NCBI GenBank assembly: GCA_903901425.1
Contig: CAIURC010000033.1
Span: 1-64,000, forward strand
DNA: 64,000 bases
Source of the DNA: an uncultured Spartobacteria bacterium
Lineage (GTDB): Bacteria > Verrucomicrobiota > Verrucomicrobiia > Chthoniobacterales > Chthoniobacteraceae
Direction: 5' to 3'
The first letter of the stretch is position 1, and each line of letters opens with the position of its first letter. The notes under the pieces were generated by a model that was not told where the DNA came from, ran no database searches, and saw only the letters and a list, made by a program, of their open reading frames with translations. Made by a program: the position numbers and the translations under genes. Below are positions 1 to 64,000 of the stretch, one piece after another.

Positions 1-11254: not shown

Positions 11255-12051
11255 ATCCGATGTTCAATTTCCGTTGCCGCAGCTTTCACCAAAACCGCAA
11301 ACCGATGCAAACTGCTCTCCGGCAACCTCTTGGCCGGCCCTGAGATCCAGAGTGCAGCCATCAGATTCCCTGCATGGTCAAAGATCGGAACCCCCACACA
11401 CCGGATGCCCTCATAGATCTCGTCCACATCCAACGCATACCCCTGTTTGCGCACCTGTTCACAATGCAACCGGAGGGCAGCCCGGTCTATAATTGTATTC
11501 GGGGTTGTCGCAGGAAGCGGAATTCTCGCGAGAAGCCGTTCCCGCTCCGCATCGGGCAGGAATGCGAGCATCACTTTACCACAGGCATTGTCATGCAACG
11601 GAAGCCGGAGCCCCACATCCACCCCAATCCGGACGGGAAGGCGGCTTTCCTGCTTCTCAATGACGACCGCCTCTTCCCCGCTCAAAACTCCCAATTGGAC
11701 CGTCTCACCCGACTCATCCCGCAACCGTCGCATCGCAGGCAGGGCAGATTCCGCGAAACTCAGTTCATTCACCCGCGGCTGACCCAACCGCAAAACCTTC
11801 GAAGTCAATCGAACCCGCAGGGTAGCAGGATCCCTCACCGCCCACCCCTGATCCACCAACACCTGAATCAAACGGAGAGTCGAGTTCTTGGGGGAATCAA
11901 TCGCTTCACTGAGTTCGGTCAGAGTCAAACCCTCGGGCTCGGCATCCAGAGCTTCAACCAACGCCAGGCCGCGGCTCAACGCGGGTGCCGGCGAATCGAC
12001 GGGGGAAAGAGAGGGGGGAGCTTGCTGTTCCATGGGTGGAAACGTTTCCAT
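11245..12051 (-). CDS. IclR-family transcriptional regulator
   Basis: 268 residues. An N-terminal winged helix-turn-helix (about 20-80, LSRGLALVEAL then LTLTELSEAI and KNSTLRLIQVL) precedes an IclR effector-binding domain (about 90-260, including LHDNACGKVMLAFLP and the IRCVGVPIFDHAGNLMAALW signature). The start at 12051 has a GTAAGGAA ribosome-binding site about 10 nt upstream. It is first in a run of leftward genes (PSD1, DUF1501, propeller, SDR, dehydratase) and divergent from the FAA-family and aldehyde dehydrogenase genes. A single regulator between the two arms is the usual layout for control of both; the ligand is probably a sugar acid or its keto-deoxy derivative (inference). Confidence 0.92.
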   Translation of the reverse strand: METFPPMEQQAPPSLSPVDSPAPALSRGLALVEALDAEPEGLTLTELSEAIDSPKNSTLRLIQVLVDQGWAVRDPATLRVRLTSKVLRLGQPRVNELSFAESALPAMRRLRDESGETVQLGVLSGEEAVVIEKQESRLPVRIGVDVGLRLPLHDNACGKVMLAFLPDAERERLLARIPLPATTPNTIIDRAALRLHCEQVRKQGYALDVDEIYEGIRCVGVPIFDHAGNLMAALWISGPAKRLPESSLHRFAVLVKAAATEIEHRICL

Positions 12052-12205
12052 ATGTATAGATTCCTTACCCGTTCGTTGATCCGCTCTTAGAAAAATTTTG
12101 CCCGCACCCAGATTTTTTTCGCTCCTCCCCGGCTGGGGACTCCCCTCCCGCTGGCCAGCACGCCCCGCTCTTGTCTCGTGCTCAGACTCCCCCCATAGTG
12201 CGCCC

Positions 12206-13039
12206 ATGTCCGCCCAGAACGTCTCCGTCTATTCCACTCCAGAAGGACTTGTGGCCCAAAAAGCCGAAGACTTCTTTGCCCTCAATTCCGCCACTTGGGA
12301 CGCCCTTTTTACGGCCCAAAACCCGGCCGAGTGGCTTGCCACTCAGATCGCCTCGGCCAAGCCCATCCCGGCGCCCACGGCTTTTCTGGCCCCCATCGGT
12401 TCCCAGGAAGTCTGGGCCGCAGGCGTCACGTATCTCCGGTCCCGCGATGCGCGCATGGAGGAATCCAAGGACGCCGGCGGCGGCACGTTTTACGACCGGG
12501 TGTATGCTGCCGATCGGCCGGAGATCTTTTTCAAGGCCACGCCGCACCGCGTGGTCGCTCCAGGCAAATCAATGCGGCTCCGGTCCGATTCCCGCTGGAA
12601 CGTGCCGGAACCCGAACTGGCGCTCGCGATCAACAGTGCCGGCACGATCTTCGGCTACGCCGTGGCCAACGACCTGAGTTCGCGGGATATTGAAGGCGAA
12701 AACCCCCTTTATCTTCCGCAGGCCAAGGTCTGGAGCCAGTGCTGCGCCCTCGGCCCGGGTGTCGTCGTCCGGGACCCGCTTCCGGCCGAAACCCGGATTG
12801 AACTGCGCATTCTTCGCAGAGGCTTCCCGGTGTTCCAAGGTGCCACCTCGCTTTCCCAGATGAAACGGACTTTGCCCGAACTCGCCCAGTGGCTCTGGCG
12901 CGACAACACGTTCCCGCAGGGCTGTTTCCTGCTGACCGGAACCGGCCTGGTGCCGCCCGACACCTTCTCGCTGGCCCCCGGGGACGAAGTCCGGATCTCG
13001 ATTGACGAACTGGGGACCCTCACCAACACGATCGCTTAA
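12206..13039 (+). CDS. FAA-hydrolase-family protein, probable 2-keto-3-deoxy-pentonate dehydratase
   Basis: 277 residues of the fumarylacetoacetate hydrolase fold. Metal-binding residues are visible as E135-x-E137 ([10 protein letters not shown]), D156 in [10 protein letters not shown] and K174. In Weimberg-type pathways an FAA-family enzyme dehydrates 2-keto-3-deoxy-D-xylonate (or L-arabonate) to 2-oxoglutarate semialdehyde. The next gene, 8 nt downstream, is the matching semialdehyde dehydrogenase, and the upstream acid dehydratase is in the divergent arm; this is the main argument for the substrate. The start at 12206 ([10 protein letters not shown]) was chosen because the longer frame enters the divergent promoter region. 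No Shine-Dalgarno is visible. Confidence 0.85.
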
Positions 13040-13047
13040 AACCCACC

Positions 13048-14640
13048 ATGAATCTCCAAGGCACCAGCCTCCTCGCAGGCCAGTTTGTTCCCGCCCACGG
13101 CGCCCCTTTCCACGCGCAGTCCCCCCTCGACGGCTCGGAACTGGCACCCGCCTTTTTTGCCGCCTCAGATGAGCAGATTCAACAGGCTGCACGGCTCGCC
13201 TCAGAAGCGGCGCCTGCCTTCGCGCGCACCTCCTTTGCTGAGAGGGCCGCGCTCCTCGAAAAGATTGCGGAGGAACTTCTTGCGCTCGACGACGTGCTCA
13301 TTGCCTGCGTACACGCTGAAACCGGCCTCCCGAAGGACCGCCTTACAGGGGAGCGCGGCCGGACTATGGGACAACTCCGCCTGTTTGCCTCCCTGCTCCG
13401 GGAGGGATCGTGGTGCGACGCCCGCATCGACACCGCTCTGCCCGACCGGCAGCCGATTCCACGGCCGGACTTGCGTCGCACTTTGACCTCCTTGGGTCCG
13501 GTCGCCGTCTTTGGTGCGAGCAATTTCCCGCTTGCATTCTCCGTGGCAGGCGGAGACACGGCCAGCGCGCTTGCGGCAGGATGCCCCGTGGTTGTCAAAG
13601 CCCATCCGGCGCACCCTGGAACCAGCGAACTGGCTGCGCTGGCCGTTGCGCGCGCCCTGACTCACTGCGGCCTTCCGGCCGGCATCTTCTCCCTGATCCA
13701 CGGCAACACGCCTGCCCAAGGCCTTGCACTGGTCCGGAACCCATTCATCAAAGCCGTGGGATTCACCGGCTCAGAAAAAGCCGGCCGCGCCCTTTTTGAT
13801 GCCGCAGCGAACCGCCCGGAACCGATCCCGGTGTTCGCCGAAATGGGCAGCCTAAACCCTGTATTTCTCCTGCCGCAGGCGCTTTCCTCGCGAACCGAAC
13901 CCATTGCCGAGGGCCTGCGCAATTCGGTAACGCTGGGCGTTGGACAGTTCTGCACAAAACCCGGCGTTGTTTTTGGCGTCTCGGGAACCGAATGGGACGC
14001 TTTTAAGCGCGCCTTTTCCGCCCAGATGCAGAAAGCGGTTCCAGGAACCATGCTGCATGGGGGGATCTGCGATTCCTACCGGAAATCCGTGGAATCGCTT
14101 GCCCGCTCCGGGAAACTTGACCTGCTTGCGGAATCCGCTGTGGCAGCCGAACCGGGAAAGACCCAAGGGCAGCCTGCTGCATTTGCGACCCGCGCGGCAA
14201 CCTATCTGGCAACTCCTGAGCTTCAGGCTGAAGTCTTTGGCCCCTACACGCTCCTAGTCGAGGCCCGTGACGCGGCGGAACTGCTGACTCTGGCTCGATC
14301 TCTGCACGGCCAGCTCACGGCCACCCTGCACGCCACACCCGCGGATCTCGCCGAAGCCGCCCCGTTGTTGTCCCTGCTCCAGGAAAAAGCCGGGCGTTTG
14401 GTACTCAACGGGTTCCCCACCGGGGTCGAAGTCTGTCCGGCAATGCAACAAGGCGGCCCCTACCCGGCCAGCACCGACTCGCGGTTCACCAGCGTTGGCA
14501 CGGCAGCCATCCAGCGCTGGGCGCGGCCGGTCTGCTTCCAAGGGTTTCCACAGGAGTTCCTTCCGGACACGCTGCAAAACACAAACCCGCTCGGAATCCT
14601 GCGCACCGTGAACGGCACACTGACCCGGGACGCTGTCTGA
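13048..14640 (+). CDS. Aldehyde dehydrogenase (NADP+), 2-oxoglutarate semialdehyde dehydrogenase-like
   Basis: 530 residues. Aldehyde dehydrogenase fold with cofactor-site GASNFPLAFSVAGGDTA, general-base Glu265 in AEMGSLNP and nucleophile Cys302 in GQFCTKPG. The C-terminal part (NGFPTGVEVCPAMQQGGPYPA, SVGTAAIQRWARPV) is characteristic of the NADP-dependent subgroup that oxidises 2,5-dioxopentanoate to 2-oxoglutarate. It follows the FAA-family gene by 8 nt, so the two form an operon that delivers pentose carbon to the TCA cycle. No frameshift or missing residue is seen. Assignment to family is firm; the precise aldehyde is inferred from context. Confidence 0.9.
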   Translation: MNLQGTSLLAGQFVPAHGAPFHAQSPLDGSELAPAFFAASDEQIQQAARLASEAAPAFARTSFAERAALLEKIAEELLALDDVLIACVHAETGLPKDRLTGERGRTMGQLRLFASLLREGSWCDARIDTALPDRQPIPRPDLRRTLTSLGPVAVFGASNFPLAFSVAGGDTASALAAGCPVVVKAHPAHPGTSELAALAVARALTHCGLPAGIFSLIHGNTPAQGLALVRNPFIKAVGFTGSEKAGRALFDAAANRPEPIPVFAEMGSLNPVFLLPQALSSRTEPIAEGLRNSVTLGVGQFCTKPGVVFGVSGTEWDAFKRAFSAQMQKAVPGTMLHGGICDSYRKSVESLARSGKLDLLAESAVAAEPGKTQGQPAAFATRAATYLATPELQAEVFGPYTLLVEARDAAELLTLARSLHGQLTATLHATPADLAEAAPLLSLLQEKAGRLVLNGFPTGVEVCPAMQQGGPYPASTDSRFTSVGTAAIQRWARPVCFQGFPQEFLPDTLQNTNPLGILRTVNGTLTRDAV

Positions 14641-14666
14641 CCCTCGATTCCCGAGCGGTTGGCCAC

Positions 14667-16103
14667 TCAGAGGGCCGGTGCCGCCGGAACCGAGACGGGC
14701 GGCAGCACAGGTACCGGCTGGGGCTTAGGGTTTGGCGTGCCCGGAACCGGCACCGTGGTGGGCGGCGGAGGCTGCGGCGCCGGTTGCGGTGTGGCTTGGG
14801 GCTTTGGATTCTGGCCTGGCACCGCCGTCTCCAGAGGCCCTGGGATGGGAGGCTGCACTGGAGATGCAGAGGCAGGCGACTGAACCGGAGCAGGCGGCGG
14901 AGGCGGGGGTTTGATCAGGTTCTCCCAGACATGCAGTTCACCCCGGTGTCCCCCCATTTCCGTGAGCAGCCCCGCGCACCGGTCCCGCCACCGGCTCAGA
15001 TCCGGGGCGCGCCACGGTTTTTCGCCGGACCCCGGAAAAACCAGGTAACTGACCTTGAGATCGCTGACGGCGCGGTTGTTGGTGTTGGCCTTTGCGTTGA
15101 TCTGCTGGCAGAGGCGCAGCGATCCCTCACCCGATTTGTACGACGGCCCGACGTCCCCCACGATGGCCGGATACAGGACGCCACCGTGGATGACCACGCA
15201 GTAGTCGCCCACCTCCACCCCAAAAGCGCCCCGCGATTTCCCCGCCATGGATCCTGGCACCACCACGTACGGGTCGGTTTTGGCGACCAGGAAACTGTAC
15301 TTTTTCAAATCCCCGATCTCGGACTTCACCCGGGCCACCGCTTCCCTGAGTTCCGTGGCCCGCACCGGCGGGAGGCCGGAACCAGCCAGTTCCTTTTCGT
15401 ACTGGCGGAGCTTGGCCGTGCGCGGGGTCAGGAAACTGTTGGCGGCGGTGGTCTTGCGCTCCCAGCGGTAGGAGGTGAAGGGCTGGAACGTCACCGAAGA
15501 CCCGTCCACCTCCGGCACGCGTTCCGGGTCAGAGCCGTCCTCGTCCACATCCATGTCCGACTGGATAAAAACCGCGCGCCGGTGGGTTTCTGGATGCTGC
15601 AACTCGAGCACCGTCTCTGTGTCGTAGAAATTGTGCCGGGTCAGAAGCGCATCCAACCGGCTCAGATTGGAACGCAGATTCGAAACCTTGAGCCTGTAAA
15701 GTTCATCGAAGAACGGCGAGATCCGTGCCCCGGTCAGGAGGCGACCGAGATCGGGCAACACGGCGGGCAGCCGGTCGTTCAACCGGCTGATTTCCTCCAA
15801 ACTCCGGTGCGGCTTCGGCACCCGGACTTTGACCAGCAGTTCCGCCCGGTAACTGGCAGGATCCTCGCGGTCAACGGAGGCAGTGGTTCCGTACTCCGTC
15901 TCCAGAGTGACGCGGTACTGCATCCCATTGAAGATGCGGCCGGTCTCGAGCCGCTTGTTGGGGACGTACGGAGGAGGCGTCGGAGTCGGCGCGGGTGTGG
16001 GGGTAGGTACGGGCGGCTCGGGAACCGGCGCCCGGCGGCAGCCGGAGAGGCACGCAGCCAGCGCAAAAAGAACCGTCCCGAAGAGGCGCCACCCGGTGTT
16101 CAC
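14667..16103 (-). CDS. GH75 chitosanase-like lipoprotein with proline-rich arms
   Basis: About 478 residues from a GTG at 16103, which lies 14 nt after the upstream stop; no ATG fits. The N-terminus ends in a lipobox (CLSGC after FGTVLFALAA), so it should be lipid-anchored. A Pro/Thr spacer (about 35-58) is followed by a globular region whose later half (VVIHGGVLYPAIVGDVGPSY then SGEGSLRL) matches glycoside hydrolase family 75; the Asp of GDVGP and the Glu of SGEGS are candidate catalytic residues. The last roughly 80 residues are strongly Pro-rich and end in ALSTOP-type low complexity, probably wall- or surface-spanning. Convergent with the aldehyde dehydrogenase, 26 nt apart. GH75 enzymes cut chitosan; the substrate here is unproven. 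Confidence 0.75.
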   Translation of the reverse strand: MNTGWRLFGTVLFALAACLSGCRRAPVPEPPVPTPTPAPTPTPPPYVPNKRLETGRIFNGMQYRVTLETEYGTTASVDREDPASYRAELLVKVRVPKPHRSLEEISRLNDRLPAVLPDLGRLLTGARISPFFDELYRLKVSNLRSNLSRLDALLTRHNFYDTETVLELQHPETHRRAVFIQSDMDVDEDGSDPERVPEVDGSSVTFQPFTSYRWERKTTAANSFLTPRTAKLRQYEKELAGSGLPPVRATELREAVARVKSEIGDLKKYSFLVAKTDPYVVVPGSMAGKSRGAFGVEVGDYCVVIHGGVLYPAIVGDVGPSYKSGEGSLRLCQQINAKANTNNRAVSDLKVSYLVFPGSGEKPWRAPDLSRWRDRCAGLLTEMGGHRGELHVWENLIKPPPPPPAPVQSPASASPVQPPIPGPLETAVPGQNPKPQATPQPAPQPPPPTTVPVPGTPNPKPQPVPVLPPVSVPAAPAL

Positions 16104-16116
16104 CTGCGTCCGCCGG

Positions 16117-16425
16117 TTATTTCCGGACCAACCCCAGCACGGCGAGCACGAGGGCAACAACCCCCAGCAAACCCAGCGTCCCAGCAGGCCACACTGCGTA
16201 GCCTTTTTTGAAGAAAGCCGGAACAAACTTCCCGGCAACCCCCAAGGATCCGAGCAGCACCAGCACATTGCCCAGCACGGGCTGCGTGGCGGAAAGATAG
16301 CTCCCCACCAAAACCAGCGCTGCAAGAACGCCGCCAGCGATCAGCGATGCCTTGCTGCCCGCGAGAAAACCCTGCACCGCGCCCGCCAGAGTGATTGCCC
16401 CGAAGAGATAGAAATAGATCTGCAT
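16117..16425 (-). CDS. TMEM14/UPF0136-like small membrane protein
   Basis: 102 residues with four hydrophobic segments (about 5-22, 29-46, 50-68 and 80-100) and Gly-rich turns, as in the TMEM14 (UPF0136) family found from bacteria to mitochondria. The start at 16425 has AGGGAG 5 nt upstream. It is directly followed by the GH75 gene on the same strand. Transport of small hydrophobic molecules or metabolites has been suggested for the family, but bacterial function is not established. Confidence 0.75.
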   Translation of the reverse strand: MQIYFYLFGAITLAGAVQGFLAGSKASLIAGGVLAALVLVGSYLSATQPVLGNVLVLLGSLGVAGKFVPAFFKKGYAVWPAGTLGLLGVVALVLAVLGLVRK

Positions 16426-16508
16426 CCCGCTCCCTTAAGACGCGCCGTGCCGGTTGTCGAGGCGGCACCCCTGATTTCTCAGCCACCTGGCTTCACCCAC
16501 CCGCCGGT

Positions 16509-17297
16509 TCAAGGCCGTTTTTGCTTGGGAAAAAACGGGCGGACGATGGCCATTGGCAACGCCCCTGCGAGTCCCATCACCGTCCGCACCAGAAGACCCG
16601 GTGTCCGGCGTGCCCCCCCCTGTTCCATTGCAGCGATCCCTTCCCGCGCCACCTGCTCCACATCGACCTTGAAAAAACCAGGCCCCTTGAGCAACTCCGG
16701 GCCATCGCCGCGCCTCGCAACGGCGCGGAAACCGGTGTCCACAGGGCCGGGACAGAGGGTCAGCACATTCACTCCGGCACCCCGCAGTTCCGCGCGGAGC
16801 GCCTCGCTGAAGCTGGTCACAAACGCCTTGGTCGCCGCGTAAACTGCCATGCCGGGAACTGGCAGGTCCCCGGCGATGGAACTCACATTCAGAACGGTTC
16901 CGCGTTTTTCTCGGAGCATCCCGGGCAGCAGTTCCCGGGTGAGCCAAACCATTGCCCCGATGTTCACCGCGAGCATCGCCTCAATGCGCTCCCTGTCACT
17001 CTCCTCAAACACCCCGTGGTCTCCAAGGCCCGCGTTGTTCACCAGAACCGTCACCTTTTCCCCGCGGACCGCCTCCAGAAGCGCACGGAGCGACTCGTCC
17101 GCGGCAAGGTCCGCCTCAAAACAGTCCACGACGAGGCCGGGCCGGCGCAGTTCCGCCGCCAACTCTTCCAGCAGCAAACGCCGCCGGGCCACCAAAATCA
17201 GACGGCCGACCCGGGGTCCCAGTTGGCGCGCCAGTTCCCGGCCCAGACCCGAAGAGGCCCCGGTAATAAGCACGGTGTCCTGAACACTCAACCGCAT
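16509..17297 (-). CDS. SDR oxidoreductase (DltE/YqjQ-like)
   Basis: 262 residues. TGASSGLG cofactor loop at about 13-20, NNAG, a catalytic Ser in NVSSIAG, and YAATKAF giving the Tyr-x3-Lys pair. The C-terminus is rather hydrophobic and basic (LAGALPMAIVRPFFPKQKRP), suggesting membrane association, as in the DltE/short-chain acyl reductase group. Neighbours are cysI upstream (71 nt) and the TMEM14-like gene downstream (83 nt); neither indicates a substrate. The family is certain, the substrate unknown. Confidence 0.8.
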   Translation of the reverse strand: MRLSVQDTVLITGASSGLGRELARQLGPRVGRLILVARRRLLLEELAAELRRPGLVVDCFEADLAADESLRALLEAVRGEKVTVLVNNAGLGDHGVFEESDRERIEAMLAVNIGAMVWLTRELLPGMLREKRGTVLNVSSIAGDLPVPGMAVYAATKAFVTSFSEALRAELRGAGVNVLTLCPGPVDTGFRAVARRGDGPELLKGPGFFKVDVEQVAREGIAAMEQGGARRTPGLLVRTVMGLAGALPMAIVRPFFPKQKRP

Positions 17298-17368
17298 TTC
17301 AGGATAGTTCCGGGTTCACAACCTCCGCCTTAGGACTCCGCGGCACATTCACCGCCGCCCGATACCGC

Positions 17369-19081
17369 TTATTTGGCAACTGTTCCGACGCTGTGGAAAG
17401 TGGCGTCTGCAGGCAAAACCGCCCGGTGACAGAAGTCGCCGAAAGTTTCGCCGGCATTCCGCTCCGCAGCATACCGCTGGATGACGGGCGTGAGCATCTC
17501 CACGGCCCCGTCGATGCTGACGCTGGGAGCCATGAGCCGGTTCAAACGGGTGCCGTTGTAGGCGGCTCCGACGTAGAGCGCGTATTTGTTTGGGGCGCGC
17601 CCGACCAAACCAATCTCGGAAAGGTACGGCCGTGCACACCCGTTCGGGCAGCCCGTGATGCGGATGCTGATGGCATCGTCCCGGAGACCGGCGCCGGAGA
17701 GAACCCCCTCCAGTTTGCCCACCAGATCGGGCAGTGCCCGCTCGCTTTCGGCGAGTGCCAAGCCGCAGGTCGGAAGCGCCACGCAGGACAGCGCGTTCTT
17801 CCGGAGACCGCTCCGATCGTTTTCACCGGCCAATCCGTGCTTGGCCAAGATCCCGTCGATGACTGGCTTCTGTGCCGCGGTGACTCCGGAAATGGTGAGG
17901 TTCTGGGACGGCGTGAGCCGGAAATCGCCGGTGTGCACCTCAGCAATCTCGCGCAACGCGGTTTTCATGGGCCACCCGTCGATGTCCTTGATCCGGCCGC
18001 TGAGGATGTGCAGCCCGTAGAACCAAGTGCCATCGGCGCATTCCTGCCAGCCGAGCGGATCCTCGATGGTGGTAAAGTTGTAGGCGCGCGCGGGTTCAAA
18101 CGTGACTCCGGAGCGTTTCTCAACCTCGGACCGGAACCAGTCGATGCCGCGGTCTTCGATGGTGTATTTCAGGCGGGCATGTTTGCGGTTGGTCCGGTCA
18201 CCGAAATCGCGCTGGGTGGTGAGGACGGCTTCGCCGACAGCGTTGACCTTGTCTGGTGCGATGAACCCGAGGACGTCCGCGAGGCGCGGATACGTCTCGG
18301 CGTTGCCATGGCTCATTCCGAGCCCGCCGCCAACAGTCACGTTGTAGCCTACGAGCTGGCCGTTTTCGACAATCGCGATGTAACCGAGGTCCTGCGAAAA
18401 GATGTCCACGTCGTTGGACGGCGGCAGCGCGAACCCGGTTTTGAATTTCCGGGGCAGATAGGTGTCGCCGTACATCGGCTCCCGTTCCGGCTCACCACCA
18501 GCCACCAACTCCTCATCCAGCCAGATCTCATGGTAGGCGCGGGTCTTGGGCAGCGCGAATTCGCTCCAGCCCCGGGCGTCCTCGTACACCCTCTGGAGCA
18601 CCTCGCTCCGCTCCGGATTGGGCGGCGCCATCACGTTGCGGTTCACGTCGCCGCAGGCCGCGATCGAGTCCAGCAGGACCTTGTGCATGCCCTGAATGAG
18701 CGACTTGGTGTTCCGCTTGAGGATCCCGTGAAACTGAAAGGTCTGCCGGGTGGTCAGCCGGAGCGCCGGGGAGGCCATTTCGTCAGCAAGTTTGTCCAGC
18801 ACCAACCACTGGGTCGGGGTGGCGCGTCCCCCGGGGAGCCGGACCCGGAGCATGAAGGCAAACGCCTTTTCTTTGCCGGCCTGGTTCAGGACTTTGCGCT
18901 GGTCACGGTCGTCCTGCATGTACAGCCCGTGGAACTTCGCCAGCTGGTTGCTTTCATCGGAAATATTGCCGGTGGTCGTATCCGACACGTCTTTGGCCAG
19001 TTCGCCGCGCAGATGTTTCGACGCCAGTTTGATCCCCTCATTGGCCACCAACGGCTTCGTCTTTTCAGTTTCTTGGCTCAT
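17369..19081 (-). CDS. cysI: Assimilatory sulfite reductase, hemoprotein subunit
   Basis: 570 residues. Reduces sulfite to sulfide by six electrons using sirohaem coupled to a 4Fe-4S cluster. The four cluster cysteines are present: C433 and C439 (CVALPTC) and C478 and C482 (CPNGC). The usual N-terminal parachute domain and a repeated sirohaem-binding half (LRLTTRQTFQFHGI, LTPSQNLTISGV) are visible. Length and C-terminal block (YALYVGAAYNGTRLN) fit CysI. No cysJ flavoprotein is next to it, so the electron donor must be encoded elsewhere; ferredoxin use cannot be excluded. Confidence 0.95.
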   Translation of the reverse strand: MSQETEKTKPLVANEGIKLASKHLRGELAKDVSDTTTGNISDESNQLAKFHGLYMQDDRDQRKVLNQAGKEKAFAFMLRVRLPGGRATPTQWLVLDKLADEMASPALRLTTRQTFQFHGILKRNTKSLIQGMHKVLLDSIAACGDVNRNVMAPPNPERSEVLQRVYEDARGWSEFALPKTRAYHEIWLDEELVAGGEPEREPMYGDTYLPRKFKTGFALPPSNDVDIFSQDLGYIAIVENGQLVGYNVTVGGGLGMSHGNAETYPRLADVLGFIAPDKVNAVGEAVLTTQRDFGDRTNRKHARLKYTIEDRGIDWFRSEVEKRSGVTFEPARAYNFTTIEDPLGWQECADGTWFYGLHILSGRIKDIDGWPMKTALREIAEVHTGDFRLTPSQNLTISGVTAAQKPVIDGILAKHGLAGENDRSGLRKNALSCVALPTCGLALAESERALPDLVGKLEGVLSGAGLRDDAISIRITGCPNGCARPYLSEIGLVGRAPNKYALYVGAAYNGTRLNRLMAPSVSIDGAVEMLTPVIQRYAAERNAGETFGDFCHRAVLPADATFHSVGTVAK

Positions 19082-19190
19082 ACGTTTTCTCGTGTTTGTC
19101 GCAACTCAGCTTCCCGGACTCTTCATCAGCCGGGGCGGTTTCTCTATCCTAACCCGGCCCCGAAGTCATTGAAGAGTTTCTTCATGACAC

Positions 19191-19225
19191 AAAAAAGCGC
19201 ACCCGGTCGCCCGGATGCGCTTTTT
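19191..19225 (-). terminator. Rho-independent terminator after gnd
   Basis: A stem AAAAAAGCGCA/TGCGCTTTTT closes a GC-rich loop. Read on the minus strand it is a strong hairpin ending in a T6 run, 26 nt after the gnd stop codon and before cysI. Because the stem is flanked by A and T runs it could act in both directions. Confidence 0.85.
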
Positions 19226-19250
19226 CAAAGGTTCAGGTTCCTCGGCGGAA

Positions 19251-20672
19251 TCAGTTCAACCAGTCGAAATGGAAGAACTCTCCGGCGGGCCGGTCCACGC
19301 GTTCAAACGTGTGGGCGCCGAAGTAATCCCGCTGCGCCTGCAGGAGGTTGGCCGGCAACCGGGACTGGCGGTAGCTGTCAAAGTACGCGAGCGCCGCGCT
19401 GAAGGCCGGCACCGCCACCCCGTGCGCGATGGCCGTCTGAACGGCGGTCCGCCAGTTGGCCTGAGTCCGGACCAGGATGTCGCGGAAGAAGGGATCCAGA
19501 ATGAGGTTCTTGAGCCCCGCATTGCGCCGGTACGCCTCGGTGATCCGGTTCAGGAACCCGGCCCGGATGATGCACCCGCCGCGCCAGATGCTGGCGATGT
19601 CGCCGAAGTTCAGTTCCCAGCCGTACTGCTTGGCGGCCGCACCGAGCTGCACAAATCCCTGCGCGTAGCTGATGATCTTGCTGGCGTACAGGGCGTCCCG
19701 GACCGCTTCAATGAACTGCTTGCGGTCCCCGGTGAATGCCGGAGCTGCTGGCAGCGGGAACTCGGGGCTGGCGGCCACGCGCTCGTCTTTCAAGGAGGAG
19801 AGAATCCGGGCCTCCACGGCACTGCCGATCACGCTGAGCGGGACGCCCATTTCCACGGCGTGTCCGACGGTCCATTTACCGGTCCCTTTCTGGCCGGCCT
19901 TGTCCAGAATCACATCCACGACGGGCTGGCCAGTGGCTGCGTCTTTTTTGCCGAAAATGTTCGCCGTGATTTCGATCAGGAACGAGTTCAGGTCGCCCCG
20001 GTTCCATTCCCCGAAGATTGAAGCAAACTCCTCCGCAGACGGATTGAGCGTCGACTTCAGGATGGCGTAGGCCTCGCAGATGAGCTGCATGTCGCCGTAC
20101 TCGATCCCGTTGTGGACCATCTTCACGTAGTGCCCGGCACCGTCCGGCCCCATGTGCCGGCAGCAGGGTTCGCCCTCGGCCACCGCCGCGATGCGGGTGT
20201 AGATCGGGGCAATCGATTCCCAGCCTTCCTTGGAACCGCCCGGCATGATCGACGGCCCCTTGAGTGCGCCTTCTTCACCGCCCGAGACGCCCACGCCAAA
20301 GAAATGCAGGCCCTTCTCCTTCAAATACTTCTCCCGGCGCTGGGTGTCGGTCCAGAGGGAGTTGCCTCCGTCAATGATCACGTCGCCCGGCTCCAGAAGC
20401 GGGATGAGCTGTTCAATCACGGCATCCACCGGGGCCCCAGCCTTCACCATGATCTGCGCCCGGCGCGGCCGCTTCAGCGCCCCGACGAACTCCTCGAGCG
20501 TCTTAGCTGCCACAAAGTTTTTGCCCTTGCCGCGTCCCTCCGCGAACTTCTCCGTGACGGAAGTGGTGCGGTTGTACACTGCGACATGGAACCCCTTGCT
20601 TTCCATGTTCAAAACGAGGTTCTCGCCCATCACGGCGAGTCCAATCAGGCCAATGTCACAGGTTGCGTTCAT
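19251..20672 (-). CDS. gnd: 6-phosphogluconate dehydrogenase (decarboxylating)
   Basis: 473 residues, the usual length for the bacterial NADP-dependent enzyme, which oxidatively decarboxylates 6-phosphogluconate to ribulose 5-phosphate in the pentose phosphate pathway. Rossmann motif GLAVMGENLVLNM at the N-terminus, NRTTS for NADP 2-phosphate binding, DGGNS, the GVGVSGGEEGALKGPSIMPG signature, and the catalytic KMVHNGIEYGDMQ segment. The C-terminal FHFDW tail is typical. It is a single gene ended by a clear terminator and divergent from pgsA. Confidence 0.97.
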   Translation of the reverse strand: MNATCDIGLIGLAVMGENLVLNMESKGFHVAVYNRTTSVTEKFAEGRGKGKNFVAAKTLEEFVGALKRPRRAQIMVKAGAPVDAVIEQLIPLLEPGDVIIDGGNSLWTDTQRREKYLKEKGLHFFGVGVSGGEEGALKGPSIMPGGSKEGWESIAPIYTRIAAVAEGEPCCRHMGPDGAGHYVKMVHNGIEYGDMQLICEAYAILKSTLNPSAEEFASIFGEWNRGDLNSFLIEITANIFGKKDAATGQPVVDVILDKAGQKGTGKWTVGHAVEMGVPLSVIGSAVEARILSSLKDERVAASPEFPLPAAPAFTGDRKQFIEAVRDALYASKIISYAQGFVQLGAAAKQYGWELNFGDIASIWRGGCIIRAGFLNRITEAYRRNAGLKNLILDPFFRDILVRTQANWRTAVQTAIAHGVAVPAFSAALAYFDSYRQSRLPANLLQAQRDYFGAHTFERVDRPAGEFFHFDWLN

Positions 20673-20813
20673 GCAGAGGTGGTTTTCGAATTTTTAGGTT
20701 TGAGAGAGTTGCAAGGCTATCGGCAAACTGCCCCCCATGGCAAACGGGATTTCCGCCCCACTCCGCACACCGGTTCCCGAAGGAACCCGGTCCGCCATGC
20801 CCTTCCGCCGTCC

Positions 20814-21401
20814 ATGAACCTGCCCAACCAACTCACCGTCGGCAGGATGATCCTCTCCTTCCTCTTCGTCTGGGCTCTTTCCTCAGGCTCAAAGTTTGGG
20901 AACTGCGCCGCATTGGGCCTTTTTGTGGCGGCAAGCGTCACCGATTACCTCGACGGCGCAATTGCCCGGAAACGGAATCTGGTCACCGATTTTGGCAAAC
21001 TCATGGATCCGCTGGCGGACAAGGTGATGATGGCAGCGGCCCTGATCATGCTGGTGCCCAAGGGCGCGCTCCCCGCCTGGGCGGCGATCCTGATCATCAG
21101 CCGCGAATTTCTGATCACGGGATTGCGGTCGCTGGCTGCCAGCAAGGGAGTGGTGCTCCAGGCAGATAACTTGGGCAAACACAAAACGGCATGGCAGATC
21201 GCCATGGTCTTGTACTTTCTGATCCTCCTGGCCCTGCAAGAATGCGAGGCCGTAGGCTGGGTGAACACCGCCAGGTTCCACTCCGTCGCATGGCAGACGG
21301 TGGGCCCCTTTCTCACGGCAGCGGTTCTCCTCATCACCCTCTACTCGGGTCTGGGCTATGTCCGACGGAACTGGCGTCTGATCCTGAGCCATCAGCTCTA
21401 A
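20814..21401 (+). CDS. pgsA: CDP-diacylglycerol-glycerol-3-phosphate 3-phosphatidyltransferase
   Basis: 195-residue membrane protein. Makes phosphatidylglycerol phosphate from CDP-diacylglycerol and glycerol 3-phosphate. The CDP-alcohol phosphotransferase signature D-G-x2-A-R-x8-G-x3-D-x3-D is complete (DYLDGAIARK, then FGKLMDPLADK). Several transmembrane helices follow. The start at 20814 (MNLPNQLTVGR) matches the family N-terminus; the long upstream frame is antisense to gnd. The 141-nt gap to gnd must hold both divergent promoters. Confidence 0.93.
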   Translation: MNLPNQLTVGRMILSFLFVWALSSGSKFGNCAALGLFVAASVTDYLDGAIARKRNLVTDFGKLMDPLADKVMMAAALIMLVPKGALPAWAAILIISREFLITGLRSLAASKGVVLQADNLGKHKTAWQIAMVLYFLILLALQECEAVGWVNTARFHSVAWQTVGPFLTAAVLLITLYSGLGYVRRNWRLILSHQL

Positions 21402-21656
21402 AACCCGCCATTTCGGGTCCGAGCGGGCTCCACGGGTGCACCGATTGAAAGCGACTGGCCGAAGGCACGGGCAGGTGCCGCTTTTTGGACAATCTCGCGA
21501 TCCGCGGCGTCCAGGGAAATTTCGATGTCTCCGGACCGAGCGATTGAGCCGCGCGACAACACCTTGGGAAGGCTCCTTCATGCCAACGAAGAGCTCTGCG
21601 GCCCACCCCAGAACCTGATTCTTGTAAAAATGTGAAAATGTGGTACACAGACACCT

Positions 21657-21905
21657 GTGAGAAACATCACGCTCGCGCTGGATGAGGACACCTACCGCAT
21701 GGCGCGCATTGCTGCCGCCCGGCGGGATACTTCCGTTTCCTCCCTAGTCAAACAATACCTTCAGACCCTTGCGGCAACGGAAGCAGCGCCTGAAAAAACT
21801 TCCCACGAGTTGGAAACTCTGTTGGGCGAAATTGCCAGTCGTCACCCGAACTTCGCCTGCCGTGAAAACCTGTCCCGAGAGGCCCTTTATGAAGGTCGCG
21901 GCTGA
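21657..21905 (+). CDS. Ribbon-helix-helix antitoxin, VapB-like
   Basis: 82 residues from a GTG start. The N-terminal third (NITLALDEDTYRMARIAAAR then TSVSSLVKQYL) is a ribbon-helix-helix DNA-binding fold; the rest would bind the toxin. Its TGA is immediately followed by the ATG of a PIN toxin, the standard arrangement. Upstream is an AT-rich stretch with a TGTG-GTA-CACA inverted repeat (about 21640-21650), a candidate operator for autoregulation. The 255 nt before it after pgsA hold nothing else recognisable. Confidence 0.85.
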   Translation: MRNITLALDEDTYRMARIAAARRDTSVSSLVKQYLQTLAATEAAPEKTSHELETLLGEIASRHPNFACRENLSREALYEGRG

Positions 21906-22331
21906 ATGACCTTTGTCGATACGAACGTCCTCCTCTACGCGATTTCCACCCACGCGGAGGAGGCGGGAAAAAGTCAAAAGGCCAAACGGATCCTGAGCGC
22001 CCCAAACCTCACGCTCTCGGTCCAAGTGCTTCAGGAGTTCTACGTCCAAGCCACACGCCCCACCCGCACTGACCCACTCTCACACCAAGAGGCCACCGCA
22101 CTGATCCAATACTGGCTTCGCCACCGTATTGTCCCGCTCACCGTGCAGGTGATGCAACACGCCCTCGACATCAAAAAACGCTACCAGACGTCCTATTGGG
22201 ATGCCGCCATTCTTGCAGCCGCCGCGTCTGCGGGGTGCACCACACTCCTTTCCGAGGACCTCAATGATGAACAAAACTACGACTTTGTCCGCGTGATCAA
22301 CCCGTTTTTGGGGCAAGCTCCCACAGCGTGA
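21906..22331 (+). CDS. PIN-domain toxin, VapC-like
   Basis: 141-residue PIN nuclease. Acidic residues expected for Mg-dependent RNase activity: D5 in FVDTNVLLYA, a Glu in VLQEFYVQ, the Asp of SYWDAAILAAA and a late Asp in LLSEDLND. All four are present, so it appears intact. It begins one base after the antitoxin stop. VapC toxins cut tRNA or rRNA; the target here cannot be deduced. Confidence 0.88.
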   Translation: MTFVDTNVLLYAISTHAEEAGKSQKAKRILSAPNLTLSVQVLQEFYVQATRPTRTDPLSHQEATALIQYWLRHRIVPLTVQVMQHALDIKKRYQTSYWDAAILAAAASAGCTTLLSEDLNDEQNYDFVRVINPFLGQAPTA

Positions 22332-22610
22332 CCGTCGAATCCCCTCGGAGGTGGTGAGCGATTTACCTTTCCGCCATTGTAGGGCGAGGTGTGTTTGAGC
22401 CCAACTCCGAAGCGTCTGCGATTCGGCCTCAGCTGCGCATCTCAGGAGTGGTCAGGAAAGCAACCCACGCTCCAGAGAAACAAGCCACCTTGCTATGGTT
22501 TCGGTCAGAGGAAAATGAGCTTCCTTCCGTGCTGGAGAATCCACCCCCGGGAAGACACACTCTGGAAGTCCGGCTCAGCCTTCCAGCCCCTCACAGCGCC
22601 CCCAACCCTC

Positions 22611-22793
22611 ATGTATCTCCAAGAAGCATTCATCGATTGTCCATGGTGCGGCGAGTGTTACCCCACCCAGATTGACACATCCCAAGGCGACCACGAACTC
22701 ATTGAAGACTGCACCGTCTGCTGCCGCCCCATCTCGGTTCTGGTCGAATGCTCCCCGGGCGACCTGCATTCCGTCCAGTCCCAGAGACCCTAG
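22611..22793 (+). CDS. CPXCG cysteine-rich small protein
   Basis: 60 residues. Two CxxC-type pairs, CPWCGE near residue 10 and CTVCCRPI near residue 36, with an acidic spacer (QGDHELIEDC): the CPXCG family, probable small zinc-binding proteins of unknown role. The ATG at 22611 gives the usual family length; a longer in-frame extension has no resemblance. Its TAG shares the palindromic CTAG with the stop codon of a truncated gene on the other strand. The 279 nt upstream (22332-22610) show no gene. Confidence 0.85.
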   Translation: MYLQEAFIDCPWCGECYPTQIDTSQGDHELIEDCTVCCRPISVLVECSPGDLHSVQSQRP

Positions 22794-22912
22794 ACGCCCT
22801 GCTCGCCAGCTCTGCGCTCGCTCAATCCCGCCATAAACTGATCGGCACGCGCAGAGTTGAACTGAGTCCGACAGAGCCTACAAAGGAATGGAGTGTCGGG
22901 AAAACTGCTCAT
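22790..22912 (-). pseudogene. Truncated PIN-domain toxin remnant
   Basis: A 40-codon fragment whose ATG overlaps the TGA of the upstream antitoxin frame as ATGA, the usual coupling of toxin-antitoxin genes. It begins with FPDTPFLCRL and continues with SARADQFMAGL, which matches the first strand and helix of VapC-like PIN toxins (first catalytic Asp retained), then stops at a TAG where the CPXCG gene begins on the opposite strand. The remaining roughly 90 residues and three catalytic acids are gone. Too short for the usual gene finders; non-functional as a nuclease. Confidence 0.65.
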
Positions 22913-23162
22913 CCTTCCTTCCCCTCAAGTTCCTCTGACCGGATGGCTGCCACTTCCGCCTCCGTAAAGACCCGCCCGCCCCAAATCGCCCGCCGCCGTG
23001 CGGCAAAGTCTGGCTTCGTCGCTGCGGAGGCGGCTGCGTCAGCACGCCATGCGCTCAGAATCCCAATCGGTCGGCCGCGTTTTTCAATGCGGATTTGTTC
23101 TCCCCCCAAAAGCAATGCCTCAAGCCTAGAAAAGGAGTTTTCCACAGGTCCCGCACGGTCAT
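22909..23162 (-). pseudogene. Phd/YefM-type antitoxin, probably frameshifted
   Basis: The C-terminal part (FSRLEALLLGGEQIRIEKRG, then PDFAARRRAIWG and FTEAEVAAIR) is typical of prevent-host-death antitoxins that accompany PIN toxins. The expected N-terminus, MTVRDLWK, is encoded from an ATG at 23162 but in another frame; joining them requires one extra base in the four-A run at 23138-23141. An uninterrupted frame from an ATG at 23181 gives an atypical N-terminus (MGHILENDRAG), so a short functional product cannot be fully excluded. With the toxin truncated, the locus looks like a relic. Confidence 0.6.
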
Positions 23163-23330
23163 TTTCCAAGATGTGACCCATCCACTCTGCTCGGCACGGG
23201 CCGGAATGAGACCTGAGTCAGGATCGCCATGCCCTCATATCAACCCTGCCCACACCACCACCAAACCGATCTCACACGGTCTTCTGGGACTCCGCTCAAA
23301 AAAGCGGTCCCCAAGCAGGCAGCCTTCTTT

Positions 23331-23936
23331 CTACGCGATCCCGCCCTCGGTCCTGGAGGCGCCATGGGGAAAGGCCGGCGCACTGCTCAAAACAGTTGGA
23401 AACCGCATCAGGACGCCAAACAGGAGCGTGAACGCCAGATCGCTCAGGAGCGTGTTCCGGTAAAACCAGAGGGTGGACGGATACCCGGGCAGACCGGTGG
23501 TCAGCGCCTGCGCCCATCCGGCGAATGTTTTGGCGTAACCGGCGTCCAGCAGCCATGAGGCGGTGTTGGTGACAGCATAAAAAATCAGGGATCCAGCGAC
23601 CGCAGCGCCCATGAGCCGTGGAAATGAATGGGTCTCGGTTTTGGCAAGCATTCTTCCGAGGAGCGCGACGAGGAGCAGCGCACCATAGCGCGGCACCAAC
23701 TCCCAGCTGAGGACGGGAACATGGTACACCCACGTGTTCAGGACTGCGTCGCTGAGCCCCATGGCTGCCAGAGGCATCCAAAAACCGGTGCGCCCCGGCA
23801 AAAACCGGGCGCCGCAGAGGGCCAGAGCCCCCATGGGCGCAAAGTTCAGCCACGCGTTCCCATCTGCACTGCCGTGGAGAGCGAGTGCGACCCGGTAGAA
23901 AGCGGCAGCCAAAATGAGCAGGAACGTGACGACCAT
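23331..23936 (-). CDS. DUF6580-like membrane protein
   Basis: About 201 residues with five or six hydrophobic segments. LNFAPMGALALCGA, MPLAAMGLSD, YHVPVLSWELVPRYGAL and FYAVTNTASWL resemble DUF6580, a group of small membrane proteins related to ECF-transporter substrate-binding (S) components. The start at 23936 has CGGAG just upstream; a longer form from 24038 would overlap the first codon of the divergent PH-domain gene (shared CATG) and add a polar 34-residue extension. No transporter ATPase is nearby, so function is open. Confidence 0.65.
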   Translation of the reverse strand: MVVTFLLILAAAFYRVALALHGSADGNAWLNFAPMGALALCGARFLPGRTGFWMPLAAMGLSDAVLNTWVYHVPVLSWELVPRYGALLLVALLGRMLAKTETHSFPRLMGAAVAGSLIFYAVTNTASWLLDAGYAKTFAGWAQALTTGLPGYPSTLWFYRNTLLSDLAFTLLFGVLMRFPTVLSSAPAFPHGASRTEGGIA

Positions 23937-24036
23937 GGCTCCGAGTTTGCTTGTGGAAGCTCTCCGCTTCAATCCCCAACTCGCACCCGAGGATTCCGCT
24001 TCTGCCTCGAGCCAAAGCCCGCTATAGGAGGAAGCC

Positions 24037-24444
24037 ATGTCGGAAACCCCTCTCTGGACTGGCTCGTCGTCCCAGTGGAAAAACTTCTGGGCATTCGCCC
24101 TGTGCATTCTGGTGATCCCGATTCCGTGGGCCATCTGGCGTTACCTCAAGGTGCACTGCCGGGTCTACCAACTCACCTCCGAACGGCTGCTGATTACCAG
24201 CGGCGTCTTTAACAAGGCCAGCGAATCCCTCGAACTCTACCGGGTGCGGGATCTCCAGACCCGGCAACCGTTTCTCCTGAGGCTGGCCGGTCTCGAAAAC
24301 ATCCAGCTGATCACCACGGACGCCTCCACCCCGGAACTGATTCTCGACTGCATGCCGAAATCCGCCGGGATTCCAGACCTGCTCCGCAAACACATTGAAA
24401 TCTGCCGGGAATCCAAGCGGGTGCGTTCCATCGATCTCGAGTAA
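24037..24444 (+). CDS. Bacterial PH-domain membrane protein
   Basis: 135 residues. A hydrophobic helix at about 17-35 (FWAFALCILVIPIPWAIW) is followed by a bPH2-type pleckstrin-homology fold: YQLTSERLLITSGVF, LELYRVRDLQTRQP and GLENIQLITTD are characteristic strand and loop motifs. A good ribosome-binding site (AGGAGGAA) precedes the ATG. Such proteins bind membranes or other proteins; no partner is obvious. Followed after 106 nt by pepF. Confidence 0.85.
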   Translation: MSETPLWTGSSSQWKNFWAFALCILVIPIPWAIWRYLKVHCRVYQLTSERLLITSGVFNKASESLELYRVRDLQTRQPFLLRLAGLENIQLITTDASTPELILDCMPKSAGIPDLLRKHIEICRESKRVRSIDLE

Positions 24445-24550
24445 GCTCCCCCCGCCCGCAGTCAGTTAGTAAATGCGGAGGCGCGAGACGGCCCGTACCG
24501 TCCCCAATATTCGCTTGCCCGTCCGCACACCCCGCGCGAGGGTGCCCCCA

Positions 24551-26389
24551 ATGAAGGCGAAGTTTTTTGACGCAGACAAAATGCCGGCTGCCGGCACCGA
24601 AACCGTGCCCGCTCGGAAAGACCTCCGGCCTGAAGACACCTGGGATCTTTCGCACCTTTTCCCGTCTGAGGAGGCATGGCTGGCCGGGTTCCAAAAACTC
24701 CAGCAGGAGTTCCCCGCTTTGGAACGGTTCAAAGGGCGTGTGGCGGAGTCGGCCGAAACCCTTCTGGAGTGTCTTGAACTTGAGAAGAACATCTCCCTTC
24801 AATCCGAGCGGCTCGGCCACTACGCCGGGCTGCGTTCCAGCGAGGACAGCTCTGACTCCGGCAACCTCGCCCGGGAATCGCAACTGGACAATCTCCAGAC
24901 CCGGATCAACGAGTCGACGGCTTTCATCGCCCCGGAAATCATGGCGGTCAGCGACGCGGACTTTGAGCAACTGCTGGCGGCTCCCGCGCTGGCGCCATGG
25001 CGGACCAGCCTCCGCAAACACCGCCGTTACAAGCCGCACACTCTCTCCGAACGCGAGGAACGCCTGCTGGCCTTGAGCTACAGCCCGCTCCGGGGCCATT
25101 CCGAGACGTTCTCCCAGCTCACCAACGTGGACATGCAGTTCGGGCAGCTCACGGATTCCGCCGGCAAGGAACGTGCGCTCACGCAAAGCAGCTACTCCTC
25201 CTTCTTGGTCCAGCGCGATTCCGCCGTCCGGAAAGCGGCGTTCCACCAGTTTTACGCCGAGTTCGGGGCGCACAAGTTTACACTGGCCTCGAGCTACACG
25301 AACTCCGTCAAGGCCGACGTTTTTTCGGCCCGCGCCCGGAACTATCCGAGTGCCCGGGAAGCCGCGCTGTTCCACGACGACGTTCCGGTGTCCGTCTACG
25401 ACAACCTGATCTCCACGGTCCACGCCCATCTTCCGCCGCTGTTCAAGTACTACAAACTCCGGAAACGGCTGTTGAACCTTCCCGAAATCCACCAGTACGA
25501 CACCTACGTCCCGATTGTGGACCGGGTTGAGACCCGGGTTTCGTTCGATGAGGCGATTGAGAAGGTGGTTTCTTCCCTGACCCCGCTCGGGGAGGAATAC
25601 TGCACCGTGCTGCGCGCTGGCCTTGCCCGGGGCCGGTGGTGTGACCGGTATGAATCGCGCGGGAAACGCAGCGGAGCATTCAGCTCGTCGTCCTACGGCA
25701 ATCCGCCGTACATCTTGATGAACTACAAGGAGGACGTGTTTGCGGACATCTACACCTTGGCGCACGAAGCCGGGCACTCCATGCACACGTGGTACGCCCA
25801 GCGTTCCCAGTCGTTCCAAGACTACCATTACCCGATATTCCTCGCCGAGGTTGCCTCCACCTTCAACGAGGAGCTTCTGACGCACGCCCTTCTTGAGCAG
25901 ACTCAGGACCGGCAGCTGCGCGCCTACATCCTGAACCGGCAGATCGACGACATCCGCGGCACCATCTACCGCCAGACGATGTTCGCCGAGTTTGAAAAGG
26001 TCGCCCATGCGATTGAGGAAGCCGGCGAACCGCTCACCCTCGAGACCCTCACCAAATCCTACCACAACCTGCTGGAGATCTACTTCGGGCCCGAGTTCGC
26101 CCTCGATCCCGAACTCGATCTGGAGTGCCTCCGGATCCCGCATTTTTACAACGCCTTCTACGTGTACAAATACGCCACCGGGCTGAGTGCCGCGATCGCA
26201 CTTTCCCAGCAGGTGCTGCAGTCGGGCGACGCCAGCCGGTATCTCGGCTTTCTCAAGAGCGGCGGTTCCCAGCTCCCGCTCCCCACGCTCGCCGCCGCCG
26301 GTGTCGACATGTCCAGTCCTGCCCCGGTGGCTGCTGCCCTCCAGCTTTTCGCGCGCCGGGTGGAGGAACTGGAGGCTTTGCTTTCATGA
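24551..26389 (+). CDS. pepF: Oligoendopeptidase F (M3 metallopeptidase)
   Basis: 612 residues, the usual size. Cytoplasmic zinc metallopeptidase that degrades oligopeptides. Zinc motif HEAGH at 405-409, and the downstream Glu ligand in EVASTFNEELL. N-terminal WDLSHLFPSEEAW and the central LTNVDMQFG region are typical. I take MKAKFFDADK at 24551; the open frame extends 26 residues further upstream without family similarity. It is the first gene of an operon; its TGA overlaps the next ATG by four bases. Confidence 0.93.
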   Translation: MKAKFFDADKMPAAGTETVPARKDLRPEDTWDLSHLFPSEEAWLAGFQKLQQEFPALERFKGRVAESAETLLECLELEKNISLQSERLGHYAGLRSSEDSSDSGNLARESQLDNLQTRINESTAFIAPEIMAVSDADFEQLLAAPALAPWRTSLRKHRRYKPHTLSEREERLLALSYSPLRGHSETFSQLTNVDMQFGQLTDSAGKERALTQSSYSSFLVQRDSAVRKAAFHQFYAEFGAHKFTLASSYTNSVKADVFSARARNYPSAREAALFHDDVPVSVYDNLISTVHAHLPPLFKYYKLRKRLLNLPEIHQYDTYVPIVDRVETRVSFDEAIEKVVSSLTPLGEEYCTVLRAGLARGRWCDRYESRGKRSGAFSSSSYGNPPYILMNYKEDVFADIYTLAHEAGHSMHTWYAQRSQSFQDYHYPIFLAEVASTFNEELLTHALLEQTQDRQLRAYILNRQIDDIRGTIYRQTMFAEFEKVAHAIEEAGEPLTLETLTKSYHNLLEIYFGPEFALDPELDLECLRIPHFYNAFYVYKYATGLSAAIALSQQVLQSGDASRYLGFLKSGGSQLPLPTLAAAGVDMSSPAPVAAALQLFARRVEELEALLS

Positions 26390-26868
26390 CGTTTGATCCC
26401 ACCGAAAAAATCGTGCTCGCGGCTCAAGGCTACTCGGAGCTTGGAATGCACGACGAAGCCTTGGCGGAACTGGATTCGCTTCCCAAAAAATCGCAGGCGC
26501 TCCTGGCAGTGCTCGAGACCCGGGTGATTGTGCTCATGCACGCCAAGCGCTGGGAAGCTGCCCTTGAGGCGAGTTACAAACTGTGCAAAGCCGACCCCGA
26601 CCGGTCGCATTCGTTCATCCACGCAGCCTTCTGTCTCCATGAACTTGGCCGCACGGCCGATGCGAGGGATATGCTCCTTTCCGGCCCTCCTGGGCTCCAC
26701 CGGCTCCCGACGTTCCACTACAACCTCGCCTGTTACGAGTGCCAGCTGGGCAACCTTGACCTCGCACGGGCCCACCTCCAGCGCAGCATCCAGCTCGACA
26801 AAACGTTCCGGCAACTCGCCAAGACTGATCCCGATCTCCAGGCGCTCCGGAACGCTCCGGAAAAATGA
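26386..26868 (+). CDS. TPR-like protein
   Basis: 160 residues, helical throughout, with tetratricopeptide-like pairs: ELGMHDEALAELDSL, HAKRWEAALEASYKLCKADP and CQLGNLDLARAHLQRSIQLD. Starts inside the pepF stop (ATGA) and ends inside the next gene's start, so all three are translationally coupled. No catalytic motif; probably a small adaptor or bookkeeping protein of unknown partner. Confidence 0.8.
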   Translation: MTFDPTEKIVLAAQGYSELGMHDEALAELDSLPKKSQALLAVLETRVIVLMHAKRWEAALEASYKLCKADPDRSHSFIHAAFCLHELGRTADARDMLLSGPPGLHRLPTFHYNLACYECQLGNLDLARAHLQRSIQLDKTFRQLAKTDPDLQALRNAPEK

Positions 26869-28013
26869 ACCCAGAGGATCTCCGTTCACTCTTCGCCGAC
26901 AATTTTGCGGCGCTCGGCGAACTTGGCGCTTCGGTCAGCGTCTGGAAAGAAGACCGCGAGATTCTCGGCCTTGCCGGTGGTTTTCAGGATCCGGAACAGG
27001 CGCATCCGTGGGGACCGGAAACCCGGATTCTTTTCTGGTCTGCCACGAAGGGGCTGGCTGCGGCGACCACCCTGCACGCGCTCCAGTGCGAGTCGATCCG
27101 GCTCGAGCGCAAAGTGTCGTCACTCTGGCCTGCATTTGCCGCCGACGGAAAACAGGATGTGACGCTGTCCCAGTTGATGTCCCACCAGGCGGGCCTTGCC
27201 GCCCTGAGCCGGAACGTGCCTGTTCAGGACCATGAACAGGTTGCGGATGCATTGGCTGCGGAACCCCCGAACTGGGCGCCCGGCTCCCGGCACGGCTACC
27301 ATCCGCGCACGTTCGGTTTCCTGCTCGACGAAGTGGTCCGGCGCGTCACGGGGCTTCCCCTGGCCGCTTACTGGCGTCAGACGTTCGCCGAGCCGCTTCA
27401 ACTCGACCTCTGGATTGGGATCGATCCGGACCTTGCGGATTCCGTTGCCCCGGTTTTTCCGGCCCGGTCTGGGCCGCCGAAGAACGATCCATTTTACACT
27501 GCGTTTCTGACTCCAGGCTCGTTGACAGCGCGCGCGTTTGCCTCACCGAAGGGGCTGCACAACGCTGCGAGTATGAACACCCGGGAAGCGAGAACCGCTG
27601 CCTACCCAGGTTTTGGGGGGATCGGCACGGCCTCAGCCCTGGCGAAGTTTTACCTGATGCTGGCGCAGGACGGTTCCTTTCAAGGACGCACCTATTTCAA
27701 AACCCAGACGCTGGAGCTGATGCGCAGGCCGATTGTCTCGGGGGACGATGCGGTGCTTTTGATGCCCACAGCGTTTTCCGCAGGGTTCATGCAGGACCCT
27801 GTGGACTCTGCGGGCCACAAGACCCGGCACACGTTTGGCCCTTCGCCCCGGGCTTTTGGGCATCCCGGCGCGGGTGGTTCGCTCGGGTTCGCGGACCCGG
27901 ACGCGGGGCTGGGATTCGCCTACGTGATGAACCAGATGGCACCCGGAGTCCTGCCGAACCCGCGTTGCCAGCGGCTAGTGCATTCCCTTTACGGAGGACC
28001 GGCGACGCCCTGA
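26865..28013 (+). CDS. Beta-lactamase-related serine hydrolase (class C fold)
   Basis: 382 residues. SxxK motif S59-A-T-K62 in FWSATKGLAA, a Tyr-x-x motif in HGYHPRTFG and an HPGAGG triad near residue 343, the pattern of EstB/class C beta-lactamase-like esterases and peptidases. No signal peptide, so it probably acts in the cytoplasm. Coupled to the TPR gene by an ATGA overlap. The substrate (ester, D-amino-acid peptide) cannot be told from sequence. Confidence 0.88.
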   Translation: MNPEDLRSLFADNFAALGELGASVSVWKEDREILGLAGGFQDPEQAHPWGPETRILFWSATKGLAAATTLHALQCESIRLERKVSSLWPAFAADGKQDVTLSQLMSHQAGLAALSRNVPVQDHEQVADALAAEPPNWAPGSRHGYHPRTFGFLLDEVVRRVTGLPLAAYWRQTFAEPLQLDLWIGIDPDLADSVAPVFPARSGPPKNDPFYTAFLTPGSLTARAFASPKGLHNAASMNTREARTAAYPGFGGIGTASALAKFYLMLAQDGSFQGRTYFKTQTLELMRRPIVSGDDAVLLMPTAFSAGFMQDPVDSAGHKTRHTFGPSPRAFGHPGAGGSLGFADPDAGLGFAYVMNQMAPGVLPNPRCQRLVHSLYGGPATP

Positions 28014-28087
28014 ACGCAGCAAGATTCGGATTGCGCTCCGCCCCAGAGTTCTCCCAGAGGTCCAACGAAAAGCGCAGCCACATCTCT

Positions 28088-29872
28088 TCAGGGATCCAAA
28101 TCGCGGATGTGAATGTGAAGATTTTTCCAGCGGCGCTCCAAACCCGCCACGGTCTCCTTGGAAATCTGGGTGTCTGCGATATTCAGTGCACGCAAATTGT
28201 TCGCCGCAGCGCGCTGAATGGCGTCCACCGACCGATCTGAGACGGGTGCACCCGCCACATCCAGATCCCTCAATCCACGGATGGCCAGAAGCTCTTGGAA
28301 GACTTCATCGCGCAGACCGGGCGAACGGCAATCGAGCTTCCTGAGCCGGTGCATCTTGGCGATGGCGCGTGCCATCTCCACGCTGGTCTCGGTCACCTGC
28401 AAGGAAAGCTGTTCCAGCCCTCTGAACTGCTCCGCCAGAACTTCCGCATCGTGGGGCGCAAAAACTTTTCCATGGATCGACAAATGCTTGAGCTTGGGAA
28501 AGAGCTCGGCTGTCAACGCTGCTTGGGCAGCGAATTCCGGGCTGTCCGAAATCAGAATTCCAAACCCTTCCACGGGGTTCCGGCTTAAGCCCGCCAGGCC
28601 CTCCCGCGGCCATGGTCCTTCAAACAGGTACAATTTCTTCAGATGCCGAAACCCGCCCCAGGATGGCAGGACGGCCGGAGTCAAGGCGGTGGCATCGACC
28701 GCCAGAGATTCCAGCCGTTCGAATCTGGCCATTTCACGCCCGGCTGCGTCGTCCATTTGGGAACGGGCGAGGCGCAAATGCTGCAAATTTGGCACCCCGG
28801 CTGCCACCCCTTGAAAAAACTCGGCTGAAAGTCCCCCGCAGGTTGTCAGTTCCAACGTCCGCAGATCGGAACAACGCCCGATCCAACCGCCCACCTGGGC
28901 GTCCAGAGTTGTGTCGGAGATGTAGAGCGTCTGCAACTGGCGCAGGCCAGCAAGGAAAGACCAGTCCTCAGGCACCACCTCGAAGCCCCATACCCGCAGG
29001 TGGATCAAACCTTGGAAACGGCTGAGCTGGCGGAGTTCCCCGGGGAGAAGCCCGCGCCCAAAACCTGGCCGGGTCAGCTTCACACACCAGAAATCAACCT
29101 TGCCCCCGGGCAGGTCACCCACTTTTTCCAAAAACTGCGTCCTACCTTTTCGCCGGACCTCAATTGTGCCATTTCCGTCCAACACCCATTTCACGGCCTC
29201 CTCCAATTCTTTGCGCGTCACCGGCGCCCCCGTTTCCGGGTATGCACCTCCAGGGCTCGTCCCCCTTTCGCGGGCCGCCTCGGGAGCCGAAACCCGGTCT
29301 CCCCGGTGGATTTCCCACATCCGGGGCAGCCAGACCGACACCAGTTCCTGCCGGCCCGCCAACACCCGGCGCACCTCTCCCTCCAGATTCCTCTCAGTCA
29401 ACTGCTTTGCCCCCTGCACAAGCGCCGATTCAAATTCCAACACCAGTTTCCGAGAAGCCTCGTCCCAGGCCCGGTTGAGCTCAGGCAAGCGTTCCCGGTA
29501 AATCCGGCGGGCCCGGCGCAGAATCTCGAGGCTGGTATCCTGATCGTCCGTCGGCATCCGCCAAGATTCCGCGGGTACCCGCTCGGATTCCTGCCGGAAA
29601 ACCGCTGCCGCCTGCTTGTCTCCGGCGCGTTCGGCATCCTTGAGCGCCAACTGGACTTGTTCCGCGTACGCCAGCTTGGCCTCTGCAACTCCCGCCGCGT
29701 ATGCGTCCACCACGCGCTCCCGATAGGCCTTTTCAAATCCCGCCTTCAATTCCGTCATCCAGCCGGTTACGGAGGCGTCCGCGGTGTTTGCGGGAGATTC
29801 CTCGGCGCGGACCATTGCGCAAAACGCTGTCGCACAGACCATCACGAACATCTGGAGCGTGCGCGACCTCAT
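28088..29872 (-). CDS. Secreted LRR paralog P1
   Basis: 594 residues; leftmost member of a six-gene tandem family. Signal peptide (about 1-23, ending MVRAEE); a conserved helical region (about 33-195) with FEKAYRERVVDAYAAG, ERAGDKQAAAVFRQESERV and LNRAWDEASRKL; a Gly/Pro-rich variable linker; a hinge (KELEEAVKWVLDGNGTIEV) like the one that precedes LRRs in planctomycete proteins; then about a dozen irregular LRR-like repeats to the end (LRTLELTTCGG, LESLAVD, LRDLDVAG). It has no enzymatic motif. Exported, probably periplasmic or surface ligand-binding. Preceded by the conserved promoter at 29885-29923 and lacking a Shine-Dalgarno sequence. Convergent with the serine hydrolase gene. Confidence 0.85.
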   Translation of the reverse strand: MRSRTLQMFVMVCATAFCAMVRAEESPANTADASVTGWMTELKAGFEKAYRERVVDAYAAGVAEAKLAYAEQVQLALKDAERAGDKQAAAVFRQESERVPAESWRMPTDDQDTSLEILRRARRIYRERLPELNRAWDEASRKLVLEFESALVQGAKQLTERNLEGEVRRVLAGRQELVSVWLPRMWEIHRGDRVSAPEAARERGTSPGGAYPETGAPVTRKELEEAVKWVLDGNGTIEVRRKGRTQFLEKVGDLPGGKVDFWCVKLTRPGFGRGLLPGELRQLSRFQGLIHLRVWGFEVVPEDWSFLAGLRQLQTLYISDTTLDAQVGGWIGRCSDLRTLELTTCGGLSAEFFQGVAAGVPNLQHLRLARSQMDDAAGREMARFERLESLAVDATALTPAVLPSWGGFRHLKKLYLFEGPWPREGLAGLSRNPVEGFGILISDSPEFAAQAALTAELFPKLKHLSIHGKVFAPHDAEVLAEQFRGLEQLSLQVTETSVEMARAIAKMHRLRKLDCRSPGLRDEVFQELLAIRGLRDLDVAGAPVSDRSVDAIQRAAANNLRALNIADTQISKETVAGLERRWKNLHIHIRDLDP

Positions 29873-29884
29873 CAGGGTCCGGGA

Positions 29885-29923
29885 ATCTTAGCGCCGCTGC
29901 GATGGCGAGGCCAAGCTCCTTCT
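29885..29923 (-). promoter_or_regulatory. Conserved promoter of LRR paralog P1
   Basis: AGAAGGAGCTTGG, then exactly 18 nt, then GCTAAGAT. Read as TTGGNN-18-TANNNT it fits -35 and -10 elements, with 12 nt between the -10 and the ATG. The same element with identical internal spacing precedes P2, P3 and P4. Confidence 0.65.
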
Positions 29924-30011
29924 CAGAAGAGGATTCTGATTCCAGGCAGCGGATGGATTCAGCACCTGCCGGATCCATGCCCCTCGCCTGCCGCAATAGT
30001 CCCATCCCGGC

Positions 30012-31745
30012 CTATGGGATCCAGCCGATCTGGGTTGGAACCGTACGCAGAGAGAGCCCATTGAGCCCGGCCCGGTGGATCGCCTCGGTGGATTGGTCCG
30101 AGACAAGTGTGCCCGCGACATCCAGTTCCCTCAGGCTGCGGATCGTAAGAAGCTCCTTGAACACGTCGTCCCCCAAACCCGGAGCACGACAGATCAGGAT
30201 CCGGAGATGCGGCAGCCTTGCGACCGCTTTTGCCGCCTCCACATTCAACTCGACCCATTGCAGGTTCAGTCCCTCCAAGTTTCTGAGGTTCTCCACAATA
30301 GCCAGTGCATGAGGCACGCTCAATTTTTTGCCTTTGAGTTCAAGGGCCTTCAGCTTGGGAAACAGCTCCCCCATCAAAGCCACCTGCACCGGAAACTCGG
30401 GATGATTCGCATCCAAAAAACCCATCTTTTCAATCGGATGACGTTTCAACGCCTCGAGCACCTCCCGTGACCAATCCCCGTCAGACCAGACCAGCGAATG
30501 CAGGGCGCGGAGCCCAGTCCAGACGGGAAGGACTGCCGGGGTTAACCCAGTCCCATCCACAGTTAAAACCTCGAGCCGCTCCAACCCGCCCAACTCCATC
30601 CCGGCTTCATCCGGCACCCGGGAGCGGGTGAGTTTGAGATCCTTTAACCCGGGAACACCCGCAGCGATCTGCCTGAAAAACTCGGGCGTCAGGCCTTCAC
30701 AATCCCCCAATTCCAGAGCCCGTAATTTCTTGCACTGCGCCATCCACCCCGCCGCCCAGGTATCCAAACGCATTTGGCTCAAATGCAAAATCTCCAACTG
30801 ACGGAGCCCGGCAAGAAAGGGCCAATCCTCGGCGGCAAGATTGAATCCTCCAAGATACAGCTGTTGAAGACTCCGGAACTGTCCCAACCGACGGATCTCC
30901 CCAGGTTTTAATACCCGATCGAACCTTTCCCGGTTGAGGGAGACGGAAAAGAACTCAAATTTGCCCTTGGGCAAGTCGCCCACTTTTTGCAGCAACTGCA
31001 CCCTGCCATTTTGCCGGACATGGATCCTGCCGTTACCGGAAAGCACCCATTTCACAGTCTCCTCAAGATCCTTTCGGCTCACTGGCGCGCCCGTTTCCGG
31101 GTATCCGTCCATGGAACCCGCCCCCTTTTCACCGATTCCATCGGGTGCCGAGAGTCGGTCTCCGCGGTGGATCTCCCACATCTGGGGCAGCCAGACCGAA
31201 ACCAACTCCTGCCGGCACGCCAAGACCCGGCGGACCTCGCCCTCCAGATTCTTCCCAGCCAACCGCTGCGCTCCCTGCACCAGCGCGGATTCGAATTCCG
31301 AGGTGAGTTTCCGAGAAGCCTCGTCCCAGGCCCGGTTGAGTTCAGGCACCTTTTCCCGGTAGACCCGGCGTGCCCGGCGCAGAGTTTCAAGGCTGGTGTC
31401 CTGGTCGTCCGGGGGCATCCGCCAAGCTTCCTCCGCTGCCCGCTCGGATTCCTGGCGGAAAACCACCGCCGCCTGCTTGTCTCCGGCGCGTTCGGCCTCC
31501 TTGAGCGCCAACTGGATTTGGTCCAGATAGTCCTGTTTTGCCTCCGCCAAACCCGCCGCGTACGCATCCACCACGCGCTCCCGGTAGGCCTTTTCGAATC
31601 CCGCCTTCAATTCTGACAACCAGGCGGTCACAGACGCGTCCACGGGAGCGTCCACGGGCGCTAAAGACGCCACCTGCGCGGCGCACAGGCTTGGGAGCGA
31701 CGCCATGCGCAGCACCAAGAACATCTGGAGCACAAACCGCCTCAT
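30012..31745 (-). CDS. Secreted LRR paralog P2, shortened C-terminus
   Basis: 577 residues from the ATG at 31745, which follows the conserved promoter by 10 nt; longer in-frame starts would run into the promoter. Same architecture as P1: signal peptide (MRRFVLQMFLVLRM...), helical region with FEKAYRERVVDAYAAG, linker, KDLEETVKWVLSGNGRI hinge and LRR-like repeats. The last repeat is replaced by a short NGLSLRTVPTQIGWIP tail, about 25-30 residues fewer than P1, P3 and P4, suggesting a terminal deletion or frameshift. Otherwise intact. Confidence 0.82.
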   Translation of the reverse strand: MRRFVLQMFLVLRMASLPSLCAAQVASLAPVDAPVDASVTAWLSELKAGFEKAYRERVVDAYAAGLAEAKQDYLDQIQLALKEAERAGDKQAAVVFRQESERAAEEAWRMPPDDQDTSLETLRRARRVYREKVPELNRAWDEASRKLTSEFESALVQGAQRLAGKNLEGEVRRVLACRQELVSVWLPQMWEIHRGDRLSAPDGIGEKGAGSMDGYPETGAPVSRKDLEETVKWVLSGNGRIHVRQNGRVQLLQKVGDLPKGKFEFFSVSLNRERFDRVLKPGEIRRLGQFRSLQQLYLGGFNLAAEDWPFLAGLRQLEILHLSQMRLDTWAAGWMAQCKKLRALELGDCEGLTPEFFRQIAAGVPGLKDLKLTRSRVPDEAGMELGGLERLEVLTVDGTGLTPAVLPVWTGLRALHSLVWSDGDWSREVLEALKRHPIEKMGFLDANHPEFPVQVALMGELFPKLKALELKGKKLSVPHALAIVENLRNLEGLNLQWVELNVEAAKAVARLPHLRILICRAPGLGDDVFKELLTIRSLRELDVAGTLVSDQSTEAIHRAGLNGLSLRTVPTQIGWIP

Positions 31746-31755
31746 GTGATCAAAG

Positions 31756-31794
31756 AGCCTAGCGTCTTTGACAGGGCAACACCAAGCTCCTTCT
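31756..31794 (-). promoter_or_regulatory. Conserved promoter of LRR paralog P2
   Basis: AGAAGGAGCTTGG-N18-GCTAGGCT, identical in its fixed parts to the P1, P3 and P4 elements; 10 nt separate the -10-like TAGGCT from the start codon. Confidence 0.65.
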
Positions 31795-31815
31795 GGAGCC
31801 CCCACCCCTCGCGGT

Positions 31816-33612
31816 CTACCGCTCCAAACGAACCTCAGCGGACAATCCACGCAGGGACACCCCCTTGGCCCGGCGCTGTAGACTGGAACGGGCTCCACTC
31901 GAAATCTGCGTCCCGGTGACGTCCAACACCCGCAATCCGTTCATCCCGGCATGGAGAATGGCCTCAGCGGACTGGTCGGACACCCCCGTGTAAGCCACGT
32001 CCAACTCCCGCAATGTGCGGATCGCCAAAAACTCCTGAAACAACTCGTCCCCGACGCCCGAAGCCCGGCAGCAAAGGACCCGGAGACGGGGCAGCTTGGC
32101 CAGAATTTTGACTGCCTCCAGGCTGGGCAGCGCCCACTGCAGGTTCAAGACTTCCAAAGCGTTACAATGCTCCAGCAACGCCTGCGCCTGATTTGCTTGG
32201 AACTCTTTTCCTCTGAGGTCGAGCTGCTTCAGCTTTGGAAACTGTTTTCCCAACAGCGCAAGCTGAGCCGGGAGCTCCGGGTCGTCCGCATCCAGAAAGC
32301 CCAACCTTTCAATCGGACTCCGGCTCAGAGCCTCCAGTCCCTCTCTCGGCCATGGCCCGTCAAAGAGCCACAGCTTCTTCAGGTGCCGGAACCCGGCCCA
32401 GGAGGGCAGGACGGCGGGGGACAGCCCGGTGGAATCGACCGCCAGCGCCTCCAGCCGTCCAAACCGAGCCAGTTCGATCCCGGCCGTGTCTTGGACTCTG
32501 GAACCCGTCATCCGCAGGTCCAGCAGACCTGGAACAGCGGCAGCCAGCGCACTGAAAAACTCCGGGGAAAGCCCCTCGCAGCCCGTCAATTCCAAATGGC
32601 TCAGAGCCGAACACTGGCTCAGCCAGCGACCCAACCGGGCATCCAAACTCGCACCACTGATGTAGACTGTCTGCAAACGATGCAAGCCGGCCAGAAAACC
32701 CCAGTCCTCCGTGGGCACTGAGAATGCCCAGACCCCCAAATGCATCAAATTTTGGAACCGGCCAAGCTGCTGCAACTCCCCGGGCTGAAGGGCGCGGCCA
32801 AAAGTATGCCGATTCAGATGCACCGACCAGAATTCCACCTTGCCTCCGGGCAGATCACCCACTTTTTCCAGGAACTGAACCTGGTTGTTGCGTCGGATTT
32901 GGATTGTGCCTTTGCCCTCTAGAACCCATTTCACAGTCTCCTCCAATTCCTTCCGACTCACGCTCACTCCGTTTGCGGAGGGGACTCCCCCACCGCCTTC
33001 CCTTCGGCGGGCGACTCCATCAGCCACCGGCACCTGCGTTCCCCGGTGGCGCTCCCACATCTGCGGCAGCCACACTGCCACCAGTTCGCGCCGGCACGCC
33101 AACACCCGGCGGACCTCGCTGTCCAGATGCCTCGCCGTCAACCGTTGCGCGCCCTGTACTAGCGCCGCTTCAAACTCTGCCACCAGTTTCCGCGAGGCCT
33201 CGTCCCAAGCCCGGTTGAGCTCGGGCACCCGTTCCCGGTAGATCCGGCGTGCTCTGCGCAGGGTCTCGAGGCTGGTGTCTTGGTCGTCCAGCGGCATCCG
33301 CCAGTCCTCCGCCACCACCCGCTCGGATTCCTGTTTGAAAACCACCGCCGCCTGCCTGTCCCCGGCGCGTTCGGCATCCTTGAGCGCCAGCTGGATCTGT
33401 TCTGCATATTCCTTTCTGGCCTCTTCCAACCCCGCTTTGTGAACATCCACCACGCGTTCCCGGTAGGCTTTTTCGAATCCCGCCTTCATCTCCAACAACC
33501 AGGCGGTCACCGAAGTATCCGAGGGCTTGGTATTTGCCTCCTGCGCACCGCTTAGGCCTGAAAACCAACCCGCGCAAAGCACCACGAACAACTGGAGGAC
33601 CCGGGTCTGCAT
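31816..33612 (-). CDS. Secreted LRR paralog P3
   Basis: 598 residues. Signal peptide (QLFVVLCAGWFSGLSGAQE), helical region starting AWLLEMKAGFEKAYRERVVD and containing the same ERAGDRQAAVVFKQESERV and LNRAWDEASRKL blocks, linker, KELEETVKWVLEGKGTIQI hinge, then LRR-like repeats such as LSHLELTGCEGLSPEFF and LRELDVAYTGVSDQSAEAI. Closest in sequence to P4 (for example shared HKAGLEEARKEYAEQ). Promoter-like element at 33625-33663. Function unknown; no catalytic residues. Confidence 0.85.
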   Translation of the reverse strand: MQTRVLQLFVVLCAGWFSGLSGAQEANTKPSDTSVTAWLLEMKAGFEKAYRERVVDVHKAGLEEARKEYAEQIQLALKDAERAGDRQAAVVFKQESERVVAEDWRMPLDDQDTSLETLRRARRIYRERVPELNRAWDEASRKLVAEFEAALVQGAQRLTARHLDSEVRRVLACRRELVAVWLPQMWERHRGTQVPVADGVARRREGGGGVPSANGVSVSRKELEETVKWVLEGKGTIQIRRNNQVQFLEKVGDLPGGKVEFWSVHLNRHTFGRALQPGELQQLGRFQNLMHLGVWAFSVPTEDWGFLAGLHRLQTVYISGASLDARLGRWLSQCSALSHLELTGCEGLSPEFFSALAAAVPGLLDLRMTGSRVQDTAGIELARFGRLEALAVDSTGLSPAVLPSWAGFRHLKKLWLFDGPWPREGLEALSRSPIERLGFLDADDPELPAQLALLGKQFPKLKQLDLRGKEFQANQAQALLEHCNALEVLNLQWALPSLEAVKILAKLPRLRVLCCRASGVGDELFQEFLAIRTLRELDVAYTGVSDQSAEAILHAGMNGLRVLDVTGTQISSGARSSLQRRAKGVSLRGLSAEVRLER

Positions 33613-33624
33613 CTCGGTCCGGTG

Positions 33625-33663
33625 ACTCTAGCATGCCGAGATTCGCAAGCCCAAGCTCCTTCT
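33625..33663 (-). promoter_or_regulatory. Conserved promoter of LRR paralog P3
   Basis: AGAAGGAGCTTGG-N18-GCTAGAGT, 12 nt before the ATG of P3. The 18 intervening bases differ from those of the other copies, so the fixed parts are selectively conserved rather than simply recently duplicated. Confidence 0.65.
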
Positions 33664-33686
33664 GGAAGAAAGCTTCCCTACGCGCG

Positions 33687-35483
33687 CTACCGTTCCGGCT
33701 CTTGCACAGTCGGCAACACATGCACCGCCAACCCCTTAGTCCGGCGCTCGAGACTGGCTGCGGTCCCTTTTGAAATCCGGGTCCCGACCACAGTCAACTT
33801 CCGCAATCCATTCATCCCAGCACGGCGAATGGCCTCAGCGGACTGATCCGAAACTTGCGTGCCTACCACGTCCAGTTCCTGCAAAGTCCGGCTCGCCAAG
33901 AGTTCTTGGAACACGGGATCCCCCATGCCCGGAGCGCGGCAGGTGAGAGACTGGAGATGGGGCATACGGGCAAGAATTTTAGCCGCCTCCAAACTGGGCA
34001 GAGCCGACTGGACATCAAGTTCTTCCAGATTTTTGCAGGCCTCCAACACCGCCTGCGCCTGATTCGCCCCGAACTCTTTTCCTTTGAACTTAAGGGCTTT
34101 CAGCTTCGGAAAAAGCTCACCCACCAAGGCCATCTGCGCCAAGAACTCTGGATCATCCACATTCAACAAACCGAAACTTTCAATCGGACTCCGACTCAGA
34201 GCCTCCAACCCCTCCCTAGGCCATGGCCCGTCGAAAAGCTGCAGTGTCTTCAAGTGCCGGAATCCGGCCCACGATGGAAGGACGGCAGAGGTCAATCCGG
34301 TGGAATCCACAGCCAGCGACTCCAGCCGTTCAAACCGCGCCAGTTCACACCCATCCGCGTCTTGAATCTTGGATCCAGAAATCCGCAGCGCCTGTAACCC
34401 TGGCACCCCGGCAGCCAGCCCCCGGAAAAACTCGGCAGAAAGCCCCTGACAGCTCGTCAGTTCCAAGGCACTCAGCTGGGGTGACTGGCCAAGCCAGCGG
34501 CCCGAGCGGGTATCAAAAATCGTGTTACTGATGTAAACCCACTGCAACTGATGCAAACCCTCCAGAAATTCCCAGTTTTCCGGAGCCACCGAGAATCCCC
34601 ACACCCGCAAATGCTTCAATGTCTGGAACCGGCCGAGCCGCTGCAACTCCCCGGGCAGAAGTCCGCGGCCAAAATATTTTCGATGGAGCTCAACAGACCA
34701 GAAATCCACCCTGCCGCCGGGCAGGTCACCGACTTTTTCCAATTTCTGGATTTTCCCCTTTCGCACCACTTGGATCCTCCCATTTCCCTGGAGCACCCAT
34801 TTCACGGCTTCCTCCACCTCCTTCCGGCTCGCCGCTCCGTCGCTTCCTCCAGAATCTGAACTGGGGCCTTTGCCTCCTCCACCGCCTCCGCTAGGCACGG
34901 GCGACCGTTCTCCCCGGTGAACTTCCCACATCCGCGGCAGCCACACCGACACCAGTTCCCGCCGACTTTCAAGAACCCGGCGCACCTCACCGTCCAGGTT
35001 TCTCGCAGTCAACTGTCGCGCCCCCTGCAGGAGGGCTGACTCAAACTTTGCCACCAGTTTCCGAGAGGCTTCGTCCCATCCCCGGTTCAGTTCCGAAGCC
35101 CGGTCCCGGTAAATCCTGCGCGCCCTCCGCACAGCCTCCATGCTGGTGTCCTGATCATCCGGCGGCATGTGCCAGGACTCCTCCGCCACCCGCTCGGATT
35201 CCTGAAGGAACACCGCAGCCGCCTGTTTATCTCCGGCGCGTCCGGCCTCGTTCAGCGCCTGTTGGAGTTGTTCTGCATACTCCTTTCTGGCCTCTTCCAA
35301 CCCTGCTTTGTGAACATCCACCACCCGCTCCCGGTAGGACTTTTCAAAGCCCGCCTTCAAATCCGACAACCATCCGGCAACGGAAGCTCCCGAGGGATTG
35401 ATGTTCGCATCCTCCGCACTGCACAGGCCCGAAAACCAAGCCGCACAAAGCGCCACAAACAACTGGAGGACCCGGACTTGCAT
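33687..35483 (-). CDS. Secreted LRR paralog P4
   Basis: 598 residues, same domain order as P3: signal peptide (LQLFVALCAAWFSGLCSAE), helical region, a Gly/Ser-rich linker unlike those of its siblings (SGGGGGGKGPSSDSGGSDG), KEVEEAVKWVLQGNGRIQV hinge, LRR-like repeats including LSALELTSCQGLSAEFF and LQELDVVGTQVSDQSAEAI. The linker is the fastest-changing part across the family. Preceded by the conserved promoter at 35496-35534. Confidence 0.85.
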   Translation of the reverse strand: MQVRVLQLFVALCAAWFSGLCSAEDANINPSGASVAGWLSDLKAGFEKSYRERVVDVHKAGLEEARKEYAEQLQQALNEAGRAGDKQAAAVFLQESERVAEESWHMPPDDQDTSMEAVRRARRIYRDRASELNRGWDEASRKLVAKFESALLQGARQLTARNLDGEVRRVLESRRELVSVWLPRMWEVHRGERSPVPSGGGGGGKGPSSDSGGSDGAASRKEVEEAVKWVLQGNGRIQVVRKGKIQKLEKVGDLPGGRVDFWSVELHRKYFGRGLLPGELQRLGRFQTLKHLRVWGFSVAPENWEFLEGLHQLQWVYISNTIFDTRSGRWLGQSPQLSALELTSCQGLSAEFFRGLAAGVPGLQALRISGSKIQDADGCELARFERLESLAVDSTGLTSAVLPSWAGFRHLKTLQLFDGPWPREGLEALSRSPIESFGLLNVDDPEFLAQMALVGELFPKLKALKFKGKEFGANQAQAVLEACKNLEELDVQSALPSLEAAKILARMPHLQSLTCRAPGMGDPVFQELLASRTLQELDVVGTQVSDQSAEAIRRAGMNGLRKLTVVGTRISKGTAASLERRTKGLAVHVLPTVQEPER

Positions 35484-35495
35484 CTCAGGTTTTTA

Positions 35496-35534
35496 ACCAT
35501 AGCGCTCCAACCCCTCCGAGACCAAGCTCCTTCT
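35496..35534 (-). promoter_or_regulatory. Conserved promoter of LRR paralog P4
   Basis: AGAAGGAGCTTGG-N18-GCTATGGT, 12 nt before the P4 start codon. The -10-like hexamer TATGGT keeps the T1, A2 and T6 shared by all four copies. Confidence 0.65.
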
Positions 35535-35587
35535 CAAGGGCGGCTGCAGCTCTCTCTGGCATCGGGTTTATTGATCCCCCGAGGAAA

Positions 35588-35607
35588 AGCATCCTGGCCA
35601 GGATGCT
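35588..35607. repeat. Perfect 20-bp palindrome between P4 and P5
   Basis: AGCATCCTGG followed by its exact reverse complement CCAGGATGCT, without a loop, 20 nt after the P5 stop and 54 nt upstream of the P4 promoter element. Could be a protein-binding operator or a hairpin ending P5 transcription; there is no T run to support a terminator. Confidence 0.6.
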
Positions 35608-35627
35608 CGGGAGGGCTCTTCTCGCGT

Positions 35628-37419
35628 CTACTGAATCCCTTCTAAAGGAACGATGCGCACCGACAACCCCTTCACCCGGCGCTCCAGGGACTCCACCGCC
35701 TGCTTTGAAATCCGCGTTCCGGTTGCGTTCAAGAATCGCAGTCCGTTTGACCCGGCACGCTGAATGGCTTCCACCGAATGATCTGAGACCTGCGTCCCCT
35801 CGACATCCAGTTCTTCCAAACTCCGGATCGCCAAAAACTCTCGGAACAGGGTGTCTTCGACTTCTGCCGCACGGCAGGCCAGCACTCGGAGATGGGGCAA
35901 CTTGGCCAGAGTTTTGGCCGCCGCCAGACTCGGCTGCACACATCCGAGGTTGAGCACCTTCAAGTTTTTGAACTTCTCCACGAGGACCTCGGCATGGTTT
36001 GCACTCAAGGCTTTTCCATTCAGCTCCAACCCCAGGAGCTTGGGAAACAATTCCCCCACCAGGGCCAACTGCGCCGGCAACGCCGCGTTGTCCGTGTCCA
36101 AAAATCCAAACTTTTCAATGGGATGGCGACTCAAAGCCTCCAGAGCCTCCCGAGTCCAGTCTCCTCCAGGAAGAATCAAGGAGCGAAGGGAATGAATCCC
36201 TGCCCACGCAGGAAACACCCCCGGACTCAGCCCGGTGCCGTCCAAGATCAGGCTTTCGAGCCGCTCAAACCTTCCCAACTCGACACCCGCCTCCTCTCCC
36301 AACGCAGAACCTGAAAGAGACAACTGCCGCACCCCGGAGGCACCCGAGGCAACCGTACGCAAAAATTCCGGCGTCAGCCCCTCACAACCCACCAACTCCA
36401 GAGTTTTCAACTCCTTGCACCGCGCAATCCACGTTGCTGCCCCCGCGCTCAGAGGAATCCCCTTGAAATGCAAAATCTCCAACTGACGCAGCCCGGAAAA
36501 ATAGGACCAGTCTTCGGGGGCCACGGTGAACCCACCTAGGTAAAGCCGCTGCAAACTCCGAAACGCGCCCAAGCGGCGCAACTCCCCTGGGAGCGGTGGG
36601 CGATCGAACCCAGCCCTGGTCAGGGAGACGGACCAGAACTCCACGGCGCCCCCGGGCAGGTTACCCACCTTGCCTAATCTCTGGAGTCTGCCGAAGCGCC
36701 GGACGTAGATGCCCCCCCTGTTTTCAAGCACCCACTTCACGGCCTCCTCCAATTCTTTCCGGCTCACCCCCCGCACTTTTTCCTGCCGGATCTGAACCGG
36801 TGCCTCCTTCGGATTTGACGCTTCCATCTGCCACTGACAGCCGTTCGCCCCGGTGGACTTCCCACATCCGCGGCAACCAGACCGCCACCAACTCCCGCCG
36901 GCATTCCAACACCCGGCGCACTTCCCTCTCCAAATTTTTCGCAGTCAACTGTCGCGCCCCCTGTACAAGCGTCGATTCAAATTCTGAAACCAGTTTCCGC
37001 GACGCCTCGTCCCAAGCCCGGTTGAGTTCAGACACTTGCTCGCGGTAGATCTGCCGAGCCCTCCGCACAACCGCCATACTCGTATCTTGGTCGTCTGGCG
37101 GCATTCGCCAGGATTCCTCCGCCACCCGCTCGGATTCCTGACGGAACACCACTGCCGTCTGCTTGTCTCCGGCGCGTTCGGCCTCCTTGAGCGCCAACTG
37201 AAGTTGCTCCGCATACTCCCGTCTGGCCACCTCCAACCCCGCTGCATACACATCCAACACCCGCTCCCGGTACGCCTTTTCAAAGCCCGCCTTCAATTCC
37301 GCCATCCAGCCCGTCACGGAAGCGCCCACGGGCTTTATAGGCGCCTCCTGAGCACCGCATGGGCTGGGTAACAGCGTCAGAAAAACAGAGCAGAAGAACG
37401 GGAGGAATCGCGCCGCCAC
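35628..37419 (-). pseudogene. LRR paralog P5, frameshifted at a G6 tract
   Basis: Same architecture as P1 to P4 but split in two frames. The 5-prime part, from a GTG at 37419 with signal sequence FLPFFCSVFLTLLPSPCGAQ, covers the helical region through WLPRMWEVHRGERL; the 3-prime part resumes with VSRKELEEAVKWVLENRGGI and all LRR-like repeats. The break falls in the variable linker: removing one G from the six-G run (plus-strand C run 36767-36772) restores a continuous frame giving SAGVSRKELEE, exactly as in the siblings. Both halves are otherwise undamaged, so it may be a recent mutation, slippage-controlled expression or a base-calling error. It lacks the conserved promoter of P1-P4; a TTGCAT-N17-TACTGA pair before the GTG is a candidate. 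Confidence 0.75.
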
Positions 37420-37505
37420 CCTCCGATCAGTACGGTTTTCAATGCACAAATGCAACGCTGGCTCGTCGCTCTGCCGGCCGGACACCAGCCCGGTTTCCCC
37501 CGCGC

Positions 37506-39257
37506 CTAATCGAGGAGAACCGTCAGTCTCGGAAACCGGTTCCTCAAAGCCATTCCGAACTCCGATGAAACGCGTGTCTGTCTGAGGTTCAACCAAATCA
37601 GCTCCCGCATTCTCCCGTCGGCGATTCCTTGGAGCCCCGAATCCGTAACCCCCGTGTGCGCCAGATCCAAACTTTTCAGGTTCCGAATCTGCATCATTTC
37701 GGCAAGCAGATCATCTCCGAGTCTGGACGACCGGAAACAAACCTCCTCCAGATGACTCAAATCCGACAGAACCTTGAGCGCCTCCGGATCGGGCAAGATG
37801 CCGGAAAAGTCCACCTTCACACACTTTTTGAAATGCCGGGCCAAAGACCTCACCTGGTCGGCCGTCAGTCCTTTTCCCGCCATTCCCAGCGCTCGGAGCT
37901 TTGGAAAACACCGGCCGATTTCTGCCACCTTGCGATCGAAATTCACCCACTCGGTGCTGAGCCCACCAAGGCTTTTCAGCGGCAGCCCTTTCAAATGCTC
38001 CAATCCCTCCCACGGCCCTTCAAACAATGTCAGTTCCCTCAGGCTCCGCAGCCCGCTCAACGCGGGAAAACTTTTGCAGCTGAGCCCCGTGTGGTTCAGG
38101 TGCAACTCCGTGAGTGTGCTGTGAACCGCTATCTCCTGAGCCACAGAATCCTCCAGAGCCGAATTCTTTAGGTCCAGAGAACGAAGATGGGAGAGCCCGG
38201 CACCAAGTTCCCGGAAAAACTCGGCCGTCAGACCCTGACACCCTGTGATCTCCAGGTGGCAGAGCAGTGAACACTGGGACAACCACGACCCAACCCGCGC
38301 GTTCACCCTGCCTCCCCGCAACACAAACCTCCGCAACTGTCGCAACTCACTCAGGAACGAGAACTCCTCCGGGGCGCTATCAAAACCCACCAATCCCAAA
38401 TGCCGGACCGAACGGAAGCGGGCCAGATGCTGGAGTTCCCCTGGAAACAGAGGCCTCCCAAACTTTGCCCGGTCCAGAGTGACCGCCAAAAAATCCACAC
38501 GCCCCTGGGGCAGAGCGGTTTCCCTCTCCAAAGTCACCGTTTTTCCCCTGTGAAAAATGGTCACCTCGCCGCTCCCCTCCAAGACCCATTTTACCGCCGC
38601 GACCAGGGCCCGCCGATTGCCAGCGCGCTCCCGGCCCTCCCCCGGATCGCCCCCCCCGATCTTTGCCGCATCCAATGCCGGCGGGCGTAGGCTGAGCATC
38701 CGGGGCATCCATACAGACATCAGATCCCTTCTGGCAGCCTGAACTCTGCTCACCTCATGCGCCAGGTTGCGCGCGCTCAACTGCCGCACCCCCTGCACCA
38801 ACGCCGCATCAAATTCCACCCGCACCTGCCGAGCCGCCATCTCCCAGTCCCGATTCAACTGAACCATCATCTCCCGGTAATTCCGACGCGCCCTCCGCAA
38901 ATACTCGAGCGTTGTGTCCTCATCCGTGCTGGGCATTTGCCAATCCTCGCTTTTCAATGCCTCCAACTCCTGGCGGAACACCGACGCATCCCGCTGGTCT
39001 CCCACCCGTTCCGCATCTGAAAGACCGTACTGAACCTGCTCGAGGTACATCTCCCGCGCCTCAACCACCCCTTTCCGGTGCTGCTCCACCACCCGATCCC
39101 GGTACACCTGCTCGAAACGCTTCTCCAGATCCGACAACCATTCTGACACCCGGCCGTCTTCTGGCGCCGCCTCTGCATGAAGCACGTCGCCTCCTCCAAG
39201 CAGAGCCATCCCCCACAACCCAACCAAAACCCAAAAAAACCGCCATAAACACTTCAT
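37506..39257 (-). CDS. Secreted LRR paralog P6, most diverged
   Basis: 583 residues from the ATG at 39257, preceded by CCGGAG. Signal peptide (LWRFFWVLVGLWGMALLGGG), then the same helical region in diverged form (FEQVYRDRVVEQHRKG, ERVGDQRDASVFRQELEAL, LEYLRRARRNYREM), hinge (ALVAAVKWVLEGSGEVTI) and LRR-like repeats. It differs at many otherwise invariant positions and lacks the P1-P4 promoter element, so it is probably the oldest copy or a separately recruited one. It is first in the array and divergent from a sulfatase gene across a 115-nt, fairly AT-rich gap. Confidence 0.82.
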   Translation of the reverse strand: MKCLWRFFWVLVGLWGMALLGGGDVLHAEAAPEDGRVSEWLSDLEKRFEQVYRDRVVEQHRKGVVEAREMYLEQVQYGLSDAERVGDQRDASVFRQELEALKSEDWQMPSTDEDTTLEYLRRARRNYREMMVQLNRDWEMAARQVRVEFDAALVQGVRQLSARNLAHEVSRVQAARRDLMSVWMPRMLSLRPPALDAAKIGGGDPGEGRERAGNRRALVAAVKWVLEGSGEVTIFHRGKTVTLERETALPQGRVDFLAVTLDRAKFGRPLFPGELQHLARFRSVRHLGLVGFDSAPEEFSFLSELRQLRRFVLRGGRVNARVGSWLSQCSLLCHLEITGCQGLTAEFFRELGAGLSHLRSLDLKNSALEDSVAQEIAVHSTLTELHLNHTGLSCKSFPALSGLRSLRELTLFEGPWEGLEHLKGLPLKSLGGLSTEWVNFDRKVAEIGRCFPKLRALGMAGKGLTADQVRSLARHFKKCVKVDFSGILPDPEALKVLSDLSHLEEVCFRSSRLGDDLLAEMMQIRNLKSLDLAHTGVTDSGLQGIADGRMRELIWLNLRQTRVSSEFGMALRNRFPRLTVLLD

Positions 39258-39372
39258 CTCCGGAGCATTAATGGCCCAATCTTGGCAAATAAAGATCTTT
39301 AAGTGTCCTAAATCCGCTGACTCCGCAACTTTTGCCACTCAACCCGGTTTTTCTCTCTGTAGCCTCTCTCCC

Positions 39373-40764
39373 ATGCACCGCGCCCTCCCTGCCCTTTTCG
39401 CACTGACCAGCCTCGCATCCCTGAATGCCGCCCCGCCCAACATCGTCCTGTTCCTCGCAGACGACCTCGGCTACGGCGACCTCGGCTGCTTCGGACATCC
39501 GATCATTCAGACCCCAAACCTAGACGCCTTTGCCAAACAGGGAGCACGCCTGACCCAGTGCTACGCCGCCAGCGCCGTCTGCAGCCCGTCCCGCTCCGCC
39601 CTCCTCACCGGACGCACCCCGTACCGGAACGGCGTGTTCACCTGGCTGGCAGAAGGCTCCGAAGCCCATCTCCGGCAGTCGGAAATCACGCTTCCGAGCC
39701 TGCTGCGCTCGGCCGGTTACGCCACCTGTCATGCCGGCAAATGGCACCTGAACGGCCTCTTCAACAACCCGGCCCAGCCCCAACCCGGCGACCATGGCTA
39801 CGACTGGTGGATGGCCACGCAGAACAACGCCGCGCCGTCCCACCAAAACCCGGAAAACTTTGTCCGCAACGGGGTCCCGGCTGGGAAACTCGAGGGCTAT
39901 TCCGCGCCGCTCGTGGTCCAGGAAGCCAGCCAGTGGCTCCGGGAAAAACGCGACCCCGCCAAACCCTTCTTCCTCTCGGTCTGGACCCACGAACCCCATT
40001 ACCCGATCAAGTCTGACCCGGCATTCAAGGCCCGCTATCCGGATCTCCAAGACGACCTCCAGCGCGAACACCACGCGAATGTCACGCAGATGGACGCCGC
40101 ATTCGGCGAACTGCTCCGCGTCCTGGATGAACTCAAGCTCTCGGAAAACACCTTCGTGTTCTTCACCTCTGACAACGGCCCTGAGGGCGATGGCAACAAG
40201 GGGCCGGGCCGCGGTTCCTCCGGCGGGTTGCGCGGCAGAAAACGCGACCTCCACGAGGGCGGGATCCGCGTCCCGGGCATGGTCCGCTGGCCCGGCAAGA
40301 TCCCGGCCGGCACCACCGTCCATGCCCCGGTGATTGGCAGCGACCTACTCCCCACCGTCCTTGCGCTCACCGGCGTCGACAAAAAACCTCTCGGGACGCG
40401 CACGATCGACGGCACCGATGTGCTCCCGCTCCTCAACGGAACCTCCGTGGCCGTGCCCAGGATCCAGCCGCTGTTCTGGCGGCTCGACATGGCCCCGAAC
40501 GCCAAGGTGGCGCTCCGGGTGGGAAACCTGAAAATCCTGACCGACGAAAGCCGGTCCCAGTTTGAGTTCTATGATCTGGAGAGCGACCCGAAGGAAACCA
40601 CGGATCTGCAGACACAACGGCCCGCTGATTTCCAGAGTTTCAAAGCCCTGCTGCTCTCGCACATCACGGCGGTGGAAGCGGAAGGCCCGGACTGGTTCAA
40701 ACGCCTCAACCCCAGTGGCGCGAGGCCGAAGGGCGAAACCGGCGCAAAAAAATCCGCGGAGTAA
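39373..40764 (+). CDS. Secreted sulfatase (S1 family)
   Basis: 463 residues. Signal peptide (LPALFALTSLASLNA), then the N-terminal metal site NIVLFLADDLGYGDLG and the formylglycine motif C70-S-P-S-R, with GRTPYRNG following. A second metal site FFTSDNGPEG and the C-terminal subdomain are present, so it appears active, provided a formylglycine-generating enzyme matures Cys70. Such sulfatases desulfate polysaccharides and glycosaminoglycans in the periplasm; the substrate is unknown. The start at 39373 was preferred because the preceding 34 residues of the frame look non-coding. Confidence 0.92.
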   Translation: MHRALPALFALTSLASLNAAPPNIVLFLADDLGYGDLGCFGHPIIQTPNLDAFAKQGARLTQCYAASAVCSPSRSALLTGRTPYRNGVFTWLAEGSEAHLRQSEITLPSLLRSAGYATCHAGKWHLNGLFNNPAQPQPGDHGYDWWMATQNNAAPSHQNPENFVRNGVPAGKLEGYSAPLVVQEASQWLREKRDPAKPFFLSVWTHEPHYPIKSDPAFKARYPDLQDDLQREHHANVTQMDAAFGELLRVLDELKLSENTFVFFTSDNGPEGDGNKGPGRGSSGGLRGRKRDLHEGGIRVPGMVRWPGKIPAGTTVHAPVIGSDLLPTVLALTGVDKKPLGTRTIDGTDVLPLLNGTSVAVPRIQPLFWRLDMAPNAKVALRVGNLKILTDESRSQFEFYDLESDPKETTDLQTQRPADFQSFKALLLSHITAVEAEGPDWFKRLNPSGARPKGETGAKKSAE

Positions 40765-40858
40765 CCCGCGCCGTCTGGAGCGGAGTCAGGCACTGCCGGT
40801 CCCATTTCTGCTGCCATGAGCGGACCGCGACTTGATTTCCCGGCGGTGATCGCCTTGG

Positions 40859-41650
40859 GTGGGCATTTTTATGGAACCCACGCGGCAGCCTCCCACGCAC
40901 GGGGTGGTCATCCCCAGCTACAACTCCGGCCCGCTCCTCCTTGAAACCGTCCGGGCGGTTCTGGAGGTCTGGACCCCAGTGGTGGTGGTTCTGGACGGCT
41001 GCACCGATGGAAGTGCGGAACAACTCGCTTCAGCGTTCCCGGGCAGGGAGGGACTCCATGTGATCAATCTTCCGCAGAACGGTGGCAAAGGCGCCGCAGT
41101 CCTTGCAGCGTTCCAGCATGTCGAAAAACAGGGATGGACCCATGCCGCGGTCTTTGATTCCGACGGGCAACACGCCGTTGCGGACATCCCGAAGTTTCTC
41201 GAAGCGTCCCGCCGGTATCCGCAGGCCATGATCCTCGGCGTCCCGGTGTTCGGACAGGACGCCCCTTCCCTCCGGGTCCTTGGCCGGCGCGTGGGCAACT
41301 GGTGGACCCACCTCGAAACGCTCTGGGGCGGGATCGAAGATTCGTTGTACGGTTTCCGGGTGTACCCCGTGAACGCCTCCCTCGAAATCCTTTCCAAGAT
41401 CCGCGGGGGGCGCAGGTTCGATTTCGACACGCAACTGGCAGTCCGCCTGTACTGGATGGGGTTCCAGCCGTTGAACCTGCCGACTCCAGTCACCTACAGG
41501 TCCCGGGAGACCGGCGGCGTCAGCCATTTCCGGTATGTCCGGGACAATGTGCTGCTGACTCTGGTTCACACGCTCCTGGTCCTGCAGGCGCTCCTCCGAC
41601 TGCCCCGGCTTTTACGGATGCGCCGCCGCCCCCCCCTGATTTTTCCATGA
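40859..41650 (+). CDS. Family 2 glycosyltransferase
   Basis: About 263 residues. GT2 Rossmann start VVIPSYNSGPLLLETV, VVLDGCTDGS, and a DSDGQH metal/nucleotide motif; a C-terminal hydrophobic segment (LLTLVHTLLVLQALLRLP) suggests membrane association. The frame begins with GTG; an ATG at 40871 (MEPTRQPPTHG) is equally plausible, and neither has a clear ribosome-binding site. This type of GT2 is frequently found with aryl-polyene/flexirubin gene sets, as here. Coupled to the next gene by an ATGA overlap. Confidence 0.85.
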   Translation: MGIFMEPTRQPPTHGVVIPSYNSGPLLLETVRAVLEVWTPVVVVLDGCTDGSAEQLASAFPGREGLHVINLPQNGGKGAAVLAAFQHVEKQGWTHAAVFDSDGQHAVADIPKFLEASRRYPQAMILGVPVFGQDAPSLRVLGRRVGNWWTHLETLWGGIEDSLYGFRVYPVNASLEILSKIRGGRRFDFDTQLAVRLYWMGFQPLNLPTPVTYRSRETGGVSHFRYVRDNVLLTLVHTLLVLQALLRLPRLLRMRRRPPLIFP

Positions 41651-42507
41651 CCCCGGTTCCGCCACGGTTCCGTCGCGGAATCACTCTGGCTGCCACCGGT
41701 CTCCTGGCACTCGAATCCGTCCGGAGGGGCCTGGTGGAGGGTTCCTTTGCCGAATCCTTTCCCATGGGTGTGGCAGCTTGGAGCGCGTTCCTTCTCCCCA
41801 CGCTTTTCAGAAACTGCCCGTGGAACGGGCCGGTCACCCGCACATTTAAAACTCAGGCCCGGGAGGTCTGGCTGACCATCGACGACGGGCCGGACCCGGC
41901 AGACACCCCGGAAATCTTGGAGGTGCTCGGCAAACACCAGGCGACAGCCACATTTTTTGCGATTGGACGCCGGGTCGAGGAACATCCCGATCTGGCCGCA
42001 GCCGTGACCCGCGCGGGGCATCCGATGCAGTCCCACACCTATTCACACCCCTCGGCATCTTTCTGGGCTGCCGGCCCAACGCGCGTCCGGCGGGAACTGG
42101 GGGACGGCATCCGCGTGATCCGGGAATCAACCGGCATCCAGCCCACCCAGTTCCGGTCCCCGGCAGGCTTGTCGAATCCGTTCGTGCACGCACGGGTCTC
42201 CCAACTCGGACTGCAGATGGTGGGCTGGAGCGTGGCCGGATTTGACGGCGTTCCGCACAGCCCCGATGCCGTGGTGCACAGGGTGCTGGCCGGGATCCGG
42301 CCCGGGGCCATCCTTCTGCTCCATGAAGGCCCCGTGCTCGGGATGAAACCAGGCACCCGGGCCCGGACACTCGCTCGAATCCTTGCCGGCCTGGATTCGG
42401 CCGGGTACAGGACTGTGATTCCAGCCCTTGGAAATTCCGCGGCCCTACACGGGGAAGTCGGAAAGCCGCCTCTGGAAATGGGCTTCGACCTCCGACGCAA
42501 GCGCTGA
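41647..42507 (+). CDS. Polysaccharide deacetylase (NodB domain)
   Basis: 286 residues. N-terminal hydrophobic region (about 10-50) and a NodB homology domain with TIDDGPDPADTP (catalytic base and metal Asp) and HTYSHPS (HxxxH metal site), then FRSPAG and LLLHEG. Removes N- or O-acetyl groups from a carbohydrate. Starts within the GT2 stop codon. Its last 63 nt overlap the 3-prime end of the convergent acyltransferase gene. Confidence 0.9.
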   Translation: MTPVPPRFRRGITLAATGLLALESVRRGLVEGSFAESFPMGVAAWSAFLLPTLFRNCPWNGPVTRTFKTQAREVWLTIDDGPDPADTPEILEVLGKHQATATFFAIGRRVEEHPDLAAAVTRAGHPMQSHTYSHPSASFWAAGPTRVRRELGDGIRVIRESTGIQPTQFRSPAGLSNPFVHARVSQLGLQMVGWSVAGFDGVPHSPDAVVHRVLAGIRPGAILLLHEGPVLGMKPGTRARTLARILAGLDSAGYRTVIPALGNSAALHGEVGKPPLEMGFDLRRKR

Positions 42508-43257
42508 CGGCGGCGTTTCGGGGCAATACTCCCAACGCCGGTCCAGCCTCAGAACAATCCGTGCCGGCAACTCCGCAGGCGGCCGCCACCAGACGCCGCC
42601 ACGTCGTCCGAGGCCGCGCGAGGTGCGGATCACCACGGCCTGCACCGGAGCCCGGGCGCGGCAGGCAATCACAGCGAACCCGGGCCGGATCGGGTTGAGG
42701 ACGGCGCCCGTCTGTGTCCGGCGGCCCTCGGGAAAGATCAACACGCTGCAGCCCTCCCCAAGACGGTCCTGGACGTCCTTGAACAGGTCCAGCCCGTCGG
42801 CGGCGGACAGGTGCCCGGCAAGGACTGCGGACGGACCTGTCACCGGGTTGCGGAGCAGGGCCGGCTTGAAGATGCAGATGGCGTGCGGGATCCGGGCCAA
42901 CAGAAACGTGGCGTCGAGCAGGGACGGATGATTGGCCACATAAACCGTGCCGGGCAACGGCGCAGGCTCAAACCCCTCGAAATGGACCCGGGCAACTCCA
43001 GTGCAGTGAAGCCAGCGGATCCAGACGTTCATCAGAAAGGCAATGGCGCGGCGCGCAAAACGCCGGACACCCGTGGCCTTGGAAAAAACCAGAAGCGGCA
43101 GACACACCCCCAGCCCGAAACAGGCGCCCACGCCCAGAAACCCGGCCCACGAGATCCAGTAGACACCCACCAAATAGGCCCGGCGCAGGGCCGAAACCGG
43201 GGCGCCATCGGCACCGCGCACTCCCCCCTCCGGACATCCGCTGGAAGAAGATGCCAT
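42445..43257 (-). CDS. PlsC-type 1-acyl-glycerol-3-phosphate acyltransferase
   Basis: About 270 residues. Hydrophobic N-terminus (about 28-58), the acyltransferase motif NHPSLLD (H110, D115) and FPEGRRT. Belongs to the lysophospholipid/acyl transferase fold; in aryl-polyene-like clusters such enzymes transfer the product onto a lipid or sugar anchor. The start codon overlaps the upstream stop in TGATG. The true acyl acceptor is unknown. Confidence 0.87.
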   Translation of the reverse strand: MASSSSGCPEGGVRGADGAPVSALRRAYLVGVYWISWAGFLGVGACFGLGVCLPLLVFSKATGVRRFARRAIAFLMNVWIRWLHCTGVARVHFEGFEPAPLPGTVYVANHPSLLDATFLLARIPHAICIFKPALLRNPVTGPSAVLAGHLSAADGLDLFKDVQDRLGEGCSVLIFPEGRRTQTGAVLNPIRPGFAVIACRARAPVQAVVIRTSRGLGRRGGVWWRPPAELPARIVLRLDRRWEYCPETPPSALASEVEAHFQRRLSDFPV

Positions 43258-44696
43258 CACCTCTTGATCTTGCCGCTGGCCGTCCGCGGCAACTCATCCA
43301 CAAACCGGAACCGGACCGGCACTTTGTAGGACGCGATCCATGCGCGGCAATGCTTGGAAAGCGCCGCCGCTCCTGGTTTTGACAGAGGATCGGCTGGCAC
43401 CACCTCCGCCACCGGGATCTGGTTCCACTGTTCGTGCGGTTCCCCACTCACCCGGCACTCAGCCACCTGCGGATGCCTGCACAGCACTGCCTCGACTTCC
43501 TCAGGGAAAAACTTCATCCCGCCAAAGTTGATCACGGACTTGCGCCGGCCCCGGATGAAAATGTATCCGGCACTGTCCTGCTCCACCAAGTCTCCCGTGG
43601 AAAACCAGCCGTCCAGTTCCGCCCGCTCCGTCCACGGCAACAGGTAGGCGTCAAAAAGACCCGGCCCACGCACCTGCAACTCCCCGGCTTCACCCGGCCC
43701 ACACAGGGTCCCGTCCTCCCGGACCACGCAGATTTGAAAATCGTCCGGTTTACCGACGCTGAGCGGCTTTTCCAGCGGCGCATCGTTGAGCAGCGGAAGC
43801 CCGGCCTCAATGATTCCCAGCCCCTGGCACAGCGGAACACCAAACCGCGCGTGAAATGCGCGGGCGGTTTCTTCGCGGAGACTGGAGGCGGTGGAAACCG
43901 CCAACCGGAGCGTGGGCCACGGCAGACCGGAAGGTTCAGCCGCGAGCAGGGAATGGTGAAACGGCGAGCCGTAAATCACCGTCGCACCGGTCCGCCGGGC
44001 CGTCTCAAGAATTTCGGCCGCCAAATGCGCATTTTCAAGGACCGTGGTCGCCCCCTCCAGAAGATACAGAACGATGGAAACGGCGAAATGATGGGCCATC
44101 GGCAGCGTCCACAGGACGCGGTCTTCCCGCCCTATCCCCAGCCGCCGGTTCGCCGACCGGACCCGCTCCAGCAGCGCCGCGTGCCCAAGCACCACCCCCT
44201 TGCTGTCCCCGGTGGTACCCGAGGAAAACCGGATGAACGCGGGGTTCACTGCCAGAAAACGCTCCTCGGGAAACTCGGACTGGGACTGGAGAACGGTCCA
44301 CTGCCACCGGATGGCTCCCTCCACCCGCCCCTGGGCTCCACGCTCGGATCCCCCCTGGCTGGAGGCGGGAGAGATGAGCAGATGCACGGCGGTCAACCGG
44401 GTCTGGGATTCGCGCTCGGCCGGCGTCAACTCCTCGGCCACGGGAATCAGACAGGCACCGGCCCGGAGGATGCCAAGCGCAAGCACCACGTACTCCCATG
44501 CGTTCGGCCAGAACAAACCAATCCGCGCCTGCGCACCGGCAGGGACGCATCCGGGAAGAATCCGGGCGAGTTCCTCCGAGACCGTGCGGGAAAGCTGTTC
44601 AAGCTGGGCATAGCTGAGGACGGTTTCGCCGTCCAAAAGGGCGGTCTGCCCGGGGTACTCGCGGGCCCGGTCAAAGAGGAGTTCCGCAACGTTCAT
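43257..44696 (-). CDS. AMP-binding acyl-CoA/acyl-ACP synthetase
   Basis: 479 residues, ANL superfamily. P-loop-like RFSSGTTGDSKGV, the GLGIIEAG substrate region, DGWFSTGDLVEQD and the C-terminal catalytic Lys in RTASGKIKR. Shorter than fatty-acyl-CoA ligases but similar to the synthetases that load aryl or acyl starters in aryl-polyene/flexirubin clusters. Overlaps both neighbours by one to four bases, consistent with a single operon running from the ketosynthase homolog leftward. Confidence 0.9.
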   Translation of the reverse strand: MNVAELLFDRAREYPGQTALLDGETVLSYAQLEQLSRTVSEELARILPGCVPAGAQARIGLFWPNAWEYVVLALGILRAGACLIPVAEELTPAERESQTRLTAVHLLISPASSQGGSERGAQGRVEGAIRWQWTVLQSQSEFPEERFLAVNPAFIRFSSGTTGDSKGVVLGHAALLERVRSANRRLGIGREDRVLWTLPMAHHFAVSIVLYLLEGATTVLENAHLAAEILETARRTGATVIYGSPFHHSLLAAEPSGLPWPTLRLAVSTASSLREETARAFHARFGVPLCQGLGIIEAGLPLLNDAPLEKPLSVGKPDDFQICVVREDGTLCGPGEAGELQVRGPGLFDAYLLPWTERAELDGWFSTGDLVEQDSAGYIFIRGRRKSVINFGGMKFFPEEVEAVLCRHPQVAECRVSGEPHEQWNQIPVAEVVPADPLSKPGAAALSKHCRAWIASYKVPVRFRFVDELPRTASGKIKR

Positions 44697-45976
44697 GGCT
44701 CCACTTCCGCGCGGGTTTGAATCCAGCGCCGGACGGATTCAGCAGCCGGATCAGGGTCGCCTGCAGATTGGAGGGCGGCTGCAACGCCAGCGGCCTGTCC
44801 GGTGGCCATGCAGGTACCCATCACCCGCAGCGCAGCCTGCGCCTCATGGTCGCAGGAAATGCAGCGGCCTGCCGCCCACACGTTTTGCAGGTGGACCGCG
44901 CGCAGCGCGCCCAGCGGGATCCGGGTGGGCAGGTTGTTTTTTGGAAACCGCCAGCGCGGCCCGGTGTGCACCTCCCGGAGTTCCATCGGCCATGTGCCAA
45001 GAGCCACCTCTTCCTCGCAATCGGAACCCGACAACACGGCGTCTGCAGAAACGGTCTGGCGCCCCCGCATCCGCCGGCTTTCCCGGAGCCCCACACGCGC
45101 CGGGAAAACGCCCAGATGAGCGTTCTGGAAGGCCGGGTGACGGAGCCGGAGAAACCCGTGGATTTCATGCGCCACGGCGCGGCCAGAACGCTCGAGTTGT
45201 CCAAGTTGGGCGGGATCGTGCGGATCAAAGTCTGCGCCGGCGGCCAAATCCACGGTCACGTAGAGCTCGGTTCCCCGGCCAGTGGGCCGGAACTGCGCAC
45301 CGAGACAGCCCGGAGAAAGGCGCCCTTCGGAAACGGCCCGGGCAATCTGGTGGGCCAGTCGCACCCGGCCCTCGGAATCGAGCGCTGCGGGATCCGCGGT
45401 GTGCATCCCAAATACAAAAGCAGGCCGCTGCAGCCTCTCGGAAGGCGCCTGGTCGCACGGCACGCCCGCCCCGGCACAGAGCACCGCGTCTCCACTCGCA
45501 TCCACCCAGGTGTTGGCCCGGATCGTCCGGGCCGTCCCGCGACTGACCACCTCGATCCGGGACAACATTCCGGCCTCCACAGAAACCGAAACCAACTCGG
45601 TGTGCAGGAACACGTCCAGCCGACTGCACTCGGCCGTGATCGCGTCACAGACCCACGCCATTCCCGGCGGGGAGATCGGCAGCACGTCCATGCGGCCCAT
45701 CCGGACCGGACCGGGCGCCGCGCCCGCCTCCATGAGGCGGCTGGCCAGTTCCGTGGGAAACCCGGGATGGGCAGGCACGGCCCCCGGTTCGTCCCGGAGC
45801 AGGTAAAGGCCGCAAATCGAGTGCACCAGCGAGGCCGTTGCCATGCCGCCCAGAAAACCGTGCCGCTCCAGAAGCAGGGTCCGTGCACCGGCACGCGCAG
45901 CACTGACCGCCGCTGCGATTCCTGCGGAACCGCCGCCAAGTACCACGACATCAAATCTGGAGTCGGCCGGAGTCAT
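44693..45976 (-). CDS. FAD-dependent oxidoreductase (FAD_oxidored type)
   Basis: 427 residues from MTPADSRFD. N-terminal dinucleotide fold VVLGGGSAGIAAAVSAA with a downstream ERHGFLGGMAT motif and a late WAAGRCISCDHEAQAALR flavin-contact region, as in the PF12831 group of oxidoreductases. Substrate unknown; placement between the ACP and the acyl synthetase suggests modification of a carrier-bound or free polyketide/fatty product. The ATG at 45994 is an alternative start. Confidence 0.85.
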   Translation of the reverse strand: MTPADSRFDVVVLGGGSAGIAAAVSAARAGARTLLLERHGFLGGMATASLVHSICGLYLLRDEPGAVPAHPGFPTELASRLMEAGAAPGPVRMGRMDVLPISPPGMAWVCDAITAECSRLDVFLHTELVSVSVEAGMLSRIEVVSRGTARTIRANTWVDASGDAVLCAGAGVPCDQAPSERLQRPAFVFGMHTADPAALDSEGRVRLAHQIARAVSEGRLSPGCLGAQFRPTGRGTELYVTVDLAAGADFDPHDPAQLGQLERSGRAVAHEIHGFLRLRHPAFQNAHLGVFPARVGLRESRRMRGRQTVSADAVLSGSDCEEEVALGTWPMELREVHTGPRWRFPKNNLPTRIPLGALRAVHLQNVWAAGRCISCDHEAQAALRVMGTCMATGQAAGVAAALQSAGDPDPAAESVRRWIQTRAEVEP

Positions 45977-46129
45977 GCGGAAAACGGGTTCCAAGAGCGC
46001 GGTAGTAACGCGCTGTGGGACGACAGCCCGCGCTTCTCCTGATCGGGGTGGGCTGCAGATTGTGGTGGGAGCTTGGAGGTCGTATGCAAGCCAATAAGGA
46101 CTGTTTCACCCGGGCAAAGTGGTGCGGAT

Positions 46130-46378
46130 TCAGGCCCGCTTGAGTTCCGCCACCACGCCCGCCAGTTTCAGAGCCGTCTCAAACGTGTTCCGCGAAATCA
46201 GGGACTCGGGAAGGCGGACACCGAATTCCTGCTCCACGATGAGCGTGAGCTGCATGATGGCCATCGAATCGAGCCCGGCGGCAAACAGGTCGGCCCCGGC
46301 GGTCAACTCACCCTCAGGCTCCAGAAGGTCGGATTGAATGCGTTCCAAAAGACGGCTGGCAATTTGCTGGGTGTCCAC
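46130..46378 (-). CDS. Acyl carrier protein
   Basis: 82 residues from a GTG at 46378. Four-helix ACP with Ser38 in AGLDSMAIMQ as the phosphopantetheine site, followed by an acidic helix (TLIVEQEFGVRLPE). A longer frame reaches a TTG overlapping the lolA-like stop, but its extra 56 residues are low-complexity and unlike ACPs. Lies between the LolA-like gene and the FAD oxidoreductase; it would carry the growing acyl chain of this pathway. Confidence 0.85.
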   Translation of the reverse strand: MDTQQIASRLLERIQSDLLEPEGELTAGADLFAAGLDSMAIMQLTLIVEQEFGVRLPESLISRNTFETALKLAGVVAELKRA

Positions 46379-46542
46379 GCGGCGGTGCAGGTTTTCTGGA
46401 TGTCCGTAAAGGTGCGCAAACCGGAACAGCCACAACGAACCGGGACGGACACTCCGTCCCTCCCCGCCCGTCAGAAAACCACCGGCACGCCCCGGAATAG
46501 CGCCAGAAAACAGAGGTGGTGGCAACGGTTTTGATCCACCCC

Positions 46543-47211
46543 TCAACGCGGAATCGATGCGTCGAAAAATGAAGGGGCAATCGGCCGGTTCCGTTCCACG
46601 GCCTCAAACATGTAACTGAGCCGGGCACCGTTCGGTAAGAGGATGCTCACCTCCCTCACCTCCAGAGACTCCGCCTTGAGCAGGTTCACGATCGACTTCG
46701 GGAAATGCGACGGGGCGCCCTCCCTGCGGACCAGCTCGATCCGGAACAAATCTCCCTCCCGAGACACCTCCGCCGAAAACCAGGCAGCCTCCTCCGCCTC
46801 CCCGCCTCGCAACAGCGAAATCAACCCCTGCAACGGTTTGCCAGCCGGATCGTTCAAAAGCGATTTCTCCACCAGCTTCCTGCCCGGCTTCTGCACCAGC
46901 AGCGTTTCCCCATTCGCCAGCATCCATTCCCCTGCGGGATTCTCAAAGTCGATCCTCAGCCCGTCCGGCGCCCGGAACCGAATCCGCCCCTCGCTGAGGA
47001 TCGGTGTCTTCAGTCCGGGCACCGTCAGAGATTGCGAGAACCGGGCACTCCAGAACCGGGTCCCCTTCTGGAACGCCTCGAAGCGCTTGCGCAATTCGCC
47101 CGCCTTGCCCGGACTCAACGCTTCTCCGCCCACCGCCGATGCCGCACCCGAGAAAAACAGGAGCCCCGACAGGAGCCGGGAGAATTGGCGTCTGGAGATT
47201 CTGGGGGACAT
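46543..47211 (-). CDS. LolA-like outer-membrane lipoprotein carrier
   Basis: 222 residues. N-terminus with a twin-arginine-like motif (SRRQFSR) and hydrophobic core ending ASA, then a LolA-type beta-sheet fold: ARFSQSLTVPGLKTPILSEG, GRIRFRAPDGLRIDF and PAGEWMLANGETLLV. Such LolA variants are constant companions of aryl-polyene clusters and are thought to help move the lipid product to the outer membrane. Five nt separate it from the ketosynthase homolog upstream. Confidence 0.85.
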   Translation of the reverse strand: MSPRISRRQFSRLLSGLLFFSGAASAVGGEALSPGKAGELRKRFEAFQKGTRFWSARFSQSLTVPGLKTPILSEGRIRFRAPDGLRIDFENPAGEWMLANGETLLVQKPGRKLVEKSLLNDPAGKPLQGLISLLRGGEAEEAAWFSAEVSREGDLFRIELVRREGAPSHFPKSIVNLLKAESLEVREVSILLPNGARLSYMFEAVERNRPIAPSFFDASIPR

Positions 47212-47215
47212 GAGG

Positions 47216-48241
47216 TCAGGAGAGTTGCCCGGGACTGTGAGTTTCTTGGGAATTCTGTGAGCCGCGTCCGAGTTGGATTGCGGCAAACTGCTGGGTGAGT
47301 CCCCAGATCGGAACCACAATTTCCGCGGCAGCCCCGGTTTGAATGAGATTTGCGGCGCGGATGGTGTCCCATGCGGCGGAGGCTGCGAAACATTCGACGC
47401 CCGGATTCGGATTCTGATACGTGGCACGCCCTGCCAGAGCCTTCTGTTCAACCGCCGTTGCCCACCCTGTGGCCGTCTCCAAAACCGGACAGGAACTACC
47501 CAGCTCATCCAACCCATTTCGGGCCGCCGCAAGCGCCTGCGCCTTGCTGGCGAATCCGTGTCCTTCGGTCACTTTGCGCACTGCAACCCCCGCTGAATCG
47601 GATGCGGCTCCGAGGAGCACAGCTCCAGCCCCGCTGCCCGGGATGAAACGGGGCGACCGTGTCCAACCGACAGCTTCGAAAGCGCTGAGGGCGTGCGGAT
47701 CAAACTCTTCCGCGCCCACTACCACCACCTGCTTGGCCGACCCGGTGCGGAGCCAGCATTCGGCCGTCCGAAGCCCGGCGACCCAGCCCGATTTGTCACC
47801 GATCTGGGAATACACGGGCCCTCCAATCCCAAGCGTGGAAACCACATGGCTGATCGGGCTGTTGAAAACCGTCTCCGGAAAAAGAACGGGACTGGCAAAC
47901 CGGCGGCCATCCTTGGTGATTTCCTTATAAAACCGGACCGAATGATTCAGGCAGCCGAGAAAAAAACAGGCAACGACCCCGGTCTGACTCAGGTCCTCCG
48001 GAGACTGTCCTTCGAGGGCCTGGCTCACCGCCTCAATCAGGAGAAGGCTGATGGGGCTCGCCCGCCGCAGCCGGGGCTTGAGCTGCCATTTCTGCAGCAC
48101 TGTTTCCGGAATCCGGGTCTGGGCGGAAAGAATCTCCCGGGTGCCCGCCGCGTTCGGAACCGGGCTGGTAGGCCAAGGCCGGTCTAGGCTTTCCACGCCG
48201 GTGCCTCCGGGACACACCAGGCCGCATGACAGGATGTTCAT
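47216..48241 (-). CDS. Beta-ketoacyl synthase homolog lacking catalytic residues
   Basis: About 341 residues with thiolase/ketosynthase layout (PVLFPETVFNSPISHVVST, VVVGAEEFDPHALSAFEA, GSGAGAVLLG). The position of the nucleophile (family: TACSSG or TACASG) reads SQIGDKSG, with Lys instead of Cys, and the usual HGTGT and GHNA histidines are absent (region GVECFAASAAW and PIWGLTQQF). It therefore resembles a chain-length factor or a decarboxylating/structural partner more than an active KS. No active ketosynthase is in the window. Two overlapping ATGs (48250 and 48241) are possible starts. Confidence 0.8.
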   Translation of the reverse strand: MNILSCGLVCPGGTGVESLDRPWPTSPVPNAAGTREILSAQTRIPETVLQKWQLKPRLRRASPISLLLIEAVSQALEGQSPEDLSQTGVVACFFLGCLNHSVRFYKEITKDGRRFASPVLFPETVFNSPISHVVSTLGIGGPVYSQIGDKSGWVAGLRTAECWLRTGSAKQVVVVGAEEFDPHALSAFEAVGWTRSPRFIPGSGAGAVLLGAASDSAGVAVRKVTEGHGFASKAQALAAARNGLDELGSSCPVLETATGWATAVEQKALAGRATYQNPNPGVECFAASAAWDTIRAANLIQTGAAAEIVVPIWGLTQQFAAIQLGRGSQNSQETHSPGQLS

Positions 48242-48468
48242 TCCCCTCATCCCAAACCGCCGGAGGCCACTCCGCAAGACTTCGATGCCAACCCGCATGT
48301 CGTCACTCGGAAAATGGGGCTCCCGCGGGGGTGCGTGGATCAGAATGCGCAGGCGTATTTCCCTCGACGAACCGGATCCACCGTCCTTAAACTTTGATGA
48401 CGAACGAGCCAGTGAAACACTTGGCTTTCCATCCCCGCGGAGTTCGTGAAGTCAGAAGAGTTTTCTCT

Positions 48469-49020
48469 ATGTACGGAATGGTCAATCAAGCAGTGCGGGG
48501 TCTGGTGGTGGACAGGTTTGGGATCCAGACATGGACCCGGATCCATTCCGAGGCCGGGGCTCCCGAGAACTTCTCCGCGATGCAACCGTACGAGGATTCA
48601 GTGACCTACAATCTGGTGGGCAAGGCGGTGGAAGTGCTGGGACTGCCGGCGGAATCGATCCTCCACGCCTTTGGCGAGTACTGGGTCTTGGAGATCGCCA
48701 CCAAACACTACGGGACGCTCATGAACAGCACGGGCCGGGACTTTGCCGATTTCCTCGCCAACCTCGACCACATGCATCAGCGGATCCGAGTCACCTTCCC
48801 GAATTACCAACCGCCTTCGTTCCGGGTGAAGCCCTTGGATACCACAACCCTCCAGGTCGACTACTACTCGCACCGGCCCGGACTCCTGCCATTCGTGGAA
48901 GGTCTCTTCACCGGACTCGGCAGACACTTCTCCGAAACCGTCACGTTTGAACACCTTGCGGACTCCGCCCACCAACTCCCCTGCAAGCGAATGCTCGTCC
49001 GCCATGTTGCCGCCGCGTGA
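48469..49020 (+). CDS. H-NOX haem nitric-oxide/oxygen-binding protein
   Basis: 183 residues, the usual stand-alone H-NOX size. Starts MYGMVNQAVRGLV as in the family, preceded by AGAAGAG; a longer frame to 48394 is not needed. Proximal haem ligand His103 in NLDHMHQRI and the haem-propionate Y-x-S-x-R motif (Y132, S134, R136 in DYYSHR). The position of the distal tyrosine that stabilises O2 in some H-NOX (Tyr140 in the Thermoanaerobacter protein) is occupied by Pro/Leu, so it should bind NO (and CO) and exclude O2, like soluble guanylate cyclase. Overlaps the cyclase gene by 17 nt. Confidence 0.92.
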   Translation: MYGMVNQAVRGLVVDRFGIQTWTRIHSEAGAPENFSAMQPYEDSVTYNLVGKAVEVLGLPAESILHAFGEYWVLEIATKHYGTLMNSTGRDFADFLANLDHMHQRIRVTFPNYQPPSFRVKPLDTTTLQVDYYSHRPGLLPFVEGLFTGLGRHFSETVTFEHLADSAHQLPCKRMLVRHVAAA

Positions 49021-50326
49021 CCCGCAGCTCGGGCACGAGGTTTTTTCACACATCCTTCCGTTCCACCTGATCTGGAGCGCCGGCGGGACACTTGAAAGCG
49101 TCTCAGCCTCCGTCCGGCGTCTGTGGGGCCTGCGAGAAGACGAGATGCCCGTGATCCGATTGGAACGCCCGTTCTCCGCGAAACTGAACGCGGCATGGTT
49201 CGGGGAACTCACTGGCATGGTGCTCACACTGAGCTGCCAATCCGCCCCCTCCCGCCCCCTGCGGGGTGAGATCATCGTGTTGCCCGACGGCCGATGGCTC
49301 CTCTGCGCTCTGCCGCCCATGGGCCGCGTCGCGGACCTCGAACACGCAGGCCTCAAACTCAGCGACCTTCCCCTCCACTCCGGACTCGGGGACGCCTTGA
49401 TTGCCGCCGAAGCCGCCCATGTCTCTCTTGAAGAATCACAGGCGGCGTTGCACCGGCTCGAAAAGGTCAACCGCTCGCTCTCGGAGGTGAACGCAGCTTT
49501 CGGGCGGTTTGTGCCCCGCCAGTTTCTGGAAGCACTCGGGATCAAATCCCCGCTCGATGCCACCCTCGGCACCCGGGCCACCACACAGACCGCCGTACTG
49601 TTCGCCGACCTCAGAAACTTCACCAGCATCAGCGAACGCATGGAGACACGGGACATCTTTGCGTTCATCAACCGCTATCTGGAAAATGTCGCACCCTGCA
49701 TCCGGAATAACGATGGCTTTGTCGTCCACTACTTGGGGGACGGAATTCTCGCCCTGTTCCAAGGCCACCCGGGGAACGCGTTACAGGCTGCCGCGGAAAT
49801 GCAGGCTGCAATCCGGAAAGCGGTTGCCGGAGACCTGAGGACCTCGGGGCTCCCGGCAGATTTCCAGTTCACGCTCGGAATCGGGCTCCACTTTGGACGC
49901 ATTGAAATGGGCATCGTGGGCGAGAGCGGCCGCTGGGACTGCTCCGTCATCTCCGACACCGTGAACACCGCCTACCGCGTGGAGGGCCTCACCAAAACAT
50001 TCGGCGCAGAAGTCCTGTTCACCGGCCAGTTTGAAGAACGCCTTCCAGAAAACGCCTCCTTCAAATACCGGCGACTCGGCCGGATCCGGATCAAGGGCCG
50101 GGCGGAAAAAGTGAATATCTTCGAGTCCCTGGATGCGCTACCGCCCTCCGTTGGGGCACTGCGAATCTCCTCGGCCCAGATGTTCTCGGAGGCGCTCGCC
50201 GCGTTTGAAACCGGTGACATGCCCGCTGCCGCCCTTGGTTTCCAGCGGTGCCTCGCCACGGATCCTTCCGATGTGGCGGCGCAACACTATCTGGACCGGT
50301 GCACCGTGGATCCGGAATCGATCTGA
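49004..50326 (+). CDS. HNOBA-domain class III nucleotide cyclase
   Basis: 440 residues. An N-terminal HNOBA (haem-NO-binding-associated) region (about 8-130, FSHILPFHLIWS), a coiled coil (about 135-168) and a class III cyclase domain (about 190-365). Metal Asp residues D202 (FADLRNFT) and D246 (YLGDGILALF), and transition-state residues N321 and R325 (VNTAYR) are present. The two base-recognising positions are His242 (normally Lys for ATP, Glu for GTP) and Ser314 (normally Asp/Thr or Cys), so the nucleotide product is uncertain. The C-terminal tail has a TPR-like helix pair. It is translationally coupled to the H-NOX gene and reproduces the domain order of soluble guanylate cyclase on two chains. 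Confidence 0.9.
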   Translation: MLPPRDPQLGHEVFSHILPFHLIWSAGGTLESVSASVRRLWGLREDEMPVIRLERPFSAKLNAAWFGELTGMVLTLSCQSAPSRPLRGEIIVLPDGRWLLCALPPMGRVADLEHAGLKLSDLPLHSGLGDALIAAEAAHVSLEESQAALHRLEKVNRSLSEVNAAFGRFVPRQFLEALGIKSPLDATLGTRATTQTAVLFADLRNFTSISERMETRDIFAFINRYLENVAPCIRNNDGFVVHYLGDGILALFQGHPGNALQAAAEMQAAIRKAVAGDLRTSGLPADFQFTLGIGLHFGRIEMGIVGESGRWDCSVISDTVNTAYRVEGLTKTFGAEVLFTGQFEERLPENASFKYRRLGRIRIKGRAEKVNIFESLDALPPSVGALRISSAQMFSEALAAFETGDMPAAALGFQRCLATDPSDVAAQHYLDRCTVDPESI

Positions 50327-50367
50327 GCCCCGGAAAACCGGGCGCCTTGAATTCCCCCAAATACAAA

Positions 50368-50393
50368 GGGCCGGCTCCCGAAGGAGCCGGCCC
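50368..50393 (-). terminator. Terminator hairpin after the outer-membrane barrel gene
   Basis: GGGCCGGCTCC-cgaa-GGAGCCGGCCC, an 11-bp stem with a stable tetraloop. On the minus strand it is followed by CTTTGTATTT, fitting a terminator for the barrel gene; it may also stop readthrough from the cyclase gene on the plus strand. Confidence 0.8.
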
Positions 50394-50436
50394 AGTCAAG
50401 CAAGGTGCCTGTGGCACCCGAATCCTTAATCCAAAC

Positions 50437-51342
50437 TTAGAAGCTCACGCCGAGCTTCACACCGCCGAAGACTTCGTTGTCCGTGGTGTTGATCGATTCA
50501 CGGGCCCGGCCGGAGAAGTTGTAGGCCACATACGGAGTCAGGGTGACGCTCTTGGTCAGGTTCACAGGAGCGGCAAGGCTGGCAATCGCATGGGTGATGC
50601 CGCTGGTGACGCCTCCAGGAATGCCGCCGTTCGCACGCGCGCTGATGTCCGAGTAGTAATCCAGACCGTACCCAGCCTTCACCGCAGGAATCAGGGTGAG
50701 GAAGGACGCGACCTTGATCGGGTAATCGGCACCCACTTCAAAGTAGGAACCGCCGATGTTGAAGTCGTAGTAGTACCCCGTGGAGACGTTCACCGGGCCG
50801 AGCGTGGAGGTGAGCACGAAACCGAGTTCGTTGGTGTGGGCGATGTTGAATTCGCCAGCCCCGAAGCTCCCGGTGGTTGCCGTGGTCCCGCTGAACCCGT
50901 CGAAGAACTGGTAACTGGTGTACACCAGAGTCGCCTTCAGGAAATCGAAGTCGTACGTCAGCGAACCGATCAAATCGAGCTCGGAGTACTCGAGTTTCTC
51001 GTCAAACAAACCCGAGTTCACCTTCGTTTCCACGTTGCTCGTGTACAGAGCGCCAAAGTTGAAGGTCAGCTTGTCGCTGATCCCCTTCAGCGGCACGCTC
51101 GCGGAGAACCCGCCCCATGCCGTGTGGTCAGCGAACCAGAGGCCGCGGAAGTAGTAGCGGGAATCCCAGCCCACTTCCATCGTGCCGGTCATGTCGATGC
51201 CGGCCAGCGCGAACAGGCTCTCGTCTTTGTCTTCGGCAACGGTCTTCGCCGCCACTGCCGTTCCAGCGTTTGCATTCAACGCGGCACAAGCGCTCAGCGC
51301 CAAAACCGCCTTCGTAATCGCAGATGTCAGGTTCTTCATCAT
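50437..51342 (-). CDS. Outer-membrane beta-barrel protein
   Basis: 301 residues. Signal peptide (SAITKAVLALSACAALNANA) followed by alternating amphipathic strands with aromatic girdles (YYFRGLWFAD, YFEVGADYPI, VTLTPYVAYNFSG) and ending in aromatic GGVKLGVSF, as outer-membrane barrels do. Resembles TIGR02001-type hypothetical barrels. GAAGAA precedes the paired ATGs. Probably a porin or structural protein; expression is likely high given its strict codon use. Confidence 0.82.
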   Translation of the reverse strand: MMKNLTSAITKAVLALSACAALNANAGTAVAAKTVAEDKDESLFALAGIDMTGTMEVGWDSRYYFRGLWFADHTAWGGFSASVPLKGISDKLTFNFGALYTSNVETKVNSGLFDEKLEYSELDLIGSLTYDFDFLKATLVYTSYQFFDGFSGTTATTGSFGAGEFNIAHTNELGFVLTSTLGPVNVSTGYYYDFNIGGSYFEVGADYPIKVASFLTLIPAVKAGYGLDYYSDISARANGGIPGGVTSGITHAIASLAAPVNLTKSVTLTPYVAYNFSGRARESINTTDNEVFGGVKLGVSF

Positions 51343-51580
51343 GATGTTTTCTTCGTTTTGATTTTTCAGGTGTTTCAAACAACCGCCGAGGGGCACTTGT
51401 TGCCCCGCCGAATAGCACACGTCAGGCCAACCCCCCAGAAAATTTTAAGCCCCTCCCCCAGAATCCGGTTTTTCCGAGCGGCCGCCCCGTAAAAAAACTC
51501 GCGTCCCTGCCTCCAGACGTTCCCCACCCCATCCCCAATCTGGACTGATCTGCGCAAATCGAACCAGTGTTGGAAAATAA

Positions 51581-52246
51581 TCAACACCCCCGGCGGCGCA
51601 TCCAGCCCCGGGCGCCCACCCACAGCACACAGGGCAACCCCACCGACAATCCTGCGCTCCACCCCGGCCACGACACCCCCACCGCCCCCACCCACGCAAA
51701 CACAAATCCCGTCGGCAGACTGCCGCAGATCAGCGCCCCAAAAAACCGCCCCGGCTCCATCCGAGCCAAACCCGCCAGACAGGCCACGGCCTCCGGCAGG
51801 ACCGGCATCCACCGGGACCCCAACACCAACCAGACGCCACGCTCCCGGATCAACACCTCCCCCCGGCGCAGATTCTCCGCACCTGCAATCCGTTCTGCCA
51901 CAGGCCGCCCCAGCCACCGGCTCAACCCGTATCCGAGCGCCCCGGACAAAGCCGACCCCAGGCCCGCAAGAAGACCACCCCAGAAAGGGCCAAACACCAA
52001 GCCCATGGCGGACATCACCACCGTGCTCGGCACCGGAAGCACCAAGTCGGCCACCAGCAACAGAACACCGGCAAGGCCGGCCCAAGCCCCAAAACCTTCC
52101 ATCCATCTCCGGGCGCCCTCCAGGCTGAACACCGCATCAAACCGGTCGCCCCAGAGCAGAAACGGAACCAGAATTCCCGCAAGAGTCGCGCCGGCCAGCC
52201 AGAACCAAACCCTGCCGCCCCGGAAAAATGGCGTCCCCGCTTTCAC
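51581..52246 (-). CDS. TVP38/TMEM64 (VTT-domain) membrane protein
   Basis: 221 residues with about six hydrophobic segments. The VTT/DedA-like core LPVPSTVVMSAMGLVFGPFWGGLLA, then GSALSGALGYGLSRWLGR and a reentrant SRWMPVLPEAVACLAGLARM. DedA/VTT proteins are linked to lipid scrambling and membrane homeostasis. Its ATG overlaps the TGA of the sulfatase-esterase gene upstream, so the two are cotranscribed. The 239 nt to the barrel gene carry no further gene. Confidence 0.88.
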   Translation of the reverse strand: MKAGTPFFRGGRVWFWLAGATLAGILVPFLLWGDRFDAVFSLEGARRWMEGFGAWAGLAGVLLLVADLVLPVPSTVVMSAMGLVFGPFWGGLLAGLGSALSGALGYGLSRWLGRPVAERIAGAENLRRGEVLIRERGVWLVLGSRWMPVLPEAVACLAGLARMEPGRFFGALICGSLPTGFVFAWVGAVGVSWPGWSAGLSVGLPCVLWVGARGWMRRRGC

Positions 52247-54531
52247 TGCTGCGTTCCCGAGCCGGTGCGCCGCAGAAACGCCAGAACCTCCTGCCGGGCG
52301 GCTCCGGAATCAAACACCGCCCCGCCATGCCCGGCACCGGTAAACAACAGCAACTTGCACTCCACCCCGGCCTCCCTCAACGCAATCTCAAGCCGCTCAC
52401 TCTGTTCCACCGGCACCTCCGGATCGGCGTCTCCGTGTAAAATAAGGAACGGGGCGTCCCCGGCGGACACTTGAAACAGCGGACTTGCCTGACGGGCGAG
52501 AATCTCGCGTTCCGAAACAATCCCGCCCAAGAGACGGGCGCCCCGGGTTTGCGCGAGTTTTTCCGGGGGCTGATCGGGACCGGGCACGTTGCCCGGCATG
52601 CTGAGAAGATCCGTGGGTCCGAAGAAATCGATGACTCCGGCCACGGGTTCGCGCCTCCTGTCGCTGGTGGTGCCCAGAAGCGCGGCGAGATGACCTCCGG
52701 CCGAGGCACCGGCGGCAAAGATGCGCTCGGGATCCAGCTGATGCTCGTCCGCATGGGCGCGGAGCCAGCGCAACGCAGCCCAGCAATCCTCAATCTGGGC
52801 TGGCCATTTGGCCCGGGAGGTGAGCCGGTAGTCCAGACTGGCCACCGCCACGCCTTCCCGGGGAAGCCAGCCAAACGGGCAGTCCTCCTTCGCGCCCCGG
52901 CTCCAGCCGCCTCCGTGAATCCACAGCACGACCGGCGCACCGCCTTCCACCGGTTTTTCGGGCAGGTACAGGTCCAGCCGCAACGCCCCGCCCACAGGAT
53001 AACTGTACTCGAGATTGGTCAACCGCCGGACCCCTTCCTCGAGCCGCGGCCGTGCATCTCCCGCAGAACGCACCCCGGCCCCCTTCTGGCCAGTCACCGC
53101 ATCCCCCAGTTCAGAGCGCGCTTCCATCGCCAGTTTCCTCAGCCTGTCCACCACCCCGGGATGCAGATGCGCCACGTTCTCCCGTTCACCGGGATCGGTC
53201 CGCAGGTTGAACAACGACAAAGGCAGGTTCTCCACACGGTACCCGTGCCGGCTCGCGATCCCGCGGACCCCGGATTCCTCCATCGAACGCGGCTGGATCT
53301 TGCCGTAATTCGAAGGCTTCCCACCCCGCCCGGGCTCGGCCGCAACCGTCAGGTACTCGTGGGGCAGGTGCAGCTTCCAGTCCCCCTCGCGGACCGCATG
53401 CAACTCCTCTCCAGAATAAAACCAAAACACGTCGCGGCCCTTGGCTTCGGGTTCTCCAAAAAGAACCGGCGCGAGATCCTTTCCATCGAGCCGGGTGTCG
53501 GGAAGCGCGGCGCCGCAGAGTTTGGCCAAGGTCACGCAGAGGTCCATGGAAGTCACCACCTCGTCACTGACCACCGCCTCCGGCACACGGCCGGGCCAAC
53601 GAGCGATGAACGGCATGCGCACCCCGCCTTCAAACGCGGTCAGTTTTCCTTCCCGGAACGGCCCAGAACTGCCTGCGTGCTCGCCATAGGACAAAAACGG
53701 ACCGTTGTCCGAGGTGAACACCACCAGCGTGTTCCGCTCCACCCCCACCCGCCTCAGCGCCGACAAAATCTCGCCCACCGACCAGTCCAGCTCCTGAACC
53801 GCGTCCCCGTAAAGACCGCGGCCGCTGTATCCACGAAACCCTTTGGACGCCGCAATCGGCACGTGCGGCATCACATGCGGCACATACAGAAAAAACCGGC
53901 CCCGATGGTTGGCTTCAATGAAACGCACGGCCCGTTCCGTGATCCGACGCGTAAACTGCGACTGATCCGGGTCCAGCTCCGACACGTCCTCGCCCTCGTA
54001 CCATGGAAGGCCGGGAATTCCCTTCTGCACCGGATGCAGCGGCCCGTTGTCGTTGGAATACGGAAGCCCCGCGAACTCCTGGAACCCGCGCCGGGTCGGC
54101 CAGAACATGGGCTGTAGCCCGAGATGCCACTTCCCGAATGCCCCGTTGGTGTATCCCGCAGCCTTCAACCACTCGCTAAGGATCTTTTCGCGGGGATGAA
54201 TTCCGCTGGTGCTCAGATGGTTGAGCGCGCCGCTCATCCCGATCCGGTTCGGGTAACATCCAGACAGCAATGCCGCGCGTGACGCCGTGCACACGGCCTG
54301 AGCGACGTAAAAACTGCTCAACCGCAACCCGCCCGCAGCCATCCGGTCAAGGTTCGGCGTTCCGATGTCCGTTGCCCCAAAACAGCCCAGGTCGCCAAAC
54401 CCGAGGTCGTCCGCAAGGATCAGCACCACGTTGGGCGGCTCCTCCGCATGCGCACCCCGCGGCGCGCCCATCCAAACCGCGGCTGCCACCCAGAACCAGT
54501 TTGTCCACCGGATACTCCTCTTGCTCCTCAT
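52243..54531 (-). CDS. Sulfatase fused to an alpha/beta-hydrolase esterase
   Basis: 762 residues, two domains. Signal peptide (about 1-30); S1 sulfatase (about 32-470) with NVVLILADDLGFGDLG, formylglycine motif C81-T-A-S-R and VFTSDNGPF; then a carboxylesterase/acetylxylan-esterase-like domain (about 500-755) with oxyanion HGGGW, nucleophile Ser610 in GASAGG, acid in HGDADPEVP and His in GAGHGG. Both active sites look intact. The combination would remove a sulfate and an acyl group from the same polysaccharide. It is coupled to the downstream VTT gene by four overlapping bases. Confidence 0.88.
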   Translation of the reverse strand: MRSKRSIRWTNWFWVAAAVWMGAPRGAHAEEPPNVVLILADDLGFGDLGCFGATDIGTPNLDRMAAGGLRLSSFYVAQAVCTASRAALLSGCYPNRIGMSGALNHLSTSGIHPREKILSEWLKAAGYTNGAFGKWHLGLQPMFWPTRRGFQEFAGLPYSNDNGPLHPVQKGIPGLPWYEGEDVSELDPDQSQFTRRITERAVRFIEANHRGRFFLYVPHVMPHVPIAASKGFRGYSGRGLYGDAVQELDWSVGEILSALRRVGVERNTLVVFTSDNGPFLSYGEHAGSSGPFREGKLTAFEGGVRMPFIARWPGRVPEAVVSDEVVTSMDLCVTLAKLCGAALPDTRLDGKDLAPVLFGEPEAKGRDVFWFYSGEELHAVREGDWKLHLPHEYLTVAAEPGRGGKPSNYGKIQPRSMEESGVRGIASRHGYRVENLPLSLFNLRTDPGERENVAHLHPGVVDRLRKLAMEARSELGDAVTGQKGAGVRSAGDARPRLEEGVRRLTNLEYSYPVGGALRLDLYLPEKPVEGGAPVVLWIHGGGWSRGAKEDCPFGWLPREGVAVASLDYRLTSRAKWPAQIEDCWAALRWLRAHADEHQLDPERIFAAGASAGGHLAALLGTTSDRRREPVAGVIDFFGPTDLLSMPGNVPGPDQPPEKLAQTRGARLLGGIVSEREILARQASPLFQVSAGDAPFLILHGDADPEVPVEQSERLEIALREAGVECKLLLFTGAGHGGAVFDSGAARQEVLAFLRRTGSGTQQ

Positions 54532-54641
54532 TCTGGCCTACACTCTGGACCGGTGACTCCCTCAACGCCAACCGTTTTCCGCATTCTCCGCCCGTCTTTG
54601 GGGACGGAGTCCCGCCCGTCTCTGGCAGTCAAAATCCGGTT

Positions 54642-55964
54642 TCAGGGCTGGGATTCTTCAAGCAGATCCGCACGGACCTGGCCCAGCATCACGCCCACCT
54701 CAGCGTCTTCAAGAACCCCTGAACGCCAGCAGAGCGACGCGGTCAGACGGCCCCCGCGTTCGCTGAAAAACAGGCCCGTTCCAGGCGGTTGAAACACGGT
54801 GGGAATGTGCCAGCCGTCGGCAATCTGGGCTCCGCAAAACCGCTCAATCCCGGGCATGAACGCCCCGGTGTGGGCGTAGTAAAAGGAGGTGATCCGGCCG
54901 GAAGCCTCCCGTTTCAGGAAGAGTTGATACAGAGGCCGCGGCAACCGGCGCATCCAGTTCACCATGATCAGGAACCCGGGAATCATGCCCTCCCGGTTGG
55001 CGCGCTCAAACTGCTGGTGAAGCGCCTGGGTCGCCCCCGCCAAACTCTCCGTTCCCTCGAGCCCAAGGCTGAAAAACATCTGCGACACCTGGTTCTGAAA
55101 CAGCGCCCCGGCCGTCCCCCGTTTGCGCATCTGGGTGGACACCGCGCACTCCAGCGCGCCCTCCACGATCCCGCGCCTACGGAGCACCGCTGCATGCGCA
55201 CGCATCGTCACCGCCAGAAAGTACGGCAGCGAAAAAATCCCGCCGGTCACCCGCTCAGCCCGGGCACGGATTTGCGCGGTCTGTTCCGGGCTGAACCGGA
55301 CGATCTCAAACCGGGGCTGGCTCGCCACGGGTTGACTCCCGCCAATCGACACCACCCGTTGCGCGCGGAGTTCCGCATGTCGGATCGTAAACGGCCGCAC
55401 CGCCTTGAGTTTTTCAAGAACCGGCCGGTCCACAGCCCGGGGCACCCCCCAGCGTTCAAGCGGCATCCCGGGCCGGTCCGGCGCCTCGGCAAACCGGGCA
55501 ATCTCCGCCAGGGTCAACTCGGCTCCCCGCCCATCCCAGAGGAGGTGGTTCCATGTCATCAAAACCGTTGCGCCACCCGGCCGGGCCAGCACGTCAAAAC
55601 ACAGGTGCCCGGCACAGTCGCCGCACATCCTGCGCAGCGCGATCTCTTCAAACTGGGCGTCCCCGTCGTGCACCACACACTCCAACTCGCCAGGCGCTCC
55701 AGGCCGCCACTCCGGAATCGCCCACGGAGCGCCCCGGTGGATTTCCGCAAACAGGATCGGATACGCCGCGGCAAAGGCTCTCAACGCCACACGGAACCGG
55801 TCCACATCAAACCCGCCCCCCACCTCCAGCACGCTGACCGCCATGTGCCGCCCCTGGCCGCACCGTTTCATGAGGTCCTCCAACGCCGCAAGGTAACAGT
55901 CGCACCCGGCCAGAGGCAGTCTCCAGTCGGGCTCAATCCGGGTCGTGGGCTTTGGAAGGGACAT
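54642..55964 (-). CDS. Condensation/acyltransferase-fold protein
   Basis: 440 residues. Carries the H-x3-D-G motif H140-LLW-D144-G145 of condensation and wax-ester-synthase-like acyltransferases, in a two-lobe layout (IEPDWRLPLAGCDCYLAAL; later SLPYFLAVTMRAHA). Start at 55964 has AAGGGGG upstream; earlier frame residues are discarded. It is divergent from a flavin halogenase, a pairing that suggests both act on the same natural product, transferring an acyl or aryl group. No adenylation or carrier domain is attached. Confidence 0.75.
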   Translation of the reverse strand: MSLPKPTTRIEPDWRLPLAGCDCYLAALEDLMKRCGQGRHMAVSVLEVGGGFDVDRFRVALRAFAAAYPILFAEIHRGAPWAIPEWRPGAPGELECVVHDGDAQFEEIALRRMCGDCAGHLCFDVLARPGGATVLMTWNHLLWDGRGAELTLAEIARFAEAPDRPGMPLERWGVPRAVDRPVLEKLKAVRPFTIRHAELRAQRVVSIGGSQPVASQPRFEIVRFSPEQTAQIRARAERVTGGIFSLPYFLAVTMRAHAAVLRRRGIVEGALECAVSTQMRKRGTAGALFQNQVSQMFFSLGLEGTESLAGATQALHQQFERANREGMIPGFLIMVNWMRRLPRPLYQLFLKREASGRITSFYYAHTGAFMPGIERFCGAQIADGWHIPTVFQPPGTGLFFSERGGRLTASLCWRSGVLEDAEVGVMLGQVRADLLEESQP

Positions 55965-56064
55965 GTACCCCCTTTTAAACGGCTGTCTGCCCACCTTGGA
56001 ATCCCCAAAGTTCCACTCGCTTTTTTCAGCCCTCCCGCCGGATTCTCCCGCGCAGATTCCTGCA

Positions 56065-57312
56065 ATGAAAATCGCAATCCTCGGTTTTGGCCCTTCCGGC
56101 AGTGTGGCCGGCGCGCTCCTGGCCCGGACGGGCTGCGACGTTGTTGTTCTGGACGAGGACGAACGACCGGCCCTTCTGGTCGGCGAGTCTCTGGTGCCAG
56201 GAATGATCCCCGTCCTCCGAAATCTGGGCGTCGAGGACCGGGTTGCTCAGATCGGGGTCCGCAAACCTGGAGTCACCTTCCACCCGCGTCCCGAGGTCCG
56301 GGTGGCTTTCAGCTTTCAAACACTGCCGGCGCACCACCCGCAATACGCTTACAACGTGCCCAGGCCCGGTTTTGATCAAATCCTCCAGCAGCGGGCCCTC
56401 GAATCTGGGGTGCGCCACCTGAAAACCCGCGCCGAAGTCCGTGCAGAACACGATCGCCTCCTGCTCTCCGACGACACCCTCGCACGCATCGAACACTGGC
56501 GTGGCAAACAGCCCGACCTGGTGATCGACGCCACCGGCCGGCGGAGACTCAGCGCACGGGTCCTTGAAATTCCCGCGGATCTTGGCCCCCGCCGTGATGT
56601 CTCCCACTTTGCCCATTTCCATGGAGTCCAGCGCGAGTCGCCCGAGGGCCAGGTGGCCATCGATTACCTGGAACACGGATGGGCATGGCGGATCCCGCTC
56701 CGTGATACCGTCTCATTCGGCATTGTTCTCCCCCAGCAGGCGGCCACCCATCTTGGCAGTTCCCCGGAGGAACGGCTGCTACGCACCCTCCAAAACAACC
56801 CGCAACTCGGGGACGGCCTTGCTGAACCCCAGCGTGTTTCAGCGGTGCAGACCTACGCAAACTACCAGCTCATCTCCCGGAAAGGCGTGGGCGCAAACTG
56901 GGCGGCAATTGGCGACGCATTTGGGTTCGTCGACCCCATGCTGTCCCCGGGAATGATGGTCGCACTCCAGTCAGCCACACTCCTCGCAGAGGAACTCGCG
57001 GGCGCCGGCAGCCGCAGAGACCAGCTCGACCGGTACTCCACAAAAATGACGCGGATGCTCAGGGCATGGATGGAGTTGATCGCCTACTTTTATTCGGGCC
57101 GGATCTTTGAGATGCACCAGACCGGAAAAGAAATGCAGAACCGGTATCCGAGGCTTCCCCTCCATATCCTCGAAAAAATCATGAACGCCACCATGGCTGG
57201 CATGGCGTCCGGGTTCACCACCGAATCCCCGTTTCCTCGAAACGTCCTCCGCAGCGTCGACCGGTTCCTGGTCGGCGCCCCGGAAAAAGCCGGGCTGTTC
57301 GCCGTGGCCTGA
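56065..57312 (+). CDS. Flavin-dependent halogenase-like protein
   Basis: 415 residues. N-terminal FAD fold GFGPSGSVAG (7-16), GESLVPGM, a conserved Lys67 in VRKPGVTFHP, and W206-A-W208-R-I210-P211, matching the WxWxIP signature that separates FADH2-dependent halogenases from monooxygenases. GDAFGFVDPMLSPGM binds the flavin. Expected to chlorinate or brominate an aromatic or polyketide substrate using FADH2 from a separate reductase. Start at 56065 was chosen because the longer frame overlaps the divergent gene. A substrate is not identifiable, though halogenated flexirubin/DAR-type products are a precedent. Confidence 0.85.
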   Translation: MKIAILGFGPSGSVAGALLARTGCDVVVLDEDERPALLVGESLVPGMIPVLRNLGVEDRVAQIGVRKPGVTFHPRPEVRVAFSFQTLPAHHPQYAYNVPRPGFDQILQQRALESGVRHLKTRAEVRAEHDRLLLSDDTLARIEHWRGKQPDLVIDATGRRRLSARVLEIPADLGPRRDVSHFAHFHGVQRESPEGQVAIDYLEHGWAWRIPLRDTVSFGIVLPQQAATHLGSSPEERLLRTLQNNPQLGDGLAEPQRVSAVQTYANYQLISRKGVGANWAAIGDAFGFVDPMLSPGMMVALQSATLLAEELAGAGSRRDQLDRYSTKMTRMLRAWMELIAYFYSGRIFEMHQTGKEMQNRYPRLPLHILEKIMNATMAGMASGFTTESPFPRNVLRSVDRFLVGAPEKAGLFAVA

Positions 57313-57525
57313 AGGCATTTTATTTCCGTTAAACCGGCTGGGATGCGCAGCATGCGGAACGACAGGCCTTCGGCAGATGGCAAACAAAGCTGGGGAAAAG
57401 ATCTGAGGGATTCGGGGAACCGACTGCGCGCACGGTGCGTCACCGCTCTACACTGAAAGGCATGCCGTGGATCGCGGCGCCTGCTTCCGCCGGTGTCAGG
57501 GCGCTGACTTGGACCACACCCCGAA

Positions 57526-57554
57526 TTGACAGAATTCTGTCCATGTGGGAATAG
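57526..57554 (+). promoter_or_regulatory. YefM-YoeB promoter with palindromic operator
   Basis: A TTGACA box at 57526-57531 overlaps a perfect 14-bp palindrome GACAGAATTCTGTC (57528-57541). The antitoxin GTG is at 57561, only about 20-30 nt from the box, so the transcript may be nearly leaderless. The -10 (GAATAG) is weak. A palindrome over the -35 is what an autorepressing antitoxin would bind. Confidence 0.6.
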
Positions 57555-57560
57555 AGTCCC

Positions 57561-57812
57561 GTGCAGACCATCAATTACACGGAAGCGCGAAATCAACTGG
57601 CTGGCCTCATGGAGATGGCATCCCGCGACCGTGAGCCCATCACCATTACTCGGAACGGGACCGGGGTCGTGGTGCTGCTAGCGATAGAGGAGTACGAGGC
57701 CATGGAAACGACTCTGCACCTGTACTCCACGAGAGCGAACTCCGTCCAGATCCAGCAAAGTCTGGCTGACTACGCGGCAGGCAAAATCCAATCCGGCGAG
57801 TTGTGCGACTAA
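57561..57812 (+). CDS. yefM: Antitoxin, YefM/Phd family
   Basis: 83 residues from GTG. TINYTEARNQLAGLMEMASR and PITITRNGTGVVVLLAIEEYEAME are the standard Phd/YefM DNA-binding half; the C-terminal acidic helix (QIQQSLADYAAGKIQSGE) binds the toxin. Overlaps the toxin gene by 10 nt. Neutralises YoeB and represses the operon in known systems. Confidence 0.92.
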   Translation: MQTINYTEARNQLAGLMEMASRDREPITITRNGTGVVVLLAIEEYEAMETTLHLYSTRANSVQIQQSLADYAAGKIQSGELCD

Positions 57813-58063
57813 GCTGGCTCCCCAACGGCTGGAAAGACTACCTGTACTGGCAGGAAAAGGACCGCAAAATCCTCCAAAGGGTCAACGATGTCATCAGAGA
57901 TGCTTTGAGGAACCGGTTCTCTGGAATCGGCAAGCCAGAGCCGCTCAAGAAAAATTTGGAAGGGTGGTGGTCCAGACGGATTACACAGGAGCATCGACTC
58001 ATTTACCGTGTCGAGGGCGATAGCCTTCTGATTCTGCAGTGCAGATTTCACTACGAAGACTGA
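57803..58063 (+). CDS. yoeB: Ribosome-dependent mRNA interferase, YoeB family
   Basis: 86 residues from GTG. WKDYLYWQEKDRKILQRVN, RFSGIGKPEPLKKNLEGWWS, RRITQEHRLIYRVEG and the terminal CRFHYED are nearly diagnostic for YoeB; the Glu, Arg and C-terminal His/Tyr catalytic residues are retained, so it appears active. Overlaps its antitoxin, an arrangement that keeps their ratio fixed. Confidence 0.95.
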   Translation: MRLSWLPNGWKDYLYWQEKDRKILQRVNDVIRDALRNRFSGIGKPEPLKKNLEGWWSRRITQEHRLIYRVEGDSLLILQCRFHYED

Positions 58064-58221
58064 GTTTTTCAGGAGGGTGAATGCACGGTTCGGCGGGCAC
58101 ATCTTGAAAACTGCCCTGTGGTTTTCGGGGTGAAACGCCCGAACCTGACTGCAGATCCTGATTCTTGGAACGGCATCCGTTGCCAGTTCAACACCTCGGA
58201 CCGAGCCCCGATGACCCCATC

Positions 58222-60075
58222 TCACCGCCTGGCCGAATCAAACCGCCATGGAGGCAGCTCGGGATACGCACCTTCGGGCAACGCGGTTTTCAGAAGCGAC
58301 ACCCGGGCGAGCGCCACCGGGATCGGCCCGCACCGAAGCAGGGCATCATGGAACTCCCGTTCGCTCATCCGGCCCGACACCACCAGTTCCCGGTGCAGCG
58401 CAAGGATCTGAAGGCCGCCCAGCATGTATCCGCACTGGTACAACGGCGGGGTCTGCGGCGAAATGAAACGCCGCACCTCGCTCCGGGCGCCAAACCGCTC
58501 GTGCCCCACCCTTTCCATGAGGAAGTCGACCATCTCACCGGGCCCCATCTGGCCGAGATGAAACCGTAGTGACACCAGAATCCGGGCACACCGGTGGATC
58601 CGCCAGAACAACGCACCGATGCGGTCCTCCGGAGTCGAGGCGTACCCGAGATCCAGCAGCCGCATTTCCCAGTACAGCGCCCAGCCTTCCACAAAAAACG
58701 GCGTGCTGAAGATCTCCCGATAGGCCCGGTGACGTTCCGCCATGTACTGCTGGAGATGATGCCCGGGAATGAACTCGTGCGGCACTACGTTCCGGGTGAA
58801 ATGCCGGTTGTTTCCCCGCATCGACATCCGCTTGTCCCCGTGCCGCATTGACGCACCCGCGTAGGCCACAAGAATGTCGTGCCCGGAATACGCCGCGTAG
58901 GGCATGTGCCGCTGCTCCGCCACCGAAAGCATCTGGGTTCCCCACCATTCCTCGCACTCCGCAGGAACCGACACCAGTTCGCGCTCCCGCACAAACGCCG
59001 CCGCCCGCCGCGCTTCCCCCCGCACAAACGCCTCCTGTTCCCCGGGCCGGACATGCGCTTCCTTCACCCGCCCAAGCGCCGCCTTCCAGTCCGCACCCAA
59101 ACCCATCTCCCCTGCCGCCTTCCGGAACTGGCCCTCGCACCATTCAAATTCCCGTTCCGCAATCCCGATCAGCTCTTCCGGCGAATACGGGACAAACTCG
59201 CGCTCCAAAAGCCTGCACAACATCTCCCGGCCAACCGGACGCCCCAACAGCGGCTCCTCCGCGGGCTCTGACACCTCCGCAGCCTCCTTCCCTGCCGCAG
59301 GCTCTGGTGGAAACCCGGCCAGCTCTTCCCTGAAAAACTTGGAATACTCCGCCAACCCCTTGGCCACCGCCGTGTGCGGAGTTTTCACCCACCACGAAAA
59401 ATCCGGCCGAAACTCGCCCGAATTCTCAAACCACCGCTTCAAAGACGTCTCTAGGCCAGCCACCGCCTGCGACACCCGCCATGCCTGATACGCCGTTGGC
59501 AGCGCGACCCCGGCACTCTCCCCACCCGCAGGTTTCGCACCCGATCCGCCAGACACTCCCGCCTCCGATCCAGGCCCGGAACCAGTCTTTTTGTGGGCCG
59601 CTCGAATTGACCCAAGTGCCTTTGAAATCGAGTCGGCCACCCCTGCAAGTCCCTCCGCAGCTGCCTCCGGTTCCACCGGCGCACCCAAAACCCGGCCATC
59701 TGTCAACTGCTCGATCCCGGCCCTAAACGGCAGCCATGGCGCAAGTTCCCCGCTCACCCCAGATTCAACCTCCAACCCCAGCAGTTCGGCTTCCAGCAGG
59801 TTCCGCAACAGGATCAAGTCCAACTGCCCTTCCACGGGAAGCCCGGCAAACGACTCACCGTGCACCCGCTTTTTCCAGTCCAGAAGAAGCTGCTGCCGGC
59901 GCACCCGGGATTTTTCTGATCCCGGCGAGGCCTGCAAATGCCGCCCCAGAAGCCGGCTGTCCGCCGTGTACTGCTCCACCTGCTGCCTTGGATCGTCCGC
60001 TGCCGTTGCAGAAACAAAACTCAGCGTCAGGACGGGTAAAATCGTCAGAAATCGGCGCACCATGGGGGCAACCAT
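58222..60075 (-). CDS. Exported DUF885 metalloprotease-like protein
   Basis: 617 residues. Signal peptide (LTILPVLTLSFVSATAA) and a DUF885 domain containing HEFIPGHHLQQY (first His at residue 433) and EGWALYWEM, the zinc-peptidase-like motif pair of this family. Either of two close ATGs (60075 or 60063) may start it. It may follow the type III PKS gene in the same transcript, but a 130-nt gap makes this doubtful. Substrate unknown. Confidence 0.87.
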   Translation of the reverse strand: MVAPMVRRFLTILPVLTLSFVSATAADDPRQQVEQYTADSRLLGRHLQASPGSEKSRVRRQQLLLDWKKRVHGESFAGLPVEGQLDLILLRNLLEAELLGLEVESGVSGELAPWLPFRAGIEQLTDGRVLGAPVEPEAAAEGLAGVADSISKALGSIRAAHKKTGSGPGSEAGVSGGSGAKPAGGESAGVALPTAYQAWRVSQAVAGLETSLKRWFENSGEFRPDFSWWVKTPHTAVAKGLAEYSKFFREELAGFPPEPAAGKEAAEVSEPAEEPLLGRPVGREMLCRLLEREFVPYSPEELIGIAEREFEWCEGQFRKAAGEMGLGADWKAALGRVKEAHVRPGEQEAFVRGEARRAAAFVRERELVSVPAECEEWWGTQMLSVAEQRHMPYAAYSGHDILVAYAGASMRHGDKRMSMRGNNRHFTRNVVPHEFIPGHHLQQYMAERHRAYREIFSTPFFVEGWALYWEMRLLDLGYASTPEDRIGALFWRIHRCARILVSLRFHLGQMGPGEMVDFLMERVGHERFGARSEVRRFISPQTPPLYQCGYMLGGLQILALHRELVVSGRMSEREFHDALLRCGPIPVALARVSLLKTALPEGAYPELPPWRFDSARR

Positions 60076-60205
60076 ACACGCTTTTCAAACCGGCACCGCC
60101 AAAATGCGGGGAGGGTGAACCCCTGTCCACCGGTCCCCCACCAGAACCGGCAGGGAAGCGGCAGAAACTCTGGCCCCGGGGGGGAACAGGCACCCGCCCC
60201 GAAAC

Positions 60206-61246
60206 TCAGTGCGTCGCTCCGGCAGCCACAGGTTCCAGCGCGCAGGAATGGGCGGCGAATCCCGCCCCGAACGTGCACAACCAATACCGGGCCGGGTCCG
60301 TTTCCGCACGAAGCGCCTGTTCAAGCGCGAACAAAACCGAGGGGCTGCTCATGTTGCCGTGCCTCCGCAAAACCTCCCGGGCTTCCTGCAGCGCTCCCCG
60401 CCCAAGCTCCTGTTCCACTGCGTCCAACACATCCCGACCACCGGCATGACACACCACACGGTGCCCCGCATACTCCCCCTGACGGTACAACTCGCCCACC
60501 GCCCGCGCCGCAACCTCCGGCACAGACCGGTCCAGCTGGTTGCATAGTTTTCCCAGCCGATTCACAAACCGCACCTTCTCCCGGTGCTGCGGCCAGTGGA
60601 GTCCGCTGAACCGGGAAAACCCGCGGCCGCTTTCCTGCACGTTGGCGCCATCCAGAACCATCGCCGCCGCGCCATCCCCAAACAGGCACAGGCTGATCAG
60701 CACCCCCGGGTCTGCGCTCAAATAAAACGCCGCCGAACAGACCTCCACGGCCAGCACCGCCGCCCGGTGGCCCGGGTGCAACGCCAAGTACCCCGCAGCC
60801 AGATGCAACGCCGGAATCGCCCCGCCGCAGCCTGCACCGGTCAGGTCCGCCAGATGCGTCGACGCCCCCAGCCCCACCCGCTCGGCCACATGGCTGCCCA
60901 GCCCGGGACAAAGCGAGCCGGTACAACTGCACACAAACAACGCGTCCACCCCAGAAACACCGCCGCGCTCCAGCGCCCGCACCAGCGCCGCCCCCCCCAG
61001 CTCCGCCGCCTCCCGTTCGTAGGCCTCGTTTAGCTCCTGCGCCCCCAATTCAGTCAGCCCGGCACTCGGCGACAACGCAAAATGCCGGCGCTCAATTCCG
61101 TTCTCCCCCAGCAACACCTTCTCCAGCAGCCCCGCCGCACGCCCTGGAAGCCGGCGGACAGATTCCGTTTCCCGCAACGCCTCCCAGCACTCGGCCTGCG
61201 TCCAACTCTGGGTCGGCACGGCAGTGGCAAGGCTCCGGTAATACAT
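60206..61246 (-). CDS. Type III polyketide synthase (chalcone-synthase-like)
   Basis: 346 residues. Catalytic triad Cys140 (DLTGAGCGGAIPAL), His267 (VVCHAGGRD) and Asn298 (RHGNMSSPSVLF). Builds alkylpyrones or alkylresorcinols from acyl-CoA starters and malonyl-CoA in bacterial relatives. The start at 61246 has AGGGAGG. The order methyltransferase, FAD oxidoreductase, type III PKS is the same as in known bacterial phenolic-lipid operons. All three genes touch or nearly touch. Confidence 0.92.
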   Translation of the reverse strand: MYYRSLATAVPTQSWTQAECWEALRETESVRRLPGRAAGLLEKVLLGENGIERRHFALSPSAGLTELGAQELNEAYEREAAELGGAALVRALERGGVSGVDALFVCSCTGSLCPGLGSHVAERVGLGASTHLADLTGAGCGGAIPALHLAAGYLALHPGHRAAVLAVEVCSAAFYLSADPGVLISLCLFGDGAAAMVLDGANVQESGRGFSRFSGLHWPQHREKVRFVNRLGKLCNQLDRSVPEVAARAVGELYRQGEYAGHRVVCHAGGRDVLDAVEQELGRGALQEAREVLRRHGNMSSPSVLFALEQALRAETDPARYWLCTFGAGFAAHSCALEPVAAGATH

Positions 61247-61253
61247 GCCCTCC

Positions 61254-62282
61254 CTATCGCACCATTCGATACAGGGTATCAAACGAAACCCAGTCCCTAC
61301 CCAAAACAAAGCCGCAAACCCGACGGCTCCACCCCGTCATCAGGACCCGCTGCAACGCTTCCGCCCAGAACAACCGCGCCCCAAACCGCCGCCTCTGCCC
61401 CAAACACACCCCGCGTTCCGCCGCCGCCCACTCCAATTCCCCACGGCTCCAGCCCAGCAACGGCTCCAAAACCAGACACGCCCCCTGCAGCGCCATCGTC
61501 ATCCCGTTCCCCGTCACCGGGGCAATCATGGCTGCCGCGTCACCGACACGAATCCCGCGGCCGTATCCCGGCTGCCAGCCCAGCCGGAACCGGTTCACCC
61601 CTTTCAACGAACCGGGCCTCTGACGCGCCCCGGCCAACCGCGCCGCCAGCCCCCCGAGCCCTGCCCTGGCCACCGCCCGTTCCATCAATTCCTTGCCCCC
61701 ACCAACCCCCTCCCGGAACAAACCCGTCACGTTCACCCAGCCCTCCCCCACAGGCGTCACGCCCACATACGCTCCCTCCCCAAGATGGACCTCCAAGTCG
61801 GCCACACACTCCAGCTCCCCATAATGCGCCTTGATCCCAAACCAACCCGCTCCCTCCTCCCGCCGCTCCGTCACCACACGGCCCGACGCGAGAACCGTTC
61901 CCGCCTCCAGCCCACCCCCCTCCCAGCGCTGCCCCGTCCGCAACTCGCCCCCCAAATCCACAAACCGCTCCGCCAGCGCCTGGTCCAGCCAGTGCCGGCT
62001 CACCCCGTAGCCAGACTCCGGAAGCGTTCCCCGGAAAAACAGGCGCTCCCCGTCAAACCACGCGGTCTCCCGGGGACGCAACGCCGCCGCGAACAGATCG
62101 CGGATTCCGAGCGCCTCGAGTTCCTCAGGCTGGATGCCGGAAACAAACTCGCCGCAGACCCGGTGCCGGGGATAACTGCCGGCCTCCAGGAGCGTGACTG
62201 GAACCCCGTGCCGGCGCAACCCGATCCCCAGGGCCAGACCGGCCAGGCCGCCTCCCGCAATTGTGACGGTTTTCAACGCCAT
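61254..62282 (-). CDS. FAD-dependent oxidoreductase of the type III PKS operon
   Basis: 342 residues, geranylgeranyl-reductase/monooxygenase-like. FAD fold TIAGGGLAGLALGIGLRRHG, substrate-side CGEFVSG, and VGDAAAMIAPVTGNGMTMAL. Overlaps the methyltransferase stop by 10 nt and ends 8 nt before the PKS gene. In phenolic-lipid operons such proteins hydroxylate or otherwise oxidise the resorcinol/quinol; the particular reaction here is inferred. Confidence 0.87.
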   Translation of the reverse strand: MALKTVTIAGGGLAGLALGIGLRRHGVPVTLLEAGSYPRHRVCGEFVSGIQPEELEALGIRDLFAAALRPRETAWFDGERLFFRGTLPESGYGVSRHWLDQALAERFVDLGGELRTGQRWEGGGLEAGTVLASGRVVTERREEGAGWFGIKAHYGELECVADLEVHLGEGAYVGVTPVGEGWVNVTGLFREGVGGGKELMERAVARAGLGGLAARLAGARQRPGSLKGVNRFRLGWQPGYGRGIRVGDAAAMIAPVTGNGMTMALQGACLVLEPLLGWSRGELEWAAAERGVCLGQRRRFGARLFWAEALQRVLMTGWSRRVCGFVLGRDWVSFDTLYRMVR

Positions 62283-62935
62283 GCGCGCATCCGGTAAGCG
62301 CCCAGGACCGTGCGGGTGCCCCGCACCTGCCAGCCTTGCAACCCGAGCCAGTCCGGCAGCTCGTTTCCCCGGAACCCAGCCCGGATGCTCAGGTCCATGT
62401 CGTGCCGCGTCACGGGCCCGAAAGCGGCGAGCCAGGACAACACGCGGCCCTGTACCCCGTGGAGCCGGTATCGGGCCGGTTCACAGGCCAGAAACAACCG
62501 GCAGGACGCCGGAATCTGTTGGCCGATCCGGGCAAGAGCCGGGATTTCAAAGTGGTGCAGGAAAAGGTTGGCCACCAGTACTTCTGCCTCGGGCAGGGAC
62601 CTCAACCCGAACAAATCCCCCTGGATCCAGGTCGATTCCGCCGGCCAGCCCTCAGGGGCAGGCGCAAGATCCACCGCCGTCCACTGGCTCGCATGCACCG
62701 TTCCAGCACGCAGGGCCGCTTCCAGAGCCCCACCGTCGCCGGCTCCCAGCTCCAGAATCCGGGGAGATGCGCTCCCGACAGAAACCGCGGCAAGGTTTCC
62801 CAACAACCACCGGTGGTTCCCCATGATCCCGTTGATCAGCCGCAGTTCCTGCCGACTCCGGACCGCAGCCGGATCCACAGACGGGAGGGTATCGAGAAGT
62901 TCGGGCTGGACTAGGCGGGATTGCAACGGATCCAT
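62273..62935 (-). CDS. SAM-dependent methyltransferase of the type III PKS operon
   Basis: 220 residues. SAM-binding motif I RILELGAGDGGAL, motif II WTAVDLAPAPEG and VLVANLFLHHFE. Second gene of the operon, overlapping the oxidoreductase. By analogy it O- or C-methylates the polyketide product. No catalytic peculiarity is seen. Confidence 0.87.
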   Translation of the reverse strand: MDPLQSRLVQPELLDTLPSVDPAAVRSRQELRLINGIMGNHRWLLGNLAAVSVGSASPRILELGAGDGGALEAALRAGTVHASQWTAVDLAPAPEGWPAESTWIQGDLFGLRSLPEAEVLVANLFLHHFEIPALARIGQQIPASCRLFLACEPARYRLHGVQGRVLSWLAAFGPVTRHDMDLSIRAGFRGNELPDWLGLQGWQVRGTRTVLGAYRMRAWR

Positions 62936-62943
62936 GAGCCGCC

Positions 62944-63723
62944 TCAGAGAACCCCGAGGATCCAGCCCTCCAGCGCGGCCACCAGGGGTGACGTCCCGGT
63001 CAGGTCAGGATTGAAATACCACGCGAGATCGCCCAGTGCATCGTGCTCCTGAAACCAGCGGACGATGCTGTAGGCGTCCTGCTGGTCCGGAGTCCGGTTT
63101 TCCACCGGATACAGCTTTTTCCAGAGACTCGGGTAGACCTCGGCAATTACGGACCTGCCCGCAGCCGGGCTCCATCCGTCAAACGGCCAGAAATGGGCGT
63201 CCACACGCTGGCGGATATACCGCAACCACGGCAACCCCGCGTGCGTCGACTTGGCGACGCTTCCCTGGACATCAAAGTGAAACACCGATTTCCCCCGGCA
63301 CCGCTCCTCGGTCGCGCGCCGCCACCGCGGGCTTCCCATCCGCAGAGCGCCCTCCCCCACCAAACCATCCCGGATAAACTGGACGTAGACACTCGGAAGA
63401 TCCGTTGGCCAGTGCTTCTTGAAATCGTCCAGAAACGTGTCCCAGTCCGGCTCAATCCGGTGCACCTCAAAATACCGGAGCGGAAATGAAAACCCGTGGT
63501 CAATCCCCACCAAGGTCGGAGGCCCGTCCCGCAGCTGCGCCACCAACCATTCCGCCACCTCGCGCCGGGTGAAATATTTGCGGGGACTGGGCGGCGGCAG
63601 AACCTCCACCGGCTCCGAGCCGGGCGTCCCCTCATAAATCCGCAGCCCGGGCAGGCTCTGGTCCGCAGTTTGCGCCCCTGAATAATCCACTCCGAAATAC
63701 CGTTCAAACCGTGGCGCTGGCAT
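62944..63723 (-). CDS. DUF429-like (RNase H-fold) protein
   Basis: 259 residues. Begins RYFGVDYSGAQ, the first acidic motif of DUF429-type RNase H folds, and contains LVGIDHGFSFP and a late DQQDAYSIVRWFQEHD, the second acidic motif. Eight nt separate it from the methyltransferase, so it is probably the first gene of the PKS operon, though a role there is not obvious. The 179-nt gap to the divergent gene at 63903 would hold both promoters. Confidence 0.8.
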   Translation of the reverse strand: MPAPRFERYFGVDYSGAQTADQSLPGLRIYEGTPGSEPVEVLPPPSPRKYFTRREVAEWLVAQLRDGPPTLVGIDHGFSFPLRYFEVHRIEPDWDTFLDDFKKHWPTDLPSVYVQFIRDGLVGEGALRMGSPRWRRATEERCRGKSVFHFDVQGSVAKSTHAGLPWLRYIRQRVDAHFWPFDGWSPAAGRSVIAEVYPSLWKKLYPVENRTPDQQDAYSIVRWFQEHDALGDLAWYFNPDLTGTSPLVAALEGWILGVL

Positions 63724-63902
63724 TCCCCATGGATACCCGTATCCGCAGCCATTTCACAAGCCCGCGCCTGCAGACCACAAATTGCACTCCGAAATTGCAC
63801 TCCGAATTTCCGGGCAAACCGCCGGTCGTTTGGGAAATGCATCCCGGAACATCCGCGTGGATTGTTCTCCCCGCAGACGTCGCATAGATTCCAGTTCCCC
63901 CC

Positions 63903-64000
63903 ATGACTCCGAAACTCCTCCCCGCATGCCTCTGGCTGGCGTTCCTGCCTCTGGCAGCTCACGCGCAGGCTCCGGCTCAAGCCCCCGCGGTCCAGCCCCA
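63903..64000 (+). CDS. N-terminus of a secreted protein (cut by window end)
   Basis: Starts MTPKLLPACLWLAFLPLAAH and continues with a Pro/Ala/Gln stretch: a typical signal peptide ending in AHAQA, with a low-complexity spacer. The mature part is outside the window, so no function can be given. Confidence 0.7.
   Translation, partial: MTPKLLPACLWLAFLPLAAHAQAPAQAPAVQP

Follow-up and report, generated by a model that had tools for sequence, protein, structure and literature searches.

A tandem array of putatively exported helical-LRR proteins sharing ectodomain modules with receptor-type Ser/Thr kinases of Verrucomicrobiota

In the window, the whole stretch of 64,000 nucleotides analyzed from an uncultured Spartobacteria bacterium (Chthoniobacteraceae, Verrucomicrobiota), six paralogous genes were found at positions 28088-39257, all co-directional on the minus strand, as the original prediction had stated. 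The array is genuine and goes far beyond what chance would produce, although one of its genes is broken and another shortened. The ectodomain modules of the encoded proteins, a helical module, an alpha-beta cap and an LRR arc, are common to the array and to receptor-type Ser/Thr kinases. With moderate confidence, P1 to P6 are regarded as the outer half of these Verrucomicrobiota kinases in an exported form, with the kinase itself missing. The genes are organized as follows:

28088..29872, minus strand: P1, with signal peptide, helical module (29306-29779), linker, alpha-beta cap and LRR arc
30012..31745, minus strand: P2, P1-type architecture, helical module at 31167-31643, early TAG and last LRR missing
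31816..33612, minus strand: P3, P1-type architecture, helical module at 33046-33522, the copy modelled with AlphaFold2
33687..35483, minus strand: P4, P1-type architecture, helical module at 34917-35390
35628..37419, minus strand: P5, helical module (36853-37326) and cap-LRR part (35631-36758) in different frames
37506..39257, minus strand: P6, helical module at 38688-39161, the most divergent member of the array

Over the full length, P1, P2 and P4 are 60-67% identical to P3 and P6 is 41% identical. The nearest relative of P6 is an unlinked copy on contig C158 (51%). Extra copies are located on other contigs of the genome, namely C158 (41%), C189 (29%) and C41 (24%), and a further one on C21 is a fragment cut by the contig end. 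Three sequence blocks of the helical module, FEKAYRERV, ERAGDKQAA and a third one, had been described as near-invariant in all six proteins. This holds for P1 to P5, but the versions in P6 are looser (FEQVYRDRV, ERVGDQRDA and LNRDWEMAARQV). Likewise, the proposed uniform architecture was recovered overall, except that P2 ends early and lacks the final LRR of its paralogs and that P5 is frameshifted. In P5, the reading frame switches within the linker, close to a G6 run located around position 36770. P5 has no ATG start, the likeliest start being the GTG at 37419, and represents either a broken gene or an assembly error.

The structure of P3 was predicted with AlphaFold2 from 15 sequences (pLDDT 83, pTM 0.62). 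The model comprises a signal helix (residues 2-18), a four-helix region (32-83, 86-100, 116-160 and 164-192), a disordered linker (190-216), an alpha-beta-beta cap built of a helix plus strands (220-267) and 13 strand-helix LRR units up to residue 588. These units form a solenoid of about 24 residues each, and each of the five proteins with a complete frame is hit by LRR models of Pfam. The earlier count of about 12 LRR-like repeats agrees with the 12-13 seen here. The signal peptide proposed before is also borne out, as the N-terminus is signal-peptide-like by a hydropathy heuristic and the signal helix is present in the P3 model. No TM-like segment follows it in the array proteins by the same heuristic, and these heuristics point to putatively exported proteins. 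A Pkinase match was found by Pfam in none of P1-P4 and P6, and a cell-wall or outer-membrane sorting domain, the mark of internalins and other surface-anchored LRR adhesins, was detected neither by Pfam nor by NCBIfam, sorting being poorly catalogued in this phylum.

In a structure comparison using VIA, the LRR arc of P3 matched FBXL2 (Z 29.3, rmsd 6.3, 350 aligned residues), FBXL17 (Z 27.0), Legionella 4q62 (Z 24.6), RipG4/GALA (Z 24.5, rmsd 4.4, 330 aligned, 21% identity) and ribonuclease inhibitor (Z about 23-24). The LRR part of the predicted structure thus has its nearest counterparts in the FBXL/ribonuclease-inhibitor/GALA class and qualifies as a GALA/CC-type arc. Such LRR proteins of the GALA/GL type (cysteine-containing class), e.g., GALA/RipG of Ralstonia, resemble the array proteins in their arc fold and in their units of about 24 residues. 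Unlike GALA/RipG, the array proteins are not type III effectors and possess a signal peptide. They have no Pfam F-box match, the place of the F-box being occupied by the signal peptide and the helical module, and their LRR arc is fused to this unrelated helical module and to the alpha-beta cap. GALA-like LRRs were previously reported in the Planctomycetes Gemmata and Rhodopirellula (PMC2244805).

The helical module consists of about 150 residues with four predicted helices, which form two helical hairpins. Modelled alone, it gave a confident fold (pLDDT 92, pTM 0.79). The positions W8, E65, P77, D80, R92, R96, L121, L128, R144 and W151 are invariant or nearly so. Searches against Pfam, NCBIfam and PADLOC returned chance-level matches only and no family model. 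Among the candidates rejected were PSII_Pbs31, which at E 6.5e-4 stayed under its cut-off, and MreC, which matched at chance level. A sequence profile search of the PDB yielded designed helical proteins only, with E 0.2 or worse. Using the helical model, Foldseek gave no convincing match to a solved structure (best E 0.75), the best VIA match was a designed helix bundle (Z 9.9), which is background for helical bundles, and the BFVD search returned nothing either. An internal duplication of the module, in which the hairpins align in register (12-44 to 17-49), is suggestive only (P 0.03). In the literature searched, no description of the helical domain or of the array was found. The original prediction, which knew of no described system with this combination, is in so far supported as the helical module is an uncatalogued domain with no Pfam or NCBIfam family, but the combination itself is not isolated.

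This became apparent with a profile (A2) of 24 helical-module sequences, the six array copies and 18 others. The module was detected in 13 of 40 genomes of the family and in 27 of 289 sampled genomes of the phylum Verrucomicrobiota. The helical region therefore occurs beyond the array. When genome contigs were searched with the helical alignment, 17 loci were obtained, including Chthoniobacter flavus Ellin428 and MAGs of Spartobacteria/Chthoniobacteraceae, and the full-length alignment found no match among these contigs. Viral contigs searched with P3 gave no match either, so there is no sign of a phage origin.

Two classes of proteins carry the module. In the secreted class, it follows a signal peptide and is succeeded by LamG, FGE, Lectin_C or unassigned C-termini, or by cap and LRR as in the array, the copies on C158, C189 and C41, and the genomes G001 and G002. 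A cap-LRR part directly behind a signal peptide, without the helical module, was found at locus L044, which shows the two modules to be separable. In the second class, the module is joined to kinases. Seven proteins have the order Pkinase, TM, helical module and LRR (two in G008 and one each in G013, G025, G029, G031 and the Verrucomicrobiaceae-like G159), some of them with DUF1080 or a C-type lectin domain between TM and helical module. An eighth one can be inferred for G028, since its frame of 1557 aa corresponds to one of 1558 aa in G013. Furthermore, the LRR is replaced by an FGE-sulfatase domain in G008 and G029 and by DUF1080 in G282 and G291.

Of the 13 kinases examined, 12 have a TM-like stretch scoring 1.6 or more that separates the kinase from the helical module (1.48 in the remaining one, from G013), and nothing hydrophobic above 1.52 was observed downstream of the module. 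This places the module on the outer side of the kinases. In addition, three kinases match the cap-LRR profile of the array immediately behind their helical module, those from G159 (41 bits, profile positions 13-336), G008 contig C164 (42 bits, 18-203) and G029 contig C139 (30 bits, 12-218). In a tree of 36 helical modules, the label "kinase" requires four changes, at least two of them forced by the starred branches, and hence the kinase was probably gained or lost more than once. The modules of the array and of C158 form a clade (100/100) on a long branch, whose exact position relative to the kinase modules is not fixed by this tree.

Single-span Ser/Thr kinases of Planctomycetota and Verrucomicrobiota are known to carry periplasmic sensor domains like DUF1080 and the sulfatase-modifying domain (PMC11032199). 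The helical module, in seven cases together with an LRR arc, is the extracytoplasmic part of such kinases. Unlike them, P1 to P6 are putatively exported stand-alone ectodomains without a kinase domain or a transmembrane segment. The LRR arc class and sensor-bearing kinases as a theme were thus already known. What is new is the uncatalogued helical module that these architectures have in common, as well as the tandem, recombined kinase-less set. This widespread extracytoplasmic domain ties kinases, lectin-like domains and LRR arcs together and offers a handle on kinase sensing in Verrucomicrobiota. The array would be a bacterial example of receptor ectodomains that lack the kinase and are duplicated in tandem and recombined, for which a direct search for ligands is possible.

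Plant receptor-like proteins are kinase-less counterparts of LRR receptor kinases and often occur in tandem clusters. The relation between receptor-like proteins and receptor-like kinases in plants may serve as a comparison of the way of working only, no homology being claimed. Unlike the plant proteins, those of the array have no membrane anchor.

Judged by sequence and structure prediction, each unit of the array consists of two modules on a flexible linker, a four-helix rod and an alpha-beta cap with a curved GALA/CC-type LRR arc. Across the phylum, the rod has a membrane anchor or signal peptide on one side and a binding-type domain on the other, and it may function as a stalk or, in the kinases, as a signal-coupling or dimerizing segment. 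The LRR arc is the likely binding surface, and its partner, whether in the periplasm, on the cell surface or outside the cell, could be a protein, a peptide or a glycan. Because the array proteins have neither a kinase nor a transmembrane segment, they would act by binding alone, i.e., by capture, scaffolding, adhesion or presentation, and would not signal on their own. LRR arcs can also have non-recognition roles.

The host genome has 20 Pkinase matches, and none of the 20 contains the helical module. A role as soluble decoy or co-receptor for a cognate module-bearing kinase is on this basis not supported in this genome, and direct binding by capture, adhesion or surface scaffolding is preferred. 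Near the secreted member of G001, one unrelated kinase-like ORF was found; elsewhere no kinase gene lies beside the secreted members.

The long helical rod, the signal peptide and the missing transmembrane segment would also suit secreted structural or adhesive envelope proteins, in which the rod oligomerizes or packs in the envelope, the LRR arcs serve as spacers or as adhesins of a general kind, and the expansion reflects dosage. The conservation described below, purifying throughout and strongest in the helical part, is compatible with this as well. However, sister architectures join the helical module to kinases and binding domains, the LRR halves of P1 to P5 (49-68% identity) differ more than a pure need for dosage would demand, and each of P1 to P4 has kept a promoter-like block of its own. 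An envelope role is therefore considered unlikely, although it deserves to be kept in mind.

Among P1 to P5, pN/pS amounts to 0.24 in the helical module, 0.42 in the cap, 0.44 in the LRR part and 0.71 in linker and signal peptide, and all regions are under purifying selection. Neither the values per region nor the exposed LRR positions gave any sign of positive selection. The prediction that linker and repeats vary more than the helical region was confirmed, but part of this gradient is also shown by synonymous sites. In 10 of 10 pairs, the helical half is less diverged at these sites than the LRR half (mean 0.48 vs. 0.66), so the conservation of the helical region is in part explained by homogenization of the 5' half through conversion or recombination.

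Furthermore, P1 is a mosaic, with residues 1 to about 240 nearest to P2, with which nucleotide identity is highest in this part, and the rest nearest to P3/P4. The grouping of P1 with P2 is rejected by the LRR-half data (AU p = 4e-5), and the helical data alone do not decide the grouping (p 0.13 for P1+P3+P4). By these comparisons, P1 is a chimera with recombination near the linker/cap. Tandem duplication, homogenization of the 5' half and recombination near the linker would together produce a shared stalk with differing LRR arcs, and different putative partners are therefore likely.

Such a pattern could also result from a repertoire of diverse proteins for the recognition of other cells or phages, in which selection to tell partners apart drives the diversification of the LRR arcs. 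LRR and linker indeed diverge more than the stalk, P1 has its breakpoint at the linker/cap, and polar positions of the exposed strand are somewhat more variable than polar helix positions (0.56 vs. 0.44), a difference within about 1.5 standard errors. Against this, the LRR part has the low pN/pS given above, relatives do not have the array, its neighbors are housekeeping or carbohydrate genes, and no substantial match to a defense family was obtained with PADLOC. A repertoire of this kind is rather improbable. The variation that had been read as a signal of a recognition family does not support that reading, given the purifying selection everywhere, the homogenized helical half and the barely higher variability of exposed positions. 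A recognition role of the array is plausible but unproven. We give still less credence to the far-reaching version, in which the module would be a dedicated extracytoplasmic coupling or oligomerization domain of a Verrucomicrobiota receptor system. The array would then be a locally recombining set of soluble receptors that share a stalk, exchange their LRR arcs and associate with one another in order to discriminate ligands or neighboring cells. An AVAST Avs1c match was discarded, as it covers a cap stretch of 32-47 residues in P4 only (PADLOC, E 0.003, 17.7 bits vs. a cut-off of 70).

The pepF-TPR-beta-lactamase-like neighbors of the array are syntenic in G002 and G003 with no array behind them, and the pepF-TPR synteny is found in C. 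flavus, again without the array. A similar array was detected in none of the other genomes of the family (40 searched), the only adjacent pair being in G025. As far as sampled, these comparisons indicate a lineage-specific expansion.

Finally, a 13-base block, AGAAGGAGCTTGG, was identified upstream of four genes:

29911..29923, minus strand: AGAAGGAGCTTGG block upstream of P1
31782..31794, minus strand: AGAAGGAGCTTGG block upstream of P2
33651..33663, minus strand: AGAAGGAGCTTGG block upstream of P3
35522..35534, minus strand: AGAAGGAGCTTGG block upstream of P4

It is absent before P5 and P6. About 20 bases further downstream, a GCTANNNT-like box follows just 5' of the start codon, and these pairs are probably individual candidate promoters with very short leaders. 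A genome-wide regulon is not claimed, since the 16 matches elsewhere with a single mismatch are close in number to the 11 of the reversed control pattern.

The frameshift and missing ATG of P5, the truncation of P2 and the absence of the array from other family genomes could be taken as signs that the tandem duplicates are in decay and that only one or two of them still have a role. This is the least probable explanation, as long open frames are retained in five copies, at a dN/dS of about 0.2, and the 13-base block is identical before four genes despite a synonymous divergence of half or more.

The 13-base block AGAAGGAGCTTGG is located in identical copies ahead of four paralogs of the LRR protein array, P1 to P4:

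29911-29923, minus strand, 13-base block before P1
31782-31794, minus strand, 13-base block before P2
33651-33663, minus strand, 13-base block before P3
35522-35534, minus strand, 13-base block before P4

In each case it is followed by a -10-like box (GCTANNNT), approximately 12 bases upstream of the ATG, which suggests that each of these genes has its own promoter and is transcribed nearly leaderless. The P5 linker switches frame at 36760-36790 beside the G6 tract GTGCGGGGGGTGAGC, and this could be an assembly error, decay or phase variation.

Beside the array, a sulfatase gene (39271-40764) is encoded divergently. The sulfatase expansion in the family is very large, with dozens to >100 matches per genome (85 in G002, 121 in G008).

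In the family genomes searched, adjacent helical-module genes besides the array were found only as the L083 pair (G025:C120:149099-150757), the C-terminal domains of which are unassigned. A 2304 aa open frame in a Chthoniobacteraceae MAG (L018, G025:C124:3646-6225) comprises numerous LRR blocks, which match the LRR profile of the array. Chthoniobacter flavus encodes a membrane-anchored helical-LRR protein (L036, G018:C60), a tractable relative in a cultured species, with a second LRR protein gene immediately upstream. Finally, L088 (G029:C139:1-6500) is a kinase-TM-helical-cap-LRR receptor. Its cap (AVKWLVANGG) is similar in form to that of the array (VKWVLEGKG), and the receptor is a well-suited candidate for ligand studies.
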